A model generated the notes under the pieces. It saw only the letters and a program-made list of their open reading frames with translations. It was not told where the DNA came from and ran no database searches. Shown one piece after another: positions 1 to 44,965 of a stretch of DNA of 44,965 nt. The stretch covers positions 1 to 44,965 of the forward strand of contig JAITQK010000180.1 of the NCBI GenBank assembly GCA_031288975.1. Direction: 5' to 3'. How positions within the stretch are numbered: position 1 is the first letter of the stretch; the number at the start of each line of letters is the position of its first letter. A program made the translations under genes and the position numbers. The DNA comes from Treponema sp. (lineage in GTDB: Bacteria > Spirochaetota > Spirochaetia > Treponematales > Breznakiellaceae).

Positions 1-252
1 ATGGCGGTAGAGGTGAAACGTGAGCCAGATGAAGAGGATGTGAAACATCATCTCAAGCGCATGAAGTTAATGCGGAAATATCCGCTTGATGAAATAAAAG
101 GGAAAAGGCTATTGGGCGCCATTGCCGGTGGCGTGGTTCCCAAGACTGTGGGGGATTATGCACACAAATGCGGTTTTTTTGTGCTTGAATTGAACGGCGA
201 ACAGGTGAGTCTGGTAGAATCGCCACAGGATTTTGAGCCGTATGAGGTATAG
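1..252 (+). CDS. C-terminal part of a PD-(D/E)XK nuclease-like protein (DUF3782-like), truncated by the window edge
   Basis: The reading frame is open from the first base to a stop at 250-252. The visible 83 residues begin with AVEVK, which fits the ExK half of a PD-(D/E)XK nuclease core. They continue with a helix rich in charged residues (DEEDVKHHLKRMK) and a strand AIAGGVVP, then end FFVLELNGEQVSLVESP. This order (VEVK, helix, GAxAGxVVP, YAxKxGFxVLE) is what I remember for the C-terminal half of DUF3782/DUF1626-type proteins, usually over 180 aa, so the ATG at base 1 is probably internal. Role unknown; such genes are common in accessory DNA of spirochaetes and cyanobacteria. The assignment is from memory of the family pattern, not from a search. 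Confidence 0.6.
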   Translation: MAVEVKREPDEEDVKHHLKRMKLMRKYPLDEIKGKRLLGAIAGGVVPKTVGDYAHKCGFFVLELNGEQVSLVESPQDFEPYEV

Positions 253-290
253 TGTGGACTTCTTAACTTGAGATACTAAAGGATTGATAC

Positions 291-1040
291 ATGGAATACT
301 GGCCCCTTTTTTCCAATGTTGATATGCTCAGAATGGCGCGGGTCATCACCAAGTACGTGCGCTTCCTCGATCCCGCGGTCATCGACGCGATAACTAAGGA
401 TAACCTCCTCCAGGCCGCGCAGTGGAGCACCCGCCTTATAGAACGCGGCATTGATCCCCGGCTCTACCTCTGGGAAGGTTCCTCCTGCTGCTTCCCCGGC
501 ATCAGGCGCTACTTCGGGGCTGAGGAAAAAGCCTTTTGCGGCAAGGAGCCGGTACCGGGAGTGCTCTTTCAAGATGCCCTGGAACTGGATTTCAACGAGT
601 ACCCAAACAAAATCTGGGGCTATGTCCAGGGCGACGTCCCACGGGGCTATACCCTCATGCACATCCTGGGCCATGTGGAGATCAACAACCAAGTCCGGGC
701 AGAACTTGACATCAACCAATACCTCCGGGGCAAGGCCATCTACGGCCTGTTTACCAGCCCGGCAAATACCGTCTATGTGCCTAACACTTTTGTAGCTATC
801 ATTAACGCCAACCCTCGGCTGCGGGGGCTTTTAATCACCAAACAACAGGAACTGTACAGCAGCGTGTGCGCCCTAGTCCCGCCACTGGTGCGGATTCTAC
901 CCCATTCAGAGGATGGAGGATGGAAGTTCAAGTCCTTTGACTGGGCGCCTTGTTCAGGCCGCGGCGCGGCCTCCGCCGGTATCCAGGACTTTCTGCAATA
1001 CCGGAACGCAATGATGGGCAAGAAAGCTATGATTTTATGA
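291..1040 (+). CDS. Hypothetical protein, 249 aa, not recognised
   Basis: An open frame of 249 codons with a fair ribosome binding site (AAAGGA, 7 nt before the ATG). It lies 38 bp after the preceding gene on the same strand. The protein looks soluble: no signal peptide and no membrane segment. It starts MEYWPLFSNVDMLRMARV, has a short Cys pair (SSCCFPG, near residue 65), a hydrophobic strand VYVPNTFVAIINANPRL, and a Gly/Ala-rich tail. The long opposite-strand frame 276-719 is a shadow. Product and pathway unknown. Codon use and G+C look like the neighbouring housekeeping genes, which favours a real gene. Confidence 0.6.
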   Translation: MEYWPLFSNVDMLRMARVITKYVRFLDPAVIDAITKDNLLQAAQWSTRLIERGIDPRLYLWEGSSCCFPGIRRYFGAEEKAFCGKEPVPGVLFQDALELDFNEYPNKIWGYVQGDVPRGYTLMHILGHVEINNQVRAELDINQYLRGKAIYGLFTSPANTVYVPNTFVAIINANPRLRGLLITKQQELYSSVCALVPPLVRILPHSEDGGWKFKSFDWAPCSGRGAASAGIQDFLQYRNAMMGKKAMIL

Positions 1041-1200
1041 GAAAACCACGGAATGTAAGCATGGAGGACACAGAGGAGAAGAACAGTGCTTCTCTTTACG
1101 CACAAGCAGAATATCAACCACAAAGTATCGCAAAGTTTCACAAAGAAAGATAGAGAGAAGGAATACTTTGTGCTCCTTCGTGTAACTTAGTGGTTAATCT
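1041..1200. repeat. Degenerate palindromic element, CACAAAG variant
   Basis: 1046-1079 carries a decayed copy of the CCACGGAG-type arm seen six more times in the window (CCACGGAA, then GGAGGACACAGAGGAG). 1110-1147 carries a second arm built from CACAAAG-like heptamers (CCACAAAG, CGCAAAG, TTCACAAAG). 1167-1197 carries the facing arm (CTTTGTG, CTTCGTG, CTTAGTGG). Together the last two form an imperfect inverted repeat with the same three-heptamer plan as the main family but a different heptamer. Confidence 0.55.
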
Positions 1201-1477
1201 TCCTTTACAATGACCTATTGTCTGAAGACAATGAAGCATCCGGAGGCCTAAAAGAAACCCGCTCCTGCGGTATCACCACACCTTCCTAAAGGAGTATAGT
1301 ACGGGACACACCGGCAGACTTGGCGGCGCTGGTCATTGCTTTTCGCGCCTGAGCAATATCCTCAAGCGCGACCGGAAGGAATGTATAGTCTTTCTCTTCA
1401 AGTACCACATTATAAGACAAAAGATCGAGAAGGGGCTTCCCCTTTCCACGCCGTCAAGGTCTCGGCTTCCCCTGCCC
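1201..1477. other. Non-coding or decayed DNA; possible antitoxin fragment on the minus strand
   Basis: No intact gene. On the minus strand between a stop near 1452 and a stop at 1286-1288 there is a frame that includes VALEDIAQARKAMTSAAK and then SAGVSRTIL. This resembles the middle of TIGR02684-type antitoxins (ALxDVAxARGMxxLAxxxGLSRxxLY) but lacks both ends, so I treat it only as a possible relic. No RNA gene or terminator was seen. Confidence 0.3.
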
Positions 1478-1800
1478 TCACGCACCTGCGGGCGGTGTGG
1501 GCTGGACCTCACTAACGAGCCGGGGGCTTAATCCGAAGCCCAGGGAGGCCATGACTTTCATAACGGTGGTGAATGAGGGATTGCCCTCCTGCGACAAAGA
1601 CTTGGAGAGGCTTTCCATGCCGAGGCTGGTATCCTCGGCGATCCTGGATATGCCGCGGGCGCGGGATACGTCCCCGATTGCCGCGATGATAAGATAGAAA
1701 ACTATCGGGAGAAAATAGGCTGGACTCGTAGATGAGGGCTTCATTCGGGGCGTAAATGCCGTCGCCGTGGCATCTTGTGCCCATAACTTGACATTTCCAA
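1478..1800 (-). pseudogene. Frameshifted HigA-like (TIGR02684-type) antitoxin relic
   Basis: The minus strand reads AAIGDVSRARGISRIAEDTS followed by LGMESLSKSLSQEGNPSFTT and VMKVMASLGFGLS. This matches the C-terminal helix-turn-helix half of addiction-module antidote proteins (xGDVARARGxxxxA, LxxESLxKxLSxxGNPSFxTVxKVxxxLG). The N-terminal half is split between frames: TAFTP lies in this frame, NEALIYESSLFSPDSF in the next, and the HTH part returns to the first, implying at least two frameshifts. No matching HigB/RelE toxin gene is found upstream, where fabH sits instead. The relic therefore looks like a leftover of a lost toxin-antitoxin pair. Confidence 0.65.
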
Positions 1801-1815
1801 GCAACTCGTTATGAT
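1788..1815 (+). promoter_or_regulatory. Predicted sigma70 promoter of the fab operon
   Basis: TTGACA (1788-1793), 16-nt spacer, TATGAT (1810-1815). Transcription would start near 1822, 38 nt before the fabH start codon. Confidence 0.6.
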
Positions 1816-1821
1816 TAAAGT

Positions 1822-1846
1822 ATGACAAAAGTAATGGTTTTGTCAT
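1822..1846. promoter_or_regulatory. Perfect inverted repeat at the predicted fab transcript start (operator or leader hairpin)
   Basis: ATGACAAAA (1822-1830) and TTTTGTCAT (1838-1846) are exact reverse complements separated by 7 nt. The repeat begins where the transcript is expected to start and ends 13 nt before the fabH ATG. It could be an operator for a fatty-acid regulator or a hairpin in the leader. It does not match the FapR consensus as I remember it. Confidence 0.5.
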
Positions 1847-1859
1847 GTGAAGGTAGTAT

Positions 1860-2897
1860 ATGGCAATCGAAATTATAGGTACCGGGAGGGGCATTCCTCC
1901 TACAAGGCTTACCAACGATGATTTGGCGATGAAACTCGATACCAGTGATGAGTGGATTCGATCCCATACGGGGATATGTGCCCGGCATATTGCAGATGAA
2001 GCTACGGCGTGCAGCGACTTGGCTCTGGAAGCGGCGCGTCAGGCGCTGGCTATGGTCGTTCAACAGGAAGGGGGAAGCGGGAATGAAGCCCTGGTGGAGG
2101 CGGCCCTCAGTCTGGATGTGATCGTCCTGGGGACCGCTACCCCGGATTACCTGGGGTGTCCCTCAACGGCTTGTGTTGTCCAGGATAAACTAGGAGCTAG
2201 GAACGCCGCGGCTCTGGATATTACGGCAGGCTGCAGCGGCTTCATCTATGGCTTGGAAATCGCCGCCGGGCTTCTGGGGATCGGGAGCGGGCGAAAGCGG
2301 GCCTTGGTAATCGGCTCGGATATTTTGTCCCGGTTCGTTGACTGGACCGACCGGGGGATGTGCATCCTGTTTGGAGATGGCGCAGGCGCGGCGATTGTTG
2401 AAAAGACCGAAAACCCCTCAACGGGGCCGGGAAAACGGGGGCTGCTGCGAACCATCCTGGGTGCAGACGGTTCTGGGACAGAACATCTTATCATGCGGCG
2501 GGGAGGCTCCCGTAATCCCTACAAGACCGGGGAACTCGTGGATATACCTCCTCATATTGAGATGAACGGCCAGGCGGTATACAACTTCGCCGTTAAGCGG
2601 GTAACCGAAACCATAGAAAAGCTCCTGTCTCAGGAACATATCACCATTGATGATGTGAGCCGGATCGTGCCCCACCAGGCCAATGCCCGGATCGTTCAGG
2701 CCGCAGGTAAACGTTTAGGCATACCAGAGGAAAAGTTTTTTCTCAACATTCAAGAATACGCCAACACGTCGGCAGCCTCGATCCCCATTGCCCTGGACGA
2801 ACTCAACCGGACCGGCTCCCTGCACAAGGGAGACCTCGTCATGACCATCGGGTTTGGCGGGGGCTTAACCTATGGGGGAAATCTTATTATATGGTAA
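1860..2897 (+). CDS. fabH: Beta-ketoacyl-ACP synthase III (FabH)
   Basis: This enzyme starts fatty-acid synthesis by condensing an acyl-CoA, usually acetyl-CoA, with malonyl-ACP in the cytoplasm. The 345 residues contain the whole KAS III active site: Cys125 in TAGCSGF, His272 in VPHQANARI and Asn302 in EYANTSAASIP. The C-terminus shows the usual GFGGGLTYG. Length is slightly above the normal 310-330 because of an insertion near residues 66-82 (QQEGGSGNEALVEAAL). The start at 1860 is chosen for the family N-terminus (IIGTGRGIPP); the Shine-Dalgarno is weak (GAAGG). Its last 7 bases overlap fabD, so the two are likely translationally coupled. Regulation may involve the inverted repeat just upstream. 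Confidence 0.95.
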   Translation: MAIEIIGTGRGIPPTRLTNDDLAMKLDTSDEWIRSHTGICARHIADEATACSDLALEAARQALAMVVQQEGGSGNEALVEAALSLDVIVLGTATPDYLGCPSTACVVQDKLGARNAAALDITAGCSGFIYGLEIAAGLLGIGSGRKRALVIGSDILSRFVDWTDRGMCILFGDGAGAAIVEKTENPSTGPGKRGLLRTILGADGSGTEHLIMRRGGSRNPYKTGELVDIPPHIEMNGQAVYNFAVKRVTETIEKLLSQEHITIDDVSRIVPHQANARIVQAAGKRLGIPEEKFFLNIQEYANTSAASIPIALDELNRTGSLHKGDLVMTIGFGGGLTYGGNLIIW

Positions 2898-3856
2898 TAC
2901 AAGACAATACCGTTGTTTTTTTGTTTCCCGGCCAGGGAGCGCAGTACCGGGGCATGGCTCTGGACTTTCTTGAGCACAGTGGGGAAGCCAAAAGGCGCTT
3001 TGCCCTGGCTTCTGAAATAATGGGAAAGGATATGCGGACCCTTATAGGGGAGTCAGATGATGAAACCCTGAAACGGACCGATGTATCTCAACCGGCTATC
3101 ACCTTGGCTGACCTGGCCGCTGCCGCGTACCTCGTGGAACGAGGCCTGCGGCCTGTAGGTTGCGCGGGTTTCAGTCTGGGAGAATACGCGGCCTTGGCCA
3201 CCGCAGGGGTCATTTCCCTTGAGGACTGTTTCCGGCTTGTCAAGGCCCGGGGAGCGGCCATGCAGGCTGCGGCGGATCGTATCAAGGCGGAAAGCGGTGC
3301 CGCAGCCCCAGGCATGGCAGCGGTGATTGGGCTTGCCCCTGAGCAGGTGGAGGCCCTGATCGCCGAGTGGAAAACCACGGGACTGGTGGACTTGTACGCC
3401 GCTAATATCAACTCCCCTCGGCAGACCGTGGTGGCCGGAACAGCCGCCGCCCTGGGGGAAGCGGAAACCCGGTTTAAAGCCGCAGGGGCCAGGCGGGTAC
3501 TCCGCCTCCCGGTGGCTGGGCCGTTTCATTCGCCCCTCATTGCCGATGCCGCAGCACAGTTTGGGCCTACACTGGAATCAATTCAGTTCAAAGACCCCCT
3601 CATCCCTGTGTATTCAAACGTAACAGGCCGTCAGGTTTCCTCTGGCGCGGAAGCGAAGCAGCTGGCCTTCCGGCAGATCACCGAACCGTTGCGCTGGGTC
3701 GAGGAGGAACAGGCTGTTGCCGGGCAAGAGGGCATCCAAGGGGCGCTTGAAACCGGCCCCGGCAAGGTGCTGCAAGGTCTGTGGAAAGATTCGGGCAGCG
3801 GCCTGCCCTGTTTCACCGCCGGAACCGTTGGGGAAATTGACGCGCTGCTCTCATAA
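2891..3856 (+). CDS. fabD: Malonyl-CoA:ACP transacylase (FabD)
   Basis: Transfers malonyl from CoA to acyl carrier protein, supplying the extender unit for FabH and FabF. The 321-aa protein has the N-terminal FPGQGAQ motif (residues 12-18), the nucleophile Ser95 in GFSLGEYAAL and the catalytic His213 in GPFHSPL. The motif is usually GHSLGEY; here the residue before the serine is Phe instead of His, while the Ser-His pair is intact. The start overlaps the fabH stop by 7 bp, and fabG follows after 16 bp. Length is normal for the family (about 310). Confidence 0.95.
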   Translation: MVIQDNTVVFLFPGQGAQYRGMALDFLEHSGEAKRRFALASEIMGKDMRTLIGESDDETLKRTDVSQPAITLADLAAAAYLVERGLRPVGCAGFSLGEYAALATAGVISLEDCFRLVKARGAAMQAAADRIKAESGAAAPGMAAVIGLAPEQVEALIAEWKTTGLVDLYAANINSPRQTVVAGTAAALGEAETRFKAAGARRVLRLPVAGPFHSPLIADAAAQFGPTLESIQFKDPLIPVYSNVTGRQVSSGAEAKQLAFRQITEPLRWVEEEQAVAGQEGIQGALETGPGKVLQGLWKDSGSGLPCFTAGTVGEIDALLS

Positions 3857-3872
3857 TTAAGGAAGGAATGGA

Positions 3873-4607
3873 ATGGTATTACAGCATAAGAAAGCCCTGG
3901 TTACCGGGGCGTCTCGGGGCATTGGTAGGGCCATAGCGGATCGCTTTTTAGCCGAAGGTGCTCAGGTGTGGGGGCTTGGAACCAAAGAGCCAAAAGACCT
4001 GGCGGAACGGATTGCCAAGGCTGAGGGGCGGCTCCACTGGATAAGCGCAGATGTGGGCAGCCTTGATTCAGTGGAAGAAATCATCGGCGAGGCGCTTAAA
4101 CAAGCAGAGGGCTTTGATATCCTGGTGAATAACGCGGGAATCACCAAGGACAACCTCTCCTTCAGGATGAGCCTTGGGGATTTTCAAAAAGTCCTGGATG
4201 TGAACCTGACCGCAGCCTTTCTCATTGCCCGCACCGTGGGCCGGGACATGATACGCCGGCGGAAGGGGTCGATCATCAACATGGCTAGTGTGGTGGGTAT
4301 CCACGGCAATGGCGGGCAGGCAAATTACGCGGCCAGCAAGGCGGGACTCATCGGCATTACCAAGACCTTAGCCCAGGAAACCGCAAGCCGGGGTATTCGG
4401 GTCAACGCCTTGGCCCCGGGGTTCATTGCCTCGGACATGACTGATGCCATGCCAGAAGCGGCCAAGACCGCCATGATAGAACATATTCCTTTAAAACGCA
4501 TTGGAAAACCTGAGGATATCGCCGAGGCAGCCCTGTTTCTTGCTGCCGACGGCTCCTCGTACATCACTGGACAGGTACTCGCCGTGGATGGCGGGATGTT
4601 CATGTAG
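3873..4607 (+). CDS. fabG: 3-oxoacyl-ACP reductase (FabG)
   Basis: An NADPH-dependent short-chain dehydrogenase that reduces 3-oxoacyl-ACP in the elongation cycle. Visible are the nucleotide-binding TGASRGIG (11-18), NNAG (86-89), and the catalytic set Asn111, Ser139, Tyr152 and Lys156 (NYAASKAG). The C-terminus ends with YITGQVLAVDGGMFM, as FabG should. The 244-aa length is typical. A strong Shine-Dalgarno (AAGGAAGG) precedes the ATG. It sits third in the fab operon. General SDR enzymes look similar, but the operon position and the YxTGQ tail make FabG the clear choice. Confidence 0.95.
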   Translation: MVLQHKKALVTGASRGIGRAIADRFLAEGAQVWGLGTKEPKDLAERIAKAEGRLHWISADVGSLDSVEEIIGEALKQAEGFDILVNNAGITKDNLSFRMSLGDFQKVLDVNLTAAFLIARTVGRDMIRRRKGSIINMASVVGIHGNGGQANYAASKAGLIGITKTLAQETASRGIRVNALAPGFIASDMTDAMPEAAKTAMIEHIPLKRIGKPEDIAEAALFLAADGSSYITGQVLAVDGGMFM

Positions 4608-4625
4608 GAAAGGAGCGGAAAAAAT

Positions 4626-5888
4626 ATGAAAAAGAAAGTAGTCGTTACCGGTATGGGGGCCATTTCCCCTATTGGCACGTCGGTGGAAGAATTTACCCAA
4701 TCCCTCAAGGAAGGAAAGAGCGGTATTCGCAGGATTTCCGCCTTTGATACCACGGGATTTGATGTAACCATTGCAGGGGAGGTTAAGGATTTTAACCCCA
4801 CGCTGTGGATAGATAAAAAGTATGCCCGCAAAATGGCCCGGTTTACCCAGTTTGCGGTTGCCGCAACGGTCCAGGCCCTGAATCAGGCGCAGCTCCTGGA
4901 AGCCACTGAAGATGGTGGCCAACGGATAAGCAGTGATCCTGATATGACCGGCGTGGTATTGGGTAATGGGATTGGGGGATTTGAGGTGGTTACTGAGTCC
5001 TTTCATAAACTTTTTGATAATGGCCCCCGGCGTATGCAGCCCTTAACCATACCCCTCATGATCGGGAACGAAGCGGCGGGCAATATTTCCATCCTCTTTG
5101 GTATGCAAGGCCCGGCTTTTACCCAGGTAACCGCTTGTAGCTCCGGTACCGATGCCCTGGGACAGGCTCTGGACCTTATCCGTTCAGGCCGCTGTGATGT
5201 GGTGGTTTCCGGGGGAAGCGAGGCCTGTGTGGTCCCCTTTGCCATTGGAGGCTTCCAGATGCTCAAGGCCCTGTCCAGCAAACGGGTCAATGAGCCGGAA
5301 AAGGCATCCCGTCCCTTTGATGCTGACCGGGACGGCTTTGTTCTGGGGGAAGCTGCCGGGATATTAGTGCTGGAAAGCGAGGAACACGCGAAGGCACGGG
5401 GAGTACCGATCCTGGCGGAATTCGCCGGCTACGGGGTTTCCGCTGACGCCTATCATATCACTTCCCCGGATCCATCTGGTGAAGGGGGGAGTAAAGCCAT
5501 CATCCGTGCCCTCAAAGACGCTGGGGTCAAGCCTGCGGAAGTGCAGTACTACAATGCCCACGGAACCTCCACGGAGATCAACGATCCCACAGAAACCAAG
5601 ATGATTAAACGTGCCTTTGGCGAACACGCCTATAAGATGAAAATCTCCAGCATCAAGAGCATGACCGGCCATTGTGTTGCAGGAAGCGGAGGACTCGAAG
5701 CCATTGCCGCGATTCTCGCCATCCGGGAAGGGTTTTTTCCTCCTACCATCAACCTTGATCACCCGGATCCCGAATGTGATCTTGATTATGTGCCTAACAC
5801 GGTCCAATATGGGGACATCAACATCGCCGCCTCAGGTTCCCTGGGCTTTGGCGGCCATAATGGAGTGGTGGTGTTCAAGAAATACTGA
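4626..5888 (+). CDS. fabF: Beta-ketoacyl-ACP synthase II (FabF)
   Basis: Elongating condensing enzyme of fatty-acid synthesis. The 420-aa sequence carries the Cys-His-His triad of KAS I/II enzymes: Cys171 in TACSSGTDALG, His312 in NAHGTSTEIND and His349 in MTGHCVAGSGG, followed by the glycine-rich FGGHNGVVVF end. The Shine-Dalgarno is GGAGCGG, 6 nt before the ATG. It is the last gene of the operon; in many bacteria acpP lies between fabG and fabF, but here only 18 bp separate them and no ACP gene is present. No clear terminator follows. Confidence 0.95.
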   Translation: MKKKVVVTGMGAISPIGTSVEEFTQSLKEGKSGIRRISAFDTTGFDVTIAGEVKDFNPTLWIDKKYARKMARFTQFAVAATVQALNQAQLLEATEDGGQRISSDPDMTGVVLGNGIGGFEVVTESFHKLFDNGPRRMQPLTIPLMIGNEAAGNISILFGMQGPAFTQVTACSSGTDALGQALDLIRSGRCDVVVSGGSEACVVPFAIGGFQMLKALSSKRVNEPEKASRPFDADRDGFVLGEAAGILVLESEEHAKARGVPILAEFAGYGVSADAYHITSPDPSGEGGSKAIIRALKDAGVKPAEVQYYNAHGTSTEINDPTETKMIKRAFGEHAYKMKISSIKSMTGHCVAGSGGLEAIAAILAIREGFFPPTINLDHPDPECDLDYVPNTVQYGDINIAASGSLGFGGHNGVVVFKKY

Positions 5889-6101
5889 AAATCATAGAAC
5901 AGGTCGATCCCCAAGAACCCTTATGGGCACCGGTATCACGTACTTTCCCGGATGACCAGTTTCACCGGCGTAAGGCTCGCTTCCATCATAACCATAAGTC
6001 TAATTGTTGAATCTGGGCTTAACTTGGTGACATTGCATAAAAAACCGCTGTGGTTGATCTTCTTCTTAACCTGTCGGCATTGCTTGTGTTATAGTAACAT
6101 T
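5889..6101. promoter_or_regulatory. Intergenic region with a weak promoter at the start of the beta-helix gene
   Basis: The best promoter-like pair is TTAACC (6066-6071), an 18-nt spacer and TATAGT (6090-6095). The expected transcript start is at or next to the ATG at 6102, and no Shine-Dalgarno is visible, so the mRNA might be leaderless. No strong terminator for the fab operon is seen. Confidence 0.3.
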
Positions 6102-8147
6102 ATGAGCACATTGGTAGCTGTTCAAACACGGGTATTGATACCCCTATCTTTTTTTGTGGCCCTGTTGTTTCTGGTTTCTGTACCGGCCTTTGCCCAGGAT
6201 TCCTACTTTGTAAAGGCTGACGGTAATGACCAAAACAGCGGACTCACCGAAGAAGCCCCTTTTAAGACCTTGGCAAAAGCGGTGGAGGCCGCGTCAAAGG
6301 GTACGGTAAAAAACATACAGGTCATCGGTACCTTGGATATGCGAAGCGAAGCTGCCTCAAATGATGCAGGTGTTTTTGTTATAGCGGATACCGGGGATGC
6401 CCGGATCACCATAAGCGGCAAAGAGGGCGATGAGGCGATCCTGAGCGGAGCAGGAGCGGGAAAGCGGGTGGTGTATGTTGGGGGGAATGGGGATATCCAG
6501 TTTGTCCATATTGGTATCAGGAATGCTGAAACTGGCCAGAACGGCGGCGGTATTGCGGTGGTGCATGCACGGGTCAGCCTGGGCAGGGGCGTCAACGTGG
6601 GAGACAACCACACAGAAGGTTCAGGCGGCGGCGCAGCAGTGGGGGATGGAGGGGTCTTGACCCTGGAGGGCGCTGAAATCAGCGGAAACCAGGCGGCAGA
6701 GGATGGCGGCGGAGTCGCGGTGTTTTCCGGCGCGCTCATCATACGGGATGGCAGGATGCACGGTAATACTGCGGGAAAAATCGGCGGCGGCCTTGGGGTC
6801 TATGATGAAGGCGTCTGTACCCTGGAACAGGGTGAAATTACCGGCAATAAGGCCCTGGCAGGTGGCGGCATGGGCATCTTAGGGACCTGTACCATGGTGA
6901 ATGGTCTTGTGTACCGCAATACTGCGGAGGAAGAAGGCGGTGGTGTAGGTGTTTTTGATGGCGCCGCGTTTACCATGCTGAACGGCTCCATTACCGAAAA
7001 CCAGGCGGAACATGACGGCGGGGGTCTGTATCTGGCCAGGGCTACCAGTTTTACTTTGGAGGATGGTATCATACACGCAAATAGGGCCGGAGGGAACGGC
7101 GGCGGTCTGGTAAGCAACGGTTCCTTTACCATGGTACAAGGTAGCATTACCGGGAACACTGCGGACTTATGCGGCGGCGCTGTGGAAATCTACCGTGAAG
7201 GTGTTTTTACCTTGGAAAATGGCGACCTGAGGGATAATACCGCCGGGGAGAACGGCGGTGCTGTGGATGTTTACGGCAGGTTTACCATGAACGGCGGCAG
7301 GATTAGGGGGAATAAGGCGGTCATAGGCGGTGGTGTGGATGTGTACGATGAAGGCGTTTTTGTGTTGGAAAACGGCGAAATCCAGGGCAACAGCGCAGAG
7401 GCAGGTGGCGGTGCCGGCGGCTTAGGGTCCTTTACCATAAGGCAGGGCAGTATCTGGGATAATACGGCCGATTATGGCGCAGGCATCCTCACGTATCCAG
7501 GCAGCAGCTTTACTATGGCAGGGGGCATGATCAGGGGCAACCACGCGGCCTTGATGGGCGGCGGTCTTACTATCTATGGTCAGGCTTCCATGAGCGGTGG
7601 CATCATCAGGGGCAACCAGGCGGGGAACGGTGGTGGCCTTTGCATTGGTAATGAGGGCGTCTTTACCCTGGAAGCTGGTGACATCTCCGGGAACAAGGCA
7701 TTCAGGATGGGCGGCGTGGCGATCTACGGCCGTTTTATCATGGAAGGCGGCCTGGTTAGTGAGAATGATGCCTTTTTTGTGGGCGGTGTGGGTACTGATG
7801 CGGGCGGCGAATTCACCATGAAGGGTGGGCTTATCGAGCATAACCTGGCCATGGTCGAGGCGGGAGGTGTGCGGGTCATCATGGGAGGCAAGGCGGTCAT
7901 GTCAGGTGGTGATATCCGCAACAACCAGGCCCACCGGGGCGGCGGTGTGCGTCTCTACACCGGCGGCAGTTTTACCCTCACCGGCGGCAGGATACAGGGG
8001 AATATCGCCAACGAGGGCGGCGGTGTGTACCTGGACCAGGGGGGCAGGTTTATCCACGCGGGCGGTATCCTCCTGGGCAATGAAGCGCCGGAGGGTAAGG
8101 AACGCTACGATGAAGCACAAGGGGGAAAAGGCACTTATGAGGACTGA
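6102..8147 (+). CDS. Exported parallel beta-helix (Pmp-like repeat) protein
   Basis: A 681-aa protein with a clear signal peptide (hydrophobic core LIPLSFFVALLFLVSVPAFA, cleavage after AFA near residue 30). A long run of roughly 20-residue repeats follows, of the type GGG-x-VYDEGVFTLENGEI-xGN-xA, in which a Gly triplet and an Asn recur about once per turn. This is the pattern of right-handed beta-helices and of chlamydial/treponemal polymorphic membrane protein repeats. There is no C-terminal autotransporter barrel and no lipobox, so it is probably secreted or periplasmic. The frame stays open 150 nt upstream, but the signal peptide fixes the start at 6102. It overlaps or abuts the WD40-caspase gene and may be its partner or substrate (inference). 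Confidence 0.8.
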   Translation: MSTLVAVQTRVLIPLSFFVALLFLVSVPAFAQDSYFVKADGNDQNSGLTEEAPFKTLAKAVEAASKGTVKNIQVIGTLDMRSEAASNDAGVFVIADTGDARITISGKEGDEAILSGAGAGKRVVYVGGNGDIQFVHIGIRNAETGQNGGGIAVVHARVSLGRGVNVGDNHTEGSGGGAAVGDGGVLTLEGAEISGNQAAEDGGGVAVFSGALIIRDGRMHGNTAGKIGGGLGVYDEGVCTLEQGEITGNKALAGGGMGILGTCTMVNGLVYRNTAEEEGGGVGVFDGAAFTMLNGSITENQAEHDGGGLYLARATSFTLEDGIIHANRAGGNGGGLVSNGSFTMVQGSITGNTADLCGGAVEIYREGVFTLENGDLRDNTAGENGGAVDVYGRFTMNGGRIRGNKAVIGGGVDVYDEGVFVLENGEIQGNSAEAGGGAGGLGSFTIRQGSIWDNTADYGAGILTYPGSSFTMAGGMIRGNHAALMGGGLTIYGQASMSGGIIRGNQAGNGGGLCIGNEGVFTLEAGDISGNKAFRMGGVAIYGRFIMEGGLVSENDAFFVGGVGTDAGGEFTMKGGLIEHNLAMVEAGGVRVIMGGKAVMSGGDIRNNQAHRGGGVRLYTGGSFTLTGGRIQGNIANEGGGVYLDQGGRFIHAGGILLGNEAPEGKERYDEAQGGKGTYED

Positions 8148-11100
8148 TACCATGAGCGGGATGTTCATACTCTTCTGTTGCAGCATACTCTTCACCCTGC
8201 CAGCCCAGGATGTAACGGTGTATCCCCAGTTGGGGCATAGCGATCTTATCAATTCCGCGGCTTACAGTCCCGATGGCAGCCGCATCCTCTCCTGTTCCTG
8301 GGATGAAACCATCAAAATCTGGGATGCCCTGAGTGGCAGGGAGCTTAAAACCTTATCCACCCCAGGTAACACCCCGCTCTGTGCAGTCTGGGACGCCCAA
8401 GGGCTTTTCATTGCCGCAGGTTTCTGGGATGGTTCCATCACTATCTGGGATATGGAAAGCGAGACAGTGTATAAAACCTTCCTGGGACACCAGGTGGCGG
8501 TTAATTCCCTGGCTTTCAGCCCTGATGGACAGCGGCTGGCTTCCGCTTCCTTTGACTGCACTATCAAGGTCTGGGAGCTGGAAACCGGAACCGAACTGCA
8601 CACCCTGAAGGGTCATACAGGGAGTGTGCATGCTGTATTGTACAGCCCTGATGGTGGGCGGATATACTCCGGTTCCAGTGACGGAACCCTCCGTATCTGG
8701 GATGGGGAGACCGGCAGGGAACTCGGTAAGCCCTTGGGCATGGACAGCGCGGTCCATGCCCTTACCCTGAGTCCCGATGGCGCCAGGATAAGCTCCGGTT
8801 CTTTTAACGGCGCCATCATGGTCTGGGATGCCAGAACCGGGGCCTTGCTGCGTACCATGCGGGGCAATCAGTACGCAATAAACGCCCTGGCCTTTAACCC
8901 CGAGGGGTCCAGGATAGTCTCTGGTTCAATAGATAAAACGGTTAGAATCTGGGACCCCGAAAGCGGCGTACTCTTGAAAACCCTTTCCGGGCATCAGATG
9001 CCCGTTATGTCCGTGGCCTGGAGTCCTGCGGGGAGGCGGGTACTTTCAGGCTCCATCGATAAAACCACCAAAGAATGGGACGCAGAATCCGGTGCGCTCC
9101 TGGCCTCCTATTCAGGCTATATTGATGATAACCGGTCGGTGAGTTTCCGCTTTGACGCAGCGCAGATCCTCTCAGGCTCGGCCAATACCCTGGATTCCAG
9201 CGGCGTACTGAGGCTCTGGGACCCAGAAACCGGGGCCTTGCTTAAGTCCTTTACCGGTCACAGCAAGGGGATAAACACCGCAGGCTGGAGCCCTGATGGT
9301 AAATCGATGCTTTCCGGTTCCGGCGACGCTTCCTTAAAAGTATGGGACGCCGAATCGGGTACACTCCTGGCAACCCTGAGCGGGCATACCAACCGGATTA
9401 CCTATGGGGGTTTCAGCCCAGAAGGGACGCGCATCCTCTCTGCTTCCTGGGACAGTACCCTCAAGGTCTGGGATGCGGAAACCGGCGCTGAGTTACGCAC
9501 CCTTTCGGGTAACCGGGACATAATCTATGCCGCAGCCTGGAGTCCTGATGGCAAGCGGATCATCTCAGGGTGCCGGGACGGGGTCATCAAGGTCTGGGAT
9601 GCGGAAACCGGAAAGGAGCTGTACTCCTTCCAGGAGCACGCAGACGGTGGCATCTCTGCGCTGTGTTTCAGCCCTGAGGGCAGACGCTTTGTGTACAGTT
9701 CCGGCGCCATCGTAAAGGTCTGCGACGGGGAAACCGGGGACGAGGTCTTGGCCCTTTCCGGCCACGAGGACACGGTAAACACCCTGGATTACAGTTCCGA
9801 TGGGAAATGGATCCTCTCGGCTTCTGGCCAGACCGATACCTCCGCCGGGGATAAAACCATACGGGTCTGGGACGCCCAAACCGGGGAGGAATTGCTCAGG
9901 CTTTCAGGCCATAGCAACAACGTACATGCCGTGGCTTTCAGCCCCGATGACCGCAGGATCATTTCCGGTTCCAGCGACGGTACGATCCGGCTCTGGACCC
10001 TGGAAACCGGCGGTGATACAGGCCGCTTATCCGGCAAAGAAACCGTTCAGTGTATCGGCTTTAGCGATGGTGAATGGATCTGCATCACCCCAGAGGGCTA
10101 CTACAACGCTTCCCCCCAAGGGGACCTGCACCTCAACGTGCGGGTTGGGGACGAGGTTTTCGGCATGGACAATTTCCGGGGTACCTTCTACAAGCCCGAA
10201 GCTGTGGCCGCGGCCCTGGCCGGGGACCAGGAAGCTTACCTCGTGGCCATAGGGGGCAGACGCATTCAGGACGCGGCGGATTTTCTGCCTCCCAAAATCG
10301 AAATTCAGAACCCTGCAGTGAGCCTGGAGTCCACGGTAATTTCGGTGGCTTTTATCGGAGAAACCCAGCCAGTCAAGAACATCCGCGTGATAGTCCGGGG
10401 CCACCTGGTGGTACACGAGGAATTGGGCGATCAGGAATCCGACCGGATCAGGGGAACCGGAAAGGCGGACAACCAGGAACGGGTAGAACGGGCCTTTCCC
10501 CTGGATCTCAAGCCAGGGTGGAACAGTGTGGAGATCATCGCCAGCAACGGGTATTCCGACGATTCCAAAATCATTGAGCTATACTACCCAGGCACGGAAT
10601 TCGCGCTGGTGCCGAACCTGTGGATCCTCGCGGTCGGGGTGAATCAGTATGAGGATGCCATGCTGGAAGACCTTTCCTATGCGGCTGCCGACGCGGAAGG
10701 CATCATCAGCAGCTTTAAAGCCCAGGAAGGACGCCTCTATGGCAGGGTAAACAGTCTGCTCATAAGCGGCAGAAACGGAGAGCCGGTCCCCACGCGGGAT
10801 GCGATTATGGAGGGCTTATCCTTCCTCAACCAGGCAAGCGGCCAGGACATGGCCTTACTCTTTATAGCCGGTCATGGGGTAAGCGACCGGGAGAACAACT
10901 TCCTCTTTCTTCCTGGAGATGCCGCCCATACCGAGGACATGACGGTCTGGGATAAGGCCATAAGCCGCCAGGAAATCGATGCGGTTTTGCGGAAGAACCT
11001 GGGGCAAAAGCTCATTGTGATTGACGCCTGCCATTCAGCCGGAGTTGCCGGGGGCAAAGCCCGGTCCGTGGACTCCAACCGCCTCTTCCGGGACATGGAC

Positions 11101-11382
11101 GACGGCAGCACCATCGTGCTGACCTCCTGCCGTGGGAATGAATCCTCCCTGGAGCGGGCCGAGTATGGACACGGCCTTTTTACCTATAGTATCATTCAGG
11201 CTATGAAAGGCGATGCGGACCTGGACATAGGTGGCTTTGGCAAGGACGGTATGGTGACCCTTAACGAACTCAACACCTACATTCAGATCATGGTGCCCCG
11301 TTTGAGCAGCAGGAAACAGAACCCGACCATACATACCCCTGCGGGATTTTCCGATTTTAATGTGGCGGATCTGAGAAAATAG
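8137..11382 (+). CDS. Exported WD40-repeat protein with a C-terminal caspase-like (peptidase C14) domain
   Basis: About 1081 aa. A short hydrophobic N-terminus (MFILFCCSILFTLPAQ) suggests export. I count 14 WD40 units ending in WD or WE (for example SPDGQRLASASFDCTIKVWE) between about residues 30 and 650, enough for two seven-bladed propellers. A linker with an Ig-like section follows. Residues about 820-1075 are a caspase-fold domain with the His-Cys dyad: His913 in FIAGHGVSD and Cys965 in VIDACHSAGVAGG. Family knowledge: bacterial C14 domains are arginine- or lysine-directed proteases coupled to repeat sensors. The start could be 8137 or 8152; the upstream frame to 7825 lies inside the previous gene and is a shadow. 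The likely role is a periplasmic sensor-protease; substrate unknown. Confidence 0.85.
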   Translation: MRTDTMSGMFILFCCSILFTLPAQDVTVYPQLGHSDLINSAAYSPDGSRILSCSWDETIKIWDALSGRELKTLSTPGNTPLCAVWDAQGLFIAAGFWDGSITIWDMESETVYKTFLGHQVAVNSLAFSPDGQRLASASFDCTIKVWELETGTELHTLKGHTGSVHAVLYSPDGGRIYSGSSDGTLRIWDGETGRELGKPLGMDSAVHALTLSPDGARISSGSFNGAIMVWDARTGALLRTMRGNQYAINALAFNPEGSRIVSGSIDKTVRIWDPESGVLLKTLSGHQMPVMSVAWSPAGRRVLSGSIDKTTKEWDAESGALLASYSGYIDDNRSVSFRFDAAQILSGSANTLDSSGVLRLWDPETGALLKSFTGHSKGINTAGWSPDGKSMLSGSGDASLKVWDAESGTLLATLSGHTNRITYGGFSPEGTRILSASWDSTLKVWDAETGAELRTLSGNRDIIYAAAWSPDGKRIISGCRDGVIKVWDAETGKELYSFQEHADGGISALCFSPEGRRFVYSSGAIVKVCDGETGDEVLALSGHEDTVNTLDYSSDGKWILSASGQTDTSAGDKTIRVWDAQTGEELLRLSGHSNNVHAVAFSPDDRRIISGSSDGTIRLWTLETGGDTGRLSGKETVQCIGFSDGEWICITPEGYYNASPQGDLHLNVRVGDEVFGMDNFRGTFYKPEAVAAALAGDQEAYLVAIGGRRIQDAADFLPPKIEIQNPAVSLESTVISVAFIGETQPVKNIRVIVRGHLVVHEELGDQESDRIRGTGKADNQERVERAFPLDLKPGWNSVEIIASNGYSDDSKIIELYYPGTEFALVPNLWILAVGVNQYEDAMLEDLSYAAADAEGIISSFKAQEGRLYGRVNSLLISGRNGEPVPTRDAIMEGLSFLNQASGQDMALLFIAGHGVSDRENNFLFLPGDAAHTEDMTVWDKAISRQEIDAVLRKNLGQKLIVIDACHSAGVAGGKARSVDSNRLFRDMDDGSTIVLTSCRGNESSLERAEYGHGLFTYSIIQAMKGDADLDIGGFGKDGMVTLNELNTYIQIMVPRLSSRKQNPTIHTPAGFSDFNVADLRK

Positions 11383-11405
11383 CAGTATAGTGTTAAATAG
11401 AGAAT

Positions 11406-11421
11406 CCCCACTGCAGAGGGG
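11406..11421. repeat. Short inverted repeat after the WD40-caspase gene
   Basis: CCCC (11406-11409) and GGGG (11418-11421) flank a central CTGCAG palindrome. Together with GGGT/ACCC just downstream it could form small alternative hairpins. There is no T-run, so it is not a convincing terminator. Confidence 0.3.
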
Positions 11422-11453
11422 CAGGGTATTAAACCCCACCGTGAAGGCACTGG

Positions 11454-11485
11454 GTTGCGCTCTCTATGAGCGCGTGGATTGAAAC
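11454..11485 (+). repeat. Solitary type I-C-like CRISPR repeat in a 5' leader
   Basis: A single 32-nt unit starts GTT, forms a perfect 6-bp stem (GCGCTC, loop TCTAT, GAGCGC) and ends with GTGGATTGAAAC. Length, stem position and the 3' tail are those of type I-C repeats as I know them. No second copy, spacer series or cas gene is present in the window, so it is not an array. It ends exactly where the Shine-Dalgarno AGGAG (11486-11490) of the next gene begins. Confidence 0.6.
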
Positions 11486-11496
11486 AGGAGTAACAG

Positions 11497-12153
11497 ATGA
11501 AAAAACAACTGGTAATGATTGCCTTGTGCCTGGTCACACTGGGCAGTCTCGGTGCCCAGAATCCAGGCTTTACCTGGGACTTGCGTCTTGAGACGAAATC
11601 AAACGGCACAGCCCTGGATTTTAACCAAACCATAGCAATCCTGGGTGCAGAGGAACTGGCGGATGCGCCTGAGGACCTCATCAGTCATGCAGCCCAGGAG
11701 GATGGTTTGTCCCTCAGAATGAGCAGCCGGGCAAACGCCTACTGCTATGTTATCCAATATGGGCAGGACCGTAAGGTTACCATACTGAACGACACGCAGA
11801 TTAAGGCAGGGGCAGAGCAGGTTTTCAGCCTCAGTCTCAGCGCTGCTTCGGGGACCGATACCTTTTATATCATTATGAGCCTGAATAAAGAGGACAAGCT
11901 GGACAACTACATTAAAGCCTATAAGCGCAGTCCCGCTTCCCGGCAATCCCACTCGAATGTGTACTACGAGGTGCTGGCTATTCAGAAGGCCGACGATCCC
12001 CTGGGGGAGCCTCCTCAGAAGTTTACTATCAGCGGCGGCACGGCCCGTGGTGCGCCTGGAACCGCGGCCCTGGACGCCGATGCGCCGTCTACCGGCACTG
12101 CCCGTTATTCTGGACGGAACCACTATGTGAGGAGTATCTCTGTTAAGCATTAG
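11497..12153 (+). CDS. Exported DUF4384-like protein
   Basis: A 218-aa protein with a signal peptide (MKKQLVMIALCLVTLGSLGA, cleavage after residue 20). Its core reads DGLSLRMSSRANAYCYVIQY then DRKVTILND and later FYIIMS. That is the DUF4384 pattern (xLSLRxxxxxDAYxYLLxxD.. GKVTxLFPN). Family knowledge: DUF4384 domains are often fused to or encoded beside caspase-like proteases, which fits the upstream gene. The Shine-Dalgarno AGGAG lies 6 nt before the ATG and directly follows a CRISPR-repeat-like hairpin, which could affect translation. The C-terminal 50 residues are Gly/Ala/Thr-rich and unstructured. Probably a periplasmic partner of the WD40-caspase (inference). Confidence 0.6.
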   Translation: MKKQLVMIALCLVTLGSLGAQNPGFTWDLRLETKSNGTALDFNQTIAILGAEELADAPEDLISHAAQEDGLSLRMSSRANAYCYVIQYGQDRKVTILNDTQIKAGAEQVFSLSLSAASGTDTFYIIMSLNKEDKLDNYIKAYKRSPASRQSHSNVYYEVLAIQKADDPLGEPPQKFTISGGTARGAPGTAALDADAPSTGTARYSGRNHYVRSISVKH

Positions 12154-12154
12154 T

Positions 12155-14143
12155 TTGTTCTCAAAACTGCGGGGTTTGTCTCATGGCCCCCGGCAGCTCC
12201 TCCTGGGGAGCCTTGGTTTTATCGTGATAGCCCTGGCTTTACTGGGGAGCGGTCTTGGGGATACCGGGGACCGGGCTTTGTTCGACACCCTTATGAGGCT
12301 GCGGATAAAGCATGGCGGCCTTTCCATGAACCCCCTCATTTCACCGGTGGATCTGAACGATCAGACCCTCAGAACCTTACAAGAAAAGGTCGATACCCGG
12401 GAAGCCTTTGCGGACCTCGTTACGGTGCTCTCCAGCTTTAACGCTTCCCAACTGGTTTTGGATTTTCTCTTCCAGTTTCCCAAAGCCGAAGCAGATGACG
12501 CCCTGTTTATCGAAGCGGCCAGGGATGCGGAGAACCTCATCATGGCGGTGCTGGTTATGGAGGATGCTGGTTCTGACCTCAGTCCAGAGGAACGGCGGAT
12601 CCTCGAAAAGAACCTTTGGCACATAACGCTCAAGGGAAAGTCCTTGGTTCCCAAGGCTGGGGGGGTGATCATGCCCTTTCCAGCATTGGCAGAAGCGGCC
12701 CTGCACTTGGGGCACATAAACGAAACCCCTGATGCTGACGGTATCTTCCGCCGGGTACCCCTGCTCTACCAATGGGAAGATGGCTATATCCCCTCTTTGC
12801 CCCTGGCCGCCGCAGCCCAATACTGGGAGATCGATCCCAATGGGGTGATCCTCTACCCTGGGAAGGAACTGGTTCTCCCCCTTCCGCTGTTTGATGAGGA
12901 GGCCGAGGCTGAGTATATCCGCATCCCCGTGGATGAACAGTGCCGTATGCTCATCCCTTACGTTAAAACCTGGGCCGATAGTTACGACCGCATCCCCCTG
13001 GAACGCATTACCGCGGCAAAAGACAATGCTGCTGCGGCGGAAACCTACCGGGAAGGGCTTACCGGTCAGATTGCCCTGGTGGCGGAAGTAACCACCACCC
13101 AGAAGGATATCGGGCCTACAGCGTTTGAAGGGATCTACCCCCTTTCGGGCATCCATGTGGCGGTCTTGAGCAGCATCCTTTCTGGTGATTCCTTTATTGC
13201 GGAAAGCGGGCGCCTCTATCAAGGGCTGGCCCTCCTCCTCTTATTCCTCACCATGCTCTTTGCTCAAAGCGCAGGGACAGACCTCGGTTTCCACTTCCGT
13301 TTCCTCGGCCTTTTCATCCTCTTTACCGCGATCAATGGTATCCGCTGGCAGTTTTTTCACATTACCCCCTGGTATACTGCCGGCCTGGGCGCCCTGATCT
13401 GCTCCTGGGGCCTTGCTTTTGCTTTGCGGTTGTTTTCCCGGTACCACGAGCAGTCCCTTCTGGAAAATGCCCTGTCCCGCTACTTCCACCACGACCTGGT
13501 AAGCAAGATCATCAAAGAAGGCAAGGTAGACCTCACCCCTGCTTACAAGGAACTTACGATCCTCTTTTCCGATATTTCCAGTTTTACCAAGTGGAGTTCC
13601 GACAAGGAGCCCGAGGTGGTGCATGGCTTTTTAAGCTATTTTCATAGCGCCATGGCGGACATCATTTTTGCCCACCAGGGAACGGTGGATAAATTTATCG
13701 GCGATGGTATGCTGGCGTTTTTTGGCGATCACAGTGGAGTGCTTGGGGCGGATACCACGGCATCCACCGGTTCCAGTCATGTACGGCAATGCCTGGAGGC
13801 GGCCATGGAAATGCAGCGGAAAGCCCGGGAAATAGCCGCGGAATGGAAGTCCCGGATCAACATCAACCTGCACATCCGCATCGGCATAAACACCGGCAAG
13901 GTCATCGTAGGCAATCTCGGGGCGGAAAACCGTATTGAATACACCGTGATCGGCGCTGCGGTGAACCTGGCCCAGCGCATGGAAAGCAATGCGCCCCTGG
14001 GGGGCATCCTCTTAACCGGCGAAACCCGCAGGCTTGCGGGGGACGATTTCCCCATGAGCGCGAGGCGCACTATCTTGGTCAAGGGCTACGATGAACATGA
14101 GATAGAGGTCTATGATATCGGTGCAGAGACGTTCGATAGATAG
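12155..14143 (+). CDS. CHASE2-domain class III adenylate cyclase
   Basis: About 662 aa. It has an N-terminal membrane anchor (LLLGSLGFIVIALALLGSGL), a large extracytoplasmic CHASE2 sensor domain (about 45-345), two or three further membrane segments (about 350-425) and a cytoplasmic class III nucleotide cyclase domain (about 460-655). Catalytic residues are complete: metal-binding Asp473 (FSDISSF) and Asp517 (GDGML), Lys513, Thr597 (EYTVIG), Asn604 and Arg608 (VNLAQR). The Lys/Thr pair is that of class IIIb adenylate cyclases, many of which respond to bicarbonate. The start is uncertain: TTG at 12155 directly after the previous stop has no good Shine-Dalgarno. The 3' end overlaps convergent purN by 34 bp. 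Confidence 0.85.
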   Translation: MFSKLRGLSHGPRQLLLGSLGFIVIALALLGSGLGDTGDRALFDTLMRLRIKHGGLSMNPLISPVDLNDQTLRTLQEKVDTREAFADLVTVLSSFNASQLVLDFLFQFPKAEADDALFIEAARDAENLIMAVLVMEDAGSDLSPEERRILEKNLWHITLKGKSLVPKAGGVIMPFPALAEAALHLGHINETPDADGIFRRVPLLYQWEDGYIPSLPLAAAAQYWEIDPNGVILYPGKELVLPLPLFDEEAEAEYIRIPVDEQCRMLIPYVKTWADSYDRIPLERITAAKDNAAAAETYREGLTGQIALVAEVTTTQKDIGPTAFEGIYPLSGIHVAVLSSILSGDSFIAESGRLYQGLALLLLFLTMLFAQSAGTDLGFHFRFLGLFILFTAINGIRWQFFHITPWYTAGLGALICSWGLAFALRLFSRYHEQSLLENALSRYFHHDLVSKIIKEGKVDLTPAYKELTILFSDISSFTKWSSDKEPEVVHGFLSYFHSAMADIIFAHQGTVDKFIGDGMLAFFGDHSGVLGADTTASTGSSHVRQCLEAAMEMQRKAREIAAEWKSRININLHIRIGINTGKVIVGNLGAENRIEYTVIGAAVNLAQRMESNAPLGGILLTGETRRLAGDDFPMSARRTILVKGYDEHEIEVYDIGAETFDR

Positions 14144-14766
14144 TTATTGTCCAGTATCCTGTTACACACCAGTTCCACGGCGGCAGGCAGCAGCAGCCAT
14201 TCTGCTTGCTCCATTACCCGCTTTTGCAGGACTTCCGGTGTGTCTCCCTCCAATACTTCGACGGTTTTCTGGACAATAATTTCACCGTTGTCAACACGTT
14301 CATCCACGTAATGGACCGTGGCGCCTGTTACCTTGACGCCTTGCGCAAGAACCGCTTCATGTACTTTGAGACCGTAGTATCCTCTGCCGCCGAAAGCAGG
14401 GAGCAAAGACGGGTGGATGTTGATGATGCGTTTTTTATAGGCTTGAATGACCGGCGTACCGAGGATGGCAAGGAAGCCGGCCAAAACCACGAGCCTGATG
14501 TGGTGTGCTTCCAGGGCGTGGAGCATGGCGCGGTCATAAGCGGCAGCATCGTGGTACTGGTTCCGTTCCACAATCACGGTGGGGATCCGGTGCTGTTCTG
14601 CCCGCTTGAGCGCGTAAGCCTGGGGATTACTTGCGATAACGAGGGCGATTTTTCCCAAAGAGAGCGCCCCGGCTTCTGCCGCGTCAATGAGGGCTTGCAG
14701 GTTCGTACCGCCTCCTGAAACAAGCACTGCTATGGGAATCATCGCAGCACCGTAAACTACACCCAT
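14110..14766 (-). CDS. purN: Phosphoribosylglycinamide formyltransferase (PurN)
   Basis: Third step of purine synthesis, transferring a formyl group from 10-formyl-THF to GAR. Seen: the N-terminal VLVSGGGTNLQALIDA, the folate/catalytic NIHPSLLPAFGG with the conserved Asn and His, and the loop VHYVDERVDNGEII with the catalytic Asp. 218 aa is normal. The ATG at 14766 has a good Shine-Dalgarno (AAAGGAAAAG); a second Met eight codons later would give the more usual MIPIAVLVSGG start. The gene overlaps the tail of a transporter relic and would share its consensus promoter. It ends inside the convergent cyclase gene (34-bp antisense overlap). Confidence 0.93.
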   Translation of the reverse strand: MGVVYGAAMIPIAVLVSGGGTNLQALIDAAEAGALSLGKIALVIASNPQAYALKRAEQHRIPTVIVERNQYHDAAAYDRAMLHALEAHHIRLVVLAGFLAILGTPVIQAYKKRIINIHPSLLPAFGGRGYYGLKVHEAVLAQGVKVTGATVHYVDERVDNGEIIVQKTVEVLEGDTPEVLQKRVMEQAEWLLLPAAVELVCNRILDNNYLSNVSAPIS

Positions 14767-14903
14767 ATCTTTTCCTTTGAGGCTTCGCCAATTTGTAAGG
14801 CCTTATAATAACAAAGCCAGGATAAGCCAGTGGCAATACCTGCTACCAGTATTGAGGTTAATGAGGCAAATAACGCTGATAACAGGGCGTATACAATCCA
14901 CAT
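14757..14903 (-). pseudogene. Remnant of an EamA-type membrane transporter, internal deletion (48 aa left)
   Basis: The minus strand encodes MWIVYALLSALFASLTSILV, then AGIATGLSWLCYYKALQIGE and ASKEKIWV. The first part matches the N-terminus of EamA/DMT transporters (ALLSALFAALTSILAKxG). The second matches a motif normally about 50 residues further on (GLATGxSWLCYYRALQxGEASK). The middle and the C-terminal half are missing. Its stop overlaps the purN start region, and its last codons supply the purN Shine-Dalgarno. It could still be translated as a one- or two-helix leader protein. Confidence 0.65.
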
Positions 14904-14911
14904 GACACTAC

Positions 14912-14940
14912 ATTATACTACATTTAAAACAAGGTGTCAA
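14912..14940 (-). promoter_or_regulatory. Consensus sigma70 promoter for the EamA remnant and purN
   Basis: On the minus strand TTGACA (14940-14935), exactly 17 nt, TATAAT (14917-14912). Both hexamers match the consensus perfectly. The predicted start is 0-2 nt before the ATG at 14903, which would give a leaderless message. Confidence 0.75.
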
Positions 14941-15215
14941 TAGTAAAATCCAAAAAATACAGTCCGATGATAACCAGGTGTATCCTTGAGCATAAAAATG
15001 ATATTTTTTTTTCTTGCCAATTGACAGCTACCCTCATTATTATTAAACTAGTTAAAGTTAAAAAATAACCATGTTCTTTTGAAAAACGCTTCTATAAAGA
15101 AACAAGTCGCCGGTGGCAGCCGGCATGTGTAAGTATCATTGGCACCGCTCAAAATTGTACCTTATTTTAACGGTAGTCTTTTAACTATGCTCAACCATTG
15201 TCAAGGAAGGAAAGG
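14941..15215 (+). promoter_or_regulatory. AT-rich upstream region and promoter of the first LuxR gene
   Basis: TTGACA (15021-15026), 17 nt, TAAACT (15044-15049) forms a good promoter. An AT-rich tract (14990-15013) lies just upstream. The leader would be about 160 nt and includes a GC-rich patch with GCCGG repeats (15109-15125). No known riboswitch or small gene was recognised. Confidence 0.45.
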
Positions 15216-17831
15216 ATGTACGAGCAGTTGTTTCATAGTAACGTACCCATTGTAGGGAATCAACAGTACCTGGAACGGCCCCAGATATACCGCTTATTGG
15301 AAAAGGCGGTGCAGTATCCCATTGTTACCGTGGTCGCCGGCGCAGGATATGGTAAAACCCAGGAGGTCTATTCCTTTGTACGGAAGTACAATGTGCTCAC
15401 CACCTGGATGCAGCTTTCTGAACGGGATAACCTGAGTTTGCGCTTCTGGGAGAATTTCGTCAAGGTGGTGACGTTCATCAATAAGGATACCGCAGCTAAA
15501 CTGGCAGGGACCAGCTTTCCTGCAACGGAACGGCAGTTTGATCGCTATGTTGGCATTCCCCGAAGCGATGTCCAGAGCGACTGGAAATATATTTTTGTGT
15601 ATGATGATTTCCACCTCCTCCATGATGCGGCGGTTCTGCGCTTTATGGAACGGTGTATAACCTCCCCGTTCGCCAATATTACCTCTATCATCATTTCCCG
15701 CAGTGATCTGCCAATAAACACCCGCGTCCTCCGTTCCAAGGGTATGTTGGCCACCATAACCGAGGATGACCTGCGGTTCAGTCATGATGAAATGGTTGCG
15801 TATTTTCGGATGCAGGATATTAAAGTCTCCCCTGAGACCGCGTTCTGGACGTACCGGAGTACCGAAGGCTGGGCCTTTGCCATCAACCTGGCAGGACTGG
15901 CCTTAAAAAACGAGCCTCCTGGCAAGGGCTATGCCTCCTCCTCGGTGAAGTTTAATGTGTTCAAGCTGCTTGAAAGCGAGATCATGTCGGTAAGCTCCGA
16001 AGGGCTGCGGAAGTACCTTATCAAGTTGTCTCTCATCGATCATCTGGCCCTGGACCTCCTGACGGAACTGGCGGGGAACACGGGGCTGCTCGAAGAGATG
16101 AAACAGATCGGCTCTTTTATCCGCTATGACTCCTATTTGAACGTTTACCATATCCACAACCTCTTCCTTGAGTATTTAATTGGCAAACAGGGGGAACTTA
16201 CTGAGGAGGAGACTTGGAATGTCTATCTCCATGCGGCCCGGTGGTGCGGCGCTAACAATTTCAAAATGGATGCCATGAACTATTATGAAAAGGCCGGTGC
16301 ATATCATGAACTCTTTGAAGTGGTCTACACCCTTCCCTTTGTAATACCAAATCCTATTGCCAAATTCCTCCTGGAACTCTGTGACCGGGCACCGGAGGCT
16401 TTGTACCGGCAAAATGCCCTGGCCTGGATACTGTATACGAGAATCCTCTTGACCCTGGAGTTGTTTGAAAAAGCCACAGCCGTACTGAAGGACATCATTG
16501 CCGAGCTGGAGGCTGCTTCGCCTTCCTCTTTTCAGTACCGGACACTCTCGGGGTGCTATAATGTCTTGGGCTTTATTTATCTGATTACCAGCATGCATAC
16601 CCAGGACTATACCTTTGTGCCCTGGTTTGAACGGGCCTATCACTATTACCGCTTAAGCGGCCATGAAATAAAGGGTCCCATCACGGTGGGGTGCCTTTGT
16701 TCTTATGTATGCCGGGTGAGCAGCCCGGAACCGGGGGCGATAGAACGGTTTATTGAGGCGGTATCCGCTATGGTTCCTTATGTATCCATATCCTTGAAGG
16801 GCTGTTTTTATGGCGTAGATAAGCTTGCCTGGGCTGAACTGGCCTGGTTCAGGGGAGATGTGACCGCGGCGGAAACCTTAGCCTATGAAGCCTTGTCCAA
16901 GGCCCGGACACAGCATCAGTATGAGATTGAAAACCGCTCGCTTTTTTATTTATTACGGATCAGTCTCTACCAGGGGAACCGGGAGCACATTCAGGAACTC
17001 TTCACCCTCCTTGAGGCCCAGCTTGAAACCCTGGACTATGTCAATCGTTATACGTTTCATGACATTGTTACAGGCTGGTTTTATGTACATATTGGGCAAA
17101 CTGCCAGCGTTGTTGCCTGGCTCAAGAACGATTTTGAGGAAAGCGATTTGAATTCCCTGGTCTATGGGCTTGAAATCCTGGTACGGGCCAAATACCATTT
17201 TATTGAAAAGCAGTACCCTGCGGCCCTGGCCTCCCTGGGAAACCAGAAAAGCAGTTACGGTTTTAAAGAGTTTCTGTTCGGGAAACTGGAAATGAAGGTC
17301 CTGGAAGCGCTCTGTTGCCATGGTATGAAGGATACCGAGGGGGCCTTGCGGGCGTTGGAGGCTGCCTATGCTTTGGCGCTTCCTAATGCTCTGGATATGC
17401 CCTTTATTGAGGCGGGAAAGGATATGCGCACCCTAACTGCCGCAGCTTTGAAGGACCCCGCGTGTGTCATCCCCAAGCCCTGGCTTGAACGGATCCAGCG
17501 AGAGGCTGCCACCTATGCCAAGAAACTGTTCGCAGTCGCAGGGGGTTACCAGAAGGAGCAGCGCACTAAGCTCGTTCCTGTAGCTCCCCTCTCCCGGCGG
17601 GAAATAGCAGTATTAACCGGCCTCTCCCAGGGACTAACCCGGGAGGAGATCGCTGAAGACAACGATATTTCCATTAACACGGTCAAAAGCGTTATCAAAA
17701 GCGTCTACAATAAACTGGGGGCAATCAACCGTGCCGACGCGGTACGCCTTGCCACTGCCGGGGGGATTTTACCCGCCGGAGGTGAACCAGAAACACAAAA
17801 AGGACTTGTGCCGGACCACGGCCTTGACTAG
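15216..17831 (+). CDS. MalT-like large LuxR-family transcription regulator, copy 1
   Basis: 871 aa. The N-terminus has a P-loop (VVAGAGYGKTQ, Lys47) and a Walker B-like YIFVYDDFHLL, as in STAND ATPases of the MalT/LAL group. A long helical, TPR-like middle follows. The C-terminal LuxR HTH (about 795-855) reads LSRREIAVLTGLSQGLTREE followed by IAEDNDISINTVKS. Family knowledge: ligand binding to the middle region plus ATP drives oligomerisation and DNA binding. The ATG at 15216 is preferred over the TTG at 15198 because AAGGAAGG lies 5 nt before it. A paralogue of the same length follows after 9 bp. Target genes and ligand are unknown. Confidence 0.88.
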   Translation: MYEQLFHSNVPIVGNQQYLERPQIYRLLEKAVQYPIVTVVAGAGYGKTQEVYSFVRKYNVLTTWMQLSERDNLSLRFWENFVKVVTFINKDTAAKLAGTSFPATERQFDRYVGIPRSDVQSDWKYIFVYDDFHLLHDAAVLRFMERCITSPFANITSIIISRSDLPINTRVLRSKGMLATITEDDLRFSHDEMVAYFRMQDIKVSPETAFWTYRSTEGWAFAINLAGLALKNEPPGKGYASSSVKFNVFKLLESEIMSVSSEGLRKYLIKLSLIDHLALDLLTELAGNTGLLEEMKQIGSFIRYDSYLNVYHIHNLFLEYLIGKQGELTEEETWNVYLHAARWCGANNFKMDAMNYYEKAGAYHELFEVVYTLPFVIPNPIAKFLLELCDRAPEALYRQNALAWILYTRILLTLELFEKATAVLKDIIAELEAASPSSFQYRTLSGCYNVLGFIYLITSMHTQDYTFVPWFERAYHYYRLSGHEIKGPITVGCLCSYVCRVSSPEPGAIERFIEAVSAMVPYVSISLKGCFYGVDKLAWAELAWFRGDVTAAETLAYEALSKARTQHQYEIENRSLFYLLRISLYQGNREHIQELFTLLEAQLETLDYVNRYTFHDIVTGWFYVHIGQTASVVAWLKNDFEESDLNSLVYGLEILVRAKYHFIEKQYPAALASLGNQKSSYGFKEFLFGKLEMKVLEALCCHGMKDTEGALRALEAAYALALPNALDMPFIEAGKDMRTLTAAALKDPACVIPKPWLERIQREAATYAKKLFAVAGGYQKEQRTKLVPVAPLSRREIAVLTGLSQGLTREEIAEDNDISINTVKSVIKSVYNKLGAINRADAVRLATAGGILPAGGEPETQKGLVPDHGLD

Positions 17832-17840
17832 GGTATAGTG

Positions 17841-20456
17841 ATGATCAACACCCCATTCTTTCATAGTACCAGCCCGGTAATTTCTGAGAATATGAGGTAT
17901 CTGGAGCGGCCCCGGATAGACCACTTGCTGGGAAAGGCGGTCCAAAGCCCTTTCATTACCGTGGTCGCTGGTACAGGGTACGGTAAAACCCAGGCGGTTT
18001 CTTCGTTTTTGCAAAAAAACGAGGTGATGACCATTTGGCTACAGCTTTCCGAATGGGATAACCTGGGGTGGCGGTTCTGGGAGAATTTTACCCGTGCTCT
18101 TTCTCTGTATAATCCGGGTATTGCCGCCCGGTTTCTGGAACTCGGCTTTCCTGACACGGAACGGCAGTTTGACCGGTACCTGGACGTGGCCAGTGAAGCA
18201 ATCAAGCCCAATATGAAGTACGTCTTTGTTTTCGATGATTTTCACTGTATCAGAGAAAAATCGATCCTGCGCTTCTTGGAATGGTCCATCCGTATACCCT
18301 ATACGATGATCTCAATCATCATCATCTCCCGGACTGAACCGGCATTGAACACCATACCCTTCCTTTCCAAGGGTCTGCTGGTTTCCATCACCGAGGATGA
18401 GCTTAGGTTCACCCAGGATGAAATGATCGAATACTTTCAGCTCCTGGGGCTTAAGGTCCCTGCGACTCTGATACCGAGCTTGTATGAGGATACCGCAGGC
18501 TGGGCCTTTGCGGTCTCCTTCGTGGGGCTATCATTGGAAAACGAACACACCGAGGTGGGGCATACCCGCTCCTCAATGCGGAGCAATATTTTCAGGCTGA
18601 TTGAGGCTGAACTCTTTACGGCCCTGCCCCAGGAGGTACAGAAATACCTCATCAAGTTGTCCCTGATTGACCATTGGCCATTGGAACTGCTCACGGAATT
18701 AGCCATCCCGGAGCGTACCGATGCCAGAGTCATGGATGAGATGAAAAAGCTCAGTTCCTTTATCCGATACGACTCGTATCTGCATACCTATCGGATGCAT
18801 CACCTCTTCCGTGAGTATTTGAACGGAAAACAGGGGGAGTTACGCAGGGAGGAGAAGCAAGCGGTCTATGATAAGGCGGCCCAGTGGTGCTTCAGCAACA
18901 ACCTCAAGATGGATGCCGCCACCTATTATGAGAAAGCAGCGAATTACCAGGGGATCATCAGCGTGATGTACTCCTTTCCCCAGGCATTGCCCAGGGGGAT
19001 AGCTTCGTATTTTCTGGAAATAGTCGAACGCATTCTTGAGACTCTGGATGAAACCGGGGAAACGCCTATCATCCTGCGTTACATCGTCCATGTCAGACTG
19101 CTGGTGAACCTCGGACGCTTTGAGGAAGCTATTGAGGAAAGCCAGCGTACCATACAGAAGTTTGAGAACCTGCCGTCAAGCTCTTTGAGCTGCCGGGTTT
19201 TGGCCATGAACTACAATAATCTGGGGGTTATTATGGCCCTGATCTCAATCTTTACCAAAGAGTATGATTTTGTCCGGTATTTTGAACAGGGTAACCAGTA
19301 CTATACCAAAAGCCCCTTTGTGCCCCCTGGTCCGATGACCAGTGTGACCGTAGGTTCCTATGTGTGCCGGGTGAGCTATCCGGCGTCCCCTGGGGAGTTT
19401 GACCGTGCCATTGAGTCAATGGCCGCCTTTGTGCCCTATACGGCGAATTCCATGAACGGCTGTTTTTCTGGCATCGATGACCTCGGCTGGTCTGAACTCG
19501 CCTATTTCAAAGGTGATGTCCAACGGGCGGAACAATGCGCCCGCCAGGCGATCTACAAGGCCCGGAAAAAAGAGCAGTACGAAATTGAAACTCGGGGGCT
19601 ATTTTTTTTGTTGCGCATTAACTTGCATACCGGGGATGAGGCTGGTCTGGAGGAGATATTCCGGCAATTGGATGCCCAGCTTGAAATAAGCGCGTATCAG
19701 AACCGGTATACGCTCTATGATCTGGTAAGCGGCTGGTTTTACACCCAGATCGGGCAGACCGGACGGCTTGCCACCTGGTTACAAGATGCTTTTGAGGAAA
19801 GTGACGTATCTTCCATGATATACGACTTGGAAAACCTGGTACAAATAAAATGCTATATCGCGGAAAAACGCTACCTTCAGGCCTTAGCTGCCCTTAAAAA
19901 CGAGAAAAAATGGCCTGAAAGAGCGGAATTCTTGTTTGGCAAGCTTGAGAAGCTGGTCCTGGAAGCGGTATGCTGCTATCACCTCAGAGAAAAAACAGAA
20001 GATGCCGTCAAGGTGCTGGAGGCTGCCTACCTGATGGCCGCCTCCAACGGCCTTGAGATGCCCTTTATCGAGGTGGGTCAGGACATGTACACCCTTGCCG
20101 GGGCGGCGCTCCAGGCGGGAACCGACGTCATACCTTCGGCTTGGCTGGAACGGATACAGAAAAACGCCTCCGCCTATTGGAAGAAGCTGCTGGTGGTGGT
20201 GGAAAAAGACCGGAAACAGCAGGGGGATCTTGAGCAGCAGGAACCGGGGGCCAGCCTGTCCCAGCGGGAGCTGAAGGTCCTGATCGGGCTCTCCCGTGGC
20301 TTGACGCGGGAGGAGATCGCCGGAGACAACGCGCTTTCCATCAACACCGTTAAGGCTACCATCACCAGGATCTACAATAAATTGGGGGCGGTGAACCGGG
20401 CGGATGCGATACGGATTGCCGGCACCACGGGGATTTTATCCAAAGAAGAATACTAA
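17841..20456 (+). CDS. MalT-like large LuxR-family transcription regulator, copy 2
   Basis: 871 aa, the same length as the gene just upstream and collinear with it. Shared blocks include YLERPRIDHLLGKAVQSPF, the P-loop VVAGTGYGKTQ (Lys49), VFVFDDFHC, SFIRYDSYL and the C-terminal HTH LSQRELKVLIGLSRGLTREE then IAGDNALSINTVKATI. It clearly arose by tandem duplication, with considerable later divergence in the TPR-like middle. The ATG at 17841 follows AGGG by 7 nt; a GTG lies one codon earlier. It is probably co-transcribed with copy 1 (9-bp gap). The two could form mixed oligomers or sense different ligands (inference). Confidence 0.88.
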   Translation: MINTPFFHSTSPVISENMRYLERPRIDHLLGKAVQSPFITVVAGTGYGKTQAVSSFLQKNEVMTIWLQLSEWDNLGWRFWENFTRALSLYNPGIAARFLELGFPDTERQFDRYLDVASEAIKPNMKYVFVFDDFHCIREKSILRFLEWSIRIPYTMISIIIISRTEPALNTIPFLSKGLLVSITEDELRFTQDEMIEYFQLLGLKVPATLIPSLYEDTAGWAFAVSFVGLSLENEHTEVGHTRSSMRSNIFRLIEAELFTALPQEVQKYLIKLSLIDHWPLELLTELAIPERTDARVMDEMKKLSSFIRYDSYLHTYRMHHLFREYLNGKQGELRREEKQAVYDKAAQWCFSNNLKMDAATYYEKAANYQGIISVMYSFPQALPRGIASYFLEIVERILETLDETGETPIILRYIVHVRLLVNLGRFEEAIEESQRTIQKFENLPSSSLSCRVLAMNYNNLGVIMALISIFTKEYDFVRYFEQGNQYYTKSPFVPPGPMTSVTVGSYVCRVSYPASPGEFDRAIESMAAFVPYTANSMNGCFSGIDDLGWSELAYFKGDVQRAEQCARQAIYKARKKEQYEIETRGLFFLLRINLHTGDEAGLEEIFRQLDAQLEISAYQNRYTLYDLVSGWFYTQIGQTGRLATWLQDAFEESDVSSMIYDLENLVQIKCYIAEKRYLQALAALKNEKKWPERAEFLFGKLEKLVLEAVCCYHLREKTEDAVKVLEAAYLMAASNGLEMPFIEVGQDMYTLAGAALQAGTDVIPSAWLERIQKNASAYWKKLLVVVEKDRKQQGDLEQQEPGASLSQRELKVLIGLSRGLTREEIAGDNALSINTVKATITRIYNKLGAVNRADAIRIAGTTGILSKEEY

Positions 20457-20464
20457 CCTTTATG

Positions 20465-20493
20465 TTGACAAGCATATTAAAGCCGTATATCAT
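20465..20493 (+). promoter_or_regulatory. Predicted sigma70 promoter of rny
   Basis: TTGACA (20465-20470), 17 nt, TATCAT (20488-20493). It lies directly after the stop of the second LuxR gene and would give a leader of about 100 nt. Confidence 0.6.
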
Positions 20494-20515
20494 CTTAGAG
20501 AATCAAAAACCATAG

Positions 20516-20554
20516 GAACGGCAGAGTCGGCTTGCATTAGGCAAGAAGCCGTTC
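20516..20554 (+). other. Nested hairpin in the rny leader
   Basis: GAACGGC (20516-20522) pairs perfectly with GCCGTTC (20548-20554). Inside lies a second perfect stem, CTTGC with GCAAG, around the loop ATTAG. No T-run follows, so it is more likely a leader structure than a terminator. Confidence 0.45.
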
Positions 20555-20598
20555 TTGAGGCAGGGGTGGTTCAAAAAACAACGGTAAGGAGTGGAGTG

Positions 20599-22128
20599 AT
20601 GTGGTGGATGTTCTGGATAATCCTCCCTCTTGCCGGGTTAACCTTAGGCTGGACTATTAGATGGCTATATGCCAGATTCCAATTAACTGCGTCGGAGCAA
20701 CAAGCCGAACGTATTAAACAGGATGTGATAAAAGAAGCTGAAGCCAAAAAGAAGGAAATACTTCTTGAAGCAAAAGACCAAATTATCCGCGAACGAAACC
20801 AGCAGGAGAGGGAGACTCGGGAACGTAGGGCTGAATTGCAGCGATACGAGCGTCGTGTCGTGCAAAAAGAAGAAATTATAGAAAAAAAGACTAGTCAGAT
20901 CGAAAAAACAGAGCAAATTTTCGCCGATAAGGAACGGAAATTTCTGGAACGGGAACACGCCCTGGGCCGTGAGGAAGAACGGTACCGGGCGGAACTGGAA
21001 CGAATTTCCGGTCTCTCGATTGAGGAAGCAAAGGGCCTTATCATCCAGGATTTGGAGCATGAGGCACGGCATGATGCCCAGGGCATGATCAACAAGATCG
21101 AGCAGGAGGCGAATCTCGCGGCGGAGAAAAAGGCCCGGGATGTGCTGATTGCCACGATCCAGCGGCTGGCCACAGAAGTAACCGGGGAGGTGACGGTTAC
21201 GTCCGTTACCTTGCCCAATGACGAGATGAAGGGCCGCATTATCGGCCGAGAGGGGCGGAATATCCGTACCCTGGAAACCCTCACCGGGGTGGATATCATC
21301 ATCGACGACACCCCTGAGGCGGTGGTGATCTCCTGTTTTGACCCGGTGCGTCGGGAAATCGCAAAAGTGGCCTTGGAACGCCTCGTCATCGACGGCAGGA
21401 TACACCCAGCCCGGATCGAGGAGATCGTTACCAAGGTTTCAAAGGACATTTCCCAGAAGATCTTTGAGGAAGGGGAGCGGGTGCTTTTTGACTTGGGCAT
21501 CCACAACATCAAACAGGAGGCGATCCGCGCCCTGGGGAGGCTCTATTTTCGGACCAGTTATGGTCAGAATGTGTTGTACCATTCCAAAGAAGTGGCGATT
21601 ATCGCGGGGATTTTGGCCTCTGAGGTCGGCGCTAACCGGGACCTGGCCAAGCGGGCAGCCCTGCTTCACGACATTGGCAAGGGGATCGAGTCTGACTCGG
21701 ATCTGAACCACGCGGAAATCGGGATGGACATGGCCCGGAAGATGGGAGAGGATCCGCGGATCATCAACGCCATCGGGAGCCACCATAATGACATGGAGCC
21801 ATCCTGTATTGAGTCGGTCCTGGTCCAGATTGCAGACGCCATTTCCGCGGCACGGCCTGGGGCACGGCGGGAAACGCTGGACAACTACATCAAACGTCTT
21901 GAAAACCTGGAGCATATTGCCCAGGGCTTCACCGGTGTGGACAAGGTCTATGCAATTCAAGCTGGCCGGGAACTGCGGATCATCGTCAATAACGAGGCGG
22001 TGAACGACGATCAGTCCCGGGATCTGGCTAAACAGATCGCCCGGAAGATCGAAAGCGATCTCCGCTACCCCGGCAGGATCAAGGTTACGATAATTCGGGA
22101 AACCCGGATTATTGAGTATGCCAGGTAG
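20599..22128 (+). CDS. rny: Ribonuclease Y
   Basis: A membrane-anchored endoribonuclease that starts mRNA decay. 509 aa with the usual order: an N-terminal membrane helix (MWWMFWIILPLAGLTLGWTI), a long charged coiled coil (about 35-185), a KH RNA-binding domain (GRIIGREGRNIR at about 212-223) and an HD domain with His357-Asp358 in ALLHDIGKG. The C-terminus RDLAKQIARKIESDLRYPG then IKVTIIRETRIIEYAR is typical. The start is placed at the ATG at 20599 with Shine-Dalgarno AAGGAGTGG; the longer open frame to 20404 lies in the previous gene. It is followed by palindromic repeats and the ymdB-type gene, the usual neighbour of rny. Confidence 0.95.
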   Translation: MWWMFWIILPLAGLTLGWTIRWLYARFQLTASEQQAERIKQDVIKEAEAKKKEILLEAKDQIIRERNQQERETRERRAELQRYERRVVQKEEIIEKKTSQIEKTEQIFADKERKFLEREHALGREEERYRAELERISGLSIEEAKGLIIQDLEHEARHDAQGMINKIEQEANLAAEKKARDVLIATIQRLATEVTGEVTVTSVTLPNDEMKGRIIGREGRNIRTLETLTGVDIIIDDTPEAVVISCFDPVRREIAKVALERLVIDGRIHPARIEEIVTKVSKDISQKIFEEGERVLFDLGIHNIKQEAIRALGRLYFRTSYGQNVLYHSKEVAIIAGILASEVGANRDLAKRAALLHDIGKGIESDSDLNHAEIGMDMARKMGEDPRIINAIGSHHNDMEPSCIESVLVQIADAISAARPGARRETLDNYIKRLENLEHIAQGFTGVDKVYAIQAGRELRIIVNNEAVNDDQSRDLAKQIARKIESDLRYPGRIKVTIIRETRIIEYAR

Positions 22129-22134
22129 TAAAAA

Positions 22135-22229
22135 GAAGAAGAAAAACCACGGAGGACACGGAGGAACACGGAGGAAGAAATGAGATTTTGTATTCCTTCC
22201 GTGGGTACTCCGTGACATTCTGTGGTTGA
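22135..22229 (+). repeat. Heptamer palindromic element, copy 1
   Basis: It starts with GAAGAAGAAAAACCACGGAG. The left arm has three CACGGAG units (22148-22174). A loop of about 20 nt includes TTTTGTATTCC. The right arm reads TTCCGTGGG, ACTCCGTGA, TTCTGTGGTT. The arms are imperfect reverse complements. Confidence 0.8.
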
Positions 22230-22300
22230 GTGAAGAAGAAAAACCACGGAGGATGTATGAGGTTTTGTAGTCCTTCTGTGAAATTCTCTATTATAGAAGA
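22230..22300 (+). repeat. Heptamer palindromic element, copy 2 (shortened)
   Basis: It begins TGAAGAAGAAAAACCACGGA directly after copy 1 but has lost the second and third heptamers of the left arm. The centre (GGTTTTGTAGTCCTTCTGTG) and part of the right arm are kept. It lies between rny and the ymdB-type gene. Confidence 0.65.
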
Positions 22301-22321
22301 AAGTAGGATGAAGGCGGGGTT

Positions 22322-23101
22322 ATGGCACGGTTGAAGGTAATCATGATTGGCGATGTGGTCGGTGAACCGGGGCTGGGTGCGCTGGAAGCGGCGCTCCCTG
22401 GTCTTATTCGGGACCATGAGGCAGATGTGGTGGTGGTGAACGGGGAAAATGCCGCAGAGGGCTTTGGCATGACCGAGGCTGTGTTGCAGCGGATTCTGGC
22501 TGCTGGTGTCGATGTGGTTAGCTCCGGGAACCACGTGTGGGAAAAGCGGGAGTTCTGGCCGGTGATGGATGCAGAACCCCGGATCCTGCGTCCTGCCAAC
22601 TATCCCGCCGGAACCCAGGGCCGAGGGTGGGTCACCTTTGAAAAAGCCGGTGTTTCCTGGCTGGTGGTGAACCTCCAAGGCCGGGAATTTATGCCCCTCA
22701 TTGACTGCCCTTTCACTGCTTTTGATGGCCTCTTCGTCCATAAGGGGGAGGCTATCATGCTGGTGGATTTCCACGCCGAATCCAATCGGGAGAAAGAGGC
22801 CCTCGCCTACTACCTTGACGGCCGGGCCAGTCTCGTGGCGGGAACCCATACCCATGTGCAGACTGCGGACGAACGGATCCTGCCCCAGGGGACCGCCTAT
22901 ATCACCGACCTGGGCATGACCGGGGTAGAGGGGAGCATCATCGGCATGGACACGAAAATCTGTCTTGACCGGGCGCGGAATCAGGTGCTGTACCGCATGG
23001 AATGTGCCCACGGTCCAGGGTCGGTTCAGGGGATTGTGGTGGAAATCGACGGGGACACGGGAAAGGCCCTTTCAATCCGGCGGATTAACGGGGCGATTTA
23101 A
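22322..23101 (+). CDS. ymdB: YmdB-type metallophosphoesterase (2',3'-cyclic nucleotide phosphodiesterase family, TIGR00282)
   Basis: 259 aa. Metal-binding motifs of the family are seen: MIGDVVGEPG at the start, NGENAAEGFGMT, SSGNHVWEKREFW and AGTHTHVQTADERILPQGTA. Family knowledge: these enzymes hydrolyse 2',3'-cAMP in vitro, affect RNase Y-dependent RNA levels in Bacillus, and are commonly encoded next to rny, as here. The Shine-Dalgarno GAAGGCGGGG precedes the ATG at 22322. The last 4 bases overlap the convergent XRE gene. The symbol follows Bacillus usage; this is not the E. coli YmdB macrodomain protein, a homologue of which is also in this window (35894-36427). Confidence 0.9.
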   Translation: MARLKVIMIGDVVGEPGLGALEAALPGLIRDHEADVVVVNGENAAEGFGMTEAVLQRILAAGVDVVSSGNHVWEKREFWPVMDAEPRILRPANYPAGTQGRGWVTFEKAGVSWLVVNLQGREFMPLIDCPFTAFDGLFVHKGEAIMLVDFHAESNREKEALAYYLDGRASLVAGTHTHVQTADERILPQGTAYITDLGMTGVEGSIIGMDTKICLDRARNQVLYRMECAHGPGSVQGIVVEIDGDTGKALSIRRINGAI

Positions 23102-23445
23102 CGCAGGACCCCGGTTTTTAAAATTTTCTCAAATTGCAGATCAATATTGTTTTTTATATTATGTTGCAGGGTAAGTAAAATTTCCGTGGGGGAAGCGGCG
23201 GTGTAGTCCCCTTCCTCTCCAATATTTGGAATTAATAACTGATAGGCTTCAACCTGGAGCACCTTGGCTAATTTGACAATGGTCTTATCACTCACCCACA
23301 TCCGGCACCCCTCTATATCGTTCACTGTCTGAGACGAGAGGTTTGCCGCCTCCGCTAATTTTTCCTGGGATATACCTAATAATTTTCTCCTAATTTTTAT
23401 ATTCGCAGATAAAACCTTCCGTAATTGTTCCGGTCCTGAACTCAT
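23098..23445 (-). CDS. XRE-family helix-turn-helix regulator
   Basis: 115 aa. An N-terminal XRE domain (about 12-70) reads IRRKLLGISQEKLAEAANLS, then SQTVNDIEGCRMWVSDKTIV and KLAKVLQVEAYQLLIP. The C-terminal 45 residues are charged, with TEILLTLQHNIKNNIDLQFE, perhaps for dimerisation. Shine-Dalgarno AGGAA precedes the ATG. Its promoter region is shared with the divergent CsgG-like gene and contains several matching half-sites, so it probably represses itself and that operon (inference). It overlaps the end of the ymdB-type gene by 4 bp. Confidence 0.88.
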   Translation of the reverse strand: MSSGPEQLRKVLSANIKIRRKLLGISQEKLAEAANLSSQTVNDIEGCRMWVSDKTIVKLAKVLQVEAYQLLIPNIGEEGDYTAASPTEILLTLQHNIKNNIDLQFEKILKTGVLR

Positions 23446-23465
23446 AAAATTTCCTATTAAAGTTG

Positions 23466-23493
23466 ATCATACGGGGTTGAAAAGAGTTGACAA
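23466..23493 (-). promoter_or_regulatory. Predicted promoter of the XRE gene
   Basis: On the minus strand TTGTCA (23493-23488), 16 nt, TATGAT (23471-23466). The -35 box is the reverse complement of most of the divergent promoter's -35 box. Confidence 0.5.
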
Positions 23494-23515
23494 CTAGCCG
23501 AAATCAAGTTAGACT
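23487..23515 (+). promoter_or_regulatory. Predicted promoter of the CsgG/LPP20 operon
   Basis: TTGACA (23487-23492), 17 nt, TAGACT (23510-23515). The -10 box is overlapped by the ACTTGTT half-site cluster. Confidence 0.5.
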
Positions 23516-23541
23516 TGTTTTCAACAAGTATTGTACTTGTT
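23505..23541. promoter_or_regulatory. Operator array of alternating half-sites
   Basis: In order: CAAGT (23505-23509), ACTTGTT (23513-23519), AACAAGT (23523-23529), ACTTGTT (23535-23541). Neighbours are exact inverted repeats with spacers of 3, 3 and 5 nt. It lies over and just after the -10 box of the rightward promoter, a classic position for repression. Confidence 0.6.
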
Positions 23542-23629
23542 AATACCGGATTTCTTGAAAAATCTATAAAATGAAGGGATTTTTTTCTTCTTAATTTGGT
23601 AGAACAGCATGGAGCATAAGGAGGGTCGT

Positions 23630-24121
23630 ATGTATCATAAATGGGTGTTTTTCACCGTCGTCTTGGTCTTCATCAGCGGGGTGACTTACGGACAGAATAC
23701 GGTTTCGGATCAGGTATCCGCCGCCTTTAAAGGGGCGCAGAAGGATATCACCATAGCGGTGTTGGACTTCAAAAATATTTCAGGTGAACAAAGTCTGCTT
23801 GGGCGCTATCTTTCAGAGCAGGCTATCAATCACCTGGCGACGAAGACCAAATTAAAGGTCGTGGAACGCGGTCAGCTCGATCAGGTCATGCGGGAACTGG
23901 ATTTTTACTCTGAAGGATATGTTAGTGATGAATCCATGATCGAACTGGGCGGGATGTTGGGAGTGGATGCGGTGGTCCTGGGGACCTTAACCAAGGTTGG
24001 CCGGAAGATAAGCGTCAGCATGCGGGTAGTCGATGCCAGGACCGGGGCGATTTTGACCACTGGAAGTAGTGAACTCAAAGGTGCGGAGTACCTGAAGATG
24101 TACAGCGAGATCATGAAATAG
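23630..24121 (+). CDS. Exported CsgG/FlgO-like protein
   Basis: 163 aa with a signal peptide (WVFFTVVLVFISGVTYG, cleavage before QN). The mature part reads ITIAVLDFKNISGEQSLLGR, KLKVVERGQLDQVMREL and LGVDAVVLGTLTKVGRKISV. That is the core of CsgG, LpoB and FlgO-type periplasmic proteins (AVxDFxN..., VVERxxLDxVLxE, GADAVVxGxV). The start is 23630 because AAGGAGGG lies just before it; the ATG at 23609 would delay the signal peptide. First gene of a same-strand run of exported proteins and probably controlled by the divergent XRE regulator. Confidence 0.75.
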   Translation: MYHKWVFFTVVLVFISGVTYGQNTVSDQVSAAFKGAQKDITIAVLDFKNISGEQSLLGRYLSEQAINHLATKTKLKVVERGQLDQVMRELDFYSEGYVSDESMIELGGMLGVDAVVLGTLTKVGRKISVSMRVVDARTGAILTTGSSELKGAEYLKMYSEIMK

Positions 24122-24130
24122 GAGCATATT

Positions 24131-25120
24131 ATGAAGATAGCCCTTGTATTGCTAATGGTTAGCTTGATGGTCCCTGTTTTTGCCGAGCCCCCGGGGATGA
24201 GTGATCGGGATTTTCCCGATTCCCTCTTTATATCCGCCATTGGCATGGGTGCTACGGCGAAGGAGGCGGAAATCAACGCCTTGAGCCAAATTTCCTACTA
24301 CTTTAAGACTACTGTACAGGCAGAGGAACAGCTCATCTCCCAGTACAATCAGGTGATTTCGGGGAAGCATACTGAGGAATTCAGACGAACAGAGATGGGG
24401 AAGAACGTGAAGACCAGCACTGAGGCTGAATTCCGGGGAGTCCGGTTCACCGACCCCTGGTACAATCCTCAAACAAACACATGGACGATCCGGGGGTATA
24501 TCAACAAGCATGAGGCCCTGGAAAACTATCGGAAACGAATCGATACCAATTTGACCATTGTCGCGTATCTGGTAGACATGAGCAGTCAGCAGACCGAATT
24601 GCTCTATCAGTATTGGTACTTAAAGGATGCTGTGGCCATCGCCCGGCTCATTGAGGCGGATATCCGGGCCTCTGCGGATGTGGCAGAATCGGGGGCTAAC
24701 GCCCAATTCCAGGAGGTTCTGGTCTTTATCCGAAATATCATCACGGACTACAACGGGTTCCGGTCCAGGATCACCTTTGATGTGCATATTGACGCTGATT
24801 CTAATGGCCGGGTAGAGCGGAAACTTTTCCAGGTGCTTGAGAGGAACAAGTACGTGTCTGATCCGGATCGCGGCATCTACATCATCGTGGGAGAGATTAC
24901 CCTCTCAGAGGAAGAGCTGCCTGCGGGTTTCTTTGTTCGTGCCGGTATTGAACTGCAGATGCTGAATAAGGAAGGGGAGGTACTTTTTTCCTATAGTACC
25001 AACTATCCTCGCCACGGTTCCAAGAATGTAACTATGGCGTACAATGCGACGTTCCGGGATATTGAACAAGACCTGGAAAGGAACTTTATTGCAGGATTTA
25101 ACGCCTTTATAGGCGATTAA
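24131..25120 (+). CDS. Exported LPP20/FlgP-like protein
   Basis: 329 aa with signal peptide MKIALVLLMVSLMVPVFA (cleavage before EPPG). Residues about 30-150 read FISAIGMGATAKEAEINALS and QISYYFKTTVQAEEQLISQY. This is the LPP20-type pattern (GxGxxxxxAxxxAxxxIA..) found in FlgP and many treponemal envelope proteins. The C-terminal half (about 150-329) includes RKLFQVLERNKYVSDPDRGI then YIIVGEITLSEE, which recalls CsgG-like sheets. No lipobox. The gap to the previous gene is 9 bp, so they are likely co-translated. Confidence 0.65.
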   Translation: MKIALVLLMVSLMVPVFAEPPGMSDRDFPDSLFISAIGMGATAKEAEINALSQISYYFKTTVQAEEQLISQYNQVISGKHTEEFRRTEMGKNVKTSTEAEFRGVRFTDPWYNPQTNTWTIRGYINKHEALENYRKRIDTNLTIVAYLVDMSSQQTELLYQYWYLKDAVAIARLIEADIRASADVAESGANAQFQEVLVFIRNIITDYNGFRSRITFDVHIDADSNGRVERKLFQVLERNKYVSDPDRGIYIIVGEITLSEEELPAGFFVRAGIELQMLNKEGEVLFSYSTNYPRHGSKNVTMAYNATFRDIEQDLERNFIAGFNAFIGD

Positions 25121-25151
25121 ATTAATTTTTTAATCAATCAGGAGGATTGAT

Positions 25152-25667
25152 ATGAAGAAAGCGGTTTTGGTTTCAGCGGCGATTTTCGCCCTGATGTTGA
25201 GCAGTTGTGTAAGCGAACCTGCGCCTCAAGAGGCCCCTCGCGCCGGTGTTCCACCGGAGGTCAGCAAGTGGAATGAAGAGCATGGCGGGGATACGTTCTC
25301 CGGTATGGGTATTTCCACGTTTGATAACGAGTCGGATGCGTTGCAGCAGGCAACCATGCTGGCCCGGCAGAATCTCGCGGCAAGCTTGGAGACTGAGGTG
25401 GCGGCGATATCTGAAAACTACGTGCAACGGTCTGAAGCGAACGGTGAAACGGATCGAGTGGCCAAATTCAAGGATTCGACCAAGCAGTTGGTGAATCAGA
25501 CGGTTAGCAAGTCCAAGACCTTTGGTCCTTATATGAACGACCGTGGTTCGACCTATATCGTTGTTTATCTGGATAAGCAGAGCACTCAGAAGGATCTGAG
25601 CACCTACGTGGATGATATCTTCTCGGCCACTGAATCAGAATTGAACGACATGCTCGGGGTGAATTAA
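25152..25667 (+). CDS. LPP20-like lipoprotein
   Basis: 171 aa. Lipoprotein signal: IFALMLSSC with Cys19. The mature part TFSGMGISTFDNESDALQQA then TMLARQNLAASLETEVAAIS fits the LPP20 domain (GxGxxxxxxxAxxxAxxxAR..LA). It continues with charged helices and ends NDMLGVN. Shine-Dalgarno AGGAGG, 6 nt before the ATG. Together with the previous gene this gives two LPP20-type proteins in one operon; in Vibrio and Campylobacter such proteins (FlgP) form outer-membrane rings around the flagellar motor. Whether that applies here is not known. Confidence 0.75.
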   Translation: MKKAVLVSAAIFALMLSSCVSEPAPQEAPRAGVPPEVSKWNEEHGGDTFSGMGISTFDNESDALQQATMLARQNLAASLETEVAAISENYVQRSEANGETDRVAKFKDSTKQLVNQTVSKSKTFGPYMNDRGSTYIVVYLDKQSTQKDLSTYVDDIFSATESELNDMLGVN

Positions 25668-25769
25668 CCTTATTTTCTCCTGGTACGGGTGGCGGTGTTC
25701 ATCACGCCATCCGTATTTTTTCTATTGGAGATGATTTAGACCAGATTATGAAAAATAATGTATTTAAAG

Positions 25770-25855
25770 AAGAAGAAAAACCACGGAGGACACGGAGGAA
25801 CACGGAGGGAAGAAAGGGATTTTGTATTCTTTCGTGAAATTCTGTGCACAAGGTA
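25770..25855 (+). repeat. Heptamer palindromic element, copy 3
   Basis: It starts GAAGAAGAAAAACCACGGAG (25772-25791). Three CACGGAG units lie at 25782-25808, the centre is GGGATTTTGTATTC, and the right arm is TTTCGTGA, TTCTGTGCAC, degraded at its end. It finishes about 15 nt before the ATG of the next gene, so a hairpin would sit just ahead of its ribosome binding site. Confidence 0.75.
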
Positions 25856-25868
25856 TGGAGGAGTGTTG

Positions 25869-27188
25869 ATGAAAAGATTATTGGTATTGCTTTTCTTGTT
25901 GGCAGGTATGGTTTCTGTTTTTTGCCAAGAAGAAGTGCTTGTGTTGGATGATGCGTTGCGGAATTCTGTGACGTATCTGGCGGACCGGCTTCCCAAAGGG
26001 GCCATTGTGGTGGTGCGTGATTTCACGACTGACAGCGACCGGCTCACCGACTATATTGTCGATAGACTGACTGAGTATATGGACAGTGTTGGGGGATTCA
26101 CGGTGGTGGAGCGGAAAAACCTGGAAGCTATCGAGGAAGAGCTGGATATACATCAGTCCGGTGAGGTGAGCGAGGCCACTGCCCAGGAGATCGGGCAGAA
26201 ACTGGGGGCGCAGATCGTGATTGACGGGTCCTTGGACTTTATAGGGAAGGAATATCAGTTGTCGATCAAACCGATTGAGGTTGCGACTGCTGCGGTCAGG
26301 GCGCCTCACAGCGAGCGGGTCAGTTTTAACCGGCTGCTTGCGGACCTGTTGGGGATTCCCCTTCCTCTGAAGGGCATTACGGTAAGCAGCCTACCCAAGA
26401 AGACGGTCTACAAGCGGCGCGAAGCATTTGAGTCTTCGGGCATAGTGGTAACCGGGACCTACATCGACGATTCTACCGAAGTGGTAAGCGGTTACACCTT
26501 GAATCCTGCAGAGGGAGACAAGCAGATTACTGCGGGAAGTGGGAAAAAAACCATAACTGTTACCTATAATGACCAGAGCACCACATTTACTATTACGGTG
26601 AACGCCGGTGAAGCGTGGAGCAGCAAGTGGCTATATTTCGGAGCCAGAGCTGGCATTTCCCCGCGGTTCTACAAACTTTCTGATGATATCAGCGGCGAAG
26701 TTGAATCACCCGGGATCAGCTTTGAGGCAGGCGCGCATTTCGCCCTACAGATCATCCGTCCTTTAGCGGTGCAGATCGAAGTACTGTACACTGCGGATAA
26801 AGTCAAGTATTCGGGTGATGGGTACGAGGCAAGCTTTGAGTCCCATTCGCTGATGTTCCCGGCGCTTCTCAAACTCACGTTCAGGCCGGGGAATTTCCTG
26901 ATAGCGGCGTTTGGCGGCGCTTACTTTACCCTGCCTCTGGGTGAGTTGAAGACAACAAGTACTGGTGACGAGGCCGGTTCTTTTGACGTATCTATCCCAA
27001 TCGGTCTCATTGGCGGTCTTAACTTCGGGCTGAAGCTTGGTCCTGGGGTGCTCTTTCTGGACGCCCGCTATGCCAGGGAACTGGGGAATACGAGCATCGA
27101 CGACGGCAAGGGGCACTTGGCGATTTACTCCCGGGGCATGATGTCGTTCACGCTGGGCTATGAGATCGGGATTATCACGAGGAAATAA
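25869..27188 (+). CDS. CsgG-like / Ig-like / outer-membrane beta-barrel fusion protein
   Basis: 439 aa. Signal peptide MKRLLVLLFLLAGMVSVFC, with cleavage or possible lipid attachment around Cys19 before QEEV. Residues about 35-150 are CsgG/LpoB-like (GAIVVVRDFTTDSDRLTDYI, GGFTVVERKNLEAIEEEL, LGAQIVIDGSLD). Residues about 190-245 resemble a bacterial Ig-like group-3 domain (SGIVVTGTYIDDSTEVVSGY, ITVTYNDQSTTFTITVNAGE). From about 250 to the end there are alternating amphipathic strands (LYFGARAGISPRF ... LGYEIGIITRK) that look like an eight-stranded outer-membrane barrel. The start at 25869 has GAGGAG; the upstream extension is translated repeat DNA. An unusual domain combination. Confidence 0.7.
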   Translation: MKRLLVLLFLLAGMVSVFCQEEVLVLDDALRNSVTYLADRLPKGAIVVVRDFTTDSDRLTDYIVDRLTEYMDSVGGFTVVERKNLEAIEEELDIHQSGEVSEATAQEIGQKLGAQIVIDGSLDFIGKEYQLSIKPIEVATAAVRAPHSERVSFNRLLADLLGIPLPLKGITVSSLPKKTVYKRREAFESSGIVVTGTYIDDSTEVVSGYTLNPAEGDKQITAGSGKKTITVTYNDQSTTFTITVNAGEAWSSKWLYFGARAGISPRFYKLSDDISGEVESPGISFEAGAHFALQIIRPLAVQIEVLYTADKVKYSGDGYEASFESHSLMFPALLKLTFRPGNFLIAAFGGAYFTLPLGELKTTSTGDEAGSFDVSIPIGLIGGLNFGLKLGPGVLFLDARYARELGNTSIDDGKGHLAIYSRGMMSFTLGYEIGIITRK

Positions 27189-27211
27189 TTTTTTCTATTA
27201 AGGATGACTGT

Positions 27212-29326
27212 ATGAACAAGCAGAAGGTTTTACCGGCATGGGCGGGGCTGTTCTTTGTCGCGCTGGTGATGATGTTGATCGGTTGTGAGATACCAACTGA
27301 TGATAAATTTGAGTTCCCGATAAGCGGGAGCGAGACAAGTACGGGGGGACTATTACCTGCACCGGAAATTGTAGTTGATGGAACCACCCTTAAACTAACT
27401 TGGAGTCCCTCGCCTGAAGCAACTGGCTTTGATATTTATCGAAGGCGTATCCTTAAGGAAGAGGATATAGCGAAAAAAAACGATGAAGGTAATCCCTTGT
27501 GGGAAGATCTCAAGGCTGGTGATTGGAACGTCGAGCAATGGGAAGATGCCGCTGTTGTTGGAATGGTCTTCACAGAAGAACAACAGACCCCTTTACACGT
27601 AGAACAGGCAAGCTATGAATTATACGACTATTTCACTGAGAAAAATGAGACGTATGGGTATCTTGTACTGGAGTATTACTATAATGTCCGCAAGGATGTC
27701 ATGATAAAAACATCAGGGTGGTCGAAGGCGGTCAAAGGCCTTGTAAATGATAAATTTCTGGCGGTAGAGGGAGAGGTTCAAGCTACCTATACTCAAGAAA
27801 CAGGCCGTGTAATCTTTAGTCCCCCTTTGAAACTACCGGAGCCGCACGCCAGGGCGGGTATCAGTAAAATACTATTGGGGTTTGGCTATGCTAGCGATGA
27901 CTCTTTAGGGTATCCTTATAGCAATCACCTTTATGATAAAGCAGTACCTGAAATTAATCTGAGAACATTAAAATTTGAAGATTTTTTTGATAAATCCGTC
28001 TCGTTCAATATTGACTATTGGCCAGTCTATGAAGCAAGAAATTCTGGTTCTCCCAATATACATATACTTCTTATTCCCAATTATCATGTTACACAAAGCG
28101 GAGACGATTGGAAGAATATCTCAGTGCGTGAAGGCAATGAAGGGCTGGAAAAACCCATGATGCCGCAGAATCTGCACATAACGGGAGTAACAGAAAGCAC
28201 CATAAGTCTTGCGTGGGAGGTTACGTCAGGGGCGACAGAATACCGGATATACCGTTCCGATAATCAGGATTCGGGGTATGAAAAGGTTCAAACGGTATCT
28301 AATACATCGTACACTGATACGGAACGAAGTCCTTCTACTACCTATTGGTATCAGATATCCGCCTATAATAGTGTAGAAGAGGGATTAAAAACAAAGGCTA
28401 TATCTGCAACAACAACTGCGCAAGGGGTAACACTTCCCGACGCTCCTCAAAATCTGAGGGAAACAGCGATACCAACAGCGAATACTATAAGCATCGGGTG
28501 GGACGCTGTAGCAGGAGCGACAGGGTACTATGTGTACCAGGGAGAAAACAACGATCTGATAGGGACGGTGCAGGCGCCTACAACATCGTATACAAATACC
28601 GGTTTGACTCCAAACACGCCTTATTCTTACACCGTAGCCGCGTATAACAGCAATGGAATTGGTCCAAAGTCGGTATATATCACGTGCCGAACTAAGGCAA
28701 CAGGCAATTCTGGTGATACGCTTACAGCACCCACTGGAGTTAAGGCAACGGCACAGTCTGATGGATATATCAAAGTAGAATGGAATGCCGTGAGTGGGGC
28801 AAAAGGGTATGAAGTTCATTTTTCGGAAAGACCGAATGGGAACTATTATTACTATGATGCGGTATCGACTGATGAGACTTGGTACATTGATGAGGATGTT
28901 AATCCTGGAGATACTTGGTATTACAAAGTGCTTGCGTATAACGATGCAGGAAGCGGACCCTTGTCCGATTACGACTCCGCAACAGCGCTGACACCTAGTT
29001 CCGATGTGCCATCCTCGTTCCTTGGTGCTCCGCAAAAATTCCATGCTGAACCTAGATCTGATGGTATTATGCTAACTTGGGATGCTGTTCCAGGCGCGGA
29101 AGGATATACGATCTATTGGTCAAACGAGGAAAATGGTAACTACTTAGCATCGGAATTTCATTTTGATGTTCCTGCTACCCCAAATCCTTACTATCTCGAT
29201 ACTGAGATACCAGAGGAGGAGTATGGGCAGACATGGTATTACAAAGTACTCGCATACAAAAACAGCGGTGCAGTGACTAGTGAGCTTTCTGCTGTAGCAT
29301 CAGTGGTAGTACCTACTCTTAAGTAA
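27212..29326 (+). CDS. Lipoprotein with fibronectin type III repeats
   Basis: 704 aa. Lipoprotein signal with Cys25 in MMLIGCEIP. A first FN3-like unit near residue 50 (APEIVVDGTTLKLTWSPSPE, ATGFDIYRR) is interrupted by a unique region of about 230 residues. Four clear FN3 units follow at about 315-405, 410-495, 505-595 and 605-700, each with a P..LxAxxxSDGxIxxxWDAVxGAxGYxIY core and a TxYxxxxLxxxTxYxYxVxAYN strand. Likely a surface lipoprotein for adhesion or glycan/protein binding. It follows the barrel gene by 23 bp and closes the operon. Base composition is slightly more AT-rich than upstream genes. Confidence 0.8.
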   Translation: MNKQKVLPAWAGLFFVALVMMLIGCEIPTDDKFEFPISGSETSTGGLLPAPEIVVDGTTLKLTWSPSPEATGFDIYRRRILKEEDIAKKNDEGNPLWEDLKAGDWNVEQWEDAAVVGMVFTEEQQTPLHVEQASYELYDYFTEKNETYGYLVLEYYYNVRKDVMIKTSGWSKAVKGLVNDKFLAVEGEVQATYTQETGRVIFSPPLKLPEPHARAGISKILLGFGYASDDSLGYPYSNHLYDKAVPEINLRTLKFEDFFDKSVSFNIDYWPVYEARNSGSPNIHILLIPNYHVTQSGDDWKNISVREGNEGLEKPMMPQNLHITGVTESTISLAWEVTSGATEYRIYRSDNQDSGYEKVQTVSNTSYTDTERSPSTTYWYQISAYNSVEEGLKTKAISATTTAQGVTLPDAPQNLRETAIPTANTISIGWDAVAGATGYYVYQGENNDLIGTVQAPTTSYTNTGLTPNTPYSYTVAAYNSNGIGPKSVYITCRTKATGNSGDTLTAPTGVKATAQSDGYIKVEWNAVSGAKGYEVHFSERPNGNYYYYDAVSTDETWYIDEDVNPGDTWYYKVLAYNDAGSGPLSDYDSATALTPSSDVPSSFLGAPQKFHAEPRSDGIMLTWDAVPGAEGYTIYWSNEENGNYLASEFHFDVPATPNPYYLDTEIPEEEYGQTWYYKVLAYKNSGAVTSELSAVASVVVPTLK

Positions 29327-29384
29327 AAGAAGTAGATACGCACTATCAATGACTGTGCCTAGACAGGTACGGTCATTGTGGCTG

Positions 29385-29500
29385 TAAGGAAGAAGAAAAC
29401 CACGGAGGACACGGAGAAACACGGAGGAAGAAAGATATTCTATATTCCCTCTGTGAAACTCCGTGGGTACTCCGTGGTGAATCTTTTGCGATTGAAAGAA
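29385..29500 (+). repeat. Heptamer palindromic element, copy 4
   Basis: It starts GGAAGAAGAAAACCACGGAG. The left arm has CACGGAG, CACGGAG(A) and CACGGAG units. The centre reads TATTCTATATTCC and the right arm has CTCTGTG, CTCCGTGGG and CTCCGTGG. The tail TTTTGCGATTGAAAG is shared with copy 5. Confidence 0.8.
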
Positions 29501-29640
29501 GAAAAGGAAGAGAGAAAGGCGGAGGGTGGAATTCTTTGATCGGCATGTCTTACTTCCTCCTAAAAAAATTATATTGTCGGGATTCCACCTTCCACCCTTC
29601 TTTGGAGGGGGAGGGGGAGAAGAAGGAGGAGAAGAAGAAG
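29501..29640. other. Non-coding stretch with an inverted repeat and a polypurine tract
   Basis: Between repeat copies 4 and 5. GGTGGAATTC (29525-29534) faces GGATTCCACC (29580-29589), a near-perfect inverted repeat. A nearly pure purine tract runs from about 29604 into copy 5. The frames here encode only repeat-derived low-complexity peptide. Confidence 0.4.
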
Positions 29641-29776
29641 AAAAACCACGGAGGACACGGAGGAACACGGAGGGAGGAAGGAAGGAAGGAAGAGGTTTTG
29701 TATTCTCTTCGTGAAACTCCGTGGGTACTCCGTGAAACTCCGTGGTAAATTCTTTGCGATTGAAATGAAAAGGAAA
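29632..29776 (+). repeat. Heptamer palindromic element, copy 5 (fullest copy)
   Basis: It starts GAAGAAGAAAAACCACGGAG. The left arm has three CACGGAG units, followed by GGAAGGAAGGAAGG slippage. The right arm has CTTCGTG and then three CTCCGTG units (29717-29744). The outer CCACGGAG pairs perfectly with the last CTCCGTGG. The tail TTCTTTGCGATTGAAA matches copy 4. It ends about 20 nt before the GxxExxY gene. Confidence 0.8.
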
Positions 29777-29793
29777 AGTTACAGGGAGGAACT

Positions 29794-30165
29794 ATGGTAT
29801 TTGAAGAATTAACGAAGAATATTATTAAATGTGCAATGGAAGTTCATTCAGCACTGGGTCCGGGATTGTTGGAACATTCATATAAAGAATGTCTTTTTTA
29901 TAAACTCCAAAAAGAAGGTATGCGGGTAGAAAAGGAAAAAGCTTTACCGCTTGTTTTTGAAGGGGTTACTCTTAATTGCGGTTATAGGATAGATTTATTG
30001 GTTGAAGATAAAATAGTAATTGAATTGAAAAGCGTCAAAAAAATTGAAGACATTCATCTGGCGCAAATACTTACCTATATGAAATTAGGAAAATATACAG
30101 TTGGATTAATCATTAATTTCAATGTATTATCATTAAAAGATGGAATTAAGCGTGTTGTTAATTAG
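29794..30165 (+). CDS. GxxExxY family protein (PD-(D/E)XK-like)
   Basis: 123 aa containing GPGLLEHSY (residues 23-31), the signature for which the GxxExxY family (TIGR04256/PF13366) is named. The PD-(D/E)XK-like core follows: RIDLLVEDKIVIELKSV, in which Asp and ExK correspond to the usual metal-binding residues. It ends VGLIINFNVLSLKDGIKRVV, typical of the family. Shine-Dalgarno AGGGAGG. The gene is visibly AT-rich (roughly one third G+C by eye) against a G+C-rich chromosome, and palindromic repeat copies lie on both sides. This suggests it arrived with, or moves with, those repeats. Biochemical function unknown. Confidence 0.88.
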   Translation: MVFEELTKNIIKCAMEVHSALGPGLLEHSYKECLFYKLQKEGMRVEKEKALPLVFEGVTLNCGYRIDLLVEDKIVIELKSVKKIEDIHLAQILTYMKLGKYTVGLIINFNVLSLKDGIKRVVN

Positions 30166-30167
30166 AA

Positions 30168-30262
30168 GGAGAAGAAAAACCACGGAGGACACGGAGGAAC
30201 ACGGAGGGAGGAAGAGGTTTTGTATTCTCTTCGTGAAACTCCGTGGGTACTCCGCGAAAAGG
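30168..30262 (+). repeat. Heptamer palindromic element, copy 6
   Basis: It starts GGAGAAGAAAAACCACGGAG. Three CACGGAG units (30180-30206), the centre TTTTGTATTCTC, and the right arm CTTCGTG, CTCCGTGGG, CTCCGCG. It starts just after the GxxExxY stop and ends at the Rpn-like gene fragment. Confidence 0.8.
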
Positions 30263-30267
30263 TGGAG

Positions 30268-30420
30268 ATGGACTACTATGCGAACATGTCCGCTTTCCGG
30301 GAAGAGGGTCAGGAGCAAAAGGCGATTGAGATTGCCCGGAACATGAAAGTCGCTCGGTTTCCATCGGACCAGATCATGACCTTAACCGGTCTTTCCCTTC
30401 AGGAAATTGAGGAGTTGTAA
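30268..30420 (+). pseudogene. C-terminal remnant of an Rpn-like PD-(D/E)XK nuclease/transposase gene
   Basis: 50 codons reading MDYYANMSAFREEGQEQKAI, EIARNMKVARFPSDQIMTLT and GLSLQEIEEL. This matches the tail of Rpn/PDDEXK-family proteins (xxAREEGxEEGxxEIAxxxKxxGxxxExIxxxTGLSxEEIExL). The nuclease part is gone; repeat copy 6 begins where it should be. A GGTGGAG lies directly before the ATG, so a small protein might still be made. It may be a relic truncated by the repeat. Confidence 0.6.
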
Positions 30421-30443
30421 ACGCTGTTTTCAAACCTTCCTTG

Positions 30444-30511
30444 CGTGCCTTATGTGGGGCACGTCCGGGTCTGTGGGGGCTCCGGGGAGATAACTCCCCG
30501 GTTCTACCCGG
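30444..30511. terminator. Compound GC-rich hairpin region between convergent genes
   Basis: CGTGCC (30444-30449) pairs with GGCACG (30458-30463). CCGGGT (30465-30470) pairs with ACCCGG (30506-30511) and encloses a perfect 8-bp stem, CCGGGGAG (30482-30489) with CTCCCCGG (30494-30501), loop ATAA. The region lies between the Rpn fragment and convergent lysC, so a two-way terminator is possible, though the T-runs are poor. A structured repeat is the alternative. Confidence 0.4.
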
Positions 30512-30552
30512 CAACCATAGGAGCAATACGTTTCTGGATCACCTCGCTTTAT

Positions 30553-31887
30553 TTAACAGAAAAAAGCCTTGTGCAGCTTTTTGACCACCTCCGCGGCCTG
30601 GGTATCATCCACAATAAAACTGATGTTCACTTTGCTGGCCCCCTGGGAAATCATCTGCACCTGTATGTCCAAGGCGGCGCATACCCCGAAGGCCCGCTGC
30701 AGGATCTCTGAAGACCGGCGTACATCCCCGATGATGGTAACGATGGCCTTGCCGGTTTTGATCGTTATCGAGGCAATCCGCGAGAGGTCCTCTTGCAGGG
30801 CTTTCAGCGTATTAGCTGCATCTATGGTCAGCGAGATGGAAACCTCACTGGAGGCGACCATGTCCACGGAAATGCAGTGTTTGGCAAAGTTGGAAAATAC
30901 CTCTGCCAGGAACCCGTATTGGCCCACCATCCTGGTGGATACGATGTCCACCAGGATAACATTCTGCCGGGAGGTAATCGCGTGGACCGGTCCGGTCCTT
31001 TGTTCCAAAGAAGCGACAATCCGGGTTCCCGGGGCTTCTGGATTATAGGAATTCTTCACCAAGACCGGGGTTCCGGTTTTGGCACAGGGCTGCATGGCCC
31101 GCGGATGGAGCACTTGCGCGCCGAAATAGGCCAGTTCCGCTGCTTCCTCGTAGGTAATCGCCTCCAGGGGCCGGGCATCAGGCACTAGCCGGGGGTCTGC
31201 GGTGAGGATCCCGTCCACGTCCTTCCAGACCTGGACTTCCTCTGCCCGGCACGCCGCGGCAATGACCGTGGCGGTGAGGTCCGAACCACCCCGTCCCAGG
31301 GTGGTGATGGCGCCGTTCCCGTCCTTGGCAATGAACCCCGTAACCACCGGCAGGATACCCTCCTCGATGAGGGGCTTCAGTTTGCCAGGAATCAGGTTCC
31401 AACTTTCCTTTGAAAGCCACGCTGCGGAGAATTGTGAATCCGAAAGAAACCCTGCATCCCATGCATCCAGGGCCTGGGCTTTAATCCCGATGGAGTTGAA
31501 GTAGGCGGCGGTGATCCGTATCGAAAGCCGTTCCCCAAAGGACACGAGGTAATCCCTGGTCTTGCTGGTTAACTCCTTGATGAGGGATATACCGGTGAGG
31601 AGATTCTGCAGTTCTTCCAGCAGGGGCCTGATTTCCTCCTGAACTGAGAGCTTCAGTTCCTGTATGGTTTTTATATGAAGGTCCGCTATTTTATCAATTG
31701 ATACTGGCCTTTTTCCCGCTTTCAGCACCTCCTCGGCAGCCTCCAACAGGTGATCCGTGGTATCCCCCATAGCGGACAATACGAGTACCGGCTTCCGTTT
31801 CAGTTCCGGTCCCACAATCTGAGCAACATAACGGATCCGCTCCGCATTGGCAACCGAGCTGCCTCCGAATTTCATCACAATCATCAT
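30553..31887 (-). CDS. lysC: Aspartate kinase
   Basis: Phosphorylates aspartate, the first step toward lysine/diaminopimelate, threonine and methionine. About 444 aa: N-terminal [39 protein letters not shown], and a [11 protein letters not shown] loop, all diagnostic. Two C-terminal ACT regulatory domains (about 305-444) include [21 protein letters not shown] monofunctional enzyme without a fused homoserine dehydrogenase. The start is 31887 or 31884 after CAGAGG; the open frame to 31932 lacks a ribosome binding site. Single gene on the minus strand, downstream of tRNA-Lys in the same direction. Confidence 0.93.
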
Positions 31888-32019
31888 GTACCTCTGAGTT
31901 TCTTCAATAAAATAAGACTCAAAACCCGGCATATCAGGGTTTATATAATGAGAAACCTATCAAAGAATAAATATCTATACAATCATAATCAAGGGGAATT
32001 TCTTCATTTTTAAATACCA

Positions 32020-32092
32020 TGAGCCGCGAAGGGATCGAACCTTCGACCCGCAGATTAAGAGTCTGCTGCTCTACCAGCTGAGCTAGCGGCCC
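32020..32092 (-). tRNA. tRNA-Lys (anticodon CTT)
   Basis: The minus strand folds as a full cloverleaf: acceptor GGGCCGC with GCGGCTC, D-arm TAGCTCAGCTGGTAGAGCA, anticodon arm CAGA-CTCTTAA-TCTG with CTT, and T-arm GGTTCGATCCC. The 3' CCA is not encoded. Confidence 0.95.
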
Positions 32093-32119
32093 ATACAAAA
32101 TCATTTACTTATATTATCT

Positions 32120-32148
32120 ATAATACAAAAAAGAACCAAACAAGTCAA
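32120..32148 (-). promoter_or_regulatory. Promoter of tRNA-Lys
   Basis: Minus strand TTGACT (32148-32143), 17 nt, TATTAT (32125-32120), about 27 nt before the tRNA 5' end. Confidence 0.6.
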
Positions 32149-32154
32149 GTTCCT

Positions 32155-32184
32155 TTGATTCTTTTTTCAGATTTTCTCTATAAA
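32155..32184 (+). promoter_or_regulatory. Possible promoter of pth
   Basis: TTGATT (32155-32160), 18 nt, TATAAA (32179-32184), about 65 nt before the pth start. Divergent from the tRNA-Lys promoter. Confidence 0.4.
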
Positions 32185-32255
32185 AAGTGGTTCGTGCGGT
32201 TCTGCTCTTAATATTTTACGGTATTTATAGTACATTGCAACGGGAGATTCACCTT

Positions 32256-32918
32256 ATGATTGAACTTATCGCCTTCCTGGGCAACCCCGGCAGGGAATAC
32301 GCCTGCAACCGGCATAACGCCGGATGGCTTTTGGCAGAGGGGCTACCTTTTTTTTCTTCCCTGAATTGGCAACAGAAATATAAGGGACTGTATGCCACTA
32401 TGGAGGGAAACCGGCTGCGGACCTATGTTCAGCCGGAACCGGGTCTTGGAGAAACGTCCCCGAAGGCCCTGGATGAACACAAGCTGCCTGCCAAACTACA
32501 CATCCTCATGCCCCATACCTACATGAACTGCTCCGGTGATTCGGTGTATCAGGGGGCTTCCTTTTTTAAGATACCGGCAGAGCGGATTCTCCTGGTCCAT
32601 GATGACCTGGAACTACACCTGGGCACCGCGGCCCTGAAGTTTTCCGGAGGGCTTGGAGGCCATAACGGGCTTCGCTCCATGAAGACCCGTTTTAACACCG
32701 CCGACTTCTGGCGCCTTCGCATTGGCATAGGCCGGCCCAACCATGATGATATTGCAGGCTGGGTGCTTTCGGACTTTAGCGCTCAGGAGCAGCAGATCCT
32801 GGATCAGGTCCTGGAAACCTGCGCCGGGGCCTTGATCCGGGCATTAATCTATGGCCCTGAATCCCTGCTGCCGGAATGGAACAAGAAGAAAATAGTGGAA
32901 ACACCGCCGGCACGGTGA
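32256..32918 (+). CDS. pth: Peptidyl-tRNA hydrolase
   Basis: Releases peptides from prematurely dropped peptidyl-tRNA. 220 aa with FLGNPGREYACNRHNAGW, in which His20 is catalytic, then MPHTYMNCSGDSV, LVHDDLELHLG with the catalytic Asp, and GGLGGHNGLRSM. All are standard Pth motifs. The ATG at 32256 follows GGGAG; the longer frame to 32187 has no family match. There is an extra charged segment of about 25 residues (near 45-75) compared with E. coli Pth. The 3' end faces TrpB2 with a 4-bp gap. Confidence 0.93.
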   Translation: MIELIAFLGNPGREYACNRHNAGWLLAEGLPFFSSLNWQQKYKGLYATMEGNRLRTYVQPEPGLGETSPKALDEHKLPAKLHILMPHTYMNCSGDSVYQGASFFKIPAERILLVHDDLELHLGTAALKFSGGLGGHNGLRSMKTRFNTADFWRLRIGIGRPNHDDIAGWVLSDFSAQEQQILDQVLETCAGALIRALIYGPESLLPEWNKKKIVETPPAR

Positions 32919-32922
32919 TGTA

Positions 32923-34305
32923 CTACTGCTTATTTTGCGGAATATCCGGCAGGGATGAAAAGCCCTGTTCTAAGTCGGCATCGCTTGGGATGACGTCGCT
33001 CATGGTTTTGGCGTTGTAAGCCATGTACGCCGTCATATCAAAATAGCCGGTACCGGTTAAGCCGAAGAGGATGCGTTTCTTTTCGCCAGTCCGCTTGCAT
33101 GCAAGGGCCTCGTCAATAGCGACCTTGATGGCGTGGGACGATTCAGGGGCAGGGAGTATCCCTTCGATTTTGGCAAAACGAACTGCGGCGTCAAACACAT
33201 CGGTCTGTATGGCAGAGCGGGCTTCCAGAAAACCGTCGTGGTAGAGCTTCGAGAGGATCGGGTTCATGCCGTGATAACGCAAGCCCCCTGCGTGGTTGGC
33301 CGAGGGGATAAAGCCATTGCCCAGGGTGTACATCCGTAACAGCGGCGTGGTCTTTGCGGTATCCCCGAAGTCGTAGGCGTAGCGTCCCCGGGTGAATGAG
33401 GGGCAGGAAGCAGGCTCCACTGCGATAAACTGGGTCTTTGATTTTCCGGCCAGCTTATCTCCCATGAAGGGCGCGATTAACCCACCGAGGTTTGAGCCAC
33501 CTCCGGCGCAGCCGATGATAATATCCGGCTTGATATCGTACTTATCCAGGGCGGCCTTTGCTTCCTGCCCGATGATCGATTGGTGCAGCACCACATGGTT
33601 GAGGACGCTGCCTAACACATAGCGGCATTTATCTGTTTTAACCGCGGTTTCAACCGCTTCTGAGATGGCGCAACCCAGGGAACCGCCGGTATTGGGGTTA
33701 AGGGCCAGAATCTTACGCCCCGCTTCCGTGGTATTTGACGGCGAGGGGATGAGGTTCGCGCCGTAGGTCTCAATGAGGGCCTTCCGGTAAGGCTTCTGTT
33801 CAGAACTCACCTTCACCATGTACACGGTAAGTCCAAGGCCGTAAAAAGCGCAGGCCATGGCCATGGCAGTCCCCCATTGGCCAGCTCCTGTTTCGGTGGT
33901 AAGGGAGCTGAGGCCCTCGGCTTTCGCGTAAAACGCCTGGGCCGCCGCTGAATTCAGCTTGTGGGAACCAGAGGTGTTGGTTCCTTCGTGCTTATAGTAG
34001 ATTTCCGCAGGGGTATCTAGGGCCTTTTCCAAAAACTTGGCCCGAATCAGGGGGGCAGGACGATAGGCCCGGTAAAATTCCTGGAGACCCTCGGGGATTT
34101 CAATGAGGCGGGTGGTATCGTCAAGCTCCTGTTTGATACATTCCTTGCAGAACACGACTTCAAGATCCGTGGCAGTGGCAGGTTGTAAGGTACCTGGATG
34201 CAGTATTGGGTCTGGTTTGTCCTGCATATCTGCCCGGAGGTTGTACCAATATTTGGGGATCTCCTCCTCATCAAGGTACAGCCGAGTGGGGATTTTCTTT
34301 GCCAT
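32923..34305 (-). CDS. TrpB2-type tryptophan synthase beta-like protein (TIGR01415)
   Basis: PLP enzyme that in this family joins indole with serine (or O-phosphoserine) to give tryptophan. 460 aa, longer than classical TrpB. The N-terminus PTRLYLDEEEIPKYWYNLRA is diagnostic of TrpB2. Lys116 in TSGSHKLNSA should bind PLP, GCAGGGSNLGG the phosphate. Also seen: TETGAGQWGTAMA and PAPESSHAIKVAIDEAL. No trpA or other trp gene is near, so indole salvage is likelier than full synthesis (inference). The leader holds a consensus promoter and overlapping palindromes, so expression is probably regulated. Shine-Dalgarno AAAGGAGAA. Confidence 0.9.
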   Translation of the reverse strand: MAKKIPTRLYLDEEEIPKYWYNLRADMQDKPDPILHPGTLQPATATDLEVVFCKECIKQELDDTTRLIEIPEGLQEFYRAYRPAPLIRAKFLEKALDTPAEIYYKHEGTNTSGSHKLNSAAAQAFYAKAEGLSSLTTETGAGQWGTAMAMACAFYGLGLTVYMVKVSSEQKPYRKALIETYGANLIPSPSNTTEAGRKILALNPNTGGSLGCAISEAVETAVKTDKCRYVLGSVLNHVVLHQSIIGQEAKAALDKYDIKPDIIIGCAGGGSNLGGLIAPFMGDKLAGKSKTQFIAVEPASCPSFTRGRYAYDFGDTAKTTPLLRMYTLGNGFIPSANHAGGLRYHGMNPILSKLYHDGFLEARSAIQTDVFDAAVRFAKIEGILPAPESSHAIKVAIDEALACKRTGEKKRILFGLTGTGYFDMTAYMAYNAKTMSDVIPSDADLEQGFSSLPDIPQNKQ

Positions 34306-34333
34306 GATGTTCTCCTTTCATAATGCTGGTATT

Positions 34334-34367
34334 GTTTCTGTATCCAGAAACGTTTCTATAAATAGAA
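34334..34367. promoter_or_regulatory. Overlapping palindromes in the TrpB2 leader (operator or RNA structure)
   Basis: On the plus strand GTTTCTG (34334-34340) and CAGAAAC (34345-34351) are exact inverted repeats. GAAACGTTTC (34347-34356) is a perfect palindrome with the central CG typical of LacI-family operators. TTCTAT and ATAGAA (34354-34367) are another perfect pair. All lie between the predicted start point and the ribosome binding site of TrpB2. Confidence 0.5.
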
Positions 34368-34375
34368 TCATTGTA

Positions 34376-34404
34376 ATTATAGCTATTTCAGATTACTCTG
34401 TCAA
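34376..34404 (-). promoter_or_regulatory. Consensus sigma70 promoter of TrpB2
   Basis: Minus strand TTGACA (34404-34399), 17 nt, TATAAT (34381-34376). Perfect match to consensus in both boxes and in spacing; the transcript would start near 34369. Confidence 0.75.
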
Positions 34405-34483
34405 GGCTACTGACTCAGAGCAATGTTGACCCATAAACCACCGTAGAGTAAATGCCGTTGCCTTGAGCGCTATATGTTACTAC

Positions 34484-34512
34484 TTGAGGTTCGGACAAAA
34501 TGTATATATTAT
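34484..34512 (+). promoter_or_regulatory. Promoter of the GH1-macrodomain-M48-cyclase operon
   Basis: TTGAGG (34484-34489), 17 nt, TATTAT (34507-34512), about 47 nt leader to the GH1 start. Divergent from the TrpB2 promoter. Confidence 0.5.
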
Positions 34513-34565
34513 AGTAGGTAATAGTTGCCAATGGCTATTCCGGGGCACTATAAAGGAAGCTTAGT

Positions 34566-35885
34566 ATGGAGCAATTGGATTTTCCTGCTGATTTTGTATG
34601 GGGAACCGCCACTGCCAGTTACCAGGTTGAAGGAGCTGGGCATGAAGGCGGACGAGGTGAAAGTATCTGGGATACTTTTGCCCGGATTCCAGGGAAGGTG
34701 TATGCCGGGGAAAACGGGGAGGTAGCCTGCGACCAGTATCACCGGTACCCGGAAGATATTGCCCTCATGGCGAAACTGGGTTTTAAGCGTTACCGCTTCT
34801 CCATTGCCTGGCCCAGGATACTGCCTGGAGGTACTGGTTCGGTTAACCCCCAAGGGGTGGCCTATTACCGCGCCCTCTGTGCGGAACTCCACAAATACGG
34901 CATCAGCGCCTGTGCTACCCTGTACCATTGGGATTTGCCCCAGGTCCTCCAGGATAAAGGGGGCTGGACAGAGCGGTTTATTGTCGATGCCTTTGAGGAA
35001 TTCGTCAGGGTCTGCTTTACCGAACTCGGGGACTGTGTGGATCAGTGGATCACCATTAACGAGCCGCTCTGTGTTACCTACCTTGGGTACTATTTTGGCG
35101 TACATGCCCCGGGGATACAGTCTCTCGATCTCGCCCTCAAGTCGGTTCATCATGTCAACCTTGCCCACGGGGTGGCTGTCAAAGCCTATCGGAAAACCGG
35201 ACTCAAGGCCCCCATTGGGATCACCTGGAACCTCAGCACCCCCCGTCCCGCGACAAACCGCGAGGCCGACCAGCAGGCAGCCCGCATGGCCCGGTCCATA
35301 GAGTCGGAAATGTTCGCCTTTCCCGTGTTGGGTAAGGGCTACCCGGAAATCCCCTGCGAGTGTACCCTCCCCCTTCAAACCGGTGATTTGGCGACTATTG
35401 CCCAGCCAATCGATTTTATCGGGATCAATTACTATTGTGAAAACGCCGTCGGGTATGATGAAACAGCTCCCTTTAAGTACAGCACCCAACCTTGTTGGCA
35501 GGACAGCTCCGACATGGGCTGGCCCATCGTGCCGGGGGGACTCGAACGGCAGCTCAAATGGATACACCAGGTGTCAAAAGGTCTGCCCCTCTATGTTACG
35601 GAAAATGGGTATGCAGGGAAAGATACCGTGGAAGCCGACGGCAGGGTCCATGACTGGGATCGGATTGGGTATCTCAAGCAGCACCTGGCGGCCTGTGCCA
35701 AGGTGATTAAGGAAGGGGTGAACCTCAAAGGATATTATGCCTGGTCCTTCCTGGATAATTTTGAATGGGCCTATGGGTATAGCAAACGGTTCGGCATTGT
35801 ACACGTGGACTATGCCACTCTGAAACGGACCCCCAAGGACAGCGCCTATTTTTTCCGAGATCTGATCGCCGGTTATGGTGAATGA
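34566..35885 (+). CDS. Family GH1 beta-glucosidase
   Basis: 439 aa, a typical cytoplasmic GH1 enzyme that splits beta-linked glucosides such as cellobiose. N-terminus FPADFVWGTATASYQVEG, acid/base Glu166 in WITINEPLC, nucleophile Glu346 in YVTENGYAG, and the late YYAWSFLDNFEWAYGYSKRF block with aglycone-site residues. There is no phospho-sugar signature that I can see, so beta-glucosidase is likelier than 6-phospho-beta-glucosidase. Shine-Dalgarno AAAGGAAG. It leads a four-gene run with 8-bp or smaller gaps or overlaps, which fits a lignocellulose-fed gut organism. Confidence 0.92.
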   Translation: MEQLDFPADFVWGTATASYQVEGAGHEGGRGESIWDTFARIPGKVYAGENGEVACDQYHRYPEDIALMAKLGFKRYRFSIAWPRILPGGTGSVNPQGVAYYRALCAELHKYGISACATLYHWDLPQVLQDKGGWTERFIVDAFEEFVRVCFTELGDCVDQWITINEPLCVTYLGYYFGVHAPGIQSLDLALKSVHHVNLAHGVAVKAYRKTGLKAPIGITWNLSTPRPATNREADQQAARMARSIESEMFAFPVLGKGYPEIPCECTLPLQTGDLATIAQPIDFIGINYYCENAVGYDETAPFKYSTQPCWQDSSDMGWPIVPGGLERQLKWIHQVSKGLPLYVTENGYAGKDTVEADGRVHDWDRIGYLKQHLAACAKVIKEGVNLKGYYAWSFLDNFEWAYGYSKRFGIVHVDYATLKRTPKDSAYFFRDLIAGYGE

Positions 35886-35893
35886 GGAAATAA

Positions 35894-36427
35894 ATGATAG
35901 CAATTGAACTCATACAAGGTGATATTACCAAACTGTCGGTGGATGCCATTGTGAATGCCGCGAACTCAAGTCTTATGGGCGGCGGCGGTGTGGATGGTGC
36001 CATACACCGGGCCGCAGGGCCGGAACTGTTAGCTGAATGTCGGGCCATCGCCGAAGCGCGGGGCAGTTGTGCCTGTCCTCCTGGGGAGGCGGTGATCACC
36101 GGGGCAGGGCGGCTGCCCTGTAAGCGGGTGATCCATACTGTAGGCCCGGTCTGGTATGGGGGTGGACAGGGAGAGGCTGATCGCCTGGCCGCCTGCTACC
36201 GGAACAGCCTCCTCCTGGCAGAAAAGGAGGGCCTTAGCAGTATCGCCTTTCCCAACATCAGCACCGGGGTCTACGGCTATCCCAAGGCTCAGGCTGCGGA
36301 GCTTGCCCTCAGCTCGGTTAAGCAGACCCTCCCTGAAACCCCAGGAATTAAAAAGGTTATTTTTGTCTGTTTTGACCAGGAGAACTATGCATTGTATATG
36401 CGTTTAAAAGGTGATGCCTATGAATAA
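35894..36427 (+). CDS. Macrodomain protein, O-acetyl-ADP-ribose deacetylase type
   Basis: 177 aa, a single macrodomain of the MacroD/E. coli YmdB type. Motifs: [58 protein letters not shown], and [20 protein letters not shown]. The Asn-Ala-Ala-Asn and [10 protein letters not shown] loops form the ADP-ribose site and catalytic region of deacetylases that also remove ADP-ribose from acidic residues. Shine-Dalgarno GAGGAAA. It overlaps the next gene by 8 bp. Possible roles are clearing O-acetyl-ADP-ribose or reversing ADP-ribosylation; the operon gives no decision. Confidence 0.92.
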
Positions 36428-37673
36428 GATGATGATTCTGAAACAACATATCCTGCTTATATGCTTTGGTATCGTGATAATCGGTGGTGCTGCTGCCCAA
36501 TCAGGAGGTCGTATCATGTATGTGGCGGTAAAAACCCTGGAGTTAAAATCCTCCACTGATTTTTTTGCCCGTGATCAGGGGACGCTGTCCTATGGAGACC
36601 AGGTTACGGTGCTTCGGCAAGAGGGGAAATGGGTTGAAGTCCAGTCCACTGCTCAAAGCACGGTAAGCGGGTGGACCGTATCTACCAGTGTAACGGCTAA
36701 ACGTATCACCTCATCCGGTGGGGCAACCTCGGCTTCAGCCACTGAAATTGCCCTGGCAGGGAAGGGATTTAACGCGGCCCTTGAAAACGCCTACCAGGCC
36801 AAAGGGAACCTCAACTATGCCGATGTTGAGGTCGTGGAATCCTTATGGGTTTCCAAGGAGGATTTATACAATTTTATCATAGAAGGTCATCTGGCACAGG
36901 GAGGCACGTATACCTTTGTTTCCGCTCAAACCGACGCTATAAGCCCGGAAGACGCCTATTATCTCGGTCGTGCGGTAGGGGCCACCATTCTTACGCGGTA
37001 TAAAATCTATACGGAAGCGCCTGAATTAACGATCTATCTTAATAAAATTTGCAATACCCTGGCCATCAATTCCCCTAAACCAGAGCTGTATAACGGGTAT
37101 CATGTTGCGATTCTGGACAGCGCCGAGATCAACGCCTTTGCAACCACCGGAGGGCACATCTTTATAACCCGGGGGCTTCTGGAATGTGCGGATTCCGAAG
37201 ATGCGCTGGCCTCAGTTATTGCCCATGAATTAGCCCACATCCAGCTTCGCCATAGTATGGATGTCATAGAGACAAACCGGCTGGCCCAATCCTTGCAGGG
37301 AATCGCCTCTTCTGCTGCCAAGAGTGCTGCCGCTGCCGCCAAGGTGAGCGATCCGGCCCTTGTTTTTGATACCTCAATCAGGGATATTGTTAATACCATG
37401 GTTATGACCGGGTATTCTCAGGAACAGGAATTTGAGGCTGATGCAACGGCCCTGTCCTTGTTAACCACCGCTGCTTATGAACCATCAAGCCTGATTGATA
37501 TGCTTAAAGTGCTGGACAGAAATCAGCCCCGTCATGCCGGAGGATTCAACAAGACCCACCCGGCTCCACTGCTCCGTATAAGCCATGTGAGCTGGACCGT
37601 TCGGCGCTACTCCGTACCAGATACCCGTGCATTTCGCTGGGACCGTTTCCGTGCGACTCAACAGCAGGATTAA
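36420..37673 (+). CDS. Exported SH3-domain M48 family metalloprotease
   Basis: 417 aa. Signal peptide with the core [17 protein letters not shown], cleavage before QSGG. A bacterial SH3-like domain (about 32-95) reads [36 protein letters not shown] and SGWTVSTSV. The M48 peptidase domain (about 190-400) has the zinc motif HELAH (His269, Glu270, His273) and the third-ligand region [11 protein letters not shown] (probable Glu339). It resembles BepA/LoiP-type periplasmic proteases that survey outer-membrane proteins. The start at 36420 follows AAAAGG by 7 nt and overlaps the macrodomain gene. Its 3' end overlaps the cyclase gene, so the two are translationally coupled. Confidence 0.88.
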
Positions 37674-39813
37674 AAAACATTGTGCTGCCGCTCTTATATC
37701 CATCTCGGTGTTTGGAGCGATAAGTCTGGCCCTGGTTTCAGGTTTTTTTGACTATCTTGAGTATAAAACCTACGATTTCCGGGTCCGCCTTTTAGCGAAC
37801 ACCAGCCGGCCATCAGACGATATCCTGGTGGTGCTCCTCAATCAGGCAAGCATTGATTGGGCGAATCAGGAACGGGGGTGGTCCTGGCCCTGGCCTCGGA
37901 AAGCCTATGCGGAATTCATTGATTATATGCAGCATGCCGGCGCTCAGGCGGTTACCTTTGACGTTATCTTCTCAGAACCTTCGGTGTATGGACCGGAAGA
38001 TGACGCCGCCTTTACCCAGGCTTCCGCTGATTTCGGCAGGGTCGTGCAGACTGTTTTTTTCAGTACTCAATCAGGAAAGAGTCTTACCTGGCCTGAGGGT
38101 TTAGATAAACCCCTGTTCCAGCCAGATGCATTTGATTCCTTTTTATCCCAATACGATCTCCTCCAGCACACCAACGATACCCAGGTCGGCGCCCAATTCC
38201 CCATTGAAGGACTCCTGGAGGCTGCGGGGAGCATCGGTACCATCACGGGAACCGCCGATTCAGACAGTATCTTCCGCAGGGCACGACTCTTTACCCTCTT
38301 TGACCATAAGGCCGTACCGGGCCTTGCCGCCGCCTCGCTGTTGACCTCTGGAACTGAGGCCGGGCTTACCTATAATGAACGGAAGCGTTCCCTTGAGTGG
38401 GGAGCCTATACCATCCCCGTTGATAAACAGGGCATGAGCCTCCTCCGGTTCAGGGGAGACCTGGACCGGTATATACCTTACAGCGCCGCTGAAATTCTCC
38501 AAAGCGCTGAAGCATATACTCAAGGCCGGGAACCGTTGCTCCCCCCGGAAGATTTTTCCGGCAAGTACATCTTTTTTGGTTACTATGCCCCCGGACTTTT
38601 TGATATGTGCAACACCCCCATATCGTCGGTGTACCCCGGCGTGGGTATGCACATCACCATGCTGGATAACCTGCTGCAAGGAGACTTTATCCATGAAAGC
38701 CCCGGTTGGGTTGATATCCTCATGGGCCTTGCCGCCATCCTCCTGGTGAACCTTCTCACCCTGTATTCCGGACGTATCCCCCTGGCCATAACCGGAGGCG
38801 CAGTGCTCCTCATGGTAATGACTGGTTCCGCTATCGCCGCTTACTACTACGCTGGCCTCTGGCTCCCTATGGTGGCGCCTATGGCCGCAGTGGTCCTCAC
38901 GTTTCTCGCGGCGACCCTGTATAACTACGCCACCGAAGGCAACCAGAAACGGTTCATCAAATCCGCCTTCAGCCAATACCTGAGTCCTGCGGTTATCGAC
39001 CGGCTCCTCGCAAACCCCGGGCTACTCAGCCTGGGAGGTGAACGCCGGGAGATCAGCATCTTCTTTTCCGATGTTCAGGGCTTTACCAGCATCAGTGAAC
39101 AACTCGATCCCACCAAGCTCACCGAACTGTTAAACGATTATCTTTCTTTTATGACCGATACCATCCTCGATTCAGGAGGTACTATCGACAAATATGAAGG
39201 GGATGCCATCATCGCCTTTTGGAACGCACCGGTCAATCACGAAGACCATGCCGCCCGTGCTCTGGCATCCTCCCTCAGTTGTCAGCAGAAACTCGCAGAG
39301 CGGCAGGACTTCTTTGCAGAACAATACGGGTGCCGCCTGTTTACCCGCATCGGACTCAATACAGGGTACGCGGTAGTGGGAAACATGGGCTCCACCAAAC
39401 GCTTTGATTACACCATGCTGGGGGATTCGGTGAACCTGGCGGCCCGGCTTGAGGGGCTGAATAAACAATTCGGTACCTATCTTATGTGTACCGAAACCAC
39501 CTTTACCCATGCCCTCCGTACCCAGCCGGTCTTTGGCCGCAAACTAGCCCAAGTCACCGTGGTGGGGAAGCATGAACCGGTTACGGTGTATGAACCTATG
39601 TCTGAAACGGCGTTCCGGGAAAAGGAACCGCTCCTCCAGCAATTTGACGAGGCCCGGGATCTTTTTTACCACGGTTCATTTGCCCAGGCCCTTACCCTGT
39701 TTGAGGCGCTTACTGAACAGGACCCGCCCAGCTTCTTCTACGCCGCACAATGCCGGTATTACCTGGAACATCCAGCCGAATGGAAAGGGTTTTGGCAGGC
39801 CACGAGTAAATAA
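37651..39813 (+). CDS. CHASE2-domain class III adenylate cyclase, second in the window
   Basis: About 720 aa. An N-terminal membrane helix (AALISISVFGAISLALVSGF), an extracytoplasmic CHASE2 domain (about 35-340, with YKTYDFRVRLLA at its start), membrane segments (about 350-425) and a cyclase domain (about 460-640). Catalytic residues are complete: Asp474, Lys514, Asp518, Thr588, Asn595 and Arg599, the Lys/Thr class IIIb set. A short helical TPR-like tail ends the protein (FAQALTLFEALTEQDPPSFF). The start is GTG at 37651 or 37627; both lie inside the M48 gene, so the genes overlap by 23-47 bp. It converges with a small gene 3 bp away. Confidence 0.88.
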   Translation: MRLNSRIKKHCAAALISISVFGAISLALVSGFFDYLEYKTYDFRVRLLANTSRPSDDILVVLLNQASIDWANQERGWSWPWPRKAYAEFIDYMQHAGAQAVTFDVIFSEPSVYGPEDDAAFTQASADFGRVVQTVFFSTQSGKSLTWPEGLDKPLFQPDAFDSFLSQYDLLQHTNDTQVGAQFPIEGLLEAAGSIGTITGTADSDSIFRRARLFTLFDHKAVPGLAAASLLTSGTEAGLTYNERKRSLEWGAYTIPVDKQGMSLLRFRGDLDRYIPYSAAEILQSAEAYTQGREPLLPPEDFSGKYIFFGYYAPGLFDMCNTPISSVYPGVGMHITMLDNLLQGDFIHESPGWVDILMGLAAILLVNLLTLYSGRIPLAITGGAVLLMVMTGSAIAAYYYAGLWLPMVAPMAAVVLTFLAATLYNYATEGNQKRFIKSAFSQYLSPAVIDRLLANPGLLSLGGERREISIFFSDVQGFTSISEQLDPTKLTELLNDYLSFMTDTILDSGGTIDKYEGDAIIAFWNAPVNHEDHAARALASSLSCQQKLAERQDFFAEQYGCRLFTRIGLNTGYAVVGNMGSTKRFDYTMLGDSVNLAARLEGLNKQFGTYLMCTETTFTHALRTQPVFGRKLAQVTVVGKHEPVTVYEPMSETAFREKEPLLQQFDEARDLFYHGSFAQALTLFEALTEQDPPSFFYAAQCRYYLEHPAEWKGFWQATSK

Positions 39814-39816
39814 CAA

Positions 39817-40041
39817 TCACTTTTCTTTCTTATCCTTTGACCCGATAAGGGTAAAAGTTAAACCGCTTTGATACCGGCAATCCGGGTTTGCCGGATTTGC
39901 AATCTTCCCATTGGCATAGAACCCAATAGAACCGGTTGAAAACTCTTTGGCCGTAGCATAGAGCCTTCCCCATTCCTGACCACCATCTCCCACTACAATT
40001 ATTTGCAGGCTCCCCGGGGCCTTATCATCACGTATTGCCAT
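39817..40041 (-). CDS. Small hypothetical protein, 74 aa
   Basis: An open frame with a good Shine-Dalgarno (AAGGAG, 7 nt before the ATG). The protein has no signal peptide or membrane helix. It reads MAIRDDKAPGSLQIIVVGDG, then GQEWGRLYATAKEFSTGSIG and FYANGKIANPANPDCRYQSG, ending in a Lys/Glu-rich tail. The alternating strands and G/Y content suggest a small beta-sheet fold. I do not recognise the family. It is convergent with the cyclase gene (3-bp gap). Confidence 0.6.
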   Translation of the reverse strand: MAIRDDKAPGSLQIIVVGDGGQEWGRLYATAKEFSTGSIGFYANGKIANPANPDCRYQSGLTFTLIGSKDKKEK

Positions 40042-40132
40042 GAATAACTCCTTACTACAATAGTAAAACTTAATATAAACTAAAAAAACTTATTATGGAA
40101 GGGGATTTCGTAATAGAAAGTACAAAAAAGAT

Positions 40133-40205
40133 TAGCAGGGATAGGACTCGAACCTATGACCTCCGGGTTATGAGCCCGACGAGCTGCCAACTGCTCTACC
40201 CTGCG
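40133..40205 (-). tRNA. Initiator tRNA-Met (anticodon CAT)
   Basis: Minus-strand cloverleaf with anticodon loop CTCATAA flanked by the GGG/CCC pairs that mark initiator tRNAs. D-arm region TAGAGCAGTTGGCAGCTCGT and T-arm GGTTCGAGTCC. The first acceptor position is mismatched (C1 opposite U72), another initiator trait. CCA is not encoded. Confidence 0.93.
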
Positions 40206-40220
40206 TTGAACTATGTTTTT

Positions 40221-40249
40221 AATATACTCAATTCAAAAAGATAAGTCAA
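40221..40249 (-). promoter_or_regulatory. Promoter of the initiator tRNA
   Basis: Minus strand TTGACT (40249-40244), 17 nt, TATATT (40226-40221). Same -35 box and spacing as the tRNA-Lys promoter. Confidence 0.6.
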
Positions 40250-40277
40250 GTGTTGAACGCATATTTTTCAATTTTTT

Positions 40278-41087
40278 TTAGCTCAACCGTATTTCGTCGT
40301 TGGCCAGTTCCTGCCGCCTGATGTCCCGGAAACGCTGCACAATACCCTCGGTGGTGAGCTTCGCCTTTTCCTCTGCGTCAATGTCCAGGATGATTTCCCC
40401 GCTGTCCATCATGAGGAGCCGGTTCCCGTATTCCAGGGCATGGGTCATGTTGTGGGTGATCATCATCACCGTAAGCCGGTACTCCCCGGCAAACCGGAGG
40501 GTGAGGTTCATGATAAGCTCCGCGTTTCGGGGGTCCAGGGCCGCAGTATGTTCATCCAGGAGGAGGAGGCTCGGTCGGGACATCACCGTCATAAGGAGGG
40601 TCAGCGCCTGACGCTGTCCCCCTGAAAAGAGTTCCACATTGTCGTTCAAGCGGTTTTCCAGGCCCATGTCCAAAACCCGCAACTGCTCCTGGAATTGTTC
40701 ACGCATCCCTTTGTTCAGGCTTATCTTAAGCCCTTTGTAGCCTTTCTTATGGCAGAGCATCATATTGTCCGCCAGGGTCATCTTCCCTGCAGTCCCCAAG
40801 AGGGGGTTCTGAAAGATCCGGCCAATATACCTGGCCCGTTTGTATTCCGCTTCCCTGGTAATCTCCCGTCCGGTGTGTACCTCATCCACTCCCATAACAA
40901 TACGTCCCGAACTGGGCACGCAGGAGCCGGCGATTACGTTGTACAGCGTGGTCTTACCCGCCCCGTTTGAGCCGATGATGGTAACAAAATCCCCAGACTC
41001 TACCCTGAGATTGACCGACCGCAGGGCAATATTCTCATCCGGCGTTCCAGAACCAAACACCATAGCGAGGTTTTCAAGCCGAAGCAT
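40278..41087 (-). CDS. ABC transporter ATP-binding protein (PF04392-associated, TrpZ-like)
   Basis: About 269 aa. Walker A GSNGAGKTTL, signature FSGGQRQALTLL, Walker B LLLLDEHTAALDPR and the H-loop MMITHNMTHALEYG. DEHT in place of the common DEPT is usual for this transporter group. The start at 41087 is chosen because GGAGGAG lies 6 nt upstream; the ATG at 41093 touches it. It overlaps the permease gene slightly and would power uptake of a small amino-acid-like solute. Operon order on the minus strand is binding protein, permease, ATPase. Confidence 0.9.
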   Translation of the reverse strand: MLRLENLAMVFGSGTPDENIALRSVNLRVESGDFVTIIGSNGAGKTTLYNVIAGSCVPSSGRIVMGVDEVHTGREITREAEYKRARYIGRIFQNPLLGTAGKMTLADNMMLCHKKGYKGLKISLNKGMREQFQEQLRVLDMGLENRLNDNVELFSGGQRQALTLLMTVMSRPSLLLLDEHTAALDPRNAELIMNLTLRFAGEYRLTVMMITHNMTHALEYGNRLLMMDSGEIILDIDAEEKAKLTTEGIVQRFRDIRRQELANDEIRLS

Positions 41088-42012
41088 GGGCATCTCCTCC
41101 AGGGGGCGGCAAGGGTTTCACTTTTGAGGACCGGGGTTTACTCCGAAACCCGGTCTTTGAAATGAGGATACAGAGGATGATGAGGATACCGGTAATGAGC
41201 TTGAGGTCGTTGGCAGTCATGTGGAGATGATACCCATAATTCCGGGCAAGGTACATGAGCGCCCGGTACAGAATGGACCCTAAAATAACCCGCAAGGTGA
41301 GGGCACTTATCTTGTTGGAACGGATGAGGAATTCCCCAATCATCAATGAGGCAAGCCCTGAAACGATCATGCCGCTCCCCAGGTTCACATCTGCAAAGCC
41401 CTGGTACATGGCGGTGAAGGACCCGGCAACCGCGACCAGGGCATTGGACAGGCAGATACCGGTCATCTTGAGGATATCCGGATTCATCCCCTGGGATATG
41501 ATGAGCTGGGGATTGGCACCGAGGGCGCCCAGGGATAAGCCAAAGTCGGTGTGGAAAAAGAGGTCCAGGACTATCTTGATGATGAGGACCACCAGGACGC
41601 AGTACACCACAATGGCGCTTTGGGGCGGCATGAAGGCTTCCGCCCAACTGGATATCCGGCTGAACAGGGTAGGGACCCGGATGAGGGAGAGGTTAGCCCG
41701 GTTGGACATAACCCGGAGGTTCACCGAATAGAGCATGGTCATGGTCAGTATCCCTGAGAGGAGGTCTGGAATTTTGAGCCGCGTATGGATCAGGGCGGTA
41801 ACAAGCCCTGCCAGGGCGCCTCCGGCAAAGGCCAAAGCCATAGCCAGGATAGGAGACACGCCTTTCAGGAGCATCACCGCCATGATAGCCGCCCCCAGGG
41901 GAAAGGAGCCATCCACGGTCATATCCGCGAAATTAAGCACCCTAAAGGTGATAAACACCCCCCAAACCATGATACCGTAGATGAGTCCTTCAATAAGAAT
42001 CCCCTCAATCAT
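41074..42012 (-). CDS. ABC transporter permease (BPD_transp_2, TrpY-like)
   Basis: 312 aa with eight or more hydrophobic segments, beginning MIEGILIEGLIYGIMVWGVF. It has the conserved VDGSFPLGAAIMAVM and GALGANPQLIISQGMNPDIL blocks and the GLASLMIGEFLI region. It belongs to the permease family related to branched-chain amino-acid transporters that pairs with PF04392 binding proteins. The C-terminus is basic and proline-rich (SKPRSSKVKPLPPPGG). It lies 14 bp downstream of the binding-protein gene and overlaps the ATPase gene, so the three are co-transcribed. Confidence 0.9.
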   Translation of the reverse strand: MIEGILIEGLIYGIMVWGVFITFRVLNFADMTVDGSFPLGAAIMAVMLLKGVSPILAMALAFAGGALAGLVTALIHTRLKIPDLLSGILTMTMLYSVNLRVMSNRANLSLIRVPTLFSRISSWAEAFMPPQSAIVVYCVLVVLIIKIVLDLFFHTDFGLSLGALGANPQLIISQGMNPDILKMTGICLSNALVAVAGSFTAMYQGFADVNLGSGMIVSGLASLMIGEFLIRSNKISALTLRVILGSILYRALMYLARNYGYHLHMTANDLKLITGILIILCILISKTGFRSKPRSSKVKPLPPPGGDAHASA

Positions 42013-42026
42013 AAAACATAAACATC

Positions 42027-43040
42027 CTATTTAGTGGTCAGTTTTCCGTTTTCAAAAATATAGTTCGCCATGGAACGATACTGCGCCGGAATGGTGATAC
42101 CGCAGTTCTGCGCCGCGTCAAGATCAAAGAGGAGATCTGATTCCAACGGGTCAGTGAGGAATTTCACCGGCATATCCGCAGGCTTCTTGCCGGAAAGGAT
42201 ATCCGCCACCATGTTCCCCGTGGCAACTCCCGCCTTATAGTAATTGAACCCCGAAGCGATCATGCAGCCGCCGTTCAAGGCCCCGGTTACATCCCCTGAG
42301 AATATGGGCTTTTTGGCAGCACTAAATACCTGGACCAGGGCAGGTAAGGCTGAGAATACCGTATTATCCGTGGTGAGGTAGATCCCGTCCACCCGGTTTA
42401 CGATAGCCTCTGCCGCCTGCCTGAGTTCCGCCGAGGTATTAATGGCCTGGGTTACCAGCTCCAAGCCCTGTTCCTTACAGGCTGCCTCTACCAGGGCAAG
42501 GGCGGAAATGGAATTCGCCTCAGAACTGGTATAAATATAGCCCAAGGTAGAAATGTTGGCGATTTCCTTAAATAACTCGATATGATCCTCGGTGGGGATG
42601 GCGTCCGACAGGCCCGTCACGTTTCCTTCCCCGTGGGTCAGGGTGGTAACAAGGCCAGCGCCCAGCGGATCGGTTATTGCGGAAAAGACCACCGGCGTAT
42701 CCTTTAAGGTATTAGCCAGGGCCACCGCAATGGGAGTGCCAATCCCCACCGCCACCATAACCTTATCACTCTTAAACTTGTTGGCAATCTGGGCCGCAGT
42801 GTTTATATCCCCATTGGCGTTCTGTAAATCAATGACCGCGTCAACCCCCCGTGCTTTGAGGGCATCCACCACCCCCTGCTCACAGGCGTCCAGGGCTTCA
42901 TGCTGGACGATCTTGGCAATGCCAATACGGAACTGTTGGGTGGCCCCCTTTGGGGAGGGCTGTTGGCCGCCTGCGGACATCAATAGGATCGCCGTGATAC
43001 ACAACCCCATAACCGTCAGTACTTTCTTCATGTTCTTCAT
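42027..43040 (-). CDS. ABC transporter substrate-binding protein (PF04392, TrpX-like)
   Basis: About 337 aa, an exported solute-binding protein. The signal segment KKVLTVMGLCITAILLMSAG is followed by GGQQPSPKG. Core motifs: IGIAKIVQHEALDACEQGVV, TPVVFSAITDPLGAGLV, VDGIYLTTDNTVFSALPAL and KPIFSGDVTGALNGGCMI, all typical of PF04392. Family knowledge: in streptococci TrpXYZ is linked to tryptophan uptake; substrates elsewhere are often unknown. The expected lipobox Cys is absent (LMSAGG), so it may be released into the periplasm or anchored otherwise. Start at 43040 with AAAGGAG, 7 nt upstream. Confidence 0.88.
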   Translation of the reverse strand: MKNMKKVLTVMGLCITAILLMSAGGQQPSPKGATQQFRIGIAKIVQHEALDACEQGVVDALKARGVDAVIDLQNANGDINTAAQIANKFKSDKVMVAVGIGTPIAVALANTLKDTPVVFSAITDPLGAGLVTTLTHGEGNVTGLSDAIPTEDHIELFKEIANISTLGYIYTSSEANSISALALVEAACKEQGLELVTQAINTSAELRQAAEAIVNRVDGIYLTTDNTVFSALPALVQVFSAAKKPIFSGDVTGALNGGCMIASGFNYYKAGVATGNMVADILSGKKPADMPVKFLTDPLESDLLFDLDAAQNCGITIPAQYRSMANYIFENGKLTTK

Positions 43041-43120
43041 CTGTATACTCCTTTGTATGCATTGAGAATCACCTTTATGCTCAAAACTAAGCATCAAGGA
43101 TTCTGTGTGTATATTTATGC

Positions 43121-43149
43121 AATATATCAGGATAGATAAAAATATGCAA
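43121..43149 (-). promoter_or_regulatory. Promoter of the ABC transporter operon
   Basis: Minus strand TTGCAT (43149-43144), 17 nt, TATATT (43126-43121). The leader is about 75 nt. No tRNA-like or attenuator structure was evident in it. Confidence 0.5.
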
Positions 43150-43282
43150 GTGGTTGGCCGGCGATACTCAGTTTAGCCATCTGGAGCATTATCGCACCGG
43201 TCTTAAAATAGTTGCGTTTCCCCGGTAAAGGGTGAGAGAAAGACCGATGAGATGTTCCACTTTTTGATAGATTTAAAAAACA

Positions 43283-43311
43283 TTGACATAAACTCTAGGG
43301 TTTTATATTAT
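43283..43311 (+). promoter_or_regulatory. Promoter of the small ORF and AAA-ATPase gene
   Basis: TTGACA (43283-43288), 17 nt, TATTAT (43306-43311). A strong sigma70-like match, giving a leader of about 25 nt to the small ORF. Confidence 0.65.
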
Positions 43312-43343
43312 ATAGTGGTACACCGCAGAAAAAGGTGGAAACC

Positions 43344-43463
43344 ATGCAAATAAACAGGCAAAAGAGTGTAGGGGCAAGATCGAATTCCGGCCTGGATATT
43401 GGGAAGAAATCTGTCCGCCAGGTCCTGCCAATGGATAAAGTGCTGATAGACGCGACCGTATAG
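43344..43463 (+). CDS. Small ORF (39 aa) upstream of the AAA-ATPase gene
   Basis: ATG at 43344 is preceded by a good Shine-Dalgarno (AAGGTGG). The frame encodes MQINRQKSVGARSNSGLDIG and then KKSVRQVLPMDKVLIDATV before a TAG at 43461-43463. The product would be basic and soluble. It lies between a strong promoter and the next gene, whose ribosome binding site starts just after its stop. It could be a leader peptide, a small partner protein or a relic. Confidence 0.4.
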   Translation: MQINRQKSVGARSNSGLDIGKKSVRQVLPMDKVLIDATV

Positions 43464-43476
43464 AAGGAGAAGTACG

Positions 43477-44965
43477 ATGAGATACTTTAATACAACCGGT
43501 GTGTGTGTTCCAGAGGAACACTATATGGTTGATATCAGCGGAAAGCTCACGCAAATCAAGGCAATGGTGGATAGGGGCGATTACTTCACCATCAACCGGG
43601 GACGGCAGTATGGCAAGACTACGACCTTGCGGGAACTTCATAAACGGCTGGAAGCGAAAACACCGCCAACGCAGTTGGCACAGTCCCCGAATGCATATAT
43701 CTGTATCCGTATCAGTTTTGAGGGGATTAGTATCTCGGCATTTGAACGGGTAGAAGCGTTTTGCCTGACCTTTATGGAACTGGTACGGGAGGCGCTTGAA
43801 CTGTCCGGTATGGTGGAAGATAGCTACGCGGCGAGTTGGGTAGATGAAACCGTTACGGACTTCACGCCATTAAGCAGGCATATCACGAGACTCTGCCGGA
43901 ACAGGAAAGTCGTTCTGATGATCGACGAGGTGGATGCTTCAAGCAACTATCAGATCTATATCCGTTTTCTGGGTATGCTCCGTGCCAAATACCTCCAGCG
44001 GAGAGACGGTGCCGCCACCTTTCAGAGTGTGATCCTTGCCGGGGTCTATGATATCAAGAACATCAAATTGAAAATGATAAAGGCAGGGTCATACACTCCC
44101 CAAGCTGTCGAAGGATCGGTATACAATTCGCCGTGGAACATAGCGGCGGACTACGAGGTGAATATGTCTTTTAATCTTGCTGACATCGCTTCTATGCTTA
44201 CCCAGTACGAGGCCGACCACTGTACTGGTATGGACATCCCGGTCATCGTGCGGGAAATCTTCGACTACTCAGGTGGTTATCCTTTCCTCGTGTCCCGGAT
44301 CTGTAAGCTGATTGATGAAAAACTGGACAAGAATTGGACACTGAACGGGGTACAGAACGCGATCAGATTGGTACTGAACGAGCAGAATACCCTCTTCGAT
44401 GACATGATCAAAAACCTTGAGATGTATCCCGATCTGTACCAGTTCATCTACGAACTGCTCATCGTGGGTGAGAAAAAGCTCAATTCGGTTCAAGATACAG
44501 TGGTAAACCGTGCGCTGATGTTCTGCTTCCTCAAACGGCAGGACAACAAACAGGTTGTTATCCACAACCGGATTTTTGAGATTGTCATAAGCAAGTACAT
44601 GCTTACCAAAGACTCCCGCGAAAAAAAAGAGAAGCGGGTTACCAATGTTCTCAAGGTTGATGTGATCAAGGATGGCCACTTTGACATGGAGCTTTGTCTG
44701 CGTAAGTTTGCCCAACACTACCGCGACCTCTTCAACGAGAACGATATCACGTTTCTGGAACGCCAGGGCAAGATGCTCTTTCTTTCCTACCTCGCGCCGC
44801 TGCTCAATGGCGATGGGTTCTATCATATCGAAAGCCAGCTCTCCGACCTCCGCCGCATGGACCTTGTAGTGGACTATAACCGGGACCAGTTCATCATAGA
44901 ACTGAAGATATGGCACGGCGAAGTGGGGCATGACGCGGCCTACGAGCAGCTTGCAGGCTACCTGC
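43477..44965 (+). CDS. AAA-ATPase with C-terminal PD-(D/E)XK nuclease domain (DUF1703-type), 3' end beyond the window
   Basis: Open from the ATG at 43477 (Shine-Dalgarno AGAAGGAGA) through the end of the window, 496 codons. The N-terminal AAA domain has a Walker A-like INRGRQYGKTTTL (Lys47), Walker B VVLMIDEVDAS and SVILAGVYDIKNIK. A winged-helix-like middle follows. The visible end, SDLRRMDLVVDYNRDQFIIE then LKIWHG, is the Asp...ExK core of a PDDEXK_9 (DUF1703) nuclease. Family knowledge: these ATPase-nuclease proteins are numerous in gut bacteria and treponemes, vary in copy number, and their role is unsettled; phage defence or mobile-element functions have been suggested. Driven by its own strong promoter. 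Confidence 0.88.
   Translation, partial: MRYFNTTGVCVPEEHYMVDISGKLTQIKAMVDRGDYFTINRGRQYGKTTTLRELHKRLEAKTPPTQLAQSPNAYICIRISFEGISISAFERVEAFCLTFMELVREALELSGMVEDSYAASWVDETVTDFTPLSRHITRLCRNRKVVLMIDEVDASSNYQIYIRFLGMLRAKYLQRRDGAATFQSVILAGVYDIKNIKLKMIKAGSYTPQAVEGSVYNSPWNIAADYEVNMSFNLADIASMLTQYEADHCTGMDIPVIVREIFDYSGGYPFLVSRICKLIDEKLDKNWTLNGVQNAIRLVLNEQNTLFDDMIKNLEMYPDLYQFIYELLIVGEKKLNSVQDTVVNRALMFCFLKRQDNKQVVIHNRIFEIVISKYMLTKDSREKKEKRVTNVLKVDVIKDGHFDMELCLRKFAQHYRDLFNENDITFLERQGKMLFLSYLAPLLNGDGFYHIESQLSDLRRMDLVVDYNRDQFIIELKIWHGEVGHDAAYEQLAGYL

Follow-up and report, generated by a model that had tools for sequence, protein, structure and literature searches.

A dispersed treponeme element with a type I-C CRISPR-repeat-like 3' end and a possible role for Cas5c in mRNA leaders

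Introduction

Solitary CRISPR repeats are known in two roles: as anti-CRISPR RNAs on phages and plasmids, and as RNAs resembling guides in toxin-antitoxin modules under CRISPR control. Solitary repeat units (SRUs) and RNA anti-CRISPRs (Racrs) are reported from phages, prophages and plasmids, and SRUs tend to lie close to promoters (Camara-Wilpert 2023; PMC10651486). The type I-C repeat of Bacillus halodurans is processed by Cas5d, which is reported to require the hairpin of the repeat and a single-stranded 3' end, and to cut at the base of the hairpin (PMC3890593). The use of a CRISPR defence enzyme in mRNA processing has so far been achieved by design, in 5' DREDGE (PMC12191184). With a dispersed element that often carries such a repeat ahead of genes, ordinary mRNAs might be trimmed or bound by a CRISPR enzyme.

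Here, we analyse a stretch of treponeme DNA of 44,965 nucleotides (the window), in which an earlier, sequence-only reading had singled out a 32-nt unit just ahead of a gene. This unit turns out to form the 3' end of a composite element that is dispersed through the genome. The element is present in many copies, many of its sites are common to congeners, its copies are in excess in sense leaders in the window's genus, its hairpin is kept, and cas5c is present in the genome.

The unit and its surroundings

The 32-nt unit (GTTGCGCTCTCTATGAGCGCGTGGATTGAAAC; table 1) consists of a GCGCTC/GAGCGC stem of 6 bp, a 5-nt loop and the tail GTGGATTGAAAC. It thus has both the length, stem and tail of the I-C repeats found in arrays and the hairpin with a single-stranded 3' tail that marks a Cas5c substrate. 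RNAfold returns the identical 6-bp hairpin and leaves the tail and the Shine-Dalgarno site unpaired, in agreement with the exact I-C layout that the sequence-only reading had described. The same reading placed the unit one base before AGGAG, which needs correcting: zero bases lie between them. The ATG of the 218-aa gene (11497) stands 11 bases past the end of the unit. In the window, GTGGATTGAAAC occurs once where 0.19 occurrences are expected (≤1 mismatch), a lone occurrence that, taken by itself, lends the unit weak support. An Rfam search of the element brought no family to its gathering score; CRISPR-DR9 matched the unit with 19.7 bits (E=0.041), under a gathering score of 45.

Several copies of the element, the window copy among them, sit between two co-directional genes. 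Here, the upstream gene carries HG...DACHSAG in its C-terminal part, the basis on which a caspase-like protease is read. The downstream gene had been called DUF4384-like; the family link is a weak one, as the Pfam match (E=0.066) misses the cut-off.

Table 1. Features around the I-C-like unit, in window coordinates.
Feature	Position	Strand	Remarks
Upstream gene, WD40 repeats	7825..11382	+	C-terminal part caspase-like protease, as we read it
Window copy of the dispersed element (shortened)	11396..11485	+	aligned with other copies and with orthologue L237
Element 5' part	11396..11430	+	AATAGAGAATCCCC, hairpin-forming block, GGGTATT
Conserved linker	11431..11453	+	AAACCCCACCGTGAAG and GCACTGG
I-C CRISPR-repeat-like unit	11454..11485	+	stem 11457-11462 with 11468-11473; tail GTGGATTGAAAC 11474-11485
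Shine-Dalgarno AGGAG	11486..11490	+	directly abuts the unit; read from the sequence
Downstream gene, 218 aa	11497..12153	+	sub-threshold DUF4384 match; G002 orthologue 92% identical
CHASE2 and adenylate/guanylate cyclase gene (Pfam)	12155-14143		immediately 3' of the 218-aa gene

A dispersed composite element

The exact tail GTGGATTGAAAC is found nine times in the unit's own genome (G000), always solitary and never in an array. Most of these nine units have AAACCCCACYGTGAAG upstream and, farther up, AATAAAGAATCCCC with G+C-rich hairpins. A covariance model made from the nine copies finds 23 copies in the own genome at E≤1e-3 (27 at E≤1); the congeners G002 and G001 have 24 and seven, respectively, and G005 has 22. 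Genera g4, g11 and g24 include more genomes with multi-copy sets, and what the model picks up in several other relatives are genuine CRISPR arrays. Since the unit recurs across the genome, the word 'single' in the sequence-only reading holds for the window and fails for the genome. When the linker and upstream block were searched alone in the own genome, without the unit, the linker pattern appeared at 14 sites (≤1 mismatch); a recognisable unit, free of gaps, follows at 12 of these. In being short, non-coding and multi-copy at unrelated loci, the element is like a MITE or a CREE.

At full length (~180 nt), the element runs from AATAAAGAATCCCC through a hairpin, GGGGTATTGAAG..17..TATCGT/TATAGT, further hairpins and GGCGGGGTATTAAACCCCACNGTGAAG..GCGCTG to the I-C unit and AAACAA. 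Its TTGAAG-17-TATCGT segment is promoter-like, is oriented toward the unit and occurs in 31 of 40 long forms. The window copy belongs to the short forms and is made up of the 5' end AATAGAGAATCCCC, a hairpin block, the TATTAAACCCC-ACCGTGAAG block and the I-C-like unit. Its 5' part is without the promoter-bearing internal segment of the long form, as seen by comparison with its long-form orthologue in G002 (L237) and with G001 and G083 copies. Short forms seem to have arisen by deletion between repeats of GGGGTATT or of CCCC. The two ends of the element (AATCCCC and AATCCAC) bear a short and imperfect resemblance, judged by eye, and no transposase or terminal repeat was assignable to it.

Some copies show further variation. 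Copies L355, L359, L366, L384, L388 and L394 (G098, G088, G089) open with a common foreign TGTGGGTCAAGTTTAGC, joined inside the hairpin as if this were an insertion-sequence target. In L367, L397, L403 and L386, a short tandem repeat of AAAC (or AGAC) follows immediately past GAAAC. Locus L332 (G001:C241:2252-2288) holds an I-C unit without the upstream parts of the element, in the leader of a different gene (CAGGAGGCATTATG). At L145 in the own genome, the tail of the unit is swapped for other hairpin sequence, and at the same site in G002 (L258) most of the tail is kept.

Age and movement of the copies

Flanks of 11 own-genome copies match the same site in G002 with 90-97% identity, and those of one G001 copy also match the same site in G002. 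These 12 shared-site pairs, the window site among the 11, were aligned. At the window site, flank identity is ~94.6%; the loop has become shorter, one stem pair has changed to G-U and the tail has stayed the same. The comparison with relatives that had been proposed as a check thus finds the unit conserved at the same position in a congener. The genomes that hold more distant homologues of the 218-aa gene are without model matches or, in one case (G033), have them on another contig.

Other copies look recent. G001 has five near-identical copies at unrelated loci, and at one of these five sites the element is absent in G000 and G002. In G083, eight of ten units are identical, and near-identical copies again lie at unrelated loci. 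Near-identical copies in both genomes, together with the site that is empty in congeners, suggest that the element has moved recently. A clean empty site was sought at two G001 insertions (L244 and L247) and none was readable: at L247 homology ends short of the element, and at L244 the orthologous gap is too diverged for a target duplication to be read.

Position relative to genes

Copies were scored as lying in a leader when a Shine-Dalgarno site and the start of a long ORF follow 5-60 nt downstream on the same strand. By this rule, 29 of the 61 copies in G000, G001, G002 and G005 are in leader position, compared with 1/58 for the divergent arrangement and 2.3% for random positions at the same loci. 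Under a slightly looser rule, leader position holds at 10 of 13 shared sites (the 12 aligned pairs plus L147, with its G002 counterpart L323) against 8 of 55 in other genera (Fisher p=3e-5); since the two groups were sampled unlike, the other genera being represented by their top-scoring copies, this contrast suggests, and does not prove, that sense-leader copies are preferentially retained in the window's genus. The copies in other genera look younger.

The proteins encoded downstream, identified by eye, include SAM synthetase (metK), glycogen synthase (glgA), MutL, EF-P (efp), adenylate kinase (adk) and branched-chain amino-acid transport (liv), and their genes look like chromosomal housekeeping genes. 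A special tie to the caspase-like gene cluster, as the sequence-only reading had envisaged, is therefore rejected, because copies stand ahead of many unrelated genes.

A leader preference is also seen among solitary I-C units in IMG/VR contigs (18/65, versus 8/65 divergent and 6.5% at random positions). It appears to be general and weaker, in line with the proximity of SRUs to promoters (PMC10651486). A phage origin of the composite block itself was tried as a candidate and found no support: a viral scan with the linker and the start of the repeat returned nine contigs, all read as apparent chance matches in coding sequence.

Constraint on the hairpin and tail

In the alignment of 66 copies, pairing is kept in 95% of stem cells; this alignment was fitted to the covariance model and handles relatedness only roughly. 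Changes in the stem are skewed, with 53 C>T versus 17 G>A, compared with 27:26 outside it (p=0.007). A C>T change in the stem leaves a G-U pair on the mRNA strand, and several stem pairs show double changes to A-U. Shuffled controls score as high in 14-26 of 500 runs, which makes the support from covariation moderate.

The loop has 12.2 changes per site, the stem 6.1 and the tail (minus its last base) 3.0; the figure for the tail is biased, since the first nine copies were picked by their exact tail. The last base of the repeat varies freely (20 changes). A check on 12 units sampled without regard to the tail gives 81 intact pairs out of 84; here too the tail changes less than the stem, though the difference is not significant (p=0.10). 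G005 keeps 96% of its pairing and has no detected Cas5d, which favours caution in tying the hairpin to this enzyme.

Type I-C genes and arrays

Contig C100 of the own genome carries cas5c, cas8c, cas7c (cut by the contig end) and the C-terminal part of cas3. MazG-, Ppx- and Ppk-like genes (by eye) lie between the cas3 end and cas5c in the opposite direction (L236:3653-8228). G002 has cas5c too. The Cas5c of the own genome is 86-92% identical to those of G002, G099 and G100 (86-87% for G099 and G100), and G099 holds an array whose repeat, GTCGCGCCCCGTGCGGGCGCGTGGATTGAAAC, has its 3' 16 nt (GCGCGTGGATTGAAAC) in common with many units; the remaining stem differs. The own assembly contains no I-C array: its copies are all solitary, with no two repeats separated by a spacer. 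Since the I-C likeness is genuine, the cas genes are in the genome and the site is conserved in a congener, the findings that would have refuted the sequence-only reading did not appear, although the exact 32-mer is found in no array, and that reading is supported in part.

In another genome, a degenerate ectopic repeat (GTCATACTTTGGAAGAAGTTGTGGATTGAAAC) lies on the minus strand near cas genes (L413:8900-9200; G059:C6) and is followed ~30 nt on by the start of a second repeat. It looks like a regulator of the CreR/CreA type.

Interpretation and alternatives

The simplest account is a MITE-like element with a Cas5c-substrate mimic, retained in the sense leaders of this genus. Whether the whole reading holds, with a treponeme element that ends in an I-C-repeat mimic, sense-leader copies that are kept and Cas5c acting on the mRNA, we regard as evenly balanced. 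Copies would transpose into more or less any intergenic position, with preferential retention of the ones that land in sense leaders. Where an I-C system is present, Cas5c may recognise the hairpin and tail in the mRNA and cut at the base of the stem, so that the message would begin at about GUGGAUUGAAAC, just before the ribosome binding site. Alternatively, it may remain bound at the site. Either event could tune the stability or translation of the message. In the window, a cut would part the 218-aa cistron from the upstream caspase-like gene, and Cas5c cutting or binding in this leader is plausible. A bolder version, in which the mobile element has seeded Cas5c processing sites in the leaders and intercistronic gaps of housekeeping mRNAs and Cas5c trims them as an RNA-level regulon, is possible and rather doubtful. 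Against the main reading stand the detection of cas5d in just five of the 13 multi-copy genomes, the lack of an assembled array and the moderate covariation.

The element could instead be a selfish RNA anti-CRISPR. Its transcripts would tie up Cas5c/Cas7 and weaken the I-C system of the host, which would help the element to persist, and the leader position would merely supply transcription. The unit is, as Racrs are, a solitary mimic of the host subtype's repeat; Racrs, including one of type I-C, are known as solitary phage repeats (PMC10651486), and the long form has a promoter-like motif of its own. Among 200 genomes of the family, cas5d is also commoner in those with at least five copies (5/13) than in the others (15/187; p=0.005), an association that is uncorrected for phylogeny and that counts absences on incomplete genomes, the multi-copy ones being MAGs about 55-90% complete. 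However, copies stand ahead of apparent chromosomal housekeeping genes, those of G000 and G002 are old copies at common sites, and many have diverged from any single array repeat. We consider this explanation unlikely.

Equally unlikely is a MITE independent of Cas proteins, in which the 3' hairpin is an element end or folding motif (a substrate of RNase III or RNase E, or inert) and the I-C likeness reflects origin or convergence. This would fit the eight of 13 multi-copy genomes without detected cas5d, the predominance of positions outside leaders in other genera and the free variation of the repeat's last base. There is also a precedent in the Correia elements of Neisseria, which can bear promoters and which RNase III can bind or cut (PMC2649163). 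On the other hand, the shared end agrees over 16 nt with the I-C repeat of a system whose Cas5c is very similar, and constraint on the very features that Cas5c reads is suggested by the tail and by the stem changes that preserve wobble pairs.

Much less probable is a crRNA-like guide, in which the unit and the next ~34 nt would direct the I-C complex as in CreA/CreR. Ectopic repeats with such a role are known in type I systems (PMC9458426), but here the next nucleotides are just the leader and gene start, a second repeat is absent, and more than 20 copies have unrelated followers. An array-end fossil, or a repeat that the adaptation machinery inserted by accident, both raised by the sequence-only reading, would suit the repeat-perfect layout and the real arrays with similar repeats in relatives, but is largely refuted and now scarcely credible, because copies at more than 20 sites share an upstream non-CRISPR block and those of the own genome have no spacer or adjoining second repeat.

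Comparison with known systems

If Cas5c acts on the element, a defence enzyme would have been recruited for genome-wide mRNA processing. If it does not, the element would be an example of mobile elements that carry CRISPR-repeat mimics and spread them in host chromosomes. The open-access literature searched, outside which most subscription journals lie, yielded no chromosomal dispersed repeat with a CRISPR-mimic end ahead of ordinary genes.

Compared with the I-C repeat of Bacillus halodurans (GTCGCACTCTACATGAGTGCGTGGATTGAAAT; PMC3890593), the treponeme unit has the same length of 32 nt, the hairpin layout and a tail like GTGGATTGAA, but it has no array, spacers or leader, and its last base is unconserved. 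CreA and other type I ectopic repeats of CreTA modules (PMC9458426) are likewise degenerate repeats that serve outside immunity; CreA, however, is a guide RNA that represses a toxin through Cascade, not a dispersed leader element. Racrs (PMC10651486) are also solitary CRISPR-repeat mimics outside arrays, type I-C included, and lie near promoters, whereas the treponeme element is dispersed, multi-copy and chromosomal, often ahead of housekeeping genes. Correia repeat enclosed elements of Neisseria (CREE/NEMIS; PMC2649163) are similarly small, non-autonomous, dispersed and promoter-bearing, with processable hairpins that can influence adjacent genes; in contrast, they are processed by RNase III and have no CRISPR-repeat module. 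The treponeme element therefore resembles Racrs in its mimicry and Correia elements in being dispersed, promoter-bearing and near genes, a double likeness that falls short of showing membership of either.
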